This document shows positions 1 to 58,132 of a DNA stretch of 58,132 nucleotides, piece after piece. The notes below the pieces were generated by a model. The model saw nothing but the letters and a program-made list of their open reading frames with translations. It made no database searches and was not told where the DNA came from. The stretch lies in assembly GCA_002708935.1 (NCBI GenBank), contig PAPO01000002.1, positions 26,059-84,190 of the forward strand. Reading direction: 5' to 3'. The stretch comes from Acidimicrobiaceae bacterium. Lineage in GTDB: Bacteria; Actinomycetota; Acidimicrobiia; Acidimicrobiales; Poriferisodalaceae. The stretch's first letter is position 1. Each line of letters begins with the position of its first letter. The translations under genes were made by a program, and so were the position numbers.

Positions 1-399
1 TTTATCAGTCTGCGACCACCGAGAACTTCCGGGACACAAATCAACTGGCACCCAGCCCTAACAACAGCTGTCTTTTTCGGGATCGGACTATATGGAGGTG
101 CATTCCAAGCAGGGGTTGGCTTACTCATCGTTGTTGCCCTATCGAGATCTGGCCTGGATTTAGTCAACGCAAACGCAATCAAAGTGGTGGTGATCTTCAT
201 CCTTACTGCAATAGCGTTGCCCGTCTTCATCGTACGAGGCCAGGTTGACTGGGGTTTCGCCGTGGTTCTGGCTGTTGGCTTCGCCATAGGTGGCTGGTTG
301 GGTGCCCGACTAGCTGTCCGAGGAGGAGAAAAAATAATTCGACCAGTCCTCGTCGCAGCTGTTGTAGCGCTTGCCGGTCGAATGATCGGACTTTACTGA
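1..399 (+). CDS. TauE/SafE family membrane permease, C-terminal part (partial)
   Basis: The reading frame is open from base 1 to a stop at 397-399, so the start lies outside the window. The visible 132 residues include the motif YGGAFQAGVG, followed by hydrophobic segments with Gly-rich kinks (about residues 30-50, 60-80, 85-100 and 112-130). This is the pattern of the second half of TauE/SafE (DUF81) permeases, which export or import sulfonates, sulfite or other small organic anions. Substrate cannot be told. A second, complete TauE/SafE gene lies at 24176-24913. The next gene, a PLP C-S lyase, starts 23 bases downstream on the same strand, so a sulfur-related link is possible but unproven. 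Confidence 0.75.
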   Translation, partial: FISLRPPRTSGTQINWHPALTTAVFFGIGLYGGAFQAGVGLLIVVALSRSGLDLVNANAIKVVVIFILTAIALPVFIVRGQVDWGFAVVLAVGFAIGGWLGARLAVRGGEKIIRPVLVAAVVALAGRMIGLY

Positions 400-422
400 C
401 GACTACGGCGTAGCCTCTCCCC

Positions 423-1571
423 GTGATCTTTGATCTAGACCTGGAACGTGTGCGGAACCGACCCGGTATCAAATGGGAACGCCATGGCAGCGACGTGTTG
501 GCTGCGTGGGTCGCGGACATGGATGTCGAAGTTCCCGATTTCATCAAAGAAGCGGTGGTAGCGAGAATTAATGAAGGTGGACTCGGCTACGGCTTCTACG
601 ATGAGCCGATCCCGGTGCTGGAAGCATTCAAATCGCGAATGTCTCATGCGTTCGACTGGAATGTCGAAACGTCAGATGTGCTTCGAGTGCACGACGTCAT
701 ACAAGGCCTCGAATGGGTTTTGGACACTTTGACCCCGCCAGGGTCAGGAATCGTCGTACAAACACCGGTGTACCCGCCTTTCTATTCCAGCGTCGAAGGC
801 ACAGGACGAAACTGGGTCGCGAATCCGTTAATGGAAACCGAAGATGGTTGGGCACTTGACTTCGACCATTTAGACCAGGTGGCTGAGCGGGACGATGTTT
901 CGGCTCTGCTGTTATGCCACCCTCACAACCCATGCGGTTATGTCATGACCTCAACTGATTTGGTTCAGATCATTGAGATAGCTGACCGTCATGACCTTGT
1001 GGTGATTTCTGATGAAATTCACTGCGATTTGGTGTATTCGCCCCATGAACACATACCGGCGGCATCAATAAGTGAACTCGCAGCGCAACGAACCGTCACT
1101 CTTACTGCAGCCACTAAAACCTTCAATATGGCAGGGCTGAGAATGGCCTTTGTCCACAGTTCTTCGCAGCAATATTTGCCGCAACTGAAAGAAATCCGGC
1201 CCCGAATGATTGGCGGCATAAATGGATTGGGGCAAGTCGCCACTGTCGCTGGTTGGGAACAAGGAGACGCGTGGATAGCCGAACTCGTTGAAGGACTTGA
1301 TCACAATCGGCACCTGCTGTCCGAGCTATTGAGTGAACATCTTCCTCAGGTTCGATATCGACCTCCAGAAGCTACTTATCTGGCGTGGCTGGACTGCCGT
1401 GAGTTAGATCTCGGCGAGGACCCCGCAGAAACCTTCTTGTCGCGAGGCAAGGTTGCTCTCAACTCCGGTTTGGATTTTGGGGTTGAAGGAGCAGGCTACG
1501 TGCGACTGAATTTCGCGACGTCACCAGAGATGCTCACGATGATTGTCGAACGGATGGCTTCGGCGGTTTAA
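423..1571 (+). CDS. PatB/MalY-type aminotransferase-fold C-S lyase (cystathionine beta-lyase)
   Basis: A 382-residue fold-type I PLP enzyme, the normal length for the PatB/MalY family, which cleaves cystathionine or cysteine conjugates to a thiol, pyruvate and ammonia. Visible signatures are the N-terminal KWERHGSDVLAAWVADMD, which binds substrate in this family, the SDEIHCDL strand with the PLP-ring aspartate, and the PLP-lysine motif ATKTFNMAGLR. It uses a GTG start at 423 because the family N-terminus (IFDLDLERVRNRPG) begins right there; no good Shine-Dalgarno is present. Its 3' end overlaps the convergent SURF1 gene by four bases. Whether it works in methionine synthesis or in degradation of sulfur conjugates cannot be told from sequence. 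Confidence 0.85.
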   Translation: MIFDLDLERVRNRPGIKWERHGSDVLAAWVADMDVEVPDFIKEAVVARINEGGLGYGFYDEPIPVLEAFKSRMSHAFDWNVETSDVLRVHDVIQGLEWVLDTLTPPGSGIVVQTPVYPPFYSSVEGTGRNWVANPLMETEDGWALDFDHLDQVAERDDVSALLLCHPHNPCGYVMTSTDLVQIIEIADRHDLVVISDEIHCDLVYSPHEHIPAASISELAAQRTVTLTAATKTFNMAGLRMAFVHSSSQQYLPQLKEIRPRMIGGINGLGQVATVAGWEQGDAWIAELVEGLDHNRHLLSELLSEHLPQVRYRPPEATYLAWLDCRELDLGEDPAETFLSRGKVALNSGLDFGVEGAGYVRLNFATSPEMLTMIVERMASAV

Positions 1572-2311
1572 TCATCCGCCGGCCCTAAGTTCTCGGCGTC
1601 CCCTTTACGAGCTTGTCGACGCAGGACCAACGGATAGCCGACTGCCCCCACTGCGAAAAAGAGAAACCATTGGACGGCGTAAGCCAAATGGGGCCCGAGG
1701 TGAGTGGGAGGCGGATCGACTGGAATAGCGTTACTGGCCGAAGGGTTACTCGTCATCAATTCCACGTAAACGGGTGCCAGCATGAATGACACCTGTTGAT
1801 CGATTCTGGCAACGTCAGTTCGAGCCAGAGACGTAAGTACCCCGCTCAAAGAATCACGTGCTCCTATAGCGCCACGTTTCTGGCTCAGACGCACCCGTCC
1901 AGTTAGTGAAACCGTTTCCGAGGGCGGCTCAAGTTGATTTGGGTCGCACGAACTTTGGTGGAGCCATCCGACAACCACAAGAATCGCTCGTGCATCGCTG
2001 ATAGCCAGCGGAACCGCTAAATGACAACCCGCCATCTCCCGGTGGCTTCTATTGCGTATCAGTACCGCATCGTCAGGGGACCACGTTCCCTCCAACTGCA
2101 CCATCTGAAATTCGATGCCGTCAGATGACTCGAACAGATCGGCTGCTTCCAGAACGGGCGCGTTGGATCGTTCAACAACGGTTTCATTACGTTCACCTCG
2201 TGCCTGATGCCGTCCGAACTGCCAGACCCCAGCGGTCACAAAAGCAGTCAACAACAGCAACGTGAGAAGGTGCGCCGCCATCCATTTAGGTTCACGAACG
2301 AAGCCGTACAT
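1568..2311 (-). CDS. SURF1 family cytochrome oxidase assembly protein
   Basis: SURF1 proteins sit in the cytoplasmic membrane and help insert heme a into aa3-type cytochrome c oxidase. This one has the family layout: an N-terminal membrane helix (about residues 10-32, ending in the typical GVWQFGRH), a periplasmic domain with VQLEGTW and VVVGWLHQ-like strands, and a C-terminal helix with YAVQWFLFFAVGAVGYPLVL followed by a basic tail (RRQARKG). About 247 residues from the ATG at 2311; a TTG seven codons upstream is possible. It is divergent from the CapA-like gene, with 37 bases between starts. It indicates an aerobic heme-copper oxidase encoded elsewhere. Confidence 0.85.
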   Translation of the reverse strand: MYGFVREPKWMAAHLLTLLLLTAFVTAGVWQFGRHQARGERNETVVERSNAPVLEAADLFESSDGIEFQMVQLEGTWSPDDAVLIRNRSHREMAGCHLAVPLAISDARAILVVVGWLHQSSCDPNQLEPPSETVSLTGRVRLSQKRGAIGARDSLSGVLTSLARTDVARIDQQVSFMLAPVYVELMTSNPSASNAIPVDPPPTHLGPHLAYAVQWFLFFAVGAVGYPLVLRRQARKGDAENLGPADD

Positions 2312-2348
2312 CAGGTGCACGCTAGCTGGCAACGTAGACTCAGCCGCC

Positions 2349-3578
2349 GTGTACCGCCGTTACATCCTTGTGGCAACCGTCGTTGTATGTTCCGCTTTCC
2401 CAGTCGCGTGCGCAGAGCCCAAAGCCGAGAAAGCTATCTTTGTTGCCCGCGAAACCACGACAACTAGCGCACAAGAACTCGACGAACAGGCAGATGTTTC
2501 GACGACAAGTGAGGGACCGCGGGCTGACCAAAGCAATGACGAAGGCACCGATGTTGCCCCAACCACTGAGGGTGTGACCCACAGTGTGACCACTACAACA
2601 GCGACGCGGCAACCCTGGACCCTTCTTGCAGGGGGCGACGTACTGCTTGACCTCACCGAACCTGAAGGAATTGATCCATTCGCGAACGTTCAACCCGACC
2701 TCGCATCAGCAGATATAGCAATTGTGAACCTCGAAATGGCGATCACCGAACGTGGAGAGCCTTACAACAAGGAATTCGTTTTTCGAGCTCCGGGGTCAGC
2801 TGCACTGACCCTGGCCGGAGCTGGAATAGACGTGGTGTCGCTAGCTAACAATCACGTCCTTGACTTCGGTCCAGTCGGTCTTGCAGACACCATCGCAGTT
2901 CTGGACGAAGTTGACATATTGCGGCCCGGAGCCGGCTCCAATAATGCGGAGGCCTACGCACCTCGAGTCCTGACATTAAGCAACGGTATTCGCGTCGCCT
3001 TTGTTTCCGCGACAGCTGTTGTCCCGGGTGGCTTTGCCGCATCAGCCGATCGCCCCGGAGTTGCCGATGCGAAGTGGGCGATTCCGCGGGTCTTAGCTGC
3101 AGTTCGGGCGGCCGCCGCGAGCAACGATGTAGTCGTCGTAAGCGTGCACTGGGGGATTGAACGCGAAACCTGCCCAAGCGACGATCAACGAGCCTTAGCC
3201 ACAGATCTCATTGAAGCAGGAGCGAACCTAATCCTCGGGCATCATCCTCACGTATTACAACCCATAGAAACGTTTGATCGCACCGTCATTGCGTACTCAC
3301 TGGGTAATTTTGTGTGGCATCCGCGGTACGGAATCACCGGCGACAGTGGCGTTTTAGAAATCAGCTTCGACGGGTCCTATGTAGAGGGCTATCGCTTTCA
3401 CCCCCATATCTTGGATTACCGCGGAGGGCCGACTCCGGTCTCAAGCGGTGACCGATACGACCGCATCATTGATGTCATTGAGGGAAGGTGCGAACAACAC
3501 GACCCAGAGCCCCCGACCACTACCGAAGTTGTGGTCGATGAGGACACAGACACGACAACATCAACCACGGTCGGCTGA
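2349..3578 (+). CDS. CapA/PgsA-like metallophosphatase-fold protein, exported
   Basis: A member of the CapA superfamily, named for poly-gamma-glutamate capsule synthesis, with a calcineurin-like metallophosphatase fold. Motifs in order: LLAGGDVLLD, ANNHVLDFG, HWGIERE, LGHHPHVLQPIE and AYSLGNFVWHPRYGITGDSG, all expected metal or active-site positions. I place the start at the GTG at 2349, since this puts a hydrophobic export signal (about residues 5-20, ending ...VACAEP) at the N-terminus; a GTG at 2262 would overlap SURF1. The signal is followed by a Thr/Ser/Glu-rich linker (about residues 35-85) and the protein ends in an acidic, Thr-rich tail. Many CapA homologues are not in capsule operons and no pgsBC partner is here, so the substrate is unknown. 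Confidence 0.8.
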   Translation: MYRRYILVATVVVCSAFPVACAEPKAEKAIFVARETTTTSAQELDEQADVSTTSEGPRADQSNDEGTDVAPTTEGVTHSVTTTTATRQPWTLLAGGDVLLDLTEPEGIDPFANVQPDLASADIAIVNLEMAITERGEPYNKEFVFRAPGSAALTLAGAGIDVVSLANNHVLDFGPVGLADTIAVLDEVDILRPGAGSNNAEAYAPRVLTLSNGIRVAFVSATAVVPGGFAASADRPGVADAKWAIPRVLAAVRAAAASNDVVVVSVHWGIERETCPSDDQRALATDLIEAGANLILGHHPHVLQPIETFDRTVIAYSLGNFVWHPRYGITGDSGVLEISFDGSYVEGYRFHPHILDYRGGPTPVSSGDRYDRIIDVIEGRCEQHDPEPPTTTEVVVDEDTDTTTSTTVG

Positions 3579-3580
3579 AT

Positions 3581-5482
3581 TCACAAAATCTCAACTGGCT
3601 CAATCAGATCTGACGGATCGAAGCCAAGAACTTGTCCCAGGAAAGAAAGCTCCGCGTCCAAAGCACGAGCGATTGTCTCTGCTTTGCGGAAACCATGACT
3701 TTCTCCTTCAAAAAGAACATAAGCGTGGGGAATCCCCGCGTTGGTCAATGCCTCCACGAGCTGTTCTGCTTGAGACGGAGGGACGACGGGATCATCTGCC
3801 CCCTGTAGAACAATCATGGGTGTTGACAATCGGTGCGTGTGATGGATAGGCGAACGTTCGTCGTATATGTCCTTTTCGGCAGGCCATTCTCCGACCAGTG
3901 AATCGAGATAGCGAGCCTCAAATTTGTGTGTGTCCCGGGCCAGAGACGCAAGATCAGCTACCCCGTAGCGCGACACTCCAGCTGCGAAAAGCGTGCTCGA
4001 CGTCAATGCACATAGTGTGGTGAAACCCCCAGCTGAGCCGCCCTTTATCGCCAGCCGGTCAGGATCAACCAGTGCATTGTCAGCTAGATGTTTCGCGGCC
4101 GCTACGCAGTCCTCGGTATCAGCGACCCCCCACTGGCCGCGGAGTTTGTTTCTGTATGCCGTGCCGAAACCAGTACTCCCTCGATAATTCACGTCCACGA
4201 CTGCGATACCGCGATTCGTCCAATACTGCACAGCAGGATCAAAAGAAGATCTCGCAGCCCCAGTAGGACCGCCATGGCTGAGAACCACGAGAGGCGGCGA
4301 CTCAGAAGAACAGAAAAAAGCGGAGTTATTCGGAGCAAAATGAAAGCCGTAAGTAGCTTCCCCCGACGGGTCCATGACCTCAATAGTTTCAGGAGTCGAA
4401 ATTTCTTCCTGGCCTATAGGGAGCGGGCGCGACGTACTGATCTGTTCGGTCGAACCGTCGGTATGTAACGCCCTGACAGCAGCGGTTGTTTCCCAACTAG
4501 CAGCAATGGTGACTGCTCGACCATCTCCCAAGATATCTAGACCGTTGAATTCGGTTAAACCACTATCAACTTCAACCCATTCAGAGTCAATAATTTGGCC
4601 GACACGGCCGATGCCTTCGTCAATCCAAGTGCACCAGAGAGCATCACCAGCCCAGTCATAGGTTTTTTGGCCAAATACCCATCCAGGAATGCCGAACTCA
4701 ACTTCTGCCTCAACAACCGGATGAGACGAATCATTTGGCACGTCAACCTCATGGATATTCCACCAACCGGTCGCATCGCTAATGACGTGAAGTCGACCGT
4801 CCGGTGAGAACCGTGGCTGTTGTAGTGCCGGGCCGTCAAGCACAACCCGGTGTCGCGTCCACCCAGTCGCTTGCCGTTGGGCTACATGCAGTCGCACGTG
4901 ATCCCAGGGCATTGAAGGATGATCCCAAGACAAATATGCCAGCCATTGGCCATCGGGAGAAATGGTTGGAGAAGAATAGAAATCTGCTCCCGAAGCCACT
5001 TCAATCATGTCGCCTGTCGGAGTGACTGTGGCCAACAAATTTTGAGGATGACCAGCGCTGTTCTGATGTCGTTCGATAACCCAAATTGTGTCGCTGCTCC
5101 CGGGAACAGCGACCCCGTTCGAGTACCGCAAGCCCTTAGGGAAAGACGGCTCGACAGTTATCGGACGGAAGTCATCACTGAGCAGCCAAAGCCTTTGATC
5201 TTCGAAACGAGAAACCAAGATTCCGTCATCGGTGGGAAGCCACGCACCCCCTCCATATTCATGAACCAATGTGCGCACGTTGAGGTCATCTGGTCCGACC
5301 GTGACGGTCTTGGCACCATCAAATTTAACTATCGTCGTCCGACCCGACTCTTCGGGTCGGCCCTCTAACCACAACACTTCGTCATTGAAAACGCGGGGCT
5401 CAGAAAGACGAGTCGCGCCACTCGCGAGTTCCTCGGAGGTGAGTTCCGATGGCCAACTGCCATAGGGTTGATCCTGTTTCAA
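3581..5482 (-). CDS. S9 family serine peptidase (prolyl oligopeptidase type)
   Basis: A 633-residue protein with an N-terminal beta-propeller (about residues 30-370, repeated Pro-Asp-Gly blades such as SPDGQWLAYLSW and SPDGRLHVIS) and a C-terminal alpha/beta-hydrolase domain. The catalytic triad is visible: nucleophile Ser in KGGSAGGFTTL, Asp in GADDPVVPP and His in EGESHGFRK. This is the architecture of dipeptidyl or acylaminoacyl peptidases acting on short peptides. There is no export signal, so a cytoplasmic location is likely. It ends two bases past the CapA stop (convergent). The 241 bases upstream of its start hold a plus-strand structured RNA. Confidence 0.9.
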   Translation of the reverse strand: MKQDQPYGSWPSELTSEELASGATRLSEPRVFNDEVLWLEGRPEESGRTTIVKFDGAKTVTVGPDDLNVRTLVHEYGGGAWLPTDDGILVSRFEDQRLWLLSDDFRPITVEPSFPKGLRYSNGVAVPGSSDTIWVIERHQNSAGHPQNLLATVTPTGDMIEVASGADFYSSPTISPDGQWLAYLSWDHPSMPWDHVRLHVAQRQATGWTRHRVVLDGPALQQPRFSPDGRLHVISDATGWWNIHEVDVPNDSSHPVVEAEVEFGIPGWVFGQKTYDWAGDALWCTWIDEGIGRVGQIIDSEWVEVDSGLTEFNGLDILGDGRAVTIAASWETTAAVRALHTDGSTEQISTSRPLPIGQEEISTPETIEVMDPSGEATYGFHFAPNNSAFFCSSESPPLVVLSHGGPTGAARSSFDPAVQYWTNRGIAVVDVNYRGSTGFGTAYRNKLRGQWGVADTEDCVAAAKHLADNALVDPDRLAIKGGSAGGFTTLCALTSSTLFAAGVSRYGVADLASLARDTHKFEARYLDSLVGEWPAEKDIYDERSPIHHTHRLSTPMIVLQGADDPVVPPSQAEQLVEALTNAGIPHAYVLFEGESHGFRKAETIARALDAELSFLGQVLGFDPSDLIEPVEIL

Positions 5483-5533
5483 CTTAACCTCAAAAATGCT
5501 TTGTAGATGGACTAATCAACGCTAGCCCTTGAG

Positions 5534-5539
5534 TATGAT
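5534..5539 (+). promoter_or_regulatory. Candidate -10 element (TATGAT) for the small RNA
   Basis: TATGAT matches the sigma70-type -10 consensus at five of six positions and lies seven bases before the proposed RNA start near 5546. There is no good -35 hexamer at the expected spacing (bases 5511-5516 read ACTAAT), so the promoter call is weak by itself and rests on the downstream structure and terminator. Confidence 0.35.
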
Positions 5540-5545
5540 CCTGCA

Positions 5546-5717
5546 CGGAAGAAACGAGGATTCGGGCTAACAAGAGCGTCGCACACGCTTGCCCGAAAAT
5601 AGAATTGCCGCCCATCTCGATGAGCGCCATGAGGTCTGCGCTCCGGATTTCCCACCGATCCGAGAGCGTTCCGTGAGCCGAGGGAGTACCCACCGACCCC
5701 CTCGGCTCACATTTTTG
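5546..5717 (+). ncRNA. Candidate structured small RNA with two C-rich hairpin loops and a terminator
   Basis: Between two minus-strand genes the plus strand can fold into four consecutive hairpins. Hairpin 1 pairs 5561-5567 with 5591-5597 (TTCGGGC/GCCCGAA), with an inner AGCG/CGCT stem. Hairpin 2 pairs 5622-5627 with 5638-5643 (GAGCGC/GCGCTC). Hairpin 3 pairs 5644-5648 with 5658-5662 (CGGAT/ATCCG). Hairpin 4 is a 12-bp terminator stem followed by five T. Loops 3 and 4 share the sequence CCCACCGA. C-rich loops on adjacent hairpins recall the actinobacterial 6C RNA class, but the cytosine runs are shorter, so this is resemblance only. A minus-strand frame at 5490-5693 (67 codons, GTG start) overlaps it and is the main alternative explanation. 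Confidence 0.5.
5673..5716 (+). terminator. Rho-independent terminator reading on the plus strand
   Basis: A perfect 12-bp inverted repeat, GTGAGCCGAGGG (5673-5684) and its complement (5699-5710), has a 14-base loop and is followed by A and five T. The T-run is only on the plus-strand side. All neighbouring protein genes (3581-7180) are on the minus strand, so this terminator does not serve any of them and points to a plus-strand transcript. Confidence 0.75.
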
Positions 5718-5723
5718 TGAGCG

Positions 5724-5927
5724 CTAATCTTTATCTAGATCAGAAACAATGCGTTCAACCTCATGTCGCGTCGTCTCGAGACGTCCCCGGCACCACTCGA
5801 TTAACTCCGATGCGCGTTGCAGATCAACCGTAAGCGAATCAATATTCACGTCGTCGCTGTCGAGTTTCTTCAGAATCGCATCTAACTCCTGGGTAGCAGT
5901 TTGAAAACTAAGGTCTTCGTCGGTCAT
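5724..5927 (-). CDS. xseB: Exodeoxyribonuclease VII small subunit
   Basis: A 67-residue acidic helical protein of the usual XseB length. It has the family features: an early LSFQTATQELDAILKKLDSDD segment (cut here for illustration of the helix pattern) and a second helix with LQRASELIEWCRGRLE. XseB binds the C-terminal coiled region of XseA to form exonuclease VII, which degrades single-stranded DNA processively from either end. Its ATG overlaps the xseA stop by four bases, so translation is coupled. It is the last gene of the unit and stops just beside the oppositely directed terminator of the small RNA. Confidence 0.92.
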   Translation of the reverse strand: MTDEDLSFQTATQELDAILKKLDSDDVNIDSLTVDLQRASELIEWCRGRLETTRHEVERIVSDLDKD

Positions 5928-7180
5928 GTTTCCTCCTCACGGTCCCGAAGTTCTGATCCGGTCACTGTGCTGGTGATTAGAGAAGTAGATGTTTCACTAA
6001 CTATCGTGGCGCCGTCAGGTACCGCATCTCGGATCACGTTTCCTGCTTTGTCCCTAGTGATGGAAAATCCGCGAGCAAGGATCCTGTTTGGATGAAGTGC
6101 CTGCAGTAAATCAAAAATTCGGTTACACCTTTCGACGTTGCGGTCGAGTGCCATTGACGACAGATCTCGCAAGCGACCACTGGCAGCGGTCAGCTGCCCT
6201 TCTTTTAAGTCCAGTGTTCGACGCGTCCTGTCGTTGATCGCCCGAGCAGAAGACGAAACTATTTCTGCTGCCCTGTCGTGGCAATTATTGGCAAGAGTGA
6301 CGATGCGACGAGCAGAGTCATTTAGCTGTTGATCAAACGCAGTCACGATTTGGACTATCGAAGCGGCACAAGCAGTTGGTGTTTTGAACGCAGTGTGGAC
6401 AACCTCGTCGACAATTGATCGGTCGATCTCATGACCTATGCCCGAAAAGACTGGTATGGGGGCGAGAGCTACGGCTCGGGCGACGCTCTCAAGATCGAAT
6501 GCGAGCAGGTCAGTTCGAGCCCCACCACCTCGGACAACAGCAATCACGTCGACGTCTGTGTCCACCAATTGTTGGATGGCTTTCACCAAGCCCATTTCCG
6601 CTTCAGCTCCCTGAACCGGCGAATGTGCGAGTGAAATTCTGAAGGGGTACTGACTTGAAGAGATCTCATTGACGAAGTCGTTGTACGCGGCGCTCCCGTC
6701 TGAGGTGACTAAGCCGATGTGAAGAGGAACAGTCGGAACCTGAAGTGACGAGTTGGTTTCCAAAAGACCAGCCTTGTGAAGCGACTGCAAGACCCGTTCC
6801 CTATCCACGGACAATTGCCCAAGCGTGTGGTGTGGGTCTATTGCAGTCATTTGTATTTGCACTCGACCTTGAGGCGCATAGAAGGACAATTCACCTTTGA
6901 TACGGACTTTTATCCCTTCGGTTAGTGGGCCTGCATCGGCGCGGTTTAAGACAGATTCCACTGCTTGTCGCCGTCCTCTCCACAGAGCGATTGACATCTT
7001 GTCGATCCCATTGCCGTTGGTGTCCGGCTCGATCAAATCGAAATACACATGACCCGAGGAATGAAACTTGAGACCGCTAATTTCGCCTTCAAGCCATATT
7101 TCCTCGGGGAATACAGCAGTGAATGTATCCCTAATGGCTTCACACAGGTCCCCAACAGACCAAGTATGTGTTTCCGTCAT
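5924..7180 (-). CDS. xseA: Exodeoxyribonuclease VII large subunit
   Basis: The 418-residue catalytic subunit of exonuclease VII. Residues 1-110 form the OB-fold ssDNA-binding domain (TWSVGDLCEAIRD, WLEGEISGLKFHSSGHVYFDL). The nuclease core follows, with conserved GLVTSDGSAAYNDF, VIAVVRGGGARTDLLAFD and PVFSGIGHEIDRSIVDEV, then a helical coiled region (about 270-380) that binds XseB. Length and order of motifs match intact XseA. ATG start at 7180; the upstream 210 bases to the plus-strand tRNA-Ser contain no other recognisable gene and should hold both promoters. Role: trimming of ssDNA in repair. Confidence 0.95.
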   Translation of the reverse strand: MTETHTWSVGDLCEAIRDTFTAVFPEEIWLEGEISGLKFHSSGHVYFDLIEPDTNGNGIDKMSIALWRGRRQAVESVLNRADAGPLTEGIKVRIKGELSFYAPQGRVQIQMTAIDPHHTLGQLSVDRERVLQSLHKAGLLETNSSLQVPTVPLHIGLVTSDGSAAYNDFVNEISSSQYPFRISLAHSPVQGAEAEMGLVKAIQQLVDTDVDVIAVVRGGGARTDLLAFDLESVARAVALAPIPVFSGIGHEIDRSIVDEVVHTAFKTPTACAASIVQIVTAFDQQLNDSARRIVTLANNCHDRAAEIVSSSARAINDRTRRTLDLKEGQLTAASGRLRDLSSMALDRNVERCNRIFDLLQALHPNRILARGFSITRDKAGNVIRDAVPDGATIVSETSTSLITSTVTGSELRDREEET

Positions 7181-7390
7181 CGCGGTTCAACTTCCATTTT
7201 GTGAAGTCGAGTTCATTGATGACCGCGCGAACAATTGGTCACACGGTGGAAGAAAGGAAGTAGACGAAGCTGAAGCTTCTGACATCACGAGATGACCTTA
7301 GGCGCGAAGAGGCATTGAGCTATCGATAGCGCCCGGATATGACTCTTCTTGTTGATGTTGGAAGCTATGACGAGAGATAGGATCAGGAAC

Positions 7391-7480
7391 GGAAGGTTGC
7401 CAGAGCGGACGAATGGGGCGGCCTCGAAAGCCGTTGTGGCCTCCGGGTCACCGTGGGTTCGAATCCCACACCTTCCGCCA
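7391..7480 (+). tRNA. tRNA-Ser (anticodon CGA)
   Basis: A 90-nt class II tRNA with a long variable arm. The acceptor GGAAGGT pairs with ACCTTCC, the anticodon arm reads CGGCCTCGAAAGCCG with anticodon CGA, the T loop is GGTTCGAATCC, and the CCA end is encoded in the DNA. It reads UCG codons. It stands alone upstream of, and convergent with, tadA. No convincing leader is visible; a TTGATG box at 7352-7357 is the best -35 candidate, with a poor -10. Confidence 0.95.
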
Positions 7481-7515
7481 TTTTGATTCGGACAACACAG
7501 TGGTGACTTAAGGGT

Positions 7516-7962
7516 TCATCGTCGCTGTGCGAAAAACTGCGAGAGAATGTCGCCGCATGCGGCGGCCAGAACGCCGCTCGTTATTTTTGTTTGGTGGTTG
7601 AGTCGAGGGTCATCAAGCAAGTTGTACAACGTTTCGACAGCTCCGGCCTTTGGATCGTGAGCTCCGAAAATGACATGTGCTACGCGCGCGTTAAGGGCAG
7701 CTCCTGCGCACATAGGACACGGTTCTAGAGTCGTCACGAGAGTTGAGTTGTCGAGATGCCAAGTCCCTAAATGAGACGCTGCGTCTCTCAGGGCCAAGAT
7801 TTCGGCGTGCGCGGATGGATCGCCGGTCAACTGGCGTTCGTTGTGACGAGATGCGACTACTACGCCATCAATTATGACTAGTGCACCGACCGGCACATCT
7901 TCGTGTTGGATAGCACCTTCAGCTTCTTGGAGAGCGAGACGCATGGCTTCATCATCGTTCAT
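7516..7962 (-). CDS. tadA: tRNA-specific adenosine deaminase
   Basis: A cytidine-deaminase-fold enzyme of about 148 residues that converts A34 to inosine in tRNA-Arg(ACG). Zinc motifs are complete: HAE with the catalytic Glu (DPSAHAEILALRDA) and PCPMCAGA with two Cys ligands. The start is read as the ATG at 7962 (MNDDEAMRLAL). A longer frame from 7989 would lie inside the tRNA-Ser gene and is rejected; an in-frame ATG at 7944 (MRLALQEAEG) is a plausible alternative start. The A of the ATG at 7962 is also the last base of the CCA end of the upstream tRNA, so tRNA maturation and tadA translation may compete for one transcript. Confidence 0.9.
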   Translation of the reverse strand: MNDDEAMRLALQEAEGAIQHEDVPVGALVIIDGVVVASRHNERQLTGDPSAHAEILALRDAASHLGTWHLDNSTLVTTLEPCPMCAGAALNARVAHVIFGAHDPKAGAVETLYNLLDDPRLNHQTKITSGVLAAACGDILSQFFAQRR

Positions 7963-8052
7963 GGCGGAGAGTGTGGGATTCGAACCCACGGAGGCCGGTT
8001 AGACCTCACACGCTTTCCAAGCGAGCCCATTCGTCCGCTCTGGCAACTCTCC
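7962..8052 (-). tRNA. tRNA-Ser (anticodon GGA)
   Basis: A 91-nt class II tRNA read on the minus strand. The acceptor GGAGAGT pairs with ACTCTCC, the anticodon stem-loop CGCTTGGAAAGCG carries GGA, there is a long variable arm, the T loop is GGTTCGAATCC, and CCA is encoded. It reads UCC and UCU codons. Its 5' end lies about two bases from the end of the SRP RNA helix and its last base is the first base of the tadA start codon, suggesting a single SRP RNA - tRNA - tadA transcript processed at the tRNA ends. Confidence 0.95.
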
Positions 8053-8053
8053 T

Positions 8054-8190
8054 CGATCATCGTCCCACGAGGCGACCAGGTGATCTGCGGCACACAGCGG
8101 AATCCGCTGAGAGCTGCTGCCTCCCGGCCCTGACTCGATTCACGGGCCGCTGTTGCACAGGACCCGGTCGCCACGTGGAACGATGATGCG
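8054..8190 (-). ncRNA. ffs: Signal recognition particle RNA (4.5S type)
   Basis: On the minus strand this region contains the conserved SRP domain IV: GTCAGGGCCGGGAGGCAGCAG, with a GGGA tetraloop closed by CC/GG, and GTGTGCCG on the 3' side of the internal loop. The outer ends form a long helix: GGCGACC (8166-8172) with GGTCGCC (8071-8077), and CATCATCGTTCCACG with CGTGGGACGATGATC further out. The RNA binds Ffh and guides membrane-protein translation. The position between tRNA-Ser and dnaX agrees with the mycobacterial arrangement as I recall it. The exact ends are inferred from the helix; the 3' end probably comes from RNase P cutting of the adjoining tRNA. Confidence 0.88.
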
Positions 8191-8245
8191 CTCCTAGGCT
8201 ACTTGCCACTAAGCGAAGCGGCACGCAAGTAGCATCAGCGATTAG

Positions 8246-9967
8246 ATGGTGTATCAGTCTTTGTACCGACGTTTTCGGCCACAAACTTTTTCTGAGGTAA
8301 TCGGCCAAGATCATTTGGTTGCAGCTCTTCGCAATGCAGTGGTGGAAGAACGCGTTGGGCACGCTTATTTACTCAGTGGTCCGCGTGGGACAGGTAAGAC
8401 ATCAACAGCCCGAATTTTGGCTAAAGCCTTGAACTGTCTGAAGCCTCCAGGAGACGGAGAGCCGTGTGGGAATTGCGACAGCTGCGCAAACTTTGAATCA
8501 GGTACTTCAATGGATCTGGTTGAACTAGACGCCGCCTCACACCGGGGGCTTGAGGACGTTCGCCAGATTAATCGCGACGTGGCATTGGGAAATCCGGGAA
8601 AACGTAAAGTCTATGTTCTTGACGAAGTCCACATGCTCACACGCGAGGCCTCTAATGCTCTCCTGAAGACCTTGGAGGAACCGCCCGAGCACGTGATTTT
8701 TGTTCTGGCGACGACCGACCCGCAGAAAGTTTTGCCCACAATTCGCAGTAGGACACAGCATGTCGAACTGACACTGGTCCCCGCGGGACTTCTTCGTGAC
8801 CATGCCAAAGAAATAGCCGAACGAGCCGATTTGCAGATCGATTCGTCCGTCGTTGATTATGTCGTTGAACGGGGCGGCGGTTCGGTTCGAGACATGCTTT
8901 CAGCGCTAGACCAAGTCGTTACAGCGGGTGGTGTCCCCGAACATCGAGGTTCGGTTGATGCCCTCGTTGATGCGATCGTCGCGCAGGACCTTACGGAATC
9001 AATGACCGCTATTGCTGAAACCGTTGCCGCAGGTGTTGACCCCAAAGATCTGGCGTATCGAACGACACGAAAGCTGAGAGATATTTTTCTCGCGGGTGCA
9101 GGAATTAACTCCGGAGACTCGACACCTGAAGAGTTACCTGAACTTGCCGAAAAAGCTGGTCGAATAACCCGAGCAGTCAATGTCCGTGCACTGGAACTAT
9201 TAGGTCAGGCACTGGTCGATATGCGGCAGGCACCGGATCCGCGACTTGTTCTGGACTTAGCGTTGGTTCGGCTGTTCGCTGCGACAGCTGAGCCACAAGC
9301 ACCTCAAAAACCCGAACGTCCCGCGAGACCAACGCAAGACACAAGTAGCGGACCTGCAGCCCAGGCAAGAGCGGCATTAGCTTCGGCGCAAAGCTCGGAA
9401 GAATCGGAAACGCCGGCTGGTGATTCAGCCAGCGCCCCGGTTCCCCCGGTTCCCCCGGTGCCTCCACCCCCACCTCCACCAAGCAGCGATGACAATGTGG
9501 TCGACCCTCCAGAGCAGACGTTGCCTGAAAGTCAAACATCAGAGAAAGCCATCAAGGACTTGTCAATGGCACGAGTTGCAGAGATTTGGGAGCAACAAGC
9601 ACGTCCTGCGTTAAGCGGCCGAGCTGGTGCGTTGTTCAAAGCCGCGACGATCGTGGGTGTCTCAGAAGGACAGGTGCAGTTCGAGTTGCCGAACGAAATC
9701 CACCGAGAACGGTGTGAACCAATGAAAGACGAGATTGAAGCAGCACTCCGAAATGTGCTTGAGGCCCCGGTCCAAGTCAACCTCACAGCCGCAGGGGAGG
9801 AGAATCCTCGTGCAGATACCAAAGCAAATGTCGTCGCTGAGGAAGAAATCGTAGACCCGGCCGAATTTGAGGCGAGCGCTGACGCTGGTCCTTCAAGCGT
9901 TGACCGATTGTTAGATGCGTTTCCCGGTGCCGTAGCGTCTGACGATGAAGGTAATGGGCGAAGGTAA
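8246..9967 (+). CDS. dnaX: DNA polymerase III gamma/tau subunit
   Basis: The clamp-loader ATPase, 573 residues. Residues 1-220 are the AAA+ domain: YQSLYRRFRPQTFSEVIGQ, Walker A GPRGTGKTST, a four-Cys zinc module (C63-C79 region, CGNCDSC), DEVHML and the SRC-like TIRSRTQ. The clamp-loader domain III extends to about 350, followed by a flexible linker with a run of Pro (VPPVPPVPPPPPPP, about 395-410) and a C-terminal domain (WEQQARPALSGRAGALFKAA) as in tau forms. I see no slippery A-rich frameshift signal for a separate gamma form. It starts an operon with ybaB and recR. Confidence 0.95.
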   Translation: MVYQSLYRRFRPQTFSEVIGQDHLVAALRNAVVEERVGHAYLLSGPRGTGKTSTARILAKALNCLKPPGDGEPCGNCDSCANFESGTSMDLVELDAASHRGLEDVRQINRDVALGNPGKRKVYVLDEVHMLTREASNALLKTLEEPPEHVIFVLATTDPQKVLPTIRSRTQHVELTLVPAGLLRDHAKEIAERADLQIDSSVVDYVVERGGGSVRDMLSALDQVVTAGGVPEHRGSVDALVDAIVAQDLTESMTAIAETVAAGVDPKDLAYRTTRKLRDIFLAGAGINSGDSTPEELPELAEKAGRITRAVNVRALELLGQALVDMRQAPDPRLVLDLALVRLFAATAEPQAPQKPERPARPTQDTSSGPAAQARAALASAQSSEESETPAGDSASAPVPPVPPVPPPPPPPSSDDNVVDPPEQTLPESQTSEKAIKDLSMARVAEIWEQQARPALSGRAGALFKAATIVGVSEGQVQFELPNEIHRERCEPMKDEIEAALRNVLEAPVQVNLTAAGEENPRADTKANVVAEEEIVDPAEFEASADAGPSSVDRLLDAFPGAVASDDEGNGRR

Positions 9968-9974
9968 TTGACCG

Positions 9975-10295
9975 ATGAGTGAGACTTCACCTGGAGACCC
10001 GGTTCTCGCGCAAGCACAGGGTTTACAGCAACAGTTATTGGAACAGAGAAAAGAAATTTCGTCGACTGTGGTGGAAGGATCCGCTGGTGGTGGCGCAGTA
10101 ACGGTGTCAATGCAAGCTGACGGAACTGTCCTTGAGGTACACATTGATCCTGATGCTGTGGACAGTGATGAGATAACCATGCTTGAGGACCTAGTAGCAG
10201 CAGCCTTTCGTGATGGATTACGACGTTGCGGTAACGCGCAGGCAGCTGCGATGGCGAGGGTCGGTTCGATTGCTCTGCCGAATGACGGAGGTTAG
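9975..10295 (+). CDS. YbaB/EbfC family nucleoid-associated protein
   Basis: A 106-residue protein with the YbaB fold: an N-terminal helix rich in Gln and Leu (QAQGLQQQLLEQRKEI), the central strands with Gly-Gly (EGSAGGGAVTVSMQADG), and VLEVHIDPDAVD followed by a C-terminal helix with DLVAAAFRDGLRR. YbaB proteins dimerise and bind DNA. The gene sits seven bases after dnaX and six before recR, the common dnaX-ybaB-recR order, so it is co-transcribed with replication and repair genes. The C-terminus lacks the usual long Met-rich tail seen in some family members. Confidence 0.9.
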   Translation: MSETSPGDPVLAQAQGLQQQLLEQRKEISSTVVEGSAGGGAVTVSMQADGTVLEVHIDPDAVDSDEITMLEDLVAAAFRDGLRRCGNAQAAAMARVGSIALPNDGG

Positions 10296-10301
10296 AGAGG
10301 C

Positions 10302-10898
10302 GTGTATGACGGCCCAGTGCAAGATCTAATCGATGAACTCGGTCGACTGCCGGGGATCGGTCCGAAATCTGCTCAGAGAATTGCGTTTTATTTACTTAAG
10401 TTGCCTAAGGGTGACGCCCAGCAGCTGGCGACGGCAATCGTCGAAGTCAAGGAAAGAATCGGCTTCTGCGAAAGATGCTGGAATATTTCAGAAGGCGCGC
10501 TTTGCTCAACATGCGAAGACCCTCAACGCCAAACAGGTTCTCTTTGCGTCGTGGAAGAACCTAAGGATGTCGTGGCTCTTGAACGGGCAGGGTTTCGCGG
10601 CCGCTATCACGTTTTGCAGGGCGCCTTGAACCCGATGGAGGGAGTCGGTCCTGAGCAGCTCCGTATTCGTGAATTGATGTCTCGGATCAGCGACGAGAGC
10701 GTGACTGAATTGATTTTGTGTACCAACCCCAATATTGAGGGTGAAGCAACCGCCATGTACCTGGCTCGCCAGCTGCAACCGCTGGGTGTCAAGGTGACGA
10801 GAATTGCTAGTGGTTTGCCTGTTGGTGGTGACTTGGAATATGCCGACGAGCTGACCTTGGGTCGCGCCTTAGAAGGTCGTCGGGAACTACAAACCTAA
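10302..10898 (+). CDS. recR: Recombination mediator protein RecR
   Basis: A 198-residue RecR, the expected length. An N-terminal helix-hairpin-helix ([24 protein letters not shown]) binds DNA, a zinc finger CERCWN...CSTC lies near residues 54-70, and a Toprim domain follows ([14 protein letters not shown]). A Walker-B-like segment ([14 protein letters not shown]) and the C-terminal [20 protein letters not shown] complete it. RecR works with RecO and RecF to load RecA on gapped DNA. GTG start at 10302, preceded by GGAGG at 10287-10291. The 180 bases after it, up to the convergent thiolase, hold no gene I can support; a small hairpin (ACGTG/CACGT, near 10950) is not followed by T. Confidence 0.95.
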
Positions 10899-11078
10899 GT
10901 TCTGGTCGATGGTGGGAGGGCGGATGCCGGAGCGGGAAGCAAATCCGATCAACGTGTTGCGGGCACGTCATTATCGAACCGAATAGCCTCCAACTCCGAC
11001 ATCCGTAAGAGCGGGACTCATTGCAATTATGTTACAAAAATTTCAGCAGTATTACAACTAGCTTTTGAACCGGCAGGT

Positions 11079-12254
11079 TTATGCGACCTCAATCACTAAG
11101 GCGTCGCCCTGGCCGCCACCTCCACAAAGAGCCGCAGCGCCATACCCTCCGCCGCGTCGGCGTAACTCAGACATCAATGTGAGGGCAAGGCGACTTCCCG
11201 ACATACCGATTGGATGACCGAGAGCGACGGCACCACCGTTGACGTTGACTATGTCGTCACTTACTCCGAGATCTTCAGTAGCCGCCAGGCCTACCGCGGC
11301 GAAAGCCTCATTCAGTTCGAAAAGAGATATATCTGAGACATCTAACTCGGTCTTAGAGAGCGCTTGACGGATTGCTCTAGACGGTTGAGTGAGAAGTGAG
11401 GTGCCTGGCCCCGAGACCATCCCATAGCTGACAACCCGGGCCGAAATCTCAAGACCAAGTTCCTCAGCTTTTCCTGCTGACATCATGACCAGCGCACAGC
11501 CACCATCAGAGATCTGTGAAGCATTACCTGCAGTTACGGACCCATCGGTTGCGAAAGCGGCACGCAACTTGGCGAGACTTTCTGCAGTCGTCCCCGGCCG
11601 CACGCCTTCATCGGTGTCAACGATCAACGGGTCACCACCTCGTTGGGCTACAGAAACAGGTGAGATTTCCGTCTCGAAGCGACCATCCTTCTGAGCGGCG
11701 GCAGCTCTTTCGTGTGATTGAGCGGAGAACTCGTCCATAGCGGTCCGACTTATCTGAGCAGCGTCTCTTTCGGTGCCATCTCCCATATGGCCATCATCGA
11801 AAGCACACCACAAGCCGTCATGGATCATCGCGTCACGCACCTCACCGTGCCCCATTTGTAAACCATTCCGACCGTCAGCAAGCAAATAAGGAGCATTGGT
11901 CATTGACTCCATTCCTCCGGCCACAACCACCTCTGCATCGCCCGAAGAAATCATTTGATCGGCTAGATAGACAGCATTCAGCCCAGACAGGCAAACCTTG
12001 TTGATCGTGATAGCTGGAACATCCATCGGTATTCCCGCGCCTACCGCAGCCTGCCTGGCGGTTATCTGACCCTGGCCGGCCTGAAGAACCTGGCCCATCA
12101 CCACATGATCGACCTGATCACCTGTAATTCCTGAACGTTCTAGAGCAGCAGAAACTGCATGGGAACCCAATTCAGCGCCGGTGAAGCTAGCCAACCCTCC
12201 ATTGAAACGACCAATAGGTGTGCGTGCTCCTGAAACGATTACTGAGCCGGGCAT
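11079..12254 (-). CDS. Acetyl-CoA C-acetyltransferase (thiolase)
   Basis: A 391-residue thiolase II. The nucleophilic Cys88 is in INKVCLSGLNAVY, the second catalytic set is NGGAVALGHPIGMSGSR (His) and ALCGGGGQGDA (Cys near 380). The length and N-terminus (VSGARTPIGRFNGGLASF) match biosynthetic acetoacetyl-CoA thiolases. Good Shine-Dalgarno GAAGAGG ahead of the ATG at 12254. It is divergent from ccr, with 135 bases between the start codons, so I infer a role in condensing two acetyl-CoA as the first step of the ethylmalonyl-CoA route. A degradative role in fatty acid oxidation cannot be excluded. Confidence 0.9.
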   Translation of the reverse strand: MPGSVIVSGARTPIGRFNGGLASFTGAELGSHAVSAALERSGITGDQVDHVVMGQVLQAGQGQITARQAAVGAGIPMDVPAITINKVCLSGLNAVYLADQMISSGDAEVVVAGGMESMTNAPYLLADGRNGLQMGHGEVRDAMIHDGLWCAFDDGHMGDGTERDAAQISRTAMDEFSAQSHERAAAAQKDGRFETEISPVSVAQRGGDPLIVDTDEGVRPGTTAESLAKLRAAFATDGSVTAGNASQISDGGCALVMMSAGKAEELGLEISARVVSYGMVSGPGTSLLTQPSRAIRQALSKTELDVSDISLFELNEAFAAVGLAATEDLGVSDDIVNVNGGAVALGHPIGMSGSRLALTLMSELRRRGGGYGAAALCGGGGQGDALVIEVA

Positions 12255-12389
12255 GAGTTACCTCTTCTCCAGAGTTTTAGACTTCTGATTTTAATTGTAG
12301 ATTTCGTGCACCGTCGGTGCTTGAGTCAATCAAACGCCTCGGCCGTCGGTGCGCCATCCCCTTCAATACTGGAGAGTGACTTGTCACCC

Positions 12390-13754
12390 ATGCAGCACAT
12401 CCTTGAGGCCATTCAGGCCGATGCGTCTAGCGATGAAATTGCGGCCCTTGAAATCCCCGACACCTATAGAGCCGCCTACGTCACTCGCGACGAACAAAAC
12501 ATGTTCGAAGGCCGACAATCTTCGGAAAAAGATCCAAGGGAATCGATACACATCGATGAAGTAGCAACCCCCGAACTTGCGCCCGATGAGGTGTACCTAG
12601 CTGTTATGGCCAGTTCGATCAACTTCAACACTGTGTGGACTTCAATATTTGAGCCCTTGCCGACCTTTGGGTTTCTAGATCGTCTCGGCCGCGAGAGTAG
12701 TTGGGGAGCCCGGCATGCTCTTGACCATCATGTAATTGGATCCGATGCATCCGGTGTGGTCCTAAGAGTCGGTTCAGCAGTGCGTAACTGGAAACCAGGA
12801 GATCGCGTTGCAGTTCATTGCAACTATGTGGATGATCAAGACCCGGCAGCCCATGAAGATTCCATGCTTGCCTCCAATCAACGGATATGGGGCTTTGAGA
12901 GCAATTTTGGTGGACTAGCTGACATGTCCATCGTCAAAGCAAATCAACTTATGCCGAAGCCGGCACACCTCACATGGGAAGAATCTGCTGTCAACGCCCT
13001 GTGCGCGTCCACTTCATATCGGATGCTAGTTGGAGATAACGCAGCCAGAATGAAGCAAGGTGACAACGTCTTGATCTGGGGTGCCTCAGGCGGACTTGGC
13101 GGGTACGCATGTCAGCTGGTGATCAATGGTGGGGGTACTCCCGTCGGTGTTGTCAGTTCGTCAGACAAAGTGGAATTGCTCCACGAACTAGGTGTTGAGC
13201 ATGTGATCGACCGAAACGAAGAGGATTACCGATTCTGGTCAGATGACCATACGCAAGACGAAGGGGAGTGGCGCCGCTTAGGGAAAAAGGTACGCGGTTT
13301 TATCGGCGATGACCCCGACATCGTGTTCGAGCATCCCGGCCGTTCGACGATGGGTGCTTCAGTATTTGTTACGAAGCGCGGAGGCAAAATAGTTACATGC
13401 GCGGCAACTACCGGCTACATGATCGAATATGACAACCGCCATCTCTGGATGCGTCTCAAGCAAATCGTGTCGAGCCACTTCGCGAACTACTCCGAGGCTT
13501 GGGAAATGAACCGACTGCTCGACCAGGGGCGAATCCAACCGATTCTTTCAAAGACGTTCACGTTGGCTGATACGGGAGAAGCTGCATTCCAGGTTCACCA
13601 CAACCAGCACGAAGGAAAGTTGGGGGTTTTGTGTTTAGCCCCAGAAGCAGGGATGGGAATAACTGATCCCGAGAAGCGTGAAGTGATCGGAGAAGACAAA
13701 ATAACGTTGTTCCAACGACACGCTCAATCTCTTGAACAAACACCAGGGAGCTGA
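12390..13754 (+). CDS. ccr: Crotonyl-CoA carboxylase/reductase
   Basis: An MDR-family enzyme that reductively carboxylates crotonyl-CoA with NADPH and CO2 to ethylmalonyl-CoA. The protein is 454 residues from the ATG at 12390; a TTG at 12381, four bases after GGAGAG (12371-12376), is equally possible. Family-specific stretches are very clear: MFEGRQSSEKDPRESIHIDEV-type N-terminus, SINFNTVWTSIFEPLPTFGFL, HVIGSDASGVVLR, RIWGFESNFGGLAD, nucleotide-binding IWGASGGLGGYA, FEHPGRSTMGASVFV and SHFANYSEAWEMNRL. These distinguish Ccr from ordinary enoyl reductases. Translation is coupled to the epimerase through an ATGA overlap. Confidence 0.95.
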   Translation: MQHILEAIQADASSDEIAALEIPDTYRAAYVTRDEQNMFEGRQSSEKDPRESIHIDEVATPELAPDEVYLAVMASSINFNTVWTSIFEPLPTFGFLDRLGRESSWGARHALDHHVIGSDASGVVLRVGSAVRNWKPGDRVAVHCNYVDDQDPAAHEDSMLASNQRIWGFESNFGGLADMSIVKANQLMPKPAHLTWEESAVNALCASTSYRMLVGDNAARMKQGDNVLIWGASGGLGGYACQLVINGGGTPVGVVSSSDKVELLHELGVEHVIDRNEEDYRFWSDDHTQDEGEWRRLGKKVRGFIGDDPDIVFEHPGRSTMGASVFVTKRGGKIVTCAATTGYMIEYDNRHLWMRLKQIVSSHFANYSEAWEMNRLLDQGRIQPILSKTFTLADTGEAAFQVHHNQHEGKLGVLCLAPEAGMGITDPEKREVIGEDKITLFQRHAQSLEQTPGS

Positions 13755-14158
13755 TGATGATTCTTACCGAAATCGACCATGTAGCGATCGCCGTCCACGA
13801 TTTAGAGGCAGCTATCGCCTATTACGAAGAAGCTTTCGGTGCAGAAGTCCATCACAGGGAGATAGTGGAAAGTGACGGCGTCGAAGAAGCATTAGTGAAG
13901 GTCGCCGATAGTTACATTCAACTAACCACGGCTACTCGCCCGGACTCTCCGATCGCAAAGTATCTGGAGAAGAGAGGCGAAGGACTCCACCACATTGGTT
14001 ATCGGGTTGATGATTGTCAGGCTGCGCTCGAAGCGATGGTTGCTGCGGGTGCAACCCCCATCGATCAAAGTCCCCGCCCCGGCTCTCGAGGCACAACAGT
14101 CGCTTTTATGCACCCCAAAGGCAGCTTTGGAACATTGATTGAACTGGTCCAGGAATAG
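13754..14158 (+). CDS. Methylmalonyl/ethylmalonyl-CoA epimerase
   Basis: A 134-residue glyoxalase-fold (VOC) protein of the epimerase family, interconverting the 2R and 2S forms of methylmalonyl-CoA or ethylmalonyl-CoA. Metal and catalytic positions are recognisable: IDHVAIAVHDLEAAIAYYEEAFG (His), YIQLTTATRPDS, GEGLHHIGYRVDD (His) and GSFGTLIELVQE (Glu). It overlaps the ccr stop by one base (ATGA), with AGGGAG just upstream. Together with ccr and the distant mutase at 39705-41663 it would supply the correct stereoisomer in the ethylmalonyl-CoA pathway; it may also serve propionyl-CoA metabolism. Confidence 0.9.
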   Translation: MMILTEIDHVAIAVHDLEAAIAYYEEAFGAEVHHREIVESDGVEEALVKVADSYIQLTTATRPDSPIAKYLEKRGEGLHHIGYRVDDCQAALEAMVAAGATPIDQSPRPGSRGTTVAFMHPKGSFGTLIELVQE

Positions 14159-14181
14159 AACTGCATTCGGGTTCGCGCTAA

Positions 14182-14799
14182 ATGACTGATCATCTCGGCG
14201 AAGAAGTTGGGGTTGGTCCGCACCGGCAACCATGGCCCGAAGGAGATCAATACGACCCAGAACTGTTGCGCGATGGCGATCGACGTAACGTCCTAGATAA
14301 ATACCGCTACTGGCGTCGAGAAGCGATCGTCGCCGACCTTGATTTGCGCCGTCATCCGTTCCATGTCGCGATTGAAAACTGGCAGCATGATTTGAACATC
14401 GGAACGGTTGTACGAAATGCGAACGCGTTTTTAGCTGAAGCCGTTCATATTGTTGGAGAACGAAAGTGGAATAGGCGCGGTGCAATGGTTACTGACCGTT
14501 ATCAGCATCTAGAACACCACCCCACTGTCGAAGAGTTTGTTGGCGCGATGGCCGCTAATGAACTCGCTGTGGTTGGCATTGACAACCTTCCAGGAGCTCA
14601 ACCGATCGAAACAACAGCCTTGCCTCGCAGTTGCGTGTTGGTGTTCGGACAAGAAGGTCCAGGTCTGTCTCCTCTTGTGCGTGAAATGGCTGATTTGGTG
14701 TTGTCAATTACTCAGTTCGGCTCGACGCGGTCTATCAACGCAGGAGTCGCATCAGGGATAGCGATGCATACATGGATTCGCCAACACGCATCCATCTAA
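14182..14799 (+). CDS. TrmH/SpoU family RNA 2'-O-methyltransferase
   Basis: A 205-residue SPOUT methyltransferase. After a non-conserved N-terminal 55 residues come the signature motifs: IENWQHDLNIGTVVRNANAF (motif 1, with N and R), VLVFGQEGPGLSP (motif 2) and the knotted motif 3 STRSINAGVASGIAMHTW. Members methylate the 2'-O of ribose in tRNA or rRNA; the exact target is not evident, though the compact size without an L30-like N-domain is nearer TrmH or TrmL than RlmB. It follows the epimerase by 23 bases and may be co-transcribed, but there is no functional link visible. Confidence 0.88.
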   Translation: MTDHLGEEVGVGPHRQPWPEGDQYDPELLRDGDRRNVLDKYRYWRREAIVADLDLRRHPFHVAIENWQHDLNIGTVVRNANAFLAEAVHIVGERKWNRRGAMVTDRYQHLEHHPTVEEFVGAMAANELAVVGIDNLPGAQPIETTALPRSCVLVFGQEGPGLSPLVREMADLVLSITQFGSTRSINAGVASGIAMHTWIRQHASI

Positions 14800-14887
14800 C
14801 GAAAGTTCAGATTCGTCCTCAGGAGCCTCCAAAACGGCACTAGGGTCGTGACCGGTCATCCTCTTGGGAGGGGATGGGACCTCAACA

Positions 14888-15916
14888 ATGAAGGATGTGA
14901 ATATGGCTCCGATGTGGCGACGTCTCCTCGCCCTACTGATGGTCTTCGGACTTGTTGCTGCTGCTTGCGGCAGTGACGGTGATGGGGGAGAAGTTTCTGG
15001 TGGATACAAGATCGGTTTAGTGACCGATACAGGCAAGGTTGACGACAAAAGCTTCAATCAGTCGGCATGGGAAGGTGCCCAAGATGGCGCTGGAAATGTT
15101 CTTGGTGCGACTGCTAGCTATATCGAAACTGAAGAATCAAAAGATTACGCAAACAACATCCAGCTTTTTGTGGATGATGGAGCGAAAATCATTGTGACCG
15201 TCGGTTTCGGTTTGGGTGAAGCAACTATTGAGGCTGCTCAAGCTAATCCAGACGTGATGTTTATTGGTGTCGACCAATGGCAGAACGAAGCGCTTCCAAA
15301 CCTTGCAGGTTTGATGTTCCCTGAGGCCAAGGCTGGCTTTATGGCTGGAGCGTTGGCCGGTATGTTGACTGAAACAAACATTGTTGGTGCGGTTCTCGGT
15401 ACTGACCTCGTTCCACCTGTTGTCTTCTTTAAGGAAGGCTGGGAGAACGGTGCTCGATACACCAACCCGAATGTAGAAACCATCTCGACATATCACCCAG
15501 GCGGTTTGGATGTCGCCTTCGGTGATCCGGAATGGGGAGCAACAACTGCTCGCCAGGCCCTCGACCAGGGTGCCGACATTATCTTCGGCGCAGGTGGAGC
15601 AACTGGTAACGGAGCCTTGATTGAGGTGGCCGGTGAAGCCGGCGCCCTCTGTGTGGGTGTGGACTCAGATCAATGGTTCACAGTGCCTGAGGCGCATCCT
15701 TGCTTGGTGACTAGTGCGATGAAGCTCATCGATGTTGGGGTGGCTGAACTGATTGCTCAGGCCCACGCAGGAACCATGGAGGGCGGCAATTACTTCGGTG
15801 AAGTAGGTCTTGCCCCACACCATGATTTCGACAGCATGGTGACTGACGAGATGCGAGACACCCTTGCGGCGGTCATGGCAGGATTGGACGACGGGTCCAT
15901 AAATCCCATGCCTTAA
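14888..15916 (+). CDS. BMP family substrate-binding lipoprotein (nucleoside ABC importer)
   Basis: About 342 residues with a lipoprotein signal: basic WRR, hydrophobic core LLALLMVFG and lipobox LVAAAC, so it is anchored outside the membrane. The mature part is a basic membrane protein (BMP)/PnrA-type binding protein: GLVTDTGKVDDKSFNQSAWEG, VTVGFGLGEATIEAA, FGAGGATGNGALIE and VGVDSDQW. Characterised members bind purine or pyrimidine nucleosides. Start taken at ATG 14888; the in-frame ATG at 14903, preceded by AAGGA, is a good alternative. First gene of an importer with two permeases and an ATPase; the order is typical of nucleoside systems. A strong hairpin separates it from the permeases. 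Confidence 0.9.
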   Translation: MKDVNMAPMWRRLLALLMVFGLVAAACGSDGDGGEVSGGYKIGLVTDTGKVDDKSFNQSAWEGAQDGAGNVLGATASYIETEESKDYANNIQLFVDDGAKIIVTVGFGLGEATIEAAQANPDVMFIGVDQWQNEALPNLAGLMFPEAKAGFMAGALAGMLTETNIVGAVLGTDLVPPVVFFKEGWENGARYTNPNVETISTYHPGGLDVAFGDPEWGATTARQALDQGADIIFGAGGATGNGALIEVAGEAGALCVGVDSDQWFTVPEAHPCLVTSAMKLIDVGVAELIAQAHAGTMEGGNYFGEVGLAPHHDFDSMVTDEMRDTLAAVMAGLDDGSINPMP

Positions 15917-15935
15917 GCGAAATATCGGCTTGAAT

Positions 15936-15966
15936 GGGGGCATCGCTCAAATTGAGTGGTGCCCCC
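15936..15966 (+). promoter_or_regulatory. Long intercistronic hairpin between binding-protein and permease genes
   Basis: The 31 bases form a near-perfect palindrome. GGGGGCATC (15936-15944) pairs with GGTGCCCCC (15958-15966) with one G-U pair, and inside it CTCAA (15946-15950) pairs with TTGAG (15952-15956). No T-run follows, so it is not a classical terminator. In importer operons such a hairpin usually protects the upstream mRNA from 3' exonucleases and lets the binding protein be made in excess; that role here is inferred. Confidence 0.65.
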
Positions 15967-15976
15967 GAGTCGCGTC

Positions 15977-17047
15977 ATGAGCCGTTCCATACTTCGAACC
16001 GTCGCCATTCCGCTTGTAGCGGTGGTCCTTGGGCTGTTAATTGGGGCAGTTCTGATCCTTTCCCAAAACGCTTCTCCTTCAACCGCGTATACGGCCTTGG
16101 TGGTGGGAGGCCTAGGTGATGCTGACGCCGTTTTGCGCACCCTACAAAAAGCCACGCCGCTTATCTTTGGGGGCTTGGCCGTGGCATTCGCGTTCAAGGC
16201 GGGGATGTTCAATATTGGTGGGCAAGGCCAGCTGCTTATAGGTGCGGTTTTTGCAGCTGGAGTGGGTTTTGGTATTGACAATCTCCCGATGGTGATCCAT
16301 CTGCCGCTAGCACTTCTGGTAGGTGCTATTGCCGGCGCAATATGGGGAGGTTTGGCAGGCACACTCAAAGCGACAACCGGTGCCCATGAAGTAATCGTCA
16401 CTATCATGCTCAACTTCGTGGCAGGAAATCTCACTGACTGGTTATCTGCGAATCCATGGAAAGACAATTCTGGCAACAACATCGTCGCCCGCACTCCTCT
16501 CGTTGAGGATTCAGCGACGATTCCAACGCTGGGCGCTGTACCGGTCGGTTTCCTGTTAGCGGTGGCGGCTGCGGCAACATGCTGGTTGGTACTTGAACGA
16601 ACTACCTACGGTTTTGAGGTTCGTAGCGTCGGGCACAACAGAAACGCAGCCCGATATTCAGGCATCAAAGTTGGCTGGGTAATGGGTTCCACGATGGCTG
16701 TAGCGGGGATGCTTGCTGCACTCGGTGGTGCAGTCGAAAGCCTCGGCGTTGACGGCCGTTTCGAAGCCGGCGTAAATGTGGGTCTCGGGTTCGAAGGAAT
16801 CACGATTGCTCTTTTGGCGCGTGCCAATCCGCTCGGCGTCATACCTGCAGCGCTGCTGGTTGGACTGATGGAAGCAGGCGCATCTCGCATGCAATTCAAA
16901 GCCGGTGTCGCCCCAGAGCTCATTGACGTCATCCAAGCTCTGATCCTCTTTTTCGTCGCAGCACCCATCATCATTAGGTGGTTGCTACGTATGCGTCATG
17001 ACACCTCGGAACAGCTCCAACTTGGGGCCGGGTGGGGGAAGTCATGA
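15977..17047 (+). CDS. ABC transporter permease (nucleoside-type, BMP system)
   Basis: A 356-residue integral membrane protein of the RbsC/NupP-like permease family. The first helix (AIPLVAVVLGLLIGAVLIL) is followed by a loop, then ATPLIFGGLAVAFAFKAGMFNIGGQGQLLIGA, the conserved permease stretch contacting the ATPase, and a series of Gly-rich helices to about residue 335. I start at the ATG at 15977 because upstream GTG codons (15956, 15958) lie inside the hairpin. It overlaps the second permease by four bases (ATGA), so the two are translated together and likely form a heterodimeric channel. Confidence 0.88.
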   Translation: MSRSILRTVAIPLVAVVLGLLIGAVLILSQNASPSTAYTALVVGGLGDADAVLRTLQKATPLIFGGLAVAFAFKAGMFNIGGQGQLLIGAVFAAGVGFGIDNLPMVIHLPLALLVGAIAGAIWGGLAGTLKATTGAHEVIVTIMLNFVAGNLTDWLSANPWKDNSGNNIVARTPLVEDSATIPTLGAVPVGFLLAVAAAATCWLVLERTTYGFEVRSVGHNRNAARYSGIKVGWVMGSTMAVAGMLAALGGAVESLGVDGRFEAGVNVGLGFEGITIALLARANPLGVIPAALLVGLMEAGASRMQFKAGVAPELIDVIQALILFFVAAPIIIRWLLRMRHDTSEQLQLGAGWGKS

Positions 17048-18036
17048 AACCTCAACAAAAACAACTCCTGTACGCGGGCCTCGCTGTCATGCTCGTCGTC
17101 ATTTGGCTCTTTTACTCAGCAGATGGCCCGCAAACCACAGCTGTGCTTGCCGGGACCGTGCGCGCTGCGACGCTTCTCGCCCTTGGCGCTATGTGCGGAA
17201 TGATTGGTGAGCGCTCAGGGGTCGTAAATATTGGGATCGAAGGCCAGTTTCTTCTGTCAGCGTTCGCTGCGTTCACGGTTGCATCGATGACGGGCTCTTT
17301 GTTTATGGGCACTGTTGCCGGTATCGGGATGGGTCTCATGATGGGTTGGATGCTTGCGGCGATGGCTGTAGGACTCAAGGTCGACCAAATCATTGCTGGC
17401 ACGGTCTTGAACATCGCTGCGTTGGGTCTGACTTCATTTTTCTATGACCGAAGTCGCTCCTTAGGGATGGGGAAATACACCAATATTGATCTCGGCCCCC
17501 TTGCTGATATCCCACTTGTAGGGACAGTGTTCTTCAGCCGACCACCTCTCACCTACTTAACTATGGCGCTACTCGTCGTAGTCCATATCGCCCTATTTCG
17601 GTCGGTTTGGGGTATGCGAACCCGAGCTATAGGTGAGCACCCCGGTGCCGCTGACACAGTAGGCATCGACGTTTTGAAATTGCGATATTTCAACGTCACT
17701 CTTGCGGGAGGGTTGGCCGGTCTTGGAGGCGCCTATTTAGCTCTTGAGGCCGTCGGCACATTCAGTCGAGCAATGTCCGGCGGCCGAGGTTTCTTGGCCT
17801 TAGCCGTAATGATCTTTGGAAGACGCACCCCGTTCGGTGCCTACGCTGCTGCGTTGTTTTTCGGGTTCACAACTGCTCTTCAAAATCAATTTCAGTTAAA
17901 CAACACCTTCGACATCCCACCGCAATTTGTTGGCATGCTTCCGTTTGTTGTGACGATCATCGTCGTAGCCCTCAGCGGACTCGTCGGGTCCATGCGTGAC
18001 CCAGCGGCACTCGGACAGAACTACGAAAAAGGTTGA
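17044..18036 (+). CDS. ABC transporter permease, second subunit (nucleoside-type)
   Basis: A 330-residue permease of the same superfamily as its upstream partner, with about ten hydrophobic segments. It contains the recognisable GMIGERSGVVNIGIEGQFLLSAF motif, which is the E-G loop that engages the ATPase, and GHLAGGLAGLGG-like sequence (TLAGGLAGLGGAYLAL). The start is ATG 17044, preceded by GGGGGA and overlapping the stop of the first permease, rather than GTG 17032. The pair of unlike permeases of about 350 and 330 residues is characteristic of BMP-type nucleoside importers. Confidence 0.88.
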   Translation: MKPQQKQLLYAGLAVMLVVIWLFYSADGPQTTAVLAGTVRAATLLALGAMCGMIGERSGVVNIGIEGQFLLSAFAAFTVASMTGSLFMGTVAGIGMGLMMGWMLAAMAVGLKVDQIIAGTVLNIAALGLTSFFYDRSRSLGMGKYTNIDLGPLADIPLVGTVFFSRPPLTYLTMALLVVVHIALFRSVWGMRTRAIGEHPGAADTVGIDVLKLRYFNVTLAGGLAGLGGAYLALEAVGTFSRAMSGGRGFLALAVMIFGRRTPFGAYAAALFFGFTTALQNQFQLNNTFDIPPQFVGMLPFVVTIIVVALSGLVGSMRDPAALGQNYEKG

Positions 18037-18038
18037 GC

Positions 18039-19550
18039 ATGTCGGAAATCCTTCTCGCCGCGCAGAACGTTACGAAACGGTTTCCAGGTGTTTTGGCAAA
18101 CGATGATGTTTCTATACGTCTCCGACCCGGACGAATTCTCGCCCTCCTAGGTGAAAACGGTGCCGGCAAAAGTACTCTCGTGAATGTTCTCTTCGGGATG
18201 TACCGGCCTGACAGCGGTCAGGTAGTGATCAAAGATGAAACGGTAGAGCTTCACGGTCCGGATGACGCCATCTCTCGGGGCATTGGAATGGTGCACCAAC
18301 ATTTCCAGTTAGTGCCGCCGATGCGTGTGGTGGAGAACATTGTGTTGGGTGAAGAACCAACAAAGCGTGGTTTGGTCGACCTCGATGAAGCACGAAACAG
18401 AGTCGTCGAACTGTCGGAACGATATGGACTGGAAATTGACCCGGATGCTCTGGTCGAAGATTTACCGGTCGGCATGCAACAACGCGTCGAAATACTCAAA
18501 GCGCTGTATCGCAACGCAGATGTCTTGATTTTGGATGAACCAACTGGTGTTTTGACTCCACAAGAAGCAGACCATCTGTTAGGTGTGCTGAGGGAGCTAA
18601 CCGAAACCGGTCTTGGCATCGTCTTCATTACCCATAAATTGCGCGAGGTTCTTGCAATTGCTGACGACATCGTTGTCTTGCGTAACGGGCAAGTAGTTGG
18701 CGAAACAACCCCATCACAAACCAGCGAGAGCGGTTTGGCAGAGATGATGGTCGGGCGCAGCGTCGTGCTTCAGGTAGAAAAGTCTATTGCCGACCCAGGT
18801 GACGTGGTTCTCAAGGTCAACGAACTAGAAGTGAACGATGACCGAGGCCAGATCGCGCTTGACGGGTTGAACTTCGAAGTTCGAGCCGGGGAGATATTGG
18901 GTGTTGCCGGTGTGGAAGGTAATGGACAACGAGAGTTGGTCGAAGCCATTACAGGGCTGCGCCATCCATCAGTTGGGCTTATGGAAATTGACGGCGAAGA
19001 ATTAAGTAGCGGCTCGCCGAGACAAATAACCAAAAAAGGAGTGGCACACATCCCAGAGGACCGTGAAAAGCACGGCGTCGTAGCCGTTTACTCAGTCGCT
19101 GAGAATTCGGTACTTAACCGCTATCACCGGAGGCCATTTTCTATTCGAGGGATTTTACGGAGAGACGTCATTCGAGGTCATGCCCGAGACGTTGTCGATG
19201 AGTTCGACGTGCGGACACCCAGTGTCTCAGTCCCAGCTTCGAGTCTTAGTGGCGGAAACAAACAGAAACTCATAGTCGGTAGAGAATTTAGCGATGAGAT
19301 CAAATTGTTGATCGCGGCCCAACCCACCCGTGGTATCGATATCGGCGCTATTGAGTTCATTCATCGGCGCATCTTGGAACAGCGGGACAAAGGCACTGCG
19401 GTTCTGCTTGTGTCAGCAGAACTCGACGAAATTCTTGGACTTTCGGACCGCATCGCTGTTTTGTATGACGGAAAGATAATGGATGTCATAGATGCCCAAG
19501 ATGCCGACCGAGAGAAAATCGGACTCCTTATGGCAGGCATCACCGATTAG
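18039..19550 (+). CDS. Double-domain ABC transporter ATPase (nucleoside-type)
   Basis: About 503 residues with two nucleotide-binding domains. The first (1-240) has Walker A LGENGAGKSTLVN, a Q-loop near GMVHQHFQ and Walker B VLILDEPTGVLTPQE. The second (about 255-500) has a degenerate Walker A (GVEGNGQREL, lacking the GKS/T), an intact LSGGNKQK signature and a Walker B region LLIAAQPTRGIDIG. Such asymmetric pairs are normal for sugar and nucleoside importers such as RbsA. ATG at 18039 lies two bases after the permease stop. The gene ends convergent with the aldolase gene. Confidence 0.92.
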   Translation: MSEILLAAQNVTKRFPGVLANDDVSIRLRPGRILALLGENGAGKSTLVNVLFGMYRPDSGQVVIKDETVELHGPDDAISRGIGMVHQHFQLVPPMRVVENIVLGEEPTKRGLVDLDEARNRVVELSERYGLEIDPDALVEDLPVGMQQRVEILKALYRNADVLILDEPTGVLTPQEADHLLGVLRELTETGLGIVFITHKLREVLAIADDIVVLRNGQVVGETTPSQTSESGLAEMMVGRSVVLQVEKSIADPGDVVLKVNELEVNDDRGQIALDGLNFEVRAGEILGVAGVEGNGQRELVEAITGLRHPSVGLMEIDGEELSSGSPRQITKKGVAHIPEDREKHGVVAVYSVAENSVLNRYHRRPFSIRGILRRDVIRGHARDVVDEFDVRTPSVSVPASSLSGGNKQKLIVGREFSDEIKLLIAAQPTRGIDIGAIEFIHRRILEQRDKGTAVLLVSAELDEILGLSDRIAVLYDGKIMDVIDAQDADREKIGLLMAGITD

Positions 19551-19559
19551 TCCGACCAT

Positions 19560-21533
19560 TTAGATCACTCGGTCGCTGCCACCATCGATGGGGATTTGAG
19601 CTCCTGTTATTTGACGGAATGAATGACCGCACATGGCCGCCACGAGTTCTCCGACGTCAGTGCTTGTTATTTCCTGGCCAAGAAGATTTCGGCGTTTGTA
19701 TTCGTCTGCGGTGAGCCCGTAATTTGCTGCTCTTTCGTTAACAAGTTCTTGCGACCATAAGCCAGTGTCAAATATGCCATCAGGATGAATTGTGTTAACA
19801 ACGATTCCGTCATCAGCCCACTCCAGTGCGGCTACGCGACCTAATTGTGTAACCGCTGCTTTCGAGGCGCTATAGGCGGCGGCACCTTTTCCCGGTGCAG
19901 GAACGTTCTTTGACCCAACCAGTAGGACCCGACCACCGCCTGGTGCTAGAGCAAGAAACGGATGTGTCACCTGAAGCAAGTTAGTAACCCCATTTAAGTT
20001 CACGGACAGAGTCGTCTCCCAGTCACTCTGAACAATGTCAGCTATCTCATTAGAAGCGCCGAAAATTCCTGCAGCAGCGACCACTATGTCGATACCCCCG
20101 AAACGTTCGACCCCCAGTTTGACGGCAGTAGCTAAAGATTCGGGATCTGTGACGTCAGCAGTTAGCTCGAGAAGAGAAGGACTCGCAGGAGTTCCCGATG
20201 TGTTGAGATCTATTCCGACAACGGTTGCACCTCTGCTAATGAGCGCTTCGACGCATGCCCGTCCAATCCCGGACGCAGAACCGGTCACTACTGCCACTTC
20301 GCCCGACATAGCAGGGGGTTGCCCTGATTTCGCCAACTTCGCTTGTTCGAGTTCCCAATACTCAACTTCAAACAGATCTGTTTCCGGGAGAGCTACAAAC
20401 CCCCCGAGCCCTTCGGAGGCTTCAATCACGTCAATCGTATGTAAGTAAATGTCCGAAGCTATTTCGCAGTCACTAATCCTTGCCCCAGCGGTTAAGAGAC
20501 CTAACTCTGGATCAAGCACTACTCGGGGAGCGGGATCAAGCTCTTGGACGCCAGGAAAACGATCTTGGTTCCGTTCGAAGTAGCTGTGATAGTTCGAAAC
20601 AAACTCGTCAATGTCGCGGCCGATCAGCGGAAATTGTTTTGTTCTAATGACATGATCAGGTGTCGCGGGTCCGCGACAGGCGACATCGGCGACGTCAGAA
20701 CGTGCAGCGAAACCGTTTGCTCGCTGATTTGGAGTCCGAACCAGCAGCATGGGTCGACCCGCAGCATTCGACAAACGCCCTCTGAGCGTTGCCTGATCCA
20801 ACGCAGAGCCCGTCGCATTTACTGGCGTCGCCAGAGTGGCTGAAATGGTTATATCGACTTCTGCCTTTGCTCTCAGGTACTCCTCGGCCTCGGTAATTGC
20901 TTCAATCATGTTGTTGTAGGCCTGCTCGGTTGTGTCACCGAAGGTGAACACACCGTGATTCATCAGCACCATTGCCACTGTGTCAGCGTTCGCTTGTTTT
21001 TCGAACTCGAACGCACATGCCTTTGCTAGGTCGAAACCAGGCATTACATAGGGCACGACGACGACTGAGGTCCCCCATAGTTCTCGAACGCGTTGTTCTC
21101 CTTCCCTGGTATTGGTCAAAGCCAATGCCGCGTCAGCGTGAGTGTGTTGCACGGCTGTGAATGGCAGAGAGGCATGCAAGATCGCTTCGACTGATGGGTT
21201 AGGAGCCGAAGCGTCAAGAAGATTAAGTCGTAACTGATTGACCATTTCGGTATCAGTGAGTGTCGGTAATTCAGCCAAACGTTTGACCGCGTCAAGACGA
21301 AGTGGAGCAAACCCCTGAGGTTCGATTGTGGCGAGATCCCAACCACTGCCTTTGACATACAGAACTTCGACTAGGTCACCGTGTATGTCACTTTCCTGGG
21401 CCTTTACAGAAGTGTTGCCCCCGCCGTGGAGTACGAGAGCTGATTCGGCACCGAGAAGTCGTGAGCCATAAACACATTCGCCCAACGGACCTGAAAACGT
21501 TGAAGCTTCGGTGGCGTTCCACAAATTTTTCAT
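19560..21533 (-). CDS. Fused class II aldolase / short-chain dehydrogenase
   Basis: A 657-residue two-domain enzyme like bifunctional rhamnulose-1-phosphate aldolase/lactaldehyde dehydrogenases (YuxG, RhaEW). Residues 1-400 are a class II (adducin-type) aldolase with zinc ligands His130 and His132 (QHTHADA) and His193 (MNHGVFTFGD), and a phosphate-binding GGGNTSVK. Residues 411-657 are an SDR: VTGSASGIGRA, AAAGIFG, and catalytic Tyr554-Lys558 (YSASK). No rhamnose kinase or isomerase is nearby; instead it follows mtnA with a one-base overlap. I infer cleavage of 5-methylthioribulose-1-P or 5-deoxyribulose-1-P to dihydroxyacetone phosphate and an aldehyde, which the second domain would oxidise or reduce. 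Confidence 0.85.
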   Translation of the reverse strand: MKNLWNATEASTFSGPLGECVYGSRLLGAESALVLHGGGNTSVKAQESDIHGDLVEVLYVKGSGWDLATIEPQGFAPLRLDAVKRLAELPTLTDTEMVNQLRLNLLDASAPNPSVEAILHASLPFTAVQHTHADAALALTNTREGEQRVRELWGTSVVVVPYVMPGFDLAKACAFEFEKQANADTVAMVLMNHGVFTFGDTTEQAYNNMIEAITEAEEYLRAKAEVDITISATLATPVNATGSALDQATLRGRLSNAAGRPMLLVRTPNQRANGFAARSDVADVACRGPATPDHVIRTKQFPLIGRDIDEFVSNYHSYFERNQDRFPGVQELDPAPRVVLDPELGLLTAGARISDCEIASDIYLHTIDVIEASEGLGGFVALPETDLFEVEYWELEQAKLAKSGQPPAMSGEVAVVTGSASGIGRACVEALISRGATVVGIDLNTSGTPASPSLLELTADVTDPESLATAVKLGVERFGGIDIVVAAAGIFGASNEIADIVQSDWETTLSVNLNGVTNLLQVTHPFLALAPGGGRVLLVGSKNVPAPGKGAAAYSASKAAVTQLGRVAALEWADDGIVVNTIHPDGIFDTGLWSQELVNERAANYGLTADEYKRRNLLGQEITSTDVGELVAAMCGHSFRQITGAQIPIDGGSDRVI

Positions 21534-22588
21534 CAGGGGCTCCCGACTCGTGAAAGTGCTTCAGCTATTGAATCTTCAAAAGGGGCTCGTAGCACCCCTG
21601 CTTCAGTAATGATTGCCGTGATTAGATGATTCGGTGTCACGTCAAAGGCCGGGTTAGAAGCAGTCACACCTTGTGGGGTGAGTCTGCTACCTCCAATCTC
21701 ATGGACCTCAATCGCATCACGTTGTTCGATTTCTATGTGGTTCCCAGTTGCTAGCGCAATGTCGATAGTTGAGGTTGGGGCTGCAACATAAAAGGGAATT
21801 CCAGCTTCCCGAGATGCGAGGGCGTGCCCAACAGTACCGATTTTGTTTGCAGCGTCGCCGTTGGCTGCGATGCGATCTGCACCGACTATGTAGGCATCTA
21901 CCTGACCGGATAGAACGGTAGAAGCCATTGCGCTATCTGGAACAACAGTCACGTCTATTCCGGCGTCATCCAATTCCCATGCCGTCAGTCGAGCGCCTTG
22001 TAACAAGGGTCGAGTTTCGGATGCTAAGACTCGCAAAGGCTCGCCAGCTTCGGCCTTAGCGTACATCGGGGCCAAGGCTGTTCCGGTTCCGGCTGTTGCC
22101 AAGCGCCCCGCGTTGCAGTGGGTGCCTATGACGCTGGCGTCGCGCAACAGTTCATGTCCGAGTCGACCAATCTCGTTGCACGCCGCTTCGTCTTCAGCAG
22201 CAACTGCATGTGCCTCGCTGATTAGGGCCGTTCTAAGTGACGTGAGGTCGCGAGCGTCATTCGTTGCTTGATCAATTACCCGGTCGACTGCCCACCGAAG
22301 GTTGACCGCGGTTGGTCTCGCATCACCAATTAGGGTTCGACATTCCTCAAGTCTGCTCTTGGCTTCAGCCAGCGAACTGGGTTGAACCTCGTCGAGAGCC
22401 ACAACCAGCGCTAAGGACCCGAAGGCCCCTAAGGCAGGAGCACCGCGTATAGCTAGCCGCTGTATTGCGTCTACTGCCTGGGCAGCGTTTCGTATTTCAA
22501 TAATTTTGACTTCTGTGGGCAACAGTGTTTGATCGATGATCTGGATGTGGTCGTTGGCCCACACAACTGGCGGTGTCGTGCCTTTCAT
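21533..22588 (-). CDS. mtnA: S-methyl-5-thioribose-1-phosphate isomerase (MtnA-type)
   Basis: A 351-residue aldose-ketose isomerase converting 5-methylthioribose-1-P to 5-methylthioribulose-1-P. Family marks: RLAIRGAPALGAFG (47-56), catalytic Cys158 in GTHCNAGRLAT, catalytic Asp238 in VGADRIAANGD, and the C-terminal NPAFDVTPNHLITAIITEAG. The closely related 5-deoxyribose-1-P isomerase DrdI has the same motifs, so substrate preference is open. No mtnB, mtnC/W or mtnD genes of the methionine salvage pathway are near; the downstream gene is a fused aldolase instead, pointing to a carbon-salvage shunt. Overlaps both neighbours by one base. Confidence 0.9.
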   Translation of the reverse strand: MKGTTPPVVWANDHIQIIDQTLLPTEVKIIEIRNAAQAVDAIQRLAIRGAPALGAFGSLALVVALDEVQPSSLAEAKSRLEECRTLIGDARPTAVNLRWAVDRVIDQATNDARDLTSLRTALISEAHAVAAEDEAACNEIGRLGHELLRDASVIGTHCNAGRLATAGTGTALAPMYAKAEAGEPLRVLASETRPLLQGARLTAWELDDAGIDVTVVPDSAMASTVLSGQVDAYIVGADRIAANGDAANKIGTVGHALASREAGIPFYVAAPTSTIDIALATGNHIEIEQRDAIEVHEIGGSRLTPQGVTASNPAFDVTPNHLITAIITEAGVLRAPFEDSIAEALSRVGSP

Positions 22589-23208
22589 TATTCAGTTCCA
22601 TAGAGACGATCACCGGCATCGCCCAGCCCCGGCAAAATATAACCGACATCGTTCAGACCTCGGTCAAGGGCGGCAGTAACCACTCGTACATCTGGATGAT
22701 GTGTTTGTAGATGAGCTACCCCCTCAGGAGCAGCTACAACGCACATCAATGTGACACTTGCAGGAGTTTCAACGGTCACCCGGTCGAGGGCAGCGACTGC
22801 GCTGTGCCCTGTCGCCAACATTGGATCGACGACCAGCACATGACGGCCCGAAAGCTTTGGAAGCTTTACAAGGTATTCCATTGCCTCCAAGGTTTCATGG
22901 TCTCTTTCGAGGCCAATAAATCCGACGTCAGCGTCAGACAAGATCGTTAAGACTCCGTCGAGTAGCCCGTTGCCGGCGCGAAGTACCGAAATTACGACGG
23001 GCGTGCCGCCCTCTAGTTGCAGGCCTTTTGTTTTCTCGAGTGGCGTGTGGACATCTATCTCTGCGGTCGGCAAATCTTCCGTGGCGTAGGGGACCATCAA
23101 TTGGCCGATCTGCCGCAATAACCGACGGAACTCTTCATAGTTAGTATCAATAGACCGCAAACGGTCGGTCCAAGCCGTGACTACAGGATGCTCTACAAGA
23201 TTAAACAC
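22588..23208 (-). CDS. upp: Uracil phosphoribosyltransferase
   Basis: A 206-residue type I PRTase making UMP from uracil and PRPP. Visible are ISVLRAGNGLLDGV near residue 75, the PRPP loop DPMLATGHSAVAALDRV (normally DPMLATGGS; one Gly is His here) and the uracil-recognising C-terminus GLNDVGYILPGLGDAGDRLYGTE. It leads the upp-mtnA-aldolase unit with one-base overlaps and is divergent from psuG, whose product is uracil, so the two fit as consecutive steps of pseudouridine or uridine salvage. Confidence 0.93.
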   Translation of the reverse strand: MFNLVEHPVVTAWTDRLRSIDTNYEEFRRLLRQIGQLMVPYATEDLPTAEIDVHTPLEKTKGLQLEGGTPVVISVLRAGNGLLDGVLTILSDADVGFIGLERDHETLEAMEYLVKLPKLSGRHVLVVDPMLATGHSAVAALDRVTVETPASVTLMCVVAAPEGVAHLQTHHPDVRVVTAALDRGLNDVGYILPGLGDAGDRLYGTE

Positions 23209-23279
23209 GACACCACAGTAGAAGCCGGCACGACTGGATGCCGCATGGCTGACATGCTGTAGTCACTAGGGAGGATTAA

Positions 23280-24179
23280 ATGATTGTTTTGGGTGACGAA
23301 GTTAGAACCGCTATTGCGGCGCAACATCCAGTTGTAGCTTTGGAATCGACGATCTTCTCTAACCTAGGACTCCCTTCTCCAGCTAATGCCGAGGCATTGG
23401 AAATATGTGTGTCGGCCATTCGTGAAGAGGGCGCAGTTCCTGCATTGACAGCGGTGCTTGATGGGGTGATTTGGGCTGGTGTTCCAGAAGAACTCTATGA
23501 ACGCGTGCTCGACTGTTCAGTCAAAGTAGCTGCTCGAGGTCTAGCCGCTGCGACTTCGCAGCAATTCCCCTCCGGAGCGACCACGGTTTCAGCGAGTGTT
23601 GTTATAGCTGACCGAGTTGGGATTGAAGTCTTTGCAACAGGTGGAATCGGAGGAGTGCATCGCGAGAGTCAGCTCACCGGTGATGTCTCAGCAGATCTTG
23701 ATGCGATAGCTCGACATCAAGTGATGGTGGTGAGTGCTGGCGCCAAAGCTTTTCTGGATTTACCTCGCACTTTGGAGTATTTAGAGACTCAATCGGTTCC
23801 GGTCGTTGGATGGCAGACTGATGACTTTCCAGCGTTTTACACTCGCAGCTCTGGCCTAGAAGTCACCCACCGAGTTGATGATGCTAGGGCTGCAGCAGAC
23901 TTCCACCTTGCTCGTCGAGCTTTTGGCCAAGGAGGCACGCTTCTCGTAGTTCCCATTCCGTCGGTTGCTGAGCTTGACCGTGATGAAATTGATCGAGCAA
24001 TCAATACAAGTCTGGAAGAGGTGCGAGATCTTCGACTTGCAGGCCCGTCGGTTACACCGCACGTTTTGGCTGCCGTTGAGAAGGCAACCGAGGGGGACAG
24101 CGTTTCGGCGAATCTGGCTCTCGCGAGAAACAATGCAAGTGTTGCGGGGCAAGTTGCTGCGGCGATAGCCGCGCAGTGA
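23280..24179 (+). CDS. psuG: Pseudouridine-5'-phosphate glycosidase
   Basis: A 299-residue enzyme that reversibly splits pseudouridine 5'-phosphate to uracil and ribose 5-phosphate. Key family stretches: VVALESTIFSNLGLPSPANAE (N-terminal, with active-site Glu), AARGLAAATSQQFPSGATTVSASV, FATGGIGGVHR, VSAGAKAFLDLPRTLEYLET (Lys) and VPVVGWQTDDFPAFY. A strong Shine-Dalgarno AGGGAGGA (23268-23275) precedes the ATG. The partner kinase PsuK is not in the window. Divergent from upp by 71 bases; it overlaps the following permease gene by four bases, so they are co-translated. Confidence 0.93.
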   Translation: MIVLGDEVRTAIAAQHPVVALESTIFSNLGLPSPANAEALEICVSAIREEGAVPALTAVLDGVIWAGVPEELYERVLDCSVKVAARGLAAATSQQFPSGATTVSASVVIADRVGIEVFATGGIGGVHRESQLTGDVSADLDAIARHQVMVVSAGAKAFLDLPRTLEYLETQSVPVVGWQTDDFPAFYTRSSGLEVTHRVDDARAAADFHLARRAFGQGGTLLVVPIPSVAELDRDEIDRAINTSLEEVRDLRLAGPSVTPHVLAAVEKATEGDSVSANLALARNNASVAGQVAAAIAAQ

Positions 24180-24913
24180 ACGCTTTCGAACTGTTGGTAG
24201 TGGCCCTGGCAGTGATCTTGGGGTCACTCGTTAAAGGCACCACGGGTCTCGGGTTGCCTCTTACATCAGTGCCAGTAATAGCTTTTTTTGTAGGTGTCCA
24301 AGATGCTGTTGTCATCATGGCTGCGCCTACCGCAGTTAGCAACGCGATGCTGGTGAGGGAGTACAGAAGAGAGCTGCGGTCCGCTGAGGGTCTTTTGATG
24401 TTCGCCGGTTTGGGATCAATCGGCGCCATCACTGGCGCATGGCTGCTGCCTCGAATTAATGATCAGTTGCTGTTTCTTTTCTTGGCTTTGCTCCTGACGT
24501 CGTTTTTGATTTGGAGATTGTCTGCCGCAAAGCCAACGTGGTCTCCGAACTTTCAGAAGTGGGGCAAGATACCTGTCGCACTCACTTGTGGAGTTGCTCA
24601 AGGTGCGACTGGTATTTCCGGCCCAATCGTTGCCGCTTGGTTCCAGGGCTTGGGTGTTTCGCGCGAGCGCTTCGTCGTGTCGAACACAGCGATCTTTCTG
24701 TTTGCGGGAATTAGCCAACTCATTACTCTGACTGTCACTGGTCAATGGTCAAATCAAAGAATCGTCGGCGCCTTTATGGCTGCCGTGGTCGTGGCTGTAG
24801 CCCTTCCTTTTGGAATAAGAATCGGTCGTACCATCGATGCCGCCCGTTTCAACATGGCCGTGAGCACAATCATCGCGATTTGTACGATTAGTTTGTTGAT
24901 TCGAGCGTTCTAG
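24176..24913 (+). CDS. TauE/SafE family membrane permease
   Basis: A 245-residue membrane protein with about eight hydrophobic helices in two repeats. The family signatures GSLVKGTTGLGLPLTSVPV near the N-terminus and GVAQGATGISGPIVAAWF in the middle are both present. Members export or import sulfoacetate, sulfite or other organic anions; substrate unknown. Starts at GTG 24176, overlapping the psuG stop. Being coupled to psuG and 18 bases ahead of menE, it may carry an anion linked to nucleoside breakdown, but that is a guess from position only. Confidence 0.88.
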   Translation: MNAFELLVVALAVILGSLVKGTTGLGLPLTSVPVIAFFVGVQDAVVIMAAPTAVSNAMLVREYRRELRSAEGLLMFAGLGSIGAITGAWLLPRINDQLLFLFLALLLTSFLIWRLSAAKPTWSPNFQKWGKIPVALTCGVAQGATGISGPIVAAWFQGLGVSRERFVVSNTAIFLFAGISQLITLTVTGQWSNQRIVGAFMAAVVVAVALPFGIRIGRTIDAARFNMAVSTIIAICTISLLIRAF

Positions 24914-24931
24914 AACACCGGTAACGTCATC

Positions 24932-26032
24932 ATGGTGAATCGCCTTGTAGCCCTATGTATGCCCGGAGGACAGCAGTTCGTTGACGCTATCCAACGTGTA
25001 TGGGACGACGGTGATGCCGTACTACCGGTAGACCAGAGGTTGCCCAGGAAAGCTCAACTTGACTTGATGCGGCACATGGGGGCTTCGGTTGTACTTGGCC
25101 CGTCAGAGGCCTCAACCTTAGATGGATGGCCGGTCGAATCAGATGACGCATTGGTCGTCGCGACCAGTGGCAGTACGGGCCAACCCAAGGGCGTCGTCCT
25201 CGAACATCGGGCGTTGATTGCTAATGCTGAAGCCACGAATGCCTTTCTAAGAGTTGATCCCGTCGTCGATAAATGGCTTGCGTGCTTGCCTTTGAGCCAT
25301 GTAGGTGGATTTTCGGTCATAGTCCGAGCACTTCACTGCGGGGCCCCACTGGAAGTTCACGATGGCTTTGAAGCTGACCGAGTTCTGTCAGCCGCTCATG
25401 GCGGAGTGACTTTAGTTTCCCTCGTACCCACCGCGATGCGGCGAGTAGATACAGGCTTATTTCGGAAGGTTTTGGTCGGAGGCTCTTCTGTTCCCTCCGA
25501 TCGTCCTGACAATGTCATAGCAACCTACGGAATGACTGAAACGGGTAGCGGTGTTGTCTATAACGGGTATCCACTTGAAAATGTCGAATTGCGCATAGTT
25601 GAAGGTGAAGTTCAGATTCGTTGCCCGATGCTTTTTAGGTGCTACAGGAATGGTGATAATCCAATTACCAGAGATGGGTGGTATCCCACTGGTGATGCGG
25701 GTGAATTAGATAGTGAAGGCGTTCTGACCGTGTATGGCCGTATGGGTGACATGATCATCACCGGCGGAGAAAACGTCTGGCCGGTCACGGTTGAGCGGAT
25801 ATTGAGCAAGGCTGCGGGGGTGCGCGAGTGCGTCGTAGTTGGACGGCCCGACCCAGAATGGGGTCAGTCTGTTGTTGCGTTAATAGTGCCCGATACCAAC
25901 CGGCCTTCGTTAGATGAGCTTCGTGCGTTAGTTAAGGGTTCCCTGCCTTCGTATTGCGCGCCGCGTTCTATCGAGTTTGTTGAACAACTCCCGAAAACCT
26001 CTCTGGGAAAACTTCAGCGCCATTTACTTTGA
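24932..26032 (+). CDS. menE: O-succinylbenzoate-CoA ligase
   Basis: A 366-residue adenylate-forming ligase, shorter than typical acyl-CoA synthetases, as usual for actinobacterial MenE. Motifs: P-loop VVATSGSTGQPKGVVLEH, YGMTETGSG, YPTGDAGELD, the hinge GRMGDMIITGGENVWP and the C-terminal catalytic lysine in PKTSLGKLQR. It activates o-succinylbenzoate with CoA in menaquinone synthesis. It is separated from the minus-strand menFDHC operon by about 0.9 kb and lies on the opposite strand. Assignment to MenE rather than another ligase rests on size and on the men neighbourhood. Confidence 0.85.
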   Translation: MVNRLVALCMPGGQQFVDAIQRVWDDGDAVLPVDQRLPRKAQLDLMRHMGASVVLGPSEASTLDGWPVESDDALVVATSGSTGQPKGVVLEHRALIANAEATNAFLRVDPVVDKWLACLPLSHVGGFSVIVRALHCGAPLEVHDGFEADRVLSAAHGGVTLVSLVPTAMRRVDTGLFRKVLVGGSSVPSDRPDNVIATYGMTETGSGVVYNGYPLENVELRIVEGEVQIRCPMLFRCYRNGDNPITRDGWYPTGDAGELDSEGVLTVYGRMGDMIITGGENVWPVTVERILSKAAGVRECVVVGRPDPEWGQSVVALIVPDTNRPSLDELRALVKGSLPSYCAPRSIEFVEQLPKTSLGKLQRHLL

Positions 26033-26226
26033 ATTCGCGGCTGACAGAAGGTCAAAGGAATGGTTGGTGGTTCGTCCTGCCTGAACCTGCCCAGACCTGT
26101 GTCTGTATCCGAGCCCTTTAGGGTTTGAGGTCCGATACCTACAAATGGGTGACTCCAAATCCTGTATTCGGTGTCCTCAGGAGAACGGTGACCCGGTCCT
26201 TTGCTGATTCAGGTAAATTCCTAACG
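26033..26226. other. Intergenic stretch after menE
   Basis: With the weak small ORF that follows, this makes a 309-base stretch without a convincing gene. I see a small hairpin (GGTTC/GAACC, about 26078-26095) and a CCCTTTAGGG palindrome near 26115, neither followed by a T-run. No tRNA or known riboswitch pattern is evident. It may carry the promoter of a small downstream reading frame. Confidence 0.4.
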
Positions 26227-26352
26227 ATGGAACCCGTTGATCCGAAGCTGAGCCCTCGGGTGATGACTCATGAGGAAGCAAGCGCCTGGGTATGGGAATT
26301 TCGTAGCTTTTACCGTCAACGTTCCAGGGGCAACCAAGAACCTAAGCGTTGA
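26227..26352 (+). CDS. Possible small hypothetical protein
   Basis: An ATG at 26227 opens a 41-residue frame (MEPVDPKLSPRVMTHEEASAW...) rich in charged and aromatic residues, ending in a basic tail. A longer version from a TTG at 26125 exists. The HEEASAWVWEF stretch is helix-like, but I do not recognise a family. There is no clear Shine-Dalgarno. It overlaps the 3' end of the convergent membrane-protein gene by 11 bases. It may be spurious; comparison with related genomes would decide. Confidence 0.3.
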   Translation: MEPVDPKLSPRVMTHEEASAWVWEFRSFYRQRSRGNQEPKR

Positions 26353-26701
26353 TCATGATGACGAGCATCACTGAGCTGCCGAGCATCATGAAAGCGTTGA
26401 GTATCAAATAAACAGGGAACGGGGCTTTGGCGAACTGCGTGCCGAACGTTGTTGACGCGAGACCTTCGTCCATGTCGGATCGCATCGCGGCAATATCCAT
26501 GATCGCCCCGTGAGAGCCCATCCAGAGGAACAATCCGACCATGGCGACCGCTATTGATAACGCCAGTTCAGCATTGTCAGACAACGAACCCCACGAGATG
26601 GCCAACGCTATTCCGACGATCATTGCCACAAGACACTTCAAACATACCCACAGCATCTCTGCTCGGTGCTCGACCCAACTGCGAAGCTCACTTTGCTCCA
26701 T
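26342..26701 (-). CDS. Small membrane protein of unknown function
   Basis: A 119-residue protein with three predicted membrane helices (about 18-37, 46-64 and 97-117) and a short amphipathic N-terminus containing ELRSWVEHRAEM. Between helices 2 and 3 lies a soluble loop (MRSDMDEGLASTTFGTQFAKAP). I do not recognise a family. It follows menC on the same strand after a 242-base gap that has no gene I can support, so it may or may not belong to the men operon. Confidence 0.6.
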   Translation of the reverse strand: MEQSELRSWVEHRAEMLWVCLKCLVAMIVGIALAISWGSLSDNAELALSIAVAMVGLFLWMGSHGAIMDIAAMRSDMDEGLASTTFGTQFAKAPFPVYLILNAFMMLGSSVMLVIMINA

Positions 26702-26943
26702 GACATCTCCAATGCTCTGCCGGTTTCCAAGTTTCCGTCGAGATCGACTGTAGACCGTCTCCGTGGAGCCTCAGAACACGCACATGTATTCATCGTGAGA
26801 AGGTAGGACCTCATTGGGGAATTCCTTCATGGAAGTTGCATGGAAAGTCAACGCCGAAACTTTTGAAGCTCACTGGAACTCCCCGATATGGATCAGAGAG
26901 TTTGTTGGAATCTGGAAGTGTTTCAGAATGTGTTGGTGTCGCT

Positions 26944-27891
26944 TTACAGGCGGTGAAGGTGGCCATCTATGGGTTGGACATCTTGGGGAAACTTCTCCAC
27001 GAAGAGGGGAGCGGTACCCAAGCCGTGAATTTGTTCAGGGGCCAGCTCCAAAGCTAAGTCCCTCGCAGTTCTCAACGCTATTGGACCGTCCAAAAATGAC
27101 GATATGACAACTTCGATGTCGTTTGCAGCCGCGAGAGCTGCAATGCCTCGAGTGGCTGGGGGGCCTCCGAGGATTGAAGGTTTTATGACGAAGGTTTGTG
27201 CTGCTTCCAGTTCGATAAGACGATCAATCTGCTGGCGGTCGGTGAGATGTTCATCAGCGCCGACCCTTATTCCCGTTTCTTGTTTTATTTTTCCCCAGTC
27301 CGACGGAACAGAAGTTGGTTCTTCTACGAGCGCGATACGGCTGGCGTCTACACGCGTCAGAACGGTGAGCGCTTGTTGTCGTGTCCAGCCCCCATTCGCG
27401 TCCAAGCGAAGTAATACTCGCGAGTCAATGAGCCTTATCGCGAGCTCAATTCTTTCGATGTCAGATGCGGTGTCGGTCGCTGCGACCTTCAATTTAACGG
27501 CGCGATAACCGTCGTTGATCGCATCAGAAATTTGTCTTTCCACTGACGAAATTTCACGAGCCCCGATTAACGCTTGAACTGCGACAGCTCCGGGTGGCAA
27601 GGGGGTATGCAACTTTGACTGTTGTAGGTGATCAAGAGCGGCGGCGGCGCCGCTGCGCGCAACTGGCGGGTCGGGCAGAGTGTCCGGATTGTTTGACCAC
27701 TCAGTCAGAGCGATTTGCGTTTCCTCAAATGTTTCTGCCCCGAAACTGGGCAGTGGAGCAGCTTCCCCGTATCCGAAAACCCCATCCTCCTCCGCTGTGA
27801 TTTCGATGATGTGTCGATCTGTCGTTGTGCCATGTGCCGTCACGATGGGACTGCGAAGTTGCAAGGTTTTGTTGTTGAGGGTTATGAGCAC
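26944..27891 (-). CDS. menC: o-Succinylbenzoate synthase
   Basis: A 315-residue enolase-superfamily enzyme that dehydrates SHCHC to o-succinylbenzoate. Active-site features are in order: RAVKLKV (catalytic Lys pair region), RLDANGGW (metal Asp), LVEEPTS (metal Glu), GADEHLTD (metal Asp/Glu) and FVIKPSILGGPP (second Lys). GTG start at 27891, overlapping menH by ten bases. Last clear gene of the menF-menD-menH-menC run. Dipeptide epimerases share the fold, but the operon settles the role. Confidence 0.9.
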   Translation of the reverse strand: MLITLNNKTLQLRSPIVTAHGTTTDRHIIEITAEEDGVFGYGEAAPLPSFGAETFEETQIALTEWSNNPDTLPDPPVARSGAAAALDHLQQSKLHTPLPPGAVAVQALIGAREISSVERQISDAINDGYRAVKLKVAATDTASDIERIELAIRLIDSRVLLRLDANGGWTRQQALTVLTRVDASRIALVEEPTSVPSDWGKIKQETGIRVGADEHLTDRQQIDRLIELEAAQTFVIKPSILGGPPATRGIAALAAANDIEVVISSFLDGPIALRTARDLALELAPEQIHGLGTAPLFVEKFPQDVQPIDGHLHRL

Positions 27892-28688
27892 GAGAAGTGT
27901 TCCATGATTGCTTTGGCGGTGGCGTTGGGTTGTTCAAGGTGAGTTGCGTGACCTGAGTTTCTTATTACGCGAATAGATGCATCTGGAATTCGTGACACAA
28001 ATTGTTGGGTGACGTCTAAGAACTTGTGGTCCTTTTCGCCAACGAGGAGCAATGTGGGGGCGTCTAAATGCTGTAGTCCGTCATGGAGCGGGTTCATAGC
28101 ACCAGTGCCGCTTGCCCGAAGACTGTTGGCTAACCCGAGGGGATGATTTGAAATACGTTGGCTGATTGAGTCTTGCCACTGTTGCGAAGTCAGACTCTGG
28201 CGAAGGCTCTGCCACATAGGTTGAGCGACCCAGGTGTTGACGAAATCGGTGATGCCACGTTGGGAAATCGATGCCGCCAGCTGATAGTCATGTTCTAAAC
28301 GCTGTGCCCGGTCCCTGTGGTCGCTGATCCCGGGGCTCGCGCCGATGAGCGCCAACGAGGTCACCATTTCTGGATATGACAAAGCGAAGGTCAGAGCTAT
28401 CCGCCCACCCATCGAATAGCCGACTATCGATGCTGGCGAACCGTCAAGTTGGCTGAGCAGCGATGACAATTGTGACGAGATACTTTCGAGATAATAGGGG
28501 CCTAACGATGCAGGTGATTCGCTCTGACCGTGACCAATGAGGTCTGGAGTGATCCGGCGACCATCTAATAACTCAGTGAGTGGTGCCATAGCTGACGCAC
28601 ACCCAGTGAATCCGTGGATAATCAGCACAGGGTCGCCGTCGCCCATCACTTCGGCTTCTATAGCGACGTTGTCGCAGAGAAGTTTCAT
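27882..28688 (-). CDS. menH: SHCHC synthase-type alpha/beta hydrolase
   Basis: A 268-residue alpha/beta-hydrolase that by position eliminates pyruvate from SEPHCHC to give SHCHC. Visible are the oxyanion segment VLIIHGFTGCASA, the DLIGHGQSESP loop, nucleophile Ser in VGYSMGGRIAL, an acid near LLLVGEKDHKF and the catalytic His in NSGHATHLEQP. It overlaps menD by four bases (ATGA) and menC by ten. Sequence alone cannot separate MenH from other small hydrolases, so the name leans on the operon. Confidence 0.85.
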   Translation of the reverse strand: MKLLCDNVAIEAEVMGDGDPVLIIHGFTGCASAMAPLTELLDGRRITPDLIGHGQSESPASLGPYYLESISSQLSSLLSQLDGSPASIVGYSMGGRIALTFALSYPEMVTSLALIGASPGISDHRDRAQRLEHDYQLAASISQRGITDFVNTWVAQPMWQSLRQSLTSQQWQDSISQRISNHPLGLANSLRASGTGAMNPLHDGLQHLDAPTLLLVGEKDHKFLDVTQQFVSRIPDASIRVIRNSGHATHLEQPNATAKAIMEHFSCS

Positions 28689-30388
28689 AGTGCTGACATT
28701 GCATCAGTGACCGCTTGTGTGAGCCGTCGATGCTGATCCAGATCAAGATCTGGATCGACAGGAATTCTGATGACCCGCAAGCCTTGGGGGTTTCTCAGTA
28801 GCTCTGCGAGCTTTGTGGCCTCAGTGACCTCGAAGTAATCGATATTGAGTGCTTCGGTAATTTCACGAATGGGGAGGTGCTGAGGAGTGGTGAAGAACTC
28901 CTTGAATAGGTCTGTGTGGGTGGACTGTGAGATGGGTAAGTGGCTGAAAATCCCTCCACCCTGATCATCGACGACCACAATGTTTAGTGAGAGTTGATCA
29001 TTCAGGATTGCCAACAGACCGCTGATGTCATGTTGAAATGCCAGGTCTCCAATTAACAGTGTTGTGCGGTGGCCCGTGGCGGCTGCGCCAGCAGCGCTGG
29101 AAATGACGCCGTCTATGCCGCTTGCGCCTCTATTGCCCATAACCCAAAGAGAATCTGAACGAGCTTCGAGGAAGCTATCGACATCGCGCACGGGCATTGA
29201 ATTGGAGAGATAGAGCACGTGATCGCTAGGGAGTTGTCGACCTAACTCACGGGCAACGACTGGCTGTAACAGAGGTTCGCTATCGAGAACCTCGTTGATG
29301 ACCGCGGCCGCTTGTTGATCGGCAATTTCCCAACTTTGAGCCCAGTCCCGTTCGAGTGTGGGCGACTTAATGGATTCTGCTATGCCCATGAGCCCCTCAT
29401 GGCCAGTGGCAACAACGTTCGAAACGGTGAAGCTCGGTTCTGCCCAGCTACTCGACGGGTCGAACATGACTAGTGGTGACTTGTGGCGCTCTAACCAAAG
29501 TCTCAGAGGTTTGCATGTTGGGGGACCGCCTACCCGAACGACGACTTCTGGTACGACGGTCTCAGCCCATGAACCGCGCAGTAAGTGATCATGATGGTTG
29601 ATCACGGTTACGTCAGGAGATTTTGTGCGTAGTTGAGACAGCGGGTCAGCCAGTAGTGGATATCCCGTCTTTCGACAGAAACTGTGGACTGCCTCTTTCC
29701 AGGATGAACCATGGACCATGGGGCCGGCGATGACAACTCCTCGTGGTGCTCCTTCAAAAGTTTTTGCTAACGCTTTAGTGCTGGAAGGATCAAGAGTCGC
29801 TATTGGGTGGTCAAGTCGGATTGGCGCTGACTTTGGCGAAATGGAACGTCCTAACTTTGGTTCCAAGGGCTCTCTAAAGGGCCAATCGAGATGAACGGGG
29901 CCTGGGCGTAAACCGGTGGACGAATGAACAGCTCGGGCGGCTGTGCGCTGGAACCACTCTGAATTTGGTTCTGTGACCACAGGAACTTCAGCAAACCACC
30001 GAATGTTGCTGCCGTAGATATTTGTTTGGTCGATGGTCTGACCTGCACCCCAGCCGCGTAACTCTGGTGGACGATTCGCGGTCAAGATGATTAGAGGGGT
30101 CTCCGACCAATTGGCTTCAGCAACTGCGGGTAGGTAGTTCGCGGCAGCGGTGCCAGATGTGCAGAGTAGAACTACGGGGTTACCTGAAGACTTTGCCAGT
30201 CCTAAGGCGAAGAAAGCAGCCGAACGCTCATCAAGTCGAACCCAAGTTTTGATGTCTTGAGTTTCAGCGAAGGTGAGCGTCAGGGGTGTCGAGCGAGATC
30301 CTGGAGAGATGACTGCATGGCCTACACCTTGACTCGCGAGCTCGTTAACGAACGCTGCACAGGCGTCGTATACCGGATCTTCGGTCAT
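28685..30388 (-). CDS. menD: SEPHCHC synthase
   Basis: A 567-residue thiamine-diphosphate enzyme adding the succinyl semialdehyde unit of 2-oxoglutarate to isochorismate. The start is the ATG at 30388 (MTEDPVYDACAAFVNEL); longer frames would run into menF. Features: GVGHAVISPGSRSTPLTL, DERSAAFFALGLAKSSG with the ThDP-activating Glu, LLCTSGTAAANYLPAV, LTANRPPELRGWGAGQTIDQ, and the metal-ThDP motif GDLAFQHDISGL...NIVVVDDQGGGIF. These stretches are highly characteristic. Four bases separate it from menF. Confidence 0.95.
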   Translation of the reverse strand: MTEDPVYDACAAFVNELASQGVGHAVISPGSRSTPLTLTFAETQDIKTWVRLDERSAAFFALGLAKSSGNPVVLLCTSGTAAANYLPAVAEANWSETPLIILTANRPPELRGWGAGQTIDQTNIYGSNIRWFAEVPVVTEPNSEWFQRTAARAVHSSTGLRPGPVHLDWPFREPLEPKLGRSISPKSAPIRLDHPIATLDPSSTKALAKTFEGAPRGVVIAGPMVHGSSWKEAVHSFCRKTGYPLLADPLSQLRTKSPDVTVINHHDHLLRGSWAETVVPEVVVRVGGPPTCKPLRLWLERHKSPLVMFDPSSSWAEPSFTVSNVVATGHEGLMGIAESIKSPTLERDWAQSWEIADQQAAAVINEVLDSEPLLQPVVARELGRQLPSDHVLYLSNSMPVRDVDSFLEARSDSLWVMGNRGASGIDGVISSAAGAAATGHRTTLLIGDLAFQHDISGLLAILNDQLSLNIVVVDDQGGGIFSHLPISQSTHTDLFKEFFTTPQHLPIREITEALNIDYFEVTEATKLAELLRNPQGLRVIRIPVDPDLDLDQHRRLTQAVTDAMSAL

Positions 30389-30392
30389 TGAT

Positions 30393-31673
30393 CTACGGAG
30401 TGAGATCGAGAGCTCCAAGGAGAGCCTCGAATTTGGTAGCTGTCTCCGCGAGCTCACGGTCGGGTTCTGCGCCGTCGACTATGCCGCCTCCCGCGAACAA
30501 GGTAAGAGACTTGTCTGTTAGGAGAGCGGACCGCAAGGCAACTCGGAATTCGCCTCCGCCCTCTGGAGTCATCCACCCCACGGGAGCTGCGTACCAGCCG
30601 CGATCCATCAGTTCGTTCTCATCGATCCAATCTTGAGCGCGTTGTCTAGGCAGACCCGCAACTGCAGGGGTTGGGTGTAGTGCCTTGATGAGGTCGAGAA
30701 TGTCAATGTTCCCTGGCAAATTTCCTGAAATAGGGGTGTGGAGATGTTGTATGCGTCGAAGCTTCATCACCCCAGTAGGTGCAGGTGCATCCAAGTGAAC
30801 ACCAGCAGCAGTCAATGAGTTTGTGATGTCGTCAATAACTATTTGATGCTCATTGCGTTCCTTAGGGTTCGCTAAGAGTTCGGCGCGCAACCGGGCGTCA
30901 GCCCCAGGGTGCTCATGGCGGGGTCGTGAACCTGCCAACGCGGCTGTTTCGAGACGATCTCCGCGAACGTTTACAAGTGTCTCGGGGCTAGCACCGAGGA
31001 AAACTTGGTTTCCGTGGGCTATTGCGAAGGTGGCGCAAGAAGGGTGTCTGAGCCGCAGACGTTGCAGTAGCGCCGCGGAATTAAGGTTTGCGGGAAGGGA
31101 CAGAGACCGAGCTGTCACTACTTTGGTCATGTTGCCCGCATCAATTTCTGTCAACGCGCTGGAGACAAGCTTTAAGTAATTCGGGTCGTTTTGATGGTCG
31201 ACTTCTTTAACCCAGCCAAGATCTTGATCCAGTTCGGGAGTCAGAGATGGGATTGTTGTTCCTTCGACATGTGTCATCCAGGTGGAGCCATTGGACCGAA
31301 CCACAAAAATTTCAGGGAGCACCAACTCGCCACCCCCGAATACAGCCCAGTCTGGGTGTCGCTCTATTTCGCGGTCGCTGAATGCGAACCCACCAACAAG
31401 AACCCCCGCTGAAAAATCCGGACCGTCGTCACCAGTCAGGTCAATCTTTAACGTGTCTAGAGCTGCGCGTACGGATTGAAATCGTGCTGCTCGTTCTTCG
31501 GTCCTGAACTGTTGAGCTTTACCGAGGGCGACAAATTCGAATCCCGTGTCTGGAACTGTCCAGTACGCCTTCTGGTGGTAGCTGGTTGACGCCCAAAGAG
31601 CCAGTAGATCCGCGGGTTCTTCTATTTGTCTTCGGATAAGTGTTAGCTGACGAGGCTCAGCCAAGGTAGTCAT
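30393..31673 (-). CDS. menF: Isochorismate synthase
   Basis: A 426-residue chorismate-binding enzyme converting chorismate to isochorismate. The C-terminal catalytic core has FLGASPETLVNVRGDRLETAALAGSRPR, ELLANPKERNEHQIVIDDI (metal Glu), LHTPISGNLPGNIDILDL, LHPTPAVAGLPRQRA and GWYAAPVGWMTPEGGGEF; a typical Lys base is in MTKVVTARS. The combination LHPTPAVAGLP is that of isochorismate rather than anthranilate synthases. The ATG at 31673 overlaps the merR stop by four bases, so expression is tied to the regulator. Confidence 0.93.
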   Translation of the reverse strand: MTTLAEPRQLTLIRRQIEEPADLLALWASTSYHQKAYWTVPDTGFEFVALGKAQQFRTEERAARFQSVRAALDTLKIDLTGDDGPDFSAGVLVGGFAFSDREIERHPDWAVFGGGELVLPEIFVVRSNGSTWMTHVEGTTIPSLTPELDQDLGWVKEVDHQNDPNYLKLVSSALTEIDAGNMTKVVTARSLSLPANLNSAALLQRLRLRHPSCATFAIAHGNQVFLGASPETLVNVRGDRLETAALAGSRPRHEHPGADARLRAELLANPKERNEHQIVIDDITNSLTAAGVHLDAPAPTGVMKLRRIQHLHTPISGNLPGNIDILDLIKALHPTPAVAGLPRQRAQDWIDENELMDRGWYAAPVGWMTPEGGGEFRVALRSALLTDKSLTLFAGGGIVDGAEPDRELAETATKFEALLGALDLTP

Positions 31674-32317
31674 TCCGAGTCGCCTCCATCTAGGAGGTGT
31701 CGACCAACCTGTTCAATCAGCGTTTGACGGAAATGTTGCGCTACGAGTTCTGTGACTAAGGGCACGATGTCTTCAACTAATTGAGTTTGTGAAGAAGTCG
31801 ATGTCTCGTCGAGGTGTTTCGCAAATAGGGCAACAGCATCTTTGGCGACACTCTCGACATGGTCGGCGTGCCGAACGGCCAAGTGAATCAGCTCGTCAAA
31901 TGGCACTCCAGCGTCAAGTAACTCGACTCCGGCTTTCAGCATCGAAAGTGTTGCGATTCCGAACTGTTCGCCGTCGGTGCTCAATGGCCTGATTAACCCT
32001 GCGTCGACGGCGAGATGCACGATTTCTTTGTCGATACCGGAAGCGACGACCAATTCATCCAGAGAAAGTGAATCTGCAGCACCATTCAGTGAAGTCAGCA
32101 GTGGGTGTGGTGCTGCATCAGCCAATCGTTGAATCTGGGCCAAGCTGAACCCGTCGTCAGACAACTGTCTGATTTCATTCAGCCGATCGGAGTGCGAATC
32201 GTCATAGACGGCCACCCGCCCTTCGCGAATAGGGGGGTGCAAAATCCCAATCTTTTGGTAATACCGGACGGTGTCGACGCTGAGTTGAGCGGCTCCGGCT
32301 ACTTGTTCGACTCGCAC
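31670..32317 (-). CDS. MerR family transcriptional regulator heading the menaquinone operon
   Basis: A 215-residue protein with an N-terminal MerR winged helix-turn-helix (VEQVAGAAQLSVDTVRYYQKIGILHPP, then REGRVAVYDDSHSDRLNEIRQL; about 1-68). The rest is a mostly helical, acidic effector or dimer region without the Cys residues of metal-sensing MerR proteins. It starts with GTG at 32317, preceded by a promoter with a 20-base spacer, and ends overlapping menF. Position implies it controls menFDHC and itself; the signal is unknown. A MerR regulator fused to a menaquinone operon in this way is not an arrangement I know as standard. Confidence 0.85.
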   Translation of the reverse strand: MRVEQVAGAAQLSVDTVRYYQKIGILHPPIREGRVAVYDDSHSDRLNEIRQLSDDGFSLAQIQRLADAAPHPLLTSLNGAADSLSLDELVVASGIDKEIVHLAVDAGLIRPLSTDGEQFGIATLSMLKAGVELLDAGVPFDELIHLAVRHADHVESVAKDAVALFAKHLDETSTSSQTQLVEDIVPLVTELVAQHFRQTLIEQVGRHLLDGGDSE

Positions 32318-32335
32318 GTCACTAGTTTAAGAGCA

Positions 32336-32367
32336 ATTACTCCAAGAGTCACTACTCCCACAGTCAA
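32336..32367 (-). promoter_or_regulatory. MerR-type promoter and operator upstream of merR-menFDHC
   Basis: Read on the minus strand: a -35 TTGACT (32367-32362), a 20-base spacer, and a -10 AGTAAT (32341-32336, four of six matches). MerR activators act on spacers of 19-20 bases with a dyad in the middle; here GAGTAGTGACTC (32346-32357, GAGT/ACTC arms) is centred on the spacer midpoint. A second imperfect dyad, GAGTAATTGCTC (32331-32342), overlaps the -10. The arms are short, so the call is suggestive. The transcript would start about 12 bases before the GTG. Confidence 0.45.
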
Positions 32368-32381
32368 TATATGTGGCAGAC

Positions 32382-33917
32382 CTAGTTGATTTGTTTTGCC
32401 ATACCGTCCCAATAAGGGGCACGGAGCTTAAATTTTTGGAGTTTGCCTGTAGCGGTTCGAGCCAACTCATCTCGAATTTCCACAGAAGTTGGGCACTTAT
32501 AGTGGGCCATTTTCTCCCGGCAGTAATCAATCAGATCCTGCTCAGTAGCTGACTGGTCTTCAGCCAATACGACAAGAGCCTTAACCGTTTCGCCCCACTT
32601 TTCGTGAGGAACACCAATGACGGCAACTTCAGCCACTCCCTCGTGGCTGAAAAGCACGTCCTCAACCTCGATCGAAGAGACATTTTCACCCCCAGAAATG
32701 ATCACATCTTTCTTTCGATCGGAGATCGTCACGTGATGTTCATCATCCATGGTTCCACCATCGCCGGTATGGAACCAACCATCCACAATGGCTTCAGCAG
32801 TTGCCTCTGGTTGTTCCCAGTACCCCTCGAGAACAACGTTGGAGCGAGCCAGAATCTCTCCCTGATCATCAACTTGGATCTTCACTCCAATCGCAGGTGC
32901 ACCGGCGCGACTCAATTTTCGGGCCTTTTCTTCGAAATCAAAGTCATCCCACTCAGATCTGCATCGGTTCATCGTCAGGAGGGGCGAAGTTTCCGTGAGT
33001 CCATAAATTTGAATAAATTCCCAACCCAACTCTTCTTCCATCCGAGCAATGGTGCGAGTTGGAGGTGGAGCCCCTGCTACAACCATCCTGACTCGACCTC
33101 GTCCAGGAATCTCACCTTCCCAGTCTTGGGCCGCCTCTAGAACTGCCGCTACAACTGCGGGAGCTCCGCACATGTAGGTGATGTCGTGGTCTTTGATGCG
33201 CTGAAGAATGTCTTCTCCTCGCACCTCGCGGAGCACCACGTGCTTGCCACCCATGCCTGTAACGGCATAGGGCATTCCCCATCCGTTGCAGTGGAACATT
33301 GGCAGAGTGTGCAGGTAGTTGTCCCTATCACTCACTCCCGCATGCCACCCGAACGTTGTTGCATTGACCCACAAGGCTCGATGGGTTTGCTCGACACCTT
33401 TCGGACGGGCGGTTGTGCCCGATGTGTAGTTGATGGTCGCAGTTGCGTCTTCGTCTGCGACCCAAATTTCGGGCTCACCACCTGACAAATACATCTGATC
33501 ATCACTATCGGTACCCATCACCACAAAGTGATCAACATCAATGTCTTTACAGGTGTCCTCCATCGAAGGATCGACCAACAACATCGATGCTCCACAATGG
33601 TCAACTATGTACGCGATCTCATCATGGCTGAGACGAAAGTTAATGGGGACAAAGACACGGCCGTAGCCCGAAACTCCCCAGAATGAGGTCATCAACCTGC
33701 CGGAGTTTTGCGACACCATTGCGACTCGCTCACCGACACCGATACCTAACTCGTCCAGTTTTGCGGCTTGCTCACGGACTTTGACTCCGAACTCGCGCCA
33801 AGTCAACTCACCTAAACCGCCCCCAGGCATGTCAGGCTCATCAACTAGAGCGATTCGGTCCGAATAGACGTTCTCTGCCCGATATAAGAAATCGGAGATC
33901 GTGAAAGGCACCTTCAT
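32382..33917 (-). CDS. Acyl-CoA synthetase (AMP-forming)
   Basis: A 511-residue fatty or aryl acyl-CoA ligase. Motifs: ATINYTSGTTARPKGVEQTHRAL (P-loop), QIYGLTETSPLLTMNR, GWFHTGDGG, SDRKKDVIISGGENVSSIEVED and C-terminal RTATGKLQKFKLR with the acylation-supporting Lys. The start is ATG 33917 (MKVPFTISDFLYRAEN), with GAGGAA six bases ahead; a frame from 34019 would run through the intergenic dyad into the divergent exonuclease gene. Similar ligases activate medium-chain acids in beta-oxidation. Substrate not determinable. It follows, in opposite orientation, a 10-bp inverted repeat that may regulate it. Confidence 0.9.
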   Translation of the reverse strand: MKVPFTISDFLYRAENVYSDRIALVDEPDMPGGGLGELTWREFGVKVREQAAKLDELGIGVGERVAMVSQNSGRLMTSFWGVSGYGRVFVPINFRLSHDEIAYIVDHCGASMLLVDPSMEDTCKDIDVDHFVVMGTDSDDQMYLSGGEPEIWVADEDATATINYTSGTTARPKGVEQTHRALWVNATTFGWHAGVSDRDNYLHTLPMFHCNGWGMPYAVTGMGGKHVVLREVRGEDILQRIKDHDITYMCGAPAVVAAVLEAAQDWEGEIPGRGRVRMVVAGAPPPTRTIARMEEELGWEFIQIYGLTETSPLLTMNRCRSEWDDFDFEEKARKLSRAGAPAIGVKIQVDDQGEILARSNVVLEGYWEQPEATAEAIVDGWFHTGDGGTMDDEHHVTISDRKKDVIISGGENVSSIEVEDVLFSHEGVAEVAVIGVPHEKWGETVKALVVLAEDQSATEQDLIDYCREKMAHYKCPTSVEIRDELARTATGKLQKFKLRAPYWDGMAKQIN

Positions 33918-33929
33918 GACGTATTTCCT

Positions 33930-33966
33930 CGGTCTACTGATCGATGTTGGAGCTAACAGTAGACCG
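33930..33966. promoter_or_regulatory. Ten-bp inverted repeat in a divergent intergenic region
   Basis: CGGTCTACTG (33930-33939) and its exact complement CAGTAGACCG (33957-33966) flank 17 bases. It sits between the starts of the acyl-CoA synthetase (minus) and the exonuclease (plus), inside the likely 5' leader of the former. It could be a regulator operator (for instance TetR-like, 27-base centre spacing) or an RNA hairpin in the leader; no T-run follows on either side. Confidence 0.5.
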
Positions 33967-34001
33967 GTAAGGTCCATATAAGTCCAGTGAGATGACCCAA
34001 A

Positions 34002-34883
34002 ATGTCTTTTCAAGTACACCTAATAGATGGAACATACGAACTCTTTAGGCATTTTTTTGCAGTGCCGGCCCGGAAAACAGATGCCGGCGCGGAGGTCGGA
34101 GCTATTCGAGGAGTGCTCGGTAATGTCATAAGCCTGCTTGAGCAAGGCGCGACCCACTTAGCGGTGGCGACTGACCATGTCATCCCGTCGTTTCGGAACG
34201 ACTTATGGCCCGATTACAAAGATGGCTCCGATATCGATCCCGAGATCGCCGAACAGTTCGAGCCTCTAGAAGAAGGACTTCGGGCTCTCGGTGTTGAGGT
34301 TTGGCCGATGATTGAGTTCGAGGCAGATGATGCCTTAGGGGCGGGCGCTGTGATGGCGAGCGCCGACCCGAGGGTTAGCAAGGTACTGATCTGCACACCA
34401 GACAAGGATTTAGCTCAGTGCGTCGGTGGAAAAGTTGTCCAATGGGATCGCAGGAAGGACTTTGTATTCGACAGCACCGAAGTTCACAACAAGTACGGGG
34501 TTTTGCCTTCTTCCATTCCCGACTACCTAGCCCTCGTTGGAGATTCAGCAGACGGATTCCCGGGCTTAACGGGGTGGGGGCAGAAGTCCTCGGCGACCTT
34601 GTTGAATCACTACGGTTCGATCGAGATGATTCCAGATGAGGTCGATGACTGGGCCATCACTATTCGTGCGGGTCGTACGTTGGCTGCGACTTTGACCCAA
34701 GACCGCGATCGAGCTCTGCTTTTCAAAGAAATAGCGACCGTCCGTACCGATGCCCCGGTCGCAAAATCGGTTGACGACCTTGAGTGGAAACAGCCAGCAC
34801 CAAACTTCGAAGAGTTCTGCACAAACAATCGGATGGAGGCGCTTGTGTCACGAATGGAGAAGCTGCTTGCCCATCGGACCTAG
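34002..34883 (+). CDS. Stand-alone 5'-3' exonuclease (FEN-like)
   Basis: A 293-residue protein resembling the N-terminal 5' nuclease domain of DNA polymerase I but without a polymerase domain. Seen: VHLIDGTYELFRHFFA with the first metal Asp, an arch region RNDLWPDYKDG, EFEADDALG (metal Asp/Glu cluster), ICTPDKDLAQCV (Asp pair), and the helix-hairpin-helix-type YLALVGDSADGFPGLTGWGQKSSATLL. Such free nucleases process flaps or RNA primers. It is divergent from the acyl-CoA ligase; the next gene, a VOC protein, starts nine bases after its stop. Confidence 0.88.
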   Translation: MSFQVHLIDGTYELFRHFFAVPARKTDAGAEVGAIRGVLGNVISLLEQGATHLAVATDHVIPSFRNDLWPDYKDGSDIDPEIAEQFEPLEEGLRALGVEVWPMIEFEADDALGAGAVMASADPRVSKVLICTPDKDLAQCVGGKVVQWDRRKDFVFDSTEVHNKYGVLPSSIPDYLALVGDSADGFPGLTGWGQKSSATLLNHYGSIEMIPDEVDDWAITIRAGRTLAATLTQDRDRALLFKEIATVRTDAPVAKSVDDLEWKQPAPNFEEFCTNNRMEALVSRMEKLLAHRT

Positions 34884-34892
34884 GATGGGTTA

Positions 34893-35252
34893 ATGGAACT
34901 CGGACCAGTTCACCATGTATCAATCAATTGCGCGGATGTTGAAGCGACGGCGCCGTTCTACACCGAAGTGCTCGGTATGAAAACGCTCGAACGCCCCGAC
35001 TTCCCTTTCAATGGACGATGGTTACAAACTGGAGGCGGTGGCGAAGTGCATCTCATCGAGGTGGAAGGCTGGCAGCCCCCCAAAGGTCAGCACTGGGCCT
35101 TCCGCGTAGACGATATTGACGCCACCGTGGCGGAATTACGAGATAGGGGAGTCGAAGTCAAAGACCCCAAAGCTTTACCTGGGACAACTGCCCGGCAAAC
35201 CTTCTTTTTTGACCCATCAGGCAACATGATCGAACTGAATCAGCCCGCCTAG
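34893..35252 (+). CDS. VOC (glyoxalase/bleomycin resistance) fold protein
   Basis: A 119-residue vicinal-oxygen-chelate protein. Two beta-alpha-beta-beta-beta modules are visible: HHVSINCADVEATAPFYTEVLGMK with the first metal His, then GQHWAFRVDDIDATVAELRDRGVEV, ending with QTFFFDPSGNMIELNQ, where the Glu ligand of the VOC site lies. Family members include lyases, epimerases and dioxygenases, so the reaction cannot be named. It is close behind the exonuclease gene, with no functional link seen. Confidence 0.85.
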   Translation: MELGPVHHVSINCADVEATAPFYTEVLGMKTLERPDFPFNGRWLQTGGGGEVHLIEVEGWQPPKGQHWAFRVDDIDATVAELRDRGVEVKDPKALPGTTARQTFFFDPSGNMIELNQPA

Positions 35253-35357
35253 ATACATCTGACAGGACACTCAGCTGCTGATAAAGCAACGTTGTATTGG
35301 CATCTGGTAGCCGAGTGACATGGGTCAGGCAGGCGCTGGACGCTACGCTCAGGTGTT

Positions 35358-36914
35358 GTGGCAAACCCCAGCATGTCCGAACGTCTAAAAGATCTTGAAG
35401 AACGCCGTCAAGCGGCTATTAGTGCTGGCTCTGAACGGGCCGTAGCTCGTCAGCACGAAAAAGGGAAGATGCTCGCTCGTGAACGTATCGAGTATCTCCT
35501 CGACGACGGTTCGTTCCATGAACTTGACATGCTTGCCCGTCACCGAGCTCATGACGTAGGGCTGGATGAACGTCCTTACACAGACGGAATTATCACTGGG
35601 TGGGGAACAGTTGATGGACGTAAAGTCTTCGTAGCAAGCCAGGATTTCACAGTGTTCGGTGGAGCACTCGGTGAAGTGTTCGCAGAAAAAATGCACAAGA
35701 TCATGGATTTGGCTGAGTCAGTCGGAGCACCAATGATCGGCCTGAATGACGGTGCTGGTGCGCGGATCCAAGAGGGAGTTGTTTCGCTCGCTGGTTATGG
35801 CGGAATTTTTCGCCGCAACGTTCAAGCTTCAGGCGTCATCCCACAAATCAGTGTGATTCTCGGACCATGTGCGGGTGGGGCCGTTTACTCGCCGGCTATG
35901 ACTGACTTCATCTTCATGGTTCGAGACACAAGCCACATGTTTATTACTGGTCCCGATGTCGTTAAGACAGTCACGGGCGAAGAAGTGACGCTCGAAGAAC
36001 TTGGAGGCGCCGGTTCGCACAGCACAAAGTCGGGTGTCGCGTCTTTCGTCGCGACTGACGAGCAGAGCGTGCTAGACGATGTGAAATATTTGCTGTCTTT
36101 CTTGCCCTCGAACAACCTTGATAATCCACCCGTCCTCAACGACGGTGATGATCCGGAACGAGACTGTCCTGTGCTGCGAGAAATACTGCCTGACAGTTCG
36201 AACGTCCCCTATGACATCAAAGATGTGATCACCGAAGTCGTGGATGACGGCGAATTTCTTGAGTACCACGCAAGCTGGGCGGGATCGATCGTCTGCGGAT
36301 TTGCGAGGCTTGACGGCCGGTCGGTTGGCATCGTTGGTAACCAGCCAATGATGATGGCTGGGGTGCTCGATATTGAGTCTTCTGAAAAAGCAGCCCGGTT
36401 CGTTCGTTTTTGTGACGCGTTTAACCTGCCCTTACTTACCTTTGTCGATGTGCCCGGCTTTCTGCCCGGTGTCGACCAAGAACATGGAGGCATTATCCGA
36501 CATGGGGCGAAACTGCTATACGCCTACTGTGAGGCAACTGTTCCGAGGGTTCAGGTCATAACTCGTAAAGCCTATGGAGGCGCATACGTCGTGATGGACT
36601 CGAAGTCAGTCGGATGTGACGTCTCGTTCGCTTGGCCAACAGCGGAACTGGCAGTTATGGGCCCTCAAGGCGCAGTCGAAATCTTGAACCGGCGGGAATT
36701 ACAGCAAGCAGCCGATCCTGAGGCTCGCAAAGCTGAACTAGTCGACGACTACACAGAGAAATACGCGAACCCGTACGTGGCAGCGGAACGCGGAATTGTT
36801 GATGCAGTCATCGACCCTGCTGAGACTCGACAAAAAGTAGTGGCGGCCTTTCGGATGATCGAAAGTAAACGAGAGGAACTCCCCAAACGCAAACATGGAA
36901 ACGTGCCGCTGTGA
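35358..36914 (+). CDS. Acyl-CoA carboxylase beta (carboxyltransferase) subunit
   Basis: A 518-residue carboxyltransferase of the PccB/AccD type, transferring CO2 from carboxybiotin to propionyl-CoA or acetyl-CoA. Signatures: RQHEKGKMLARERIEYLLDDGSF, DFTVFGGALGEVFAEK, GLNDGAGARIQEGVVSLAGYG, ILGPCAGGAVYSPAMTDF (first oxyanion site), FVDVPGFLPGVDQEHGGIIRHGAK and ITRKAYGGAYVVM (second oxyanion site). The GTG at 35358 is used. It overlaps the epsilon subunit by four bases. The presence of epsilon and the known actinobacterial complexes favour propionyl-CoA carboxylase activity; the biotin-carrying alpha subunit is elsewhere. Confidence 0.92.
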   Translation: MANPSMSERLKDLEERRQAAISAGSERAVARQHEKGKMLARERIEYLLDDGSFHELDMLARHRAHDVGLDERPYTDGIITGWGTVDGRKVFVASQDFTVFGGALGEVFAEKMHKIMDLAESVGAPMIGLNDGAGARIQEGVVSLAGYGGIFRRNVQASGVIPQISVILGPCAGGAVYSPAMTDFIFMVRDTSHMFITGPDVVKTVTGEEVTLEELGGAGSHSTKSGVASFVATDEQSVLDDVKYLLSFLPSNNLDNPPVLNDGDDPERDCPVLREILPDSSNVPYDIKDVITEVVDDGEFLEYHASWAGSIVCGFARLDGRSVGIVGNQPMMMAGVLDIESSEKAARFVRFCDAFNLPLLTFVDVPGFLPGVDQEHGGIIRHGAKLLYAYCEATVPRVQVITRKAYGGAYVVMDSKSVGCDVSFAWPTAELAVMGPQGAVEILNRRELQQAADPEARKAELVDDYTEKYANPYVAAERGIVDAVIDPAETRQKVVAAFRMIESKREELPKRKHGNVPL

Positions 36915-37099
36915 GTGCCCCGATTGTCGGCGCGATTCACCCTTCGCCTACCGATGAAGAAGCAGCAGCGATTGCAGCGGCGATCGAAGTGTTGTGGCCA
37001 GAACCAACGCAACAAAATATTGAAAGATCCCAATCAAGTTGGAGATTCAGCGGTCGTTGGTGGAATGAAAGTGCGCGTTGGCCGCATAAGTCCTATTAG
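36911..37099 (+). CDS. Acyl-CoA carboxylase epsilon subunit
   Basis: A 62-residue protein with the two hallmarks of actinobacterial AccE/PccE: an acidic N-terminal helix (PTDEEAAAIAAAIEVL) and a conserved C-terminal WRFSGRWW motif. This subunit binds the beta hexamer and raises activity of the alpha-beta complex. GTG start overlapping the beta-subunit stop by four bases (GTGA). Epsilon is found in Actinomycetota, so this small gene is also useful evidence for the lineage. Confidence 0.85.
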   Translation: MSAPIVGAIHPSPTDEEAAAIAAAIEVLWPEPTQQNIERSQSSWRFSGRWWNESARWPHKSY

Positions 37100-37124
37100 A
37101 TAACTCGCCGCCTGTATCTGATCT

Positions 37125-38471
37125 TTAATCCCAAATCCAGGATCCATGGAACCCAAAAGGCACTCGTTGGGGAAGTAGAACTTCAGCTATTGGGCGGTCT
37201 CCGGGTTGAGAAGCATCAAGAATCACCAAACTACTTCTGTCCTCAGCGCGGTCATATACATAACCAAGTAGCCAGCCATCATCTTCAACATCAGCCCCTG
37301 GTCTTTCGACGAAGACGAATTCGCCGGGGTCGCGTCCCTCACCAAGATCCCAGATAGATGAGCGGTCTCCAGCTAGGTCGTATTTGACAATTGTCCCGGG
37401 CTGAGACGCAGAGGTTTCCTCGCCGGCGAGGTCAAGACTGACCGCGTACCCGTATTGGTAATTTAATCCGACGCGTTTATCGGCAATTCGACCGAACTCA
37501 ATTGGGCGATCATCAAGTTGGGTCTCAGTAACTTTTCCCACAGCGGTGTCGATATCCCACCGCCACAACTCAGCTTTGGTGTTGAATGACCCGCTCCCTG
37601 TCTCCCACATCGAGGGGTACCTAGCCACGTCGATAATCACATGGTCATCGACGTCGTAACTATTAACGGGGTGAAAAACATAGCAAGGGTCGATATCGAA
37701 CCATTGAACCTCTGCATCGCTGCTGGCGCGCTCCATTACCCCGAGGCGAGCGCCGTTATCTCTTTGGAACGAAAATGGCATGCTTCCTGCCATGGCTAAA
37801 TCAAGGTCGAAGACAACCGGTAAATCCATGAAAATGACACGGCTCGCCGTGATGTTGAAATCGTGCATCATTACCGGAGCCGGAATATCGATTGCCTTTT
37901 GTTGAACTAACTCACCTGTAGGTGAAACGCGAAGAAAGGTCAGGTAAGTGGGTGGCAATAAGCCATAGCCGAAAGCCAACATCTCTCCCGTTAGAGGGCA
38001 AATCTTGGGGTGCGCGGTGAAAGAACCATCAAGCCGACCTTCAAACGAATGCGGCCCCACTGTTTCCAACTCATCCGATATTTCCCAAGGGATATGCCCC
38101 TCTTCAAGACACAGGATGCGACCCGCATGAGCAACGACGTGGGTATTGGCCTTTGAGTTCTCGCTGCTGAAATCAAGGTTCTCAAGATCGATTACCGGTT
38201 TGGTTGGATTCTCGTAGAAGGGTGTCTTCACCCACCTATTGCGGTACCAGTCGGCTCTACCCTCGCGAAGTCTGACCCCGTGAATCATGCCGTCACCGAG
38301 AAACCAATGCGCGGATTCACCAGTGATTGGATTTGCGCCGTTACGGAAGTAACGGCCGTCAAGTTCTATGGGTATCGAACCGCGAACTTCGAGCTGGTCT
38401 GTGGTCACCTCCTCAAATACGGGGGCATAGTTACCTCGAAGATGAAATGGTGCGCTGGCGCTTGTGTTCAT
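37125..38471 (-). CDS. Carotenoid oxygenase (RPE65/CCD family)
   Basis: A 448-residue iron(II) dioxygenase that cleaves carotenoid or stilbene double bonds. All four iron-binding His are present in their usual contexts: FTAHPKICPLTGE, VMMHDFNITASRVIF, CYVFHPVNSYD and the C-terminal VPFGFHGSWIWD. The N-terminal DGRYFRNGANP and HWFLGDGMIHGVRL are also standard. ATG 38471 is preferred to a TTG at 38495. Cleavage could provide retinal or apocarotenoids; no rhodopsin or carotenoid gene lies within the window, so the product is open. Divergent from the CoA-transferase. Confidence 0.92.
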   Translation of the reverse strand: MNTSASAPFHLRGNYAPVFEEVTTDQLEVRGSIPIELDGRYFRNGANPITGESAHWFLGDGMIHGVRLREGRADWYRNRWVKTPFYENPTKPVIDLENLDFSSENSKANTHVVAHAGRILCLEEGHIPWEISDELETVGPHSFEGRLDGSFTAHPKICPLTGEMLAFGYGLLPPTYLTFLRVSPTGELVQQKAIDIPAPVMMHDFNITASRVIFMDLPVVFDLDLAMAGSMPFSFQRDNGARLGVMERASSDAEVQWFDIDPCYVFHPVNSYDVDDHVIIDVARYPSMWETGSGSFNTKAELWRWDIDTAVGKVTETQLDDRPIEFGRIADKRVGLNYQYGYAVSLDLAGEETSASQPGTIVKYDLAGDRSSIWDLGEGRDPGEFVFVERPGADVEDDGWLLGYVYDRAEDRSSLVILDASQPGDRPIAEVLLPQRVPFGFHGSWIWD

Positions 38472-38555
38472 AGAGGTGTTCTTTGGTGGTTCCAATGAGC
38501 TAATTCCATCATCTCACGGTGAGTGAATTGCTTTTGATTATGGCAGGATCTTGAC

Positions 38556-39686
38556 GTGACTGACCCTTCTCCACCCCTTGCTGACTTGAAGGTTGTCGAC
38601 ATATCGACAATTTTTGCGGGCCCACACTGCGGAAGATACTTGGCAGATTTTGGTGCCGATGTGGTGAAGGTTGAACAGCCGGCCGGCGATTCGTCTCGAA
38701 ACATCGGATGGCGTGCGGCTGACGGTGAAACGCTGTGGTGGAAATTAGCTAATCGAGGTAAACGGGCCATCACTTTGGATCTGAAAAATAGTGAGGATCT
38801 CGCGACCTTGAAGCGGATGCTCACTGTGGCTGACGTCTTAGTTGAAAATCTTCGTCCGGGAAAGCTGGAAGCATTGGGTTTGATTCCCGACGAACTAATC
38901 GAAGCGAATCCGAAGTTGACGATTACCCGGGTAACTGGTTTCGGACAAACCGGCCCGTACCGAGATCGTCCGGGTTTTGCGACATTGGCTGAAGCAATGA
39001 GCGGCTTTTCGTCCATGAGCGGTGAGGCCGGTGGTGCCCCGCTGTTGCCGCCAATAGCTTTAACCGATGAAGTGACTGGCTTAGCAGCAGCGTTCGCGAC
39101 CATGGTTGCTGTCCACTCAGGGGGAGGACAGACAGTCGACGTGAATCTGCTTGAAACCATGATGCAGATCATGGGTCCGCTCATTTCTGCTTGGCACACC
39201 GAGGGTTATTTGCAACCACGACTCGGTTCAGGGATCGCTTACAGCGTTCCTCGAGGTACCTACCAAGCCTCTGACGGTGGCTGGATCGCGGTTAGCACCT
39301 CGAGTGACGCGCTTGCCCGAAGAGTGATGGAGCTTATTGGTGTTGGTGACGACGAAAGATTCCAAACGTTTGACGGTCGAATAGCGAACCGAGAAGAAGT
39401 CGACAGGCTGATGGCCGAATGGGTTCGACAACGAACGCTTTCTGAAGCGTTAGAGAGCTTCGAAGCAGCTCAAGCTGCTGCGGCACCAGTGCTGAACGTT
39501 GGTGAACTTTCGTCTGATCATCACGTGGCGGAGAGAGGTTCTCTGATCGAAGTTGATGGAATCGTGATGCAGTCATTGATAGCCCAGCTATCGAAAACGC
39601 CTGGCCGGGTTCGTTGGGCTGGACGCAGCTTGGGCGCAGATAATGAAACGTCGCCGGGTCCGGACGCATCTTGGTTTGAGGATTAG
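38556..39686 (+). CDS. CaiB/BaiF (class III) CoA-transferase
   Basis: A 376-residue class III CoA-transferase. Features: LKVVDISTIFAGPHCGRYLADFGADVVKVE, WWKLANRGKRAITLDLK, ENLRPGKLEALGL, RVTGFGQTGPYRDRPGFATLAEAMSGF and GGGQTVDVNLLETMMQIMG, where the Asp carries the acyl intermediate. GTG start at 38556. Class III enzymes move CoA between dicarboxylic, bile, carnitine or mesaconyl acids. It faces ecm (convergent, 18 bases apart), so a role on a C5 dicarboxyl-CoA of the ethylmalonyl-CoA route is conceivable, but no sequence feature proves it. Confidence 0.88.
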   Translation: MTDPSPPLADLKVVDISTIFAGPHCGRYLADFGADVVKVEQPAGDSSRNIGWRAADGETLWWKLANRGKRAITLDLKNSEDLATLKRMLTVADVLVENLRPGKLEALGLIPDELIEANPKLTITRVTGFGQTGPYRDRPGFATLAEAMSGFSSMSGEAGGAPLLPPIALTDEVTGLAAAFATMVAVHSGGGQTVDVNLLETMMQIMGPLISAWHTEGYLQPRLGSGIAYSVPRGTYQASDGGWIAVSTSSDALARRVMELIGVGDDERFQTFDGRIANREEVDRLMAEWVRQRTLSEALESFEAAQAAAAPVLNVGELSSDHHVAERGSLIEVDGIVMQSLIAQLSKTPGRVRWAGRSLGADNETSPGPDASWFED

Positions 39687-39704
39687 CGGCCCGGTCGCTG
39701 CTAA

Positions 39705-41663
39705 TTAGGTTGCGCGCTGAGACTCCACTAAATCGACTACATCATGCATGATGCGAGTTAGCTCGTAATCTTTTGGTGTGTAGACCCGGGAGACTCCGGC
39801 GTTCAGCAATGCGTCCCTGTCGTCATCGGGAATAATTCCGCCGACAATCACTGGTGATGTGACCCCTTGTTCTTGTAACGCAGATAACACCGACGGGACA
39901 AGGTGGAGATGGCCGCCGGACAAGATTGATAACCCGATTACATCAACGTCTTCGTCGCGTGCCGTAGCTGCAACGTGTTCTGGGGTGATCCTGATGCCTT
40001 CGTATACGACTTCCATTCCGGCGTTTCGAGCAGCAACTGCTATTTGTTCCGCCCCGTTGGAATGACCATCGAGACCTGGTTTTGCAACCAGTAGGCGAGG
40101 TGGACCGTCGACGAGTTCGCGTGAGCGTCGAGCGACTTCGCTCAGGCCTGGAGAAGTACCCGAAGTCGCCTGGATCCCGGTCGGCCCGCGATATTCGCCG
40201 AACACCTCGCGGAGCACTTGGGTCCATTCACCAGTTGTTACTCCGGCCTTAGCTGCGGCGATCGTATGGGGCATGATGTTGTCATCGCTTAGAGCAGCGT
40301 CGCGTAAGTGTTGTAAGGCAACTTCAACGGCTTCTTGTGATCGCGAAGACCGCCACGCCTTGATTTCAGTAATCATTTCATCTTCGACTTCGGGGTCGAC
40401 TTTTAGAAAGCTTCCTTCTCCTCCTAATGGAGATTCAGCGGTTTCCTCGAATGCGTTGACCCCGACGATGGTCAATTCCGCTGATTCGATTTGACGCATA
40501 CGTTCTGTGTGGCTTGCTACTAGTCGTTGCTTGAGTTCGTCAATCGCGGTGAAGGCGCCGCCTAATTCCATTACTTCATCTAGTTCTTTTTGGGCGTCAC
40601 GAATTAGTTCTGCCGTCCGATTTTCGACGACGTGCGATCCATCGAAGATGTCGTCGTATTCGAGCAGGTCTGTTTCTAGGGCTAATACTTGTTGCATACG
40701 TAAGGACCATTGCTGATCCCAGGGTCGCGGCAACCCAAGTGCTTCATTCCAAGCTGGCAACTGGATAGAACGAGCGCGTGCCCGTTTCGACAAGGTCACC
40801 CCCAAGGCTTCGAGGATGATTCGTTGCACGTTGTTTTCTGGTTGGGCCTCGGTCAGGCCAAGCGAGTTAACTTGTACTCCGTATCGAAATCTTCGAAGTT
40901 TCGGGTCGTCAACTCGGTATCGGTGTTCACAGATCTCATCCCACATTTGGGTGAAGGCGCGCATCTTGCATACTTCTTCGACGAACCTGATTCCGGAGTT
41001 AACAAAGAAAGAAATACTGGCTACCACTTGAGCAAATTGGTCCTCAGGTACCTGTTCGGAATCTCGGACCGCGTCGAGAATGTCGATCGCGTTTGCTAAC
41101 GAGTACGCGATCTCTTGGACCGGTGTGGCTCCGGCCTCTTGAAGGTGGTAGCTGCAGATATTGATCGGGTTCCACGAAGGCACGTGCTGAGAGCAGTAGG
41201 CAATCATGTCGACAATAAGTCGCTTGCTTGCTTCGGGCGGGAAAATATAGGTACCTCGGCTGAGGTATTCCTTAACGATGTCGTTCTGTGTAGTCCCACG
41301 GAGCGCGGAGGGAGCGATTCCCTGCTCTTCAGCATTCGCTATGTAAAGACCGAGCAACCAGGCTGCGGTGGCGTTTATGGTCATGGAAGTATTCATCTGC
41401 TCTAACGGAATCTCATCGAGCAGGGTGTTCATTTGGCCCAGGTGATAAACGGGGACACCAACCTTGCCGACCTCACCGATCGCGAGGGGGTGATCGGGGT
41501 CGTATCCGGTTTGAGTTGGGAGATCAAACGCTATGGAGAGTCCTGTCTGCCCTTTTTGGAGGTTGCTCCTATAAAGCTCGTTAGAAGCCTTAGCGGTGCT
41601 GTGGCCCGAATAGGTCCGCATAACCCAAGGATTGTCCCTCTGAGATTTGGGTGCGGCGTTCAC
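39705..41663 (-). CDS. Ethylmalonyl-CoA mutase (MeaA type), B12-dependent
   Basis: A 652-residue single-chain coenzyme-B12 mutase. The N-terminal catalytic barrel carries WVMRTYSGHSTAKASNELYR, GLSIAFDLPTQTGYD, PLEQMNTSMTINATAAWLL and NPINICSYHLQEAGATPVQE, all typical of ethylmalonyl-CoA mutase (Ecm/MeaA) rather than methylmalonyl-CoA mutase (which has DLATHRGYD and ISGYHMQEAGA). The C-terminal B12 domain (about 520-650) has the DxHxxG cobalt-ligand motif LDGHSNG and LSILSGGHLHL. It turns ethylmalonyl-CoA to methylsuccinyl-CoA. GTG start at 41663 preceded by GGAG. It follows aat by 46 bases. Confidence 0.92.
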   Translation of the reverse strand: MNAAPKSQRDNPWVMRTYSGHSTAKASNELYRSNLQKGQTGLSIAFDLPTQTGYDPDHPLAIGEVGKVGVPVYHLGQMNTLLDEIPLEQMNTSMTINATAAWLLGLYIANAEEQGIAPSALRGTTQNDIVKEYLSRGTYIFPPEASKRLIVDMIAYCSQHVPSWNPINICSYHLQEAGATPVQEIAYSLANAIDILDAVRDSEQVPEDQFAQVVASISFFVNSGIRFVEEVCKMRAFTQMWDEICEHRYRVDDPKLRRFRYGVQVNSLGLTEAQPENNVQRIILEALGVTLSKRARARSIQLPAWNEALGLPRPWDQQWSLRMQQVLALETDLLEYDDIFDGSHVVENRTAELIRDAQKELDEVMELGGAFTAIDELKQRLVASHTERMRQIESAELTIVGVNAFEETAESPLGGEGSFLKVDPEVEDEMITEIKAWRSSRSQEAVEVALQHLRDAALSDDNIMPHTIAAAKAGVTTGEWTQVLREVFGEYRGPTGIQATSGTSPGLSEVARRSRELVDGPPRLLVAKPGLDGHSNGAEQIAVAARNAGMEVVYEGIRITPEHVAATARDEDVDVIGLSILSGGHLHLVPSVLSALQEQGVTSPVIVGGIIPDDDRDALLNAGVSRVYTPKDYELTRIMHDVVDLVESQRAT

Positions 41664-41709
41664 ACGGGCTCCTCGCTTTGACGTTGAGCCTAGGGACTTT
41701 TGTTAGCTC

Positions 41710-42435
41710 TCAATCGTCAAGCAAACTGAAATTCATAGGCCGAGCCCAGACTTCAGCTAATGGTCGATCTACGGCTTCTGCCAAAAGTTGCAGGTAATCA
41801 TCGCGGCTGATTTCAACGGCCCCCATGCTTTCAAGATGGGGTGTATTCCATTGCACATCGATCAATGCACCGCCGGTGACCTTCATAGCGTCGACCAGTG
41901 CGACGAGAGCGACCTTGGAAGCATTAGGGACCGAGTGAAACATGGACTCACCGGCAAAAAAAGCGCCTATGGCAACGCCGTACAGGCCGCCTACGAGTTC
42001 GCCGTCGCGCCACGTTTCGATGCTATGAGCCCAGCCGAGGCGATGGAGTTCGAGATATGCGTCCCGGATATTGGCGTCAATCCATCCGTGAGGACGCACC
42101 GGACTGGCGCAAGCATCGATGACCTGGTCGAAAGCGTGATCCACTCGAATATCAAAGTCTCGACATGATCGACGTAAGGAGCGACCGACGCGCAAGTATG
42201 AAAGGGGGAGCACCCCGCGAGGGTCAGGGGACCACCAACCGATTGTGTCGCCCAAGGGCATAGGGAAAAGACCGGAGCTATAGGCAGATAACAAAGTGCC
42301 GGGTTCGAGGTCTGCTCCTGCTCCGACAAGACCGTTCTCGTCAGCAGTATGAGCAGGTGGAAACGTCCAGCTACTCGCTTGTGGCTCAACTGGTCCAGTG
42401 AGAGTGTCCCCGCGCATACTGGTGAGCATACGCAT
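41710..42435 (-). CDS. aat: Leucyl/phenylalanyl-tRNA-protein transferase
   Basis: A 241-residue Aat, which adds Leu or Phe to N-terminal Arg or Lys of proteins to mark them for ClpS-ClpAP degradation. Conserved stretches: LLSAYSSGLFPMPLGDTIGWWSPDPRGVLPL, ACASPVRPHGWIDANIRDAYLELHRLGWAHSIETW, GELVGGLYGVAIGAFFAGESMFH and ALIDVQWNTPHLESMGAVEISR. The N-terminal 30 residues are not conserved; an ATG (MRGDTL) six codons in is possible. The gene is upstream of ecm on the same strand; no functional link is evident. Confidence 0.92.
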   Translation of the reverse strand: MRMLTSMRGDTLTGPVEPQASSWTFPPAHTADENGLVGAGADLEPGTLLSAYSSGLFPMPLGDTIGWWSPDPRGVLPLSYLRVGRSLRRSCRDFDIRVDHAFDQVIDACASPVRPHGWIDANIRDAYLELHRLGWAHSIETWRDGELVGGLYGVAIGAFFAGESMFHSVPNASKVALVALVDAMKVTGGALIDVQWNTPHLESMGAVEISRDDYLQLLAEAVDRPLAEVWARPMNFSLLDD

Positions 42436-42465
42436 TACTCACCCGCCTGACCCAATGCAGAATGG

Positions 42466-43293
42466 CTAATCAGTCAAATCTTTGTATATATCGATCTCGG
42501 AGGAAGTGGCTTCAGAAATCGTTACAGAGCTGATTGACACCGGTTCGACAGGTAAATCCTGAGAATCAGTTTCGACTTTCTGTATCGCTAACGCCGCGTC
42601 AAGACCAGCAACTACATGACCCATTAAGGAGTAATTGGGATCCAAAGAAGCACCGAACGGCCCGGTAACGATGAAGAATTGCGAACCGTTCGTGTTAGGT
42701 GTTCCTTGGTTGGCCATAGCTAAGGACCCAACGAGGTATCCCTCCTCGGGGCCGTAAGCACCGGTGAATTTGTATCCAGGTCCGCCTCTGCCGTTCAACC
42801 CTTCAACGTCGCCGCCTTGAATCACAAACTGGTCAATGACCCGGTGAAAGATTGTTCCGTCGTAGGCATGGTGACGTGCCAAGAAGATGAAGTTGTTGAC
42901 GCTGCGAGAATCTAGAGTTGGGTCGAGGACAACAGTGAAGTCCCCAGAATTTGTCACGAATTCCGCGGAGTACAACTGACCGGCGTCGATACAAAGCTTG
43001 GGTGGCGTCTTGAACTGTGTTTGCTGATCTGATGATCCGTCAACTGCAGGGCATCCCTCAATTCCGAGAGCCTCAGCACCAATTGAAGCGTCAGTTGCTG
43101 TGTCTTGGGTTTGGGAGGGGTCATCATCGTTGCCGGTCAAGCTCCATAAAAATGCTATTAGTAGGACGGCTGCAGCGATGGCGGCCCAACGGATCACAAT
43201 TTTCGTTCGCTTGGAACTCTTTTGTGCTTGTTGGGCTGCGTCAGCCTGAGCTTGGCGGTGAGCCCGTTGACGTTCGCGCTTGTTGTTGCTCAT
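42466..43293 (-). CDS. Membrane-anchored cyclophilin-type peptidyl-prolyl isomerase
   Basis: A 275-residue protein. The N-terminal 30 residues are very basic (NNKRERQRAHRQAQ), followed by a single membrane helix (about 34-51, WAAIAAAVLLIAFLWSL), an acidic linker, and a cyclophilin domain from about residue 105. Catalytic stretches are FHRVIDQFVIQGGD with the active-site Arg, GSLAMANQGTPNTNGSQFFIV and YSLMGHVVAGLD. The topology suggests the isomerase domain lies outside the membrane, helping fold exported proteins. Starts divergent to lysC. Confidence 0.9.
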   Translation of the reverse strand: MSNNKRERQRAHRQAQADAAQQAQKSSKRTKIVIRWAAIAAAVLLIAFLWSLTGNDDDPSQTQDTATDASIGAEALGIEGCPAVDGSSDQQTQFKTPPKLCIDAGQLYSAEFVTNSGDFTVVLDPTLDSRSVNNFIFLARHHAYDGTIFHRVIDQFVIQGGDVEGLNGRGGPGYKFTGAYGPEEGYLVGSLAMANQGTPNTNGSQFFIVTGPFGASLDPNYSLMGHVVAGLDAALAIQKVETDSQDLPVEPVSISSVTISEATSSEIDIYKDLTD

Positions 43294-43424
43294 ACCAGTG
43301 AATCGACAATCCCTTATTGGTGAAGTTCACTAATGAAGGTAGCAACCCTGAACTCTGAAGCCCACGTGAACAACCCGTTAAATCACCAAGGGCTCAGAGG
43401 TGCTGACAGGTACCCTCAAATCTT

Positions 43425-44636
43425 GTGGCACTTGTCGTCCAAAAATTCGGTGGCACTTCAGTCGCAGATGCTGACCGCATGCGCGAGGTGGCTAACCACG
43501 TCAAACGCACTCGAAGTCGAGGCGATGACGTCGTTCTTGTCGTCAGTGCTATGGGAAAAGAAACCGATGGACTTCTTCGATTAGCGAGTGAGGTCAATAG
43601 TGATCCTCCTGGACGCGAAATGGACATGCTCATTACGGCCGGTGAACGTAAGTCCATAGCTCTTATGTGCATGGCACTTCATGCCGCCGGGGTTCCGGCT
43701 GACTCTTTTACAGGGAACCAGGCAGGATTTGAGACTGATGATAATTACGGCAATTCAAAGATTGTGTCAGTCGACCCCCACAGAGTCCGTGACTCGGTAG
43801 AGAAGGGTCGAGTAGCGGTTGTGGCAGGGGCACAAGGCATGTCCGCGGACAACAACGTCACGTTCTTAGGCCGAGGCGGCTCAGATACCACAGCGGTAGC
43901 TCTGGCGCATGGACTTGGGGCCGACGCATGTGAGTTGTATACCGACGTGTCGGGTGTGTTCACGACAGACCCAAGAGTCTGCCCTACCGCGAAACGCATG
44001 GAGTCAATTTCATTTGACGAACTGTTGGAGATGACAGCTGTGGGGTGTCCGAAACCGGCGATGCGTTCGGTAGAAGTTGCCCGAGCTTTCGGTGTGCCGT
44101 TACACGTTCGATCTGCATTTACCTGGGAACCTGGTACATGGGTGCTTGAGGAGGACCCTGATATGGAAAGAGCAATTATCAAAGGGGTAGTGCCCGATGT
44201 AAGCCAAGCCAAAGTCACCTTGAGTGGGGTTCAAGACGAGCCAGGGATAGCAGCGAAGGTGTTCCGTACCCTTGCCGACGCGTCAATAAATGTTGACATG
44301 ATCGTCCAAAACGTCAGTGACAGTGAGCGCACTGATATTTCTTTCACCGTTCCGCTCGAAGATTTAGAAGTTGCGACGACGACGTGTGAAGCCCTTGCCG
44401 ATCAATTGGGTTTTTCTGGGGTTATGGCCGATCCCAACCTGGGTCGCGTGTCGGTAGTTGGTGCGGGTATGGCGTCCAACCCCGGCGTTGCAGCCACAAT
44501 GTTTGAAACCCTGGCTCAAAACGAAGTGAATATTGAGATGATCGCCACTTCTCCGATTCGTATCAGCTGCGTAATAGCTGAAGGAGATGTCGATAAAGCA
44601 ACGGTTGCACTCCACACCGCCTACGGACTGGATTGA
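43425..44636 (+). CDS. lysC: Aspartate kinase
   Basis: A 403-residue aspartokinase, first step of Lys, Met and Thr synthesis. Kinase domain: VVQKFGGTSVADADRM, FLGRGGSDTTAVALAHGL and LYTDVSGVFTTDPR. Two C-terminal ACT domains (about 250-400; VTLSGVQDEPGIAAKVF and VSVVGAGMASNPGVAATMFETL) are the Lys/Thr feedback site. GTG start at 43425. Actinobacterial lysC often also makes the small beta subunit from an internal start; a candidate could not be assigned. Upstream AGAGGTGC looks like the lysine riboswitch box, but too little leader is present. Followed by asd. Confidence 0.93.
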   Translation: MALVVQKFGGTSVADADRMREVANHVKRTRSRGDDVVLVVSAMGKETDGLLRLASEVNSDPPGREMDMLITAGERKSIALMCMALHAAGVPADSFTGNQAGFETDDNYGNSKIVSVDPHRVRDSVEKGRVAVVAGAQGMSADNNVTFLGRGGSDTTAVALAHGLGADACELYTDVSGVFTTDPRVCPTAKRMESISFDELLEMTAVGCPKPAMRSVEVARAFGVPLHVRSAFTWEPGTWVLEEDPDMERAIIKGVVPDVSQAKVTLSGVQDEPGIAAKVFRTLADASINVDMIVQNVSDSERTDISFTVPLEDLEVATTTCEALADQLGFSGVMADPNLGRVSVVGAGMASNPGVAATMFETLAQNEVNIEMIATSPIRISCVIAEGDVDKATVALHTAYGLD

Positions 44637-44659
44637 AACACATCCAATAATCGCGCTGA

Positions 44660-46017
<1,358 letters not shown>

Positions 46018-46150
46018 GACATGACGTTAGATCCCAAAATCGTGACGAAGTGACATCCCGCTGCGAGGCGTGAAACAGTGGGTGCGTGCCAATCAATATT
46101 TGCCCCGTAGTCTTGTACGTCTTGGATCATTTCGATGGGTGCGACCACAA

Positions 46151-46801
46151 ATGAAAAAAACTCTGACTGTCATTCTTATAGCGCTCCTCAGCGTGGCGTG
46201 TGTCGTCACGATTGTGATCGGAATATCCGGTACCACCAAGAAAAACGCGACCCCGGAGATCGCTGAACCTCTATCTCGTCGAATTATTCTGCCCGCTGAA
46301 GTTGGCGGAGCGGCATCTGAGGCGGTGTACAACGTTGTCATCGACGGCCCATCGCAACGGCTGAGCAACGTGGCTGTGGGCACTGTGACCTGGCTCCCGA
46401 AGCCAGGCGATTTCGTTGAATTCGGAAGTGCCCTCTACGTGGTTGATGGCAAACCCGTCATATTGATGAAGGGCGCCTTGCCTATGCATCGAGACATCGC
46501 GTACAAGGGTTCTGATGGTCCTGATGTGGCTCAATTAGAACGCAATTTGGTTGATCTTGGGTATGTGCTTGATGAGGCCGTGACCGGTAAGCCCACCGAT
46601 CTCACTGTCGATCACCACGTCACACCCCTTACCGTGTCCTCGATTGAAGCCTGGCAAGAATCACTTGGTGTGACATCCACCGGGACAGTTAGTCATAGTG
46701 ATGTGGTATTTCGACCAGCGGTCGTGCGCGTCTCAGAACTGCACGTCAGCGTCGGTGACCTCATAGAAGGCGGGAGTGTTCTCTCGGTCCTAACCAACTG
46801 A
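46151..46801 (+). CDS. Membrane-anchored peptidoglycan-binding-domain protein (HlyD/MacA-like fragment)
   Basis: About 216 residues from the ATG at 46151 (a GTG at 46070 would lengthen it by 27). It has one membrane helix (KKTLTVILIALLSVACVVTIVIG), then a beta-rich segment with a lipoyl-like hairpin (VGTVTWLPKPGDFVEFGSALYVVDGKPV) and a peptidoglycan-binding-1 helix bundle (GPDVAQLERNLVDLGY...WQESLGVTSTGTVS). The end returns to a periplasmic adaptor-like strand (VRVSELHVSVGDLIEGGSVLSVLTN). This resembles actinobacterial adaptor proteins of MacB-type ABC efflux, but no ATPase or permease follows, so it is an orphan. Confidence 0.6.
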   Translation: MKKTLTVILIALLSVACVVTIVIGISGTTKKNATPEIAEPLSRRIILPAEVGGAASEAVYNVVIDGPSQRLSNVAVGTVTWLPKPGDFVEFGSALYVVDGKPVILMKGALPMHRDIAYKGSDGPDVAQLERNLVDLGYVLDEAVTGKPTDLTVDHHVTPLTVSSIEAWQESLGVTSTGTVSHSDVVFRPAVVRVSELHVSVGDLIEGGSVLSVLTN

Positions 46802-46847
46802 CCTAAGTTAAGAACAACTAATTGAGAGAAAGAGCCATTTACGAGTC

Positions 46848-47750
46848 ATGGAAACAGGAGCACTCGAAACACGATTGAGTTCTGAACTGCGAGAATTCGA
46901 ACTCGAAGCTTTCCTACTGCAGTTAGAAGTCGATGGCCTATGTGTTGTCCCACCTGAGAAAACCGGTGTTGACTTCGAAACGATCAGAGCTATACGAGAA
47001 CAGCTGCTGTGCGAAGCCGAGGAACTTGTCGGGTGCCGTTTTGATCTAGAGACTGGCCCTGAGGCCGAATTAACAATGAATGCGGATGACAACGTCATCG
47101 CGCGTTCCACCGGAGACGATGGCGAACCAACCCAATTCTTGGTGCAACAGCTTTGTGCGCGTCATCGCCTGTTTCGGGATTTAGCAATTAACCCAGTGGC
47201 GCTAGCGTTGATTCGTCACCTCATCGGCCGAAATGCCACCCGTTTCTCTAGCCACAATGCTTTCGTTAAATGGCAGGGAGAGTTCGGATACGGAAGCAAT
47301 CTTGGCCTGCACTGTGATCAGTTGGCTGTCCCGCGTCCGTGGGGGCGGAATGCTTTGACTGCCAACACGAACTGGTGTCTCACTGATTACACCTTGGATG
47401 GGGGAGCGCTCGCGTACGTTCCTGGCTCGCACCGCAGAATGGAGCCACCCCGTTTTCCCGAAGCGGTTGAACTAGCTGTCCCGGTGGAAGCCCCAGCTGG
47501 TTCGCTAATCGTGTTCCATGGCGCCACATGGCATGGGGCTTTCCCCCGTCACACCGGTGGGATGCGACTGTCTATAGCGAACTATTTCCGTCACTACATG
47601 ATCTTGCCGCAGGACGATATAAAGAATCTCTTCCCCAGAGATTTAGCTGATGACTGTTCAAATCCTGAACTCTTCAGTTTCTTGGCAGGATTTGCAGATG
47701 AATTTCCCTATTCACAACAGACCGAAAGAGTTCCCCGGCTGACGTCGTGA
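46848..47750 (+). CDS. PhyH family Fe(II)/2-oxoglutarate dioxygenase
   Basis: A 300-residue phytanoyl-CoA-dioxygenase-like enzyme. The iron site HxD is in LGLHCDQLAVPRP, the distal His in VFHGATWHGAFPRH, and the 2-oxoglutarate-binding Arg in TGGMRLSIANYFRHYM. Family members hydroxylate a wide range of lipids, secondary metabolites or osmolytes. It follows the adaptor-like gene by 46 bases, with ATG at 46848, and is convergent with a reductase. The substrate is not indicated by the neighbours. Confidence 0.85.
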   Translation: METGALETRLSSELREFELEAFLLQLEVDGLCVVPPEKTGVDFETIRAIREQLLCEAEELVGCRFDLETGPEAELTMNADDNVIARSTGDDGEPTQFLVQQLCARHRLFRDLAINPVALALIRHLIGRNATRFSSHNAFVKWQGEFGYGSNLGLHCDQLAVPRPWGRNALTANTNWCLTDYTLDGGALAYVPGSHRRMEPPRFPEAVELAVPVEAPAGSLIVFHGATWHGAFPRHTGGMRLSIANYFRHYMILPQDDIKNLFPRDLADDCSNPELFSFLAGFADEFPYSQQTERVPRLTS

Positions 47751-47760
47751 GATACCTGAC

Positions 47761-48774
47761 CTAGACCGCAGCGTCGGCGTTAATCACAATTTTGCCAAAG
47801 AACTTTCGTTCTTCTAGGGCCTGGTGAGCGGCAACACCGTCCTTTAGGGGGACTTGAGAGTCAATCACGGGGGAGAAGTCGCCTCTTCTGGTTAAGTCCA
47901 GTAGCTGATCCAGATCACTGCGTTGCCAACCATTTGACCCGCGGATGTCCATCTCCGCCGTCCAAATAAAACGCAAATCGGTCGGTGGGTCGAATCCAGC
48001 GGTAGCCCCGCACGTCAGTACCTGGCCACCTAGCTTCACACATTTAAGAGAACGCGCCCACGTATCACCACCTGTGAAGTTGACGACCACGTCATATCCA
48101 CCGCCGCTGAAAAGGCTGCCTGTCTTTTCTCTGCAGTACTTCACAAAATCGGTAGTGCTGTAGTTGATCGTTTCGTCGGCACCCAAAGACAACAGTTGGG
48201 CACACTTTTCGTCGGTGCCAGCAGCAGCAATTACAGAAGCACCCCGCATCTTGGCTAATAGCAACGCGCTCGTCCCAACACCGCCACTCGCGCCCAAAAT
48301 CAGAACAGAATCTCCGGGGTTGACGTCACCTCGAGTCAACATCATCCGATGCGCTGTGCCATAGGCGACTGGTAGGCATGAAGCATCATCAAAGGAGACA
48401 TCTGCCGGAAGTGAAATGAGTTGTTCAGCAGATACGACTACATATTCCGCGTAAGCGCCCCACAACGTGTCCCCGATCATCCACAGCTTTCCGTTTTCGT
48501 AACGAACCGGATCGACAAGAACTCGGTCTCCTATCGACCAATCGTCGACGTTGTCTGCGACTTCGGACACTACGCCGGCACAATCACAGCCAGGAATACC
48601 CGGTAAGGGAACCTTTATTCCCGGCATTCCCTGCCGGGTAAAAACATCGTGATAGTTCAATGAACAGGCTCGGACGGCGACGCGGACCTGACCCGGTTGG
48701 AGACCTGGTTCTTCGATATCTCGGTATTTCAGAACATCGATTGACCCATGTTCATCAAAGACAATTGCTTTCAT
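47761..48774 (-). CDS. MDR-type quinone oxidoreductase / alcohol dehydrogenase
   Basis: A 337-residue medium-chain dehydrogenase/reductase with a GroES-like N-domain (YHDVFTRQGMPGIKVPLPGIPGCDCAGVV) and a Rossmann domain (ILGASGGVGTSALLLAKMRGASV). Family features PVAYGTAHRMML and GGDTWARSLKCVKLGGQVLTCG are present; the typical structural zinc Cys cluster is absent, favouring the NADPH:quinone or enoyl reductase side. It overlaps the upstream acyl-CoA synthetase by four bases (ATGA), so it probably acts on the same acyl or carbonyl substrate. Confidence 0.85.
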   Translation of the reverse strand: MKAIVFDEHGSIDVLKYRDIEEPGLQPGQVRVAVRACSLNYHDVFTRQGMPGIKVPLPGIPGCDCAGVVSEVADNVDDWSIGDRVLVDPVRYENGKLWMIGDTLWGAYAEYVVVSAEQLISLPADVSFDDASCLPVAYGTAHRMMLTRGDVNPGDSVLILGASGGVGTSALLLAKMRGASVIAAAGTDEKCAQLLSLGADETINYSTTDFVKYCREKTGSLFSGGGYDVVVNFTGGDTWARSLKCVKLGGQVLTCGATAGFDPPTDLRFIWTAEMDIRGSNGWQRSDLDQLLDLTRRGDFSPVIDSQVPLKDGVAAHQALEERKFFGKIVINADAAV

Positions 48775-50264
48775 TGGGCGTCCCTATCTGGAGTTAAGAG
48801 CTCTCGAGCATGTTTAGTGAGAGCAGCTCGATCGATTTTTGCGGTCGAAGCCAGTGGTATCTCATCAACGAACCAGACGTGTCGAGGATGCGCGTAGGCC
48901 GGCCCGTTTTTCAGAGCGTACTGCTTGACCTCGTCAACAGTTATGCGAACGTCAGCTTCGCAGCGAATGAAGGCCGTAGGTAACTGACCCTTGAGGTCGT
49001 CTTCAACGGGGACGACAACCGCCTGATGCACCGAGGGGTGCCGTTCGAGCATTTGTTCCACCGAATCGGGATAAATGTTTTCGCCGGCGCAGACGAACAT
49101 GTCGTCCACCCGCCCAACAAAGAAGTACCAGCCGTCATCATCTCGACGCATCAAGTCACCGGTGTGATACCACCCGTCAGTTAACCGGTCGGCGTTGGCT
49201 TGTGGCAGGCCGTGATAGCCGAGCATGACGCCCTTGGATTTAACCCATAACTCACCGTAACCGGACTCTGCTCCGCTATCAGGGTCGATCAACTTCAGTT
49301 GGACTTCAGGGTGTTCACAACCTAGAGAAATTTTGGGTCTTGGGAGTCCTTGAGGGTGAGGCCCAAACTCTAGAACCGCTTCTGTTGTTCCATAGCCGTT
49401 GGTAACCAACGCATGAGGGAAAAGCGCCTGAACATCGTCAAACAACGCCTCAGTTAGGGGTGCTGAACCGATCAGGACTCGCTGCACGGATGAAAGATCA
49501 TGCTGTTCATCTGTCTTCTGCAATTCGGCCGTTACTAGGGCATACATAGTTGGCACACCGGAACACATAGTTACCTTGTGTTCAGTGATGGCTTGGAGAT
49601 ATTCGGCAGGAGAAAACTGAGGGAGTAGAACCACTCTCCCTCCGCTGGCGAAAGCGAGTTTCGATGCCATTGAGGCGTTCTTGTGGTACAGAGGTGCCGA
49701 AACCAGCATCACTTCGCCAGGCAGAGCGCCCCCGTATTCGAGAACCGTAAATGTGATGTTCTCGTGTGACAACAAAACGCCCTTCGGATTTCCCGTTGAA
49801 CCTGATGTATAGATCTGAATAGCGACATCCTCAGGTTGAACATCGACAACAGTCGTTGCAGGTGTTCCAGCCATCATTTGATCCCATTGGCTTGAGCCGA
49901 TGGCAACTTTCGGTATACCCGCTTCTAACTCCGCGTGTTGATCATCGGTAACGAGCAACTTCAAGTCTGCGTCGTCAATGATGTACAACAAAGTGGATTC
50001 TGGAAGTCTGGTGTTGAGTGGGACAAACACCATCCCAGCTGCTGGGGCACCAAACATCACCGTGTAGTACTCGCCAAGGTTGCCTGCCAACAACCCGATG
50101 CGAGAACCTGGGGGCAAACCAAGATCGATAAGGGCCTGAGCAAATACATGAACTTGTTCGGTTATTTCTGCGACGGACACCTCTCGAGCAGGTGTCTGGG
50201 AGCGATCGATTAGAGCAACGTCATCGGGTTTGGGGTTTTGATCGAGAAGCTCCGCGATATTCAC
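48771..50264 (-). CDS. Acyl-CoA synthetase (AMP-forming)
   Basis: A 497-residue adenylate-forming CoA ligase. Motifs in order: IQIYTSGSTGNPKGVLLSHENI, TNGYGTTEAVLEFGPH, GWYHTGDLMRRDDDGWYFFVGRVDDMFVCAGENIYPDSVE and the C-terminal PLASTAKIDRAALT with the catalytic Lys. Position 2 of a minus-strand unit of SDR, ligase and quinone-type reductase with eight-base and four-base junctions. This set could activate and reduce an aromatic or branched acid; the exact substrate cannot be read from the sequence. Confidence 0.9.
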   Translation of the reverse strand: MNIAELLDQNPKPDDVALIDRSQTPAREVSVAEITEQVHVFAQALIDLGLPPGSRIGLLAGNLGEYYTVMFGAPAAGMVFVPLNTRLPESTLLYIIDDADLKLLVTDDQHAELEAGIPKVAIGSSQWDQMMAGTPATTVVDVQPEDVAIQIYTSGSTGNPKGVLLSHENITFTVLEYGGALPGEVMLVSAPLYHKNASMASKLAFASGGRVVLLPQFSPAEYLQAITEHKVTMCSGVPTMYALVTAELQKTDEQHDLSSVQRVLIGSAPLTEALFDDVQALFPHALVTNGYGTTEAVLEFGPHPQGLPRPKISLGCEHPEVQLKLIDPDSGAESGYGELWVKSKGVMLGYHGLPQANADRLTDGWYHTGDLMRRDDDGWYFFVGRVDDMFVCAGENIYPDSVEQMLERHPSVHQAVVVPVEDDLKGQLPTAFIRCEADVRITVDEVKQYALKNGPAYAHPRHVWFVDEIPLASTAKIDRAALTKHARELLTPDRDAQ

Positions 50265-50272
50265 CGAATTGA

Positions 50273-50986
50273 TTATCCCAAAACTTCAGGCTCGCATGTC
50301 ATCAAAATCTCGGCGACTGTTGCGGTGTTGGGAAGTTTGACAATCGTTGCAACAGTTTCGGCTAGGTCGTCAGGTTGGATCATTATTGAAGGGTCAACAC
50401 CGAATGCAGAGGTCATATCGGTTTCGACGTAACCGGGACAGATCGCAGTGACTCTTATGCCGTCATCGAATGTTGCGTGTCGCACAGCATGATGCAAAGC
50501 GAGGAAAGCGTGCTTGGTCATTGCGTATCCGGGGGCAAATGTTCCTTTAACTCTCTTACCCGATAGAGACACGACGTTGATGATTCGTCCTTCACCTGAG
50601 GAGGCCAGCAAGGGGCGAGCTTCTTGGATAAGACGGAGTGGACCTTTGACGTTCACCGCCCACATTTCATCCAAGATTTCTTCGGACAAGTCAGCTAACC
50701 CTTCCATGTGACCAATCCCGGCGTTGTTTGTGAGTCCGTCTACGCGCCCCCGTAAATCGGCTGTCGCTTGGACCCAAATGTCTCCACTGGCTGGGTCAAG
50801 GGCGTCGTAGCTGTGACATGAAACATTGTGGTCAGCCCACCCCTGGATTGATGCTTCGAGTTGGTCCACGTTTCTTGCGCCGAGACTCACCACCCAACCA
50901 TCTGAATGGAACTGGCGGGCCAACGCCGCACCGATACCTCGGTTCGCGCCACTAACCATCATCACTCGACCTTGTGGATCAATCAC
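50273..50986 (-). CDS. Short-chain dehydrogenase/reductase
   Basis: A classical SDR of about 237 residues. NAD(P) motif SGANRGIGAALARQF, NNAG in GLTNNAGIGHMEGL, catalytic Ser in NVVSLSGKRV and Tyr-Lys in YAMTKHAFLAL. I use the GTG at 50986 because AGGGGA lies seven bases ahead and the core SDR begins within ten residues; an upstream ATG (to 51109) would add 41 residues of no SDR character. First gene of the SDR-ligase-reductase unit, downstream of the minus-strand tRNA-Pro. Confidence 0.85.
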   Translation of the reverse strand: MIDPQGRVMMVSGANRGIGAALARQFHSDGWVVSLGARNVDQLEASIQGWADHNVSCHSYDALDPASGDIWVQATADLRGRVDGLTNNAGIGHMEGLADLSEEILDEMWAVNVKGPLRLIQEARPLLASSGEGRIINVVSLSGKRVKGTFAPGYAMTKHAFLALHHAVRHATFDDGIRVTAICPGYVETDMTSAFGVDPSIMIQPDDLAETVATIVKLPNTATVAEILMTCEPEVLG

Positions 50987-51174
50987 TTCAAAATCCCCTA
51001 CGTTCTTCCTGGTGTAACCGTAATCATGCCGTAACCAAAGTTTCGCATGATTGGCGGCTCGGGAATCAAACGAATTGACGCCAGAAAAGATGATGTTGTT
51101 AACGGACATCTTCGAGGATGTGTCCCCGACGGTCGCTCAAGGAAGCACAATCTGACGAGATGGGGGTCAATTAA

Positions 51175-51251
<77 letters not shown>

Positions 51252-51318
51252 TCAGACCGTTCTGGAACCCACGACGCTACAGCAAATAGAACTTAATTCC
51301 CCGATTTGGCAGATCCGT

Positions 51319-51804
51319 CTAACCGACTTCGGCGGGCCTGTCGTTTTGATTTTCGTCGCCTTCTGCGACTAGATCTTCTTCGATAACTGAATCAGAGTTG
51401 CTTGCAGGTTGATCAATAATCTCGTCCCGCATGTCCTCACCGGCTAGAAGGTTGACTGAGGCGACCTTCAAGCGAAAAGAATCCAAGGGTTTCACTAGCC
51501 AACCTTGAGCTCCGGCTTGGCGGGCCAGATATACGTCTGCTGAGCGGTCCAAAAGCATGAGTATTGGGACGTCGGTAATTCTCCCAGCACCAATTTCGAG
51601 TTGAAGATCCATACATGTCGCCATGCCGCCCATGTTGCCGATCTGTAGGTCAAGAATGACCAACTCGGGATTTTGAGTAGACACTGCATTCCGAACATCA
51701 GCACCTGCACGGACCACCGTTACTTCGGTGCCCGGATCACTGAGAGCAGAACGCACCTCTTCGATCAGCCAATCCGCATCGCTTGCCAAAAGGACAGTAG
51801 TCAC
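51319..51804 (-). CDS. Orphan response-regulator receiver protein
   Basis: A 161-residue single-domain receiver. Acidic pocket DADW near residues 9-12, phospho-acceptor Asp in VILDLQIGN and the switch Lys in GWLVKPLDS are seen; the receiver ends near residue 120 and a 40-residue acidic tail without a DNA-binding domain follows. It starts at GTG 51804. No histidine kinase is nearby. Such free receivers act by protein contact; the tail rich in Glu, Asp and Asn may be disordered. Confidence 0.85.
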
Positions 51805-51907
51805 TGCTTAGGAGGCTAGTCGCGGTGAACGCGACATAGAGGCGCCAATCGCAGCAGGTTTTAAGAGAATGGGAGAGTGGACGGGTCTCTGTAGTCTTGG
51901 CTGCACA

Positions 51908-53293
51908 ATGAGCGAATGGTTACGTGGTGAAGCTTTGACCAAACTGAATCGAGTGCTTCGTTTGAGTGCGGTCTCCGCAGCCGTTTGCGCCATCTCGCTT
52001 GCCTTGTACTGGTCTCCAGCGGCCGCTCACACGGGCCACGAACATTCCCGCGAAATCCAGATAATTGAAGTGAGCGGCCTCTTGGATCCCATAGAGATTG
52101 ATTACATCAATGTGCAACTGGACAATGCTCAAAGGAATTGGGCGCTGGCCATCGTTATCCAGATCAACAGCCCGGGTGGGGCAGCGGACCGGCAACAGAT
52201 CCAGGATCTTTTGCAAAACGTTGAAGGTTCACTGGTGCCTGTCGGAGCTTGGATAGGACAGAGCGGAGCTACCGCTAAGGGTGCAGCCGCTCATTTGGTA
52301 GCCGCGGCCGACTATTCCGGTATTGCCCCAGGAAGTCGAATGGGCGACGTAGGAGATTTCGATGCCTCAGAAGAGTCCGTTTCGGCACTAGAAACAACCG
52401 AGTCGCGGCGCGGCGAAGAAGCGGTCACAGCCGGCCTGGTCGATGTGATGGCACCCACGTTGGGCGAATTTTTGCTGGCTATGGAAGACGTTGGTCTGAT
52501 CGAAAAAATCTCCACAGAACTTGAACGAGCTGATGGGCTCGTTCAAAGATCGGTTGCCGACGATGTGAGAGTCACTTTTAATAAGTTGTCACTCGTTGAT
52601 CAGTTGTTTCATACCGTCGCTAGTCCGGCTGTTGCGTATCTTTTGTTGCTTGTTGGTATGTCAATGTTGCTGCTCGATTTCTTCACTGGCGGCATCGGTG
52701 TGGCTGGTGGAGTGGGCTGCGGGTCGCTTTTATTGGCCTGTTATGGGCTAGGGGTTCTTGATGTCCGTGTGTGGGCGCTGGTGCTTCTGATAGTCGCGAT
52801 GTTCGGATTCGCGGTTGATCTTCAGACGGGAGTGCCGAGGTTTTGGACAGTCGTCGGCGTCGCATCGTTGATAGTTGGCTCCCTTCGTCTATTTGTTTCC
52901 CATTCAGTGAGTTGGTTGACGTTGTTGGGAGGTATAGGGCTCACACTCGCATTTGTGTTCTCAGGGATGCCCGCATTGGTTCGTACACGGTATGGCACGA
53001 GCACTCTGGGCAGGGATTGGATGATTGGCCAAATGGCATCTGCGTCAACAGACCTTGCTCCTGAAGGCATCGTCATATACGAACAAGCGCAGTGGCGGGC
53101 CCGGGTTAATCGACTTACACCTATCAAAGAAGGCGAACCGGCTCGGATAGTAGGAATTGAGGGTCTGGTGCTCGAGGTTGAACCTGAGGAGGGTGGTGCT
53201 GTTGATTACCGTGAGATGCGGCAACGACAGCCTTCAGAAGTAGAGACCGCCGAACAAGGAACTAGTCAGCCATTGGGTGGAAACGATCAATAA
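51908..53293 (+). CDS. NfeD-like membrane protein with degenerate ClpP-type domain
   Basis: About 461 residues: signal segment (18-40), a ClpP/crotonase-like protease-type domain (about 50-205), four to five membrane helices (about 225-350) and a C-terminal OB-fold (RARVNRLTPIKEGEPARIVGIEGLVLEVEP). This is the long NfeD1b type, which partners flotillin/stomatin proteins at membranes. In catalytic members the nucleophile is in SGARAASAG; here the corresponding stretch is SGATAKG (119-125), so the Ser is Gly125, and I infer a non-catalytic domain. Start ATG 51908 rather than 51869. No stomatin gene is adjacent. Confidence 0.85.
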   Translation: MSEWLRGEALTKLNRVLRLSAVSAAVCAISLALYWSPAAAHTGHEHSREIQIIEVSGLLDPIEIDYINVQLDNAQRNWALAIVIQINSPGGAADRQQIQDLLQNVEGSLVPVGAWIGQSGATAKGAAAHLVAAADYSGIAPGSRMGDVGDFDASEESVSALETTESRRGEEAVTAGLVDVMAPTLGEFLLAMEDVGLIEKISTELERADGLVQRSVADDVRVTFNKLSLVDQLFHTVASPAVAYLLLLVGMSMLLLDFFTGGIGVAGGVGCGSLLLACYGLGVLDVRVWALVLLIVAMFGFAVDLQTGVPRFWTVVGVASLIVGSLRLFVSHSVSWLTLLGGIGLTLAFVFSGMPALVRTRYGTSTLGRDWMIGQMASASTDLAPEGIVIYEQAQWRARVNRLTPIKEGEPARIVGIEGLVLEVEPEEGGAVDYREMRQRQPSEVETAEQGTSQPLGGNDQ

Positions 53294-53403
53294 GTCCTGC
53301 AAGCAGGGGTTTTCAAAAATTGAATCGTTTTTCGATTTTTTCTTGCAGTTTGCTTATTCGCGCGCCTAGATTGCCTCCGGAGGGACGTTGGGGGAAGTGA
53401 ATT

Positions 53404-53676
53404 ATGGCTGCACTGCCTGATGACAGTTGGGAACACAAGGCTGCGTGTCGAGGACCGCAATCGACGGTTTTCTTTCCGCCGCCGAGGTTTGAACGTAAAG
53501 ACGAAAAGCTCAATCGCGAAGCACGAGCTCGCGCGATCTGTGCTCAATGCTCCGTGCAAGAAGATTGTCTTTCATATGCTCTTGACATCCGTGAACCACA
53601 CGGAATCTGGGGCGGTGCAAATGAGGCCGAACGACGACAGATGCTACTTGTCCTCGACGGTGAGGCCGTCTCTTAA
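53404..53676 (+). CDS. WhiB-family iron-sulfur transcription regulator
   Basis: A 90-residue WhiB-like protein. Four Cys that bind a [4Fe-4S] cluster are present (Cys15 in WEHKAACRGP, then CAQC-x5-C in AICAQCSVQEDCLSYAL), followed by the GIWGGANEAERR turn and a basic stretch. WhiB proteins are confined to Actinomycetota and regulate division, redox or antibiotic-response genes together with the main sigma factor. A T-rich 110-base leader precedes the ATG. Which paralogue it is cannot be told. Confidence 0.93.
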   Translation: MAALPDDSWEHKAACRGPQSTVFFPPPRFERKDEKLNREARARAICAQCSVQEDCLSYALDIREPHGIWGGANEAERRQMLLVLDGEAVS

Positions 53677-53716
53677 GGCTGCGACCTGCTATCTCACAGG
53701 GTCAACTTGTTAATAA

Positions 53717-55435
53717 CTAAATCGTTGGTAAACGCGGTCCGGCGATCCTGAGGTCTTCTCTTCGGCGCGTGACGCCGGTGCTGTCAAGCAGGGCGCAGAT
53801 GGGTAACGCGAACTTTCGTGTAGTTCCCAAAGCATCACGGATTTCCGCAACCGTGACGCCGTCAGGTTTCTCTCCTAAGAGTCGGGCAACCACGGTCGCT
53901 GCGCTGTCTATGGCAGAAGCAGCGAACAAGACGCCGTCATTTTGGATCACCGTTCCCCGTTGGATTAAGCCTCTTATCTCATCGCTTGATAACCCATCAG
54001 GTTGAGACGGTGAAAAAGGGTTTGCTTCAAGTTCATCGATTAATGGGTGATTGACGAAGACATCGTCTTGATCCAAGGGCCGCGCTCGGCCTTCGAGGAC
54101 GCCGATGCCGTCGAGATTGACCACTACCAGCCGTTCTATCTCGTCTAGTAGTGCGACATCTAGACCCATGGGGCCAGCTTGGTCGATAAGCGAACGAACT
54201 TTCTTCTCCGTGTCAGCAACCACCGATGGTGGTGCGACCCAGTCCCCTAAAACAGGCTGTGTGGGTACTCCAGTGAGGCGCTCCAACTCATCTGCTTTGA
54301 TCCATCCTCGCTCGGCTATCACTCGATCCACCGAGAGGTCGGGTTGAGCTTCGGAAGCTTTGACTACGGGGTCGACATCAAGTACCTGTCCTCCACCGAT
54401 AGTTTCATCACGCCCCGACTCGCGGAGAATGAAGCGGTCACCCGGAAGTAGTGCCAATTCTTGAGGTAGGAAGACCCGCACCTGTCCCTCCGACCCTGGG
54501 GCAAGGCGGTTGGGGCCAAGAACCCGGATGCTTACAGGCCACTCCCCAGACCCTATGTACAGAGAGAAGGCTCCACGTCGGGAAACTTCGTGATCGAGGT
54601 TGGCAAGAACACTGATATCGGCATCGAATTTTGTTGTGCGATGCCATTGGTCACTCGATATCAGGGCAACACCCCTACCCAGGACCTGATGGTCGACGTT
54701 GGCCAGATTGAGGGCAACCCTGTGACCAGGGTCAATTTTGGTGCGCGGTTCGCCTTGTGTTTGTATTGCTCGAATCCGCGCCCGGTTCTCGCCAGGTACG
54801 AGAACCAGTTCGTCGTCTACCCGGATACGACCACCAGTCAATGTGCCAGTGACCACGCTTCCCGCGCCGGTTGCGGCAAATGAACGATCGATCCACAAAC
54901 GCGGTCGTTTGGTGTTTGTGGCCGTCGGGGCGGCTTCCGTGAGAGCATCTAAGGCTTCCCGGAGTTCATCAATGCCGGTGCCATCCAAGCTGTCAACAGC
55001 GATGACCGGGGCGCCCTCGAGGAAACTTCCTTCGGTTTTCTCCTCAACATCCATGTGCGCGAGCTCAGCGAGTTCATCGTCAACCAGACCTATTTGAGTG
55101 AGGGCTATCACTCCGTGGCTGATTCCCAATAGTTCGAGAATGCGAAGATGCTCTTCCGATTGAGGTTTCCATCCCTCGGTTGCCGCAACAACGAAAATGC
55201 AGGCATCAACTGCACCCACGCCTGCGAGCATGTTTTTAATAAACCTGATGTGTCCGGGAACGTCAATGAAGGACAACTTGCGGCCCGATGACAGGGTCGT
55301 GAATGCGAACCCTAAGTCAATGGTTAAACCCCGTTCTTTTTCTTCAGCGAGCCGGTCAGGGTCAGTTCCTGTAAGCGCGCGTACGAGCGTCGATTTGCCG
55401 TGATCAACGTGACCTGCTGTCGCAATTACGTGCAT
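53717..55435 (-). CDS. selB: Selenocysteine-specific elongation factor SelB (altered G4 motif)
   Basis: A 572-residue SelB-type GTPase that brings Sec-tRNA to UGA codons. G1 GHVDHGKS (8-15), switch region ERGLTIDLGFA, G3 DVPGH (58-62), then EF-Tu-like beta domains and C-terminal winged-helix repeats (about 380-572; VDRVIAERGWIKADELERL). The G4 position, normally (N/T)KxD in ALTKAD, reads ALTQIG (residues 111-116) and lacks the Asp that recognises guanine. The DNA reads CTC ACT CAA ATA GGT CTG, so the substitution is in the given sequence. It follows selA by three bases. No tRNA-Sec or selD was found in the window. Confidence 0.85.
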   Translation of the reverse strand: MHVIATAGHVDHGKSTLVRALTGTDPDRLAEEKERGLTIDLGFAFTTLSSGRKLSFIDVPGHIRFIKNMLAGVGAVDACIFVVAATEGWKPQSEEHLRILELLGISHGVIALTQIGLVDDELAELAHMDVEEKTEGSFLEGAPVIAVDSLDGTGIDELREALDALTEAAPTATNTKRPRLWIDRSFAATGAGSVVTGTLTGGRIRVDDELVLVPGENRARIRAIQTQGEPRTKIDPGHRVALNLANVDHQVLGRGVALISSDQWHRTTKFDADISVLANLDHEVSRRGAFSLYIGSGEWPVSIRVLGPNRLAPGSEGQVRVFLPQELALLPGDRFILRESGRDETIGGGQVLDVDPVVKASEAQPDLSVDRVIAERGWIKADELERLTGVPTQPVLGDWVAPPSVVADTEKKVRSLIDQAGPMGLDVALLDEIERLVVVNLDGIGVLEGRARPLDQDDVFVNHPLIDELEANPFSPSQPDGLSSDEIRGLIQRGTVIQNDGVLFAASAIDSAATVVARLLGEKPDGVTVAEIRDALGTTRKFALPICALLDSTGVTRRREDLRIAGPRLPTI

Positions 55436-55438
55436 TGG

Positions 55439-56680
55439 TCAAATAGAGGAGGCAACGGCTTTTGCTACCAAAGCATCGTCATCTGGGTTAACAGTTCGCA
55501 GATCTAACACGGTCGAATGATCTCGGACTCTGGCTATTACCGGCACCTCGGCGTTACGCAGAGCGTCAGATACGTCCCCCTCTATTTCTACTCCTGCAGA
55601 CGGGAATTCTTCTCCAGGGAGGGAACCCCCACCGGTCATAGACATTGTCTGGACGGGGCTACCAACTCCGAGAGCCTCCGCTCGAGCTTCAAGTTCTAGT
55701 ACCGAGGTTTGGGCCATGCGCCAGAAAGGTATTGCATCTCCGTCGCGACGGAGATAAGCCAAAGCTGTCTGTTGCAGAGCGCTTAGCACCAACGCCCCGG
55801 GCCGGAATGCCCTCATGAGAGGGTGGCTGGCACAAGCTGCTACGAGGTCTTTTCTTCCCGCGATGATTCCCGCTTGAGGACCCCCAAAAAGCTTGTCACA
55901 TGAAAAAGTTACTAAGTCAGCTCCTGCTTCCAATGTTTGTTTCACGGCAGGTTCATCTCGGAGCCAAGAGGGTTTGCCGTCACGTAACCAGTGGCATGCC
56001 TCATCGATCAAGCCGGACCCAAGGTCTGCAACAACGGGAGGGCCAACAACGCTTAACGACCCGATTGAGGCTTCTTCGGTGAAACCACTGATTTTGTAAT
56101 TCGATGGATGGACCTTCAGTAAGAGAGCAGTGTCATGTAAGCGGTGGGCTGCCTGATAATCAGCGACACGAGTGCGGTTAGTAGTTCCCACTTCAATCAG
56201 TTGAGCGCCGGACTCGGCCATGACGTCCGGGACCCGGAAGCCGCCTCCGATTTCGACGAGCTCTCCTCGAGAAACAGCAACAGCCCTGTCACGCGCAAGA
56301 GCGGCTAGGACCAACGTCACCGCGGCAGAGCAATTGTTCACTACAAGAGCCGCTTCTGCCCCACCTAATTTGCAGATCAAGTTGGCTACATGGTCATTTC
56401 GTGAGCCACGATTACCGGTGGCCAAATCAAATTCGAGATTCGTTGCTTGCGGTGCCTGCTGATACCCCAATGGCGCACGACCGAGGTTGGTGTGAAGCAA
56501 TACCCCGGTCGCGTTGATAGCTGGACCCAGTAGCGCTCTTTGCAATTTGAGCGCTTCTTCCCGAGCCGAGTCCGGGTCGTTGTTGCTGATAGCAGTGCGA
56601 GCAGCCTCGACCAGCAGGGGAGATGGCAGATCTATGTCTGATAGAGATCTGGATAACGCATCAACTGATGGTGGTCGCAC
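55439..56680 (-). CDS. selA: L-seryl-tRNA(Sec) selenium transferase
   Basis: A 413-residue PLP enzyme converting Ser-tRNA(Sec) to Sec-tRNA(Sec) with selenophosphate. Conserved parts: NATGVLLHTNLGRAPLG, LEFDLATGNRGSRNDHV, ALVVNNCSAAVTLVL, VSRGELVEIGGGFRVPDVMAESGAQLIEVGTTNRT and the PLP lysine Lys263 in TFSCDKLFGGPQAGIIAG. The N-terminal 40 residues are shorter than in E. coli SelA. Start ATG 56680. selA and selB form one unit, so the Sec pathway is present at least in part; tRNA-Sec and selD must be elsewhere. Confidence 0.93.
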   Translation of the reverse strand: MRPPSVDALSRSLSDIDLPSPLLVEAARTAISNNDPDSAREEALKLQRALLGPAINATGVLLHTNLGRAPLGYQQAPQATNLEFDLATGNRGSRNDHVANLICKLGGAEAALVVNNCSAAVTLVLAALARDRAVAVSRGELVEIGGGFRVPDVMAESGAQLIEVGTTNRTRVADYQAAHRLHDTALLLKVHPSNYKISGFTEEASIGSLSVVGPPVVADLGSGLIDEACHWLRDGKPSWLRDEPAVKQTLEAGADLVTFSCDKLFGGPQAGIIAGRKDLVAACASHPLMRAFRPGALVLSALQQTALAYLRRDGDAIPFWRMAQTSVLELEARAEALGVGSPVQTMSMTGGGSLPGEEFPSAGVEIEGDVSDALRNAEVPVIARVRDHSTVLDLRTVNPDDDALVAKAVASSI

Positions 56681-56742
56681 GATAAGAGGATAGGTCCGCC
56701 CGAGTTCGATTTGCCCTAGGTACCGTCACTAGGATCAAAGAA

Positions 56743-57192
56743 GTGCTCCTTCTTTTTGTTCTTTTCATTGTTGTACCGATCCTCGAACTCATGCTGATTA
56801 TCCAAGTCGGTCAAGCGGTGGGAGCTTGGAATACGGTCATTTTGCTAGTGGTTGACAGCCTTGTCGGGGCATGGCTTGTTAAGCACCAAGGGCTTGGTTT
56901 ACTTAGAAAATCTAAAGATCGTTTACGAAACGGTGAAATGCCGAGTGACGAAATTTTTTCCGGAGTGGCAGTGCTTTTCGCGGGCGCATTGATGCTCACT
57001 CCAGGGTTCTTTACCGATGTCATAGGGCTGTTTTTGTTGATCCCTCCGATTCGGAATGGTGTCTTGGGTGTCGCGAGACGAAAGTTTCGATCGCGAATAG
57101 CAACTAACTTCACAACATCGAATCTGCCTGACTGGGATAAGGAAATCCCTCCCAGCGAAGGCGGGGATGCATCTGGAGATAATGACAATTGA
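56743..57192 (+). CDS. FxsA family membrane protein
   Basis: A 149-residue protein with the FxsA fold: an N-terminal helix (LLLFVLFIVVPILELMLII), a second (WNTVILLVVDSLVGAWLV), a short KHQGLGLLRKSKDRLRNGEMPSDEIF loop and a third hydrophobic part GVAVLFAGALMLTPGFFTDVIGLFLLIPPIR, then a basic tail. E. coli FxsA affects phage T7 exclusion when overproduced, but its cellular role is unknown. GTG start at 56743, divergent from selA. Overlaps the NUDIX gene by four bases, a conserved-looking pair. Confidence 0.85.
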   Translation: MLLLFVLFIVVPILELMLIIQVGQAVGAWNTVILLVVDSLVGAWLVKHQGLGLLRKSKDRLRNGEMPSDEIFSGVAVLFAGALMLTPGFFTDVIGLFLLIPPIRNGVLGVARRKFRSRIATNFTTSNLPDWDKEIPPSEGGDASGDNDN

Positions 57193-58022
57193 CAGCACCG
57201 GTTGAAGTTCGTCTCGCGGCGACGGTCATGCTGGTTCGAGATGGGCAGCGAGGTCTTGAAACGTTCATGCTCAAACGGAACCCCCAAAGTGAGTTTGTTC
57301 CCGGCCAGTTCGTGTTCCCAGGTGGTGCAGTGGATGTCAACGATCAATTAACGCACGAAGTTGAGACTGTCTCGTCGGGACTAGATGACAGGCAAGCATC
57401 AAAGCGACTTCGTATCGACAGCGGAGGTCTGGCGTATTGGGTTGCCGCGATTCGCGAATGTTTCGAAGAGGCAGGGGCGTTACTGGCGCGAATCGGTGGG
57501 GAGGACTTGTCGTTAGCTGATCCACAGGTCCACCAACGTTTCCAAGGCCATCGAAACGCCGTATACGCGGGCGATCTTACGATGATGGACGTATGTCGAA
57601 CCGAAGGCCTGTCCTTAAACTTTGAGGATCTGCGGTATGTCAGCCATTGGATTACTCCCATTGGCCCACCGAGACGATTTGATACTCGGTTTTTCGTGGC
57701 ACGATCACCATATGGACAGCGGCCGGCACACGATGGAGGAGAAACTGTGGAGAGCTGTTGGATCGCTCCCAAAGAGGCTATGGAACTTCACTACGCCGGC
57801 AAGTTCGAAATGATTTTGCCAACAGTCGCCAATCTTGAGCCGCTCTTGGATTTGAAGTCAGTTGATGAAGTGATGCAGTGGGCAGATCAGCTAACCGAAA
57901 TACCGGAAATATTGCCGGCGTTAGTCATATCCGCAGATGGCTCTCCCTCAGTGCTGATGCCCGGAGAAGTTGGCTATGAAGAAGCGTTAGCTCAACCACC
58001 CCCGCATGGCTCAACTCAGTGA
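57189..58022 (+). CDS. NUDIX hydrolase
   Basis: A 277-residue NUDIX-family hydrolase, acting on a nucleoside diphosphate linked to another moiety. The NUDIX box is visible as FPGGAVD followed by the helix WVAAIRECFEEAGALL, with the metal Glu residues. The insertion of about 35 residues before the box resembles actinobacterial/mammalian NUDT19-like members. TTG start at 57189 overlapping fxsA. The C-terminal third has no recognised domain. The stop TGA at 58020-58022 lies inside a convergent frame from the window end. Confidence 0.85.
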   Translation: MTAPVEVRLAATVMLVRDGQRGLETFMLKRNPQSEFVPGQFVFPGGAVDVNDQLTHEVETVSSGLDDRQASKRLRIDSGGLAYWVAAIRECFEEAGALLARIGGEDLSLADPQVHQRFQGHRNAVYAGDLTMMDVCRTEGLSLNFEDLRYVSHWITPIGPPRRFDTRFFVARSPYGQRPAHDGGETVESCWIAPKEAMELHYAGKFEMILPTVANLEPLLDLKSVDEVMQWADQLTEIPEILPALVISADGSPSVLMPGEVGYEEALAQPPPHGSTQ

Positions 58023-58132
58023 TCAGAAGTTGTTTCGCTTTTCAGTGAGACGGGTATTTCAGCGATAACTGACGCAGAACAAGCGTTCATATCCGGGGGA
58101 GGCGCGATTTCTTCAAAAATGCGTGTCGCAAT
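58016..58132 (-). CDS. Possible C-terminal end of an unknown gene (partial)
   Basis: On the minus strand the last 117 bases are open and end at a TGA (58016-58018). They encode 38 residues such as IFEEIAPPPDMNACSASVIAEIP, which looks like the C-terminal tail of a protein. It would overlap the NUDIX gene by seven bases in convergent orientation, common here. A plus-strand frame is also open over most of this stretch but has no usual start. I do not recognise the family. Confidence 0.35.
   Translation of the reverse strand: MATRIFEEIAPPPDMNACSASVIAEIPVSLKSETTSDH

Follow-up and report, generated by a model that had tools for sequence, protein, structure and literature searches.

The 6C RNA is known in mycobacteria as B11 or ncRv13660c. 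Published descriptions give the family two stem-loops, each having at least six C residues (PMC8388888; PMC4046766), and in Mycobacterium abscessus either loop of B11 alone represses a reporter with a G tract in its 5' untranslated region (UTR) (PMC10470900). In Xanthomonas, sX13 is an Hfq-independent RNA with stable stems and apical C-rich loops (PMC3771888).

A locus with a comparable layout was examined in a 58,132-nucleotide stretch of DNA (the window) from an uncultivated marine actinobacterium of the order Acidimicrobiales, in the gap between a gene for an S9 family peptidase (positions 3581 to 5482, minus strand; Pfam PF00326) and xseB, encoding the small subunit of exonuclease VII (5724 to 5927, minus strand; Pfam PF02609 [Exonuc_VII_S]). 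The plus strand of this gap carries a promoter-like hexamer, four predicted hairpins, paired loops, and a terminator. The peptidase gene is a divergent neighbor and xseB a convergent one, and the predicted small RNA (sRNA) overlaps neither reading frame. An earlier note on this DNA had placed the surrounding protein genes on the minus strand and had suggested that the gap may hold an undescribed small RNA on the plus strand with its own terminator. The minus strand indeed carries xseA, xseB, and the S9 peptidase gene, every element that the note named is present (TATGAT, four hairpins in the minimum free energy [MFE] fold, the shared loop sequence, and TTTTT), and comparative evidence backs the suggestion of a small RNA, with a smaller functional part than the note described.

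Relation to described RNA families

The locus shares with 6C a stand-alone sRNA gene in an actinobacterium and two adjacent GC-rich hairpins (about 12 to 14 bp) with C-rich loops and a T-rich or terminator-like end after the second. Loop composition and spacing differ. The loops of 6C are runs of six or more C residues, whereas the motif here is CCCACC(GA), and an invariant A interrupts the C run in both loops (UCCCACC and ACCCACCGA). No nucleotides separate the two hairpins of 6C, whereas several do so here. The 6C covariance model (RF01066) found nothing in the window at E values up to 10 and did not match any of seven diverse homologues of the sRNA; its best match in the genome (19.5 bits, below the cutoff of 47) was at a different place. 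Conversely, true 6C RNAs were not recognized by the new covariance model, and none of 12 6C-like loci had xseA, xseB, or an S9 peptidase gene beside it. The sRNA is, as tested, not a member of 6C, although its layout, and probably its mode of action, is that of 6C; the same architecture with mutually failing model searches agrees with the earlier description of a resemblance to 6C without an exact match.

A covariance-model search had been proposed as a check; when Rfam was scanned at both gathering and permissive thresholds, no family, 6C included, reached its cutoff in the region of the sRNA. The best score for the window was that of Scr3202 of Streptomyces (RF02833; 25.2 bits, E = 0.099, below the gathering score of 52), which has two hairpins with C-rich loops, as in the sRNA core, but most of hairpin 1 of the sRNA is unpaired in the Scr3202 alignment. 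The loop logic of sX13 equals that of the sRNA, but sX13 has three stem-loops with 4C or 5C motifs, belongs to another phylum, and has no homology to the sRNA. No record of this sRNA was found in Rfam 15 or by literature search. The sRNA is a new, family-wide RNA of a general kind that is already known, with a distinct loop code.

Two other RNAs were observed in the course of the analysis. In a distant actinobacterium (locus L078), an Ms1 RNA (2675 to 2975, plus strand) and a 6C RNA (1501 to 1576, minus strand) are separated by about 1.1 kb. At 8071 to 8169 on the minus strand of the window, between a tadA-like gene and dnaX, there is an ordinary bacterial small signal recognition particle (SRP) RNA, which is overlapped by spurious frames.

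Conserved core, promoter, and terminator

The conserved core of the sRNA (5637 to 5716, plus strand), supported by covariance models R1 and R2 and by covariation, consists of two hairpins and a T tract. Hairpin 1 (5638 to 5669, plus strand) has 12 bp and one bulged base, and its loop is UCCCACC (5650 to 5656); 7 of the 12 pairs were changed on both sides among relatives, with 98.4% of cells paired. Hairpin 2 (5673 to 5710, plus strand) is the 14-bp terminator stem, with the loop UACCCACCGA (5687 to 5696); 7 of its 14 pairs were changed on both sides, with 98.7% of cells paired. The sequence CCCACCGA is present in the loops of the third and fourth predicted hairpins, which are core loops 1 and 2. 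The T tract of the intrinsic terminator, TTTTT (5712 to 5716, plus strand), follows the last stem. Upstream of the core, a 5' leader (5546 to 5636, plus strand, from the inferred transcription start) contains two poorly conserved hairpins, at about 5562 to 5596 and 5606 to 5629.

The whole stretch at the locus had a minimum free energy of -71.7 kcal/mol (z = -4.5), and none of 200 dinucleotide shuffles was as stable. In this genome, the core (5637 to 5713) had a folding z score of -9.4 and the 90-nt leader one of about -0.1; the means over 32 relatives were -7.0 for the core and -1.2 for the leader. The excess stability of the stretch therefore belongs to the last two hairpins. The first two hairpins were dropped from the functional core, as the leader is no more stable than shuffled sequences here and is poorly conserved; its length between the -10 element and the core ranges from 39 to 106 nt among relatives. 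One copy in genus g6 (L044, 1501 to 1586, minus strand) has a mismatched second hairpin and a core z score of -0.9, as if decaying, and its sister copy (L064) is intact.

In a 33-sequence alignment fitted to the covariance model, a procedure that favors the structure, 14 of the 26 stem pairs (76 cells) showed compensatory changes, and 98.6% of cells held standard pairs. Not one of 500 shuffles reached any of the covariation measures, and the signal was lost when pairing partners were slid by one to three columns. The covariation picture was unchanged when 22 sequences were aligned plainly with MAFFT. The motif CCACC was invariant in both loops (33 of 33 sequences) while the stem sequences drifted, a contrast that singles out the loops as the functional part of the molecule. 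All four hairpins of the earlier note are thus predicted, but only the last two are conserved elements, and the compensatory changes in relatives that it had named as a check were found for those two stems, the first two not being conserved.

The putative sRNA promoter has the -10 element TATGAT (5534 to 5539, plus strand), with a -35 element that is degenerate in the genus of the host. A TAnnnT -10 element is retained in genera g1, g2, g4, and g7, about 95 to 105 nt before the core, and TTGAC[A/G]-N17 or N18-TAnnnT occurs upstream of the core on the plus strand in genera g3, g5, g8, g9, and g10. TTGAC-N17/18-TAnnnT was absent from the minus strand and from 164 kb of flanking strand-bases. A T tract follows hairpin 2 in nine genera. 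In genus g5 (L040 to L043 and L065 to L068), the stem and loops are kept with no T tract after the terminator stem; termination there must be different, or the RNA must be processed, and this absence counts against reading the sRNA as a stand-alone, self-terminated antisense RNA.

Covariance model R1 found the core in 37 of 39 genomes of the host's family (a strong match in 36 and a weak one in one more), with one copy per genome; the core was present in all 25 high-quality family genomes and in 10 of 10 genera. With blastn against relatives, 21 further family genomes matched the core, and almost the core alone, at 74 to 95% identity. Outside the family, R1 gave no credible match in about 240 to 248 genomes of the order or about 395 to 396 of the phylum, and neither did the wider model R2 with laxer filters in 40 genomes of the order. 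Three weak outside matches to R2 were rejected because they had neither paired C-rich loops nor the neighbor genes. Phage records contained no match to the RNA, and the exact pattern did not occur in viral contigs. The S9 peptidase gene adjoins the RNA in all 10 genera and xseB in 9 of 10, in every case on the strand opposite to the RNA. Genus g10 has, in place of xseB, a putative transporter gene pair, which looks like the TRAP type from a reading of the translations, and the RNA is therefore independent of xseB.

The locus combines the features of a stand-alone, intrinsically terminated sRNA, namely, a predicted promoter of its own, conserved structure, a terminator, and no coding potential. 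On this comparative evidence, which establishes the gene, its strand, its structure, its invariant loops, and the absence of coding, it is identified as a stand-alone, sigma-70-transcribed, self-terminated sRNA of about 170 nt on the plus strand, with a core of 80 nt. The existence of an sRNA gene at this position is considered almost certain.

Candidate mode of action and alternative readings

The sRNA would most plausibly act as an Hfq-independent, trans-acting antisense RNA that pairs through its loops, like 6C, a reading held with moderate confidence, for which we infer both pairing and targets. Displayed on two rigid GC-rich stems, the duplicated C-rich loop would initiate pairing with GGUGG(G)-containing stretches in mRNAs, limited in number, whose translation would be blocked or whose stability would be altered. 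Either loop would serve, as in 6C/B11 of mycobacteria. The host genome had no match to Hfq or CsrA, with positive controls matched.

Targets were sought by hexamer enrichment, by duplex energies between loops and ribosome-binding sites, and with reversed-loop controls. Across the starts of 392 genes in this genome, enrichment was seen for GGAGG-like motifs but not for complements of the loops. In the tests of loops against ribosome-binding sites, the reversed-loop controls behaved alike. Genome-wide, CGGTGGG occurred near start codons 135 times, barely above the control (110 for the reversed pattern), and a stricter scan of gene starts yielded no case in the stretches scanned. Given this lack of enrichment at the 392 gene starts, the earlier proposal of loop pairing with G-rich ribosome-binding sites is unsupported as a general rule. 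This leaves a small number of targets, pairing at other sites in the mRNA, or protein binding by the loops, and for this reason confidence in the mechanism is lower than in the existence of the gene.

One candidate target was followed and rejected. The sequence GAGTCGGTGG (L143, upstream of 1501) is complementary over 10 nt to loop 2 and its stem; it sits where coding ends in the gene that precedes a NUDIX hydrolase gene, and most, not all, relatives retain it. These 10 nt are better explained by the final codons (Glu-Ser-Val-Asp-stop) of that preceding gene, and in a comparison of 19 close orthologues, silent or missense substitutions disrupt the complement in several relatives.

It is possible, if unlikely, that the sRNA instead binds protein, with the duplicated invariant CCACC loops as docking sites through which it would sequester or guide a protein much as CsrB or RsmZ does, the protein being a different one. 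The repetition of one invariant loop motif and the lack of an enriched mRNA complement at gene starts are consistent with such a role; each RNA, however, has two sites only, CsrA was not found in the genome, and the close architectural parallels act through base pairing. We know of no protein with such CCACC-loop specificity in Actinomycetota. Doubtful also is the idea that the CCACC loop pair is a recognition site for a putative actinobacterial RNA-binding protein or another fixed partner; if true, the sRNA would be the first of a new class of protein-titrating or protein-guiding RNAs in bacteria without Hfq and CsrA.

Less probable still is a cis-acting element in which plus-strand transcription, or the RNA itself, regulates the opposing xseB or S9 peptidase transcripts. 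The adjacency of the peptidase gene in 10 of 10 genera and of xseB in 9 would fit this, but the loops touch neither gene and yet are the most conserved part, other genes replace xseB in g10, and the RNA lies clear of both reading frames.

That the strand has been misassigned, and that the structure belongs to the minus strand as a peptidase mRNA leader or a bidirectional terminator, is very improbable. Inverted repeats are alike on both strands, and the covariance model gave weak minus-strand matches to hairpin 2, but the plus-strand structure contains 67 G-U cells against 12 nonstandard cells of any kind (summed). G-U pairs are A-C mismatches on the opposite strand and thus indicate the plus strand, and the T tract and promoters are found solely there; G-U pairs, T tract, and predicted sigma-70 promoters together fix the plus strand.

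A small protein gene, for which the 67-codon minus-strand frame at 5490 to 5693 is open in the window and which the earlier note had named only as a competing idea, has next to no chance of being correct, as the frame has no Pfam match, substitutions track base pairing rather than codons, and single-base insertions or deletions in the linker (L056), loop 2 (L057), and loop 1 (L058) of relatives shift every frame on both strands, so that coding is excluded and this reading is already refuted by the alignment.

To our knowledge, few small RNAs are known from uncultivated marine Acidimicrobiales, and a literature search found none from these organisms. The sRNA is a second actinobacterial RNA with the 6C layout, apparently unrelated to 6C, and as such it favors the view that bacteria without Hfq have repeatedly arrived at rigid stems with C-rich loops as a means of base pairing. 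Its nonhomopolymeric loop would offer a way to test what sets target choice. Family-wide conservation of two hairpins with the same loop suggests a regulatory RNA that acts like the 6C RNA of tuberculosis bacteria, and since it is kept in every well-assembled genome of the family, it probably serves something basic.
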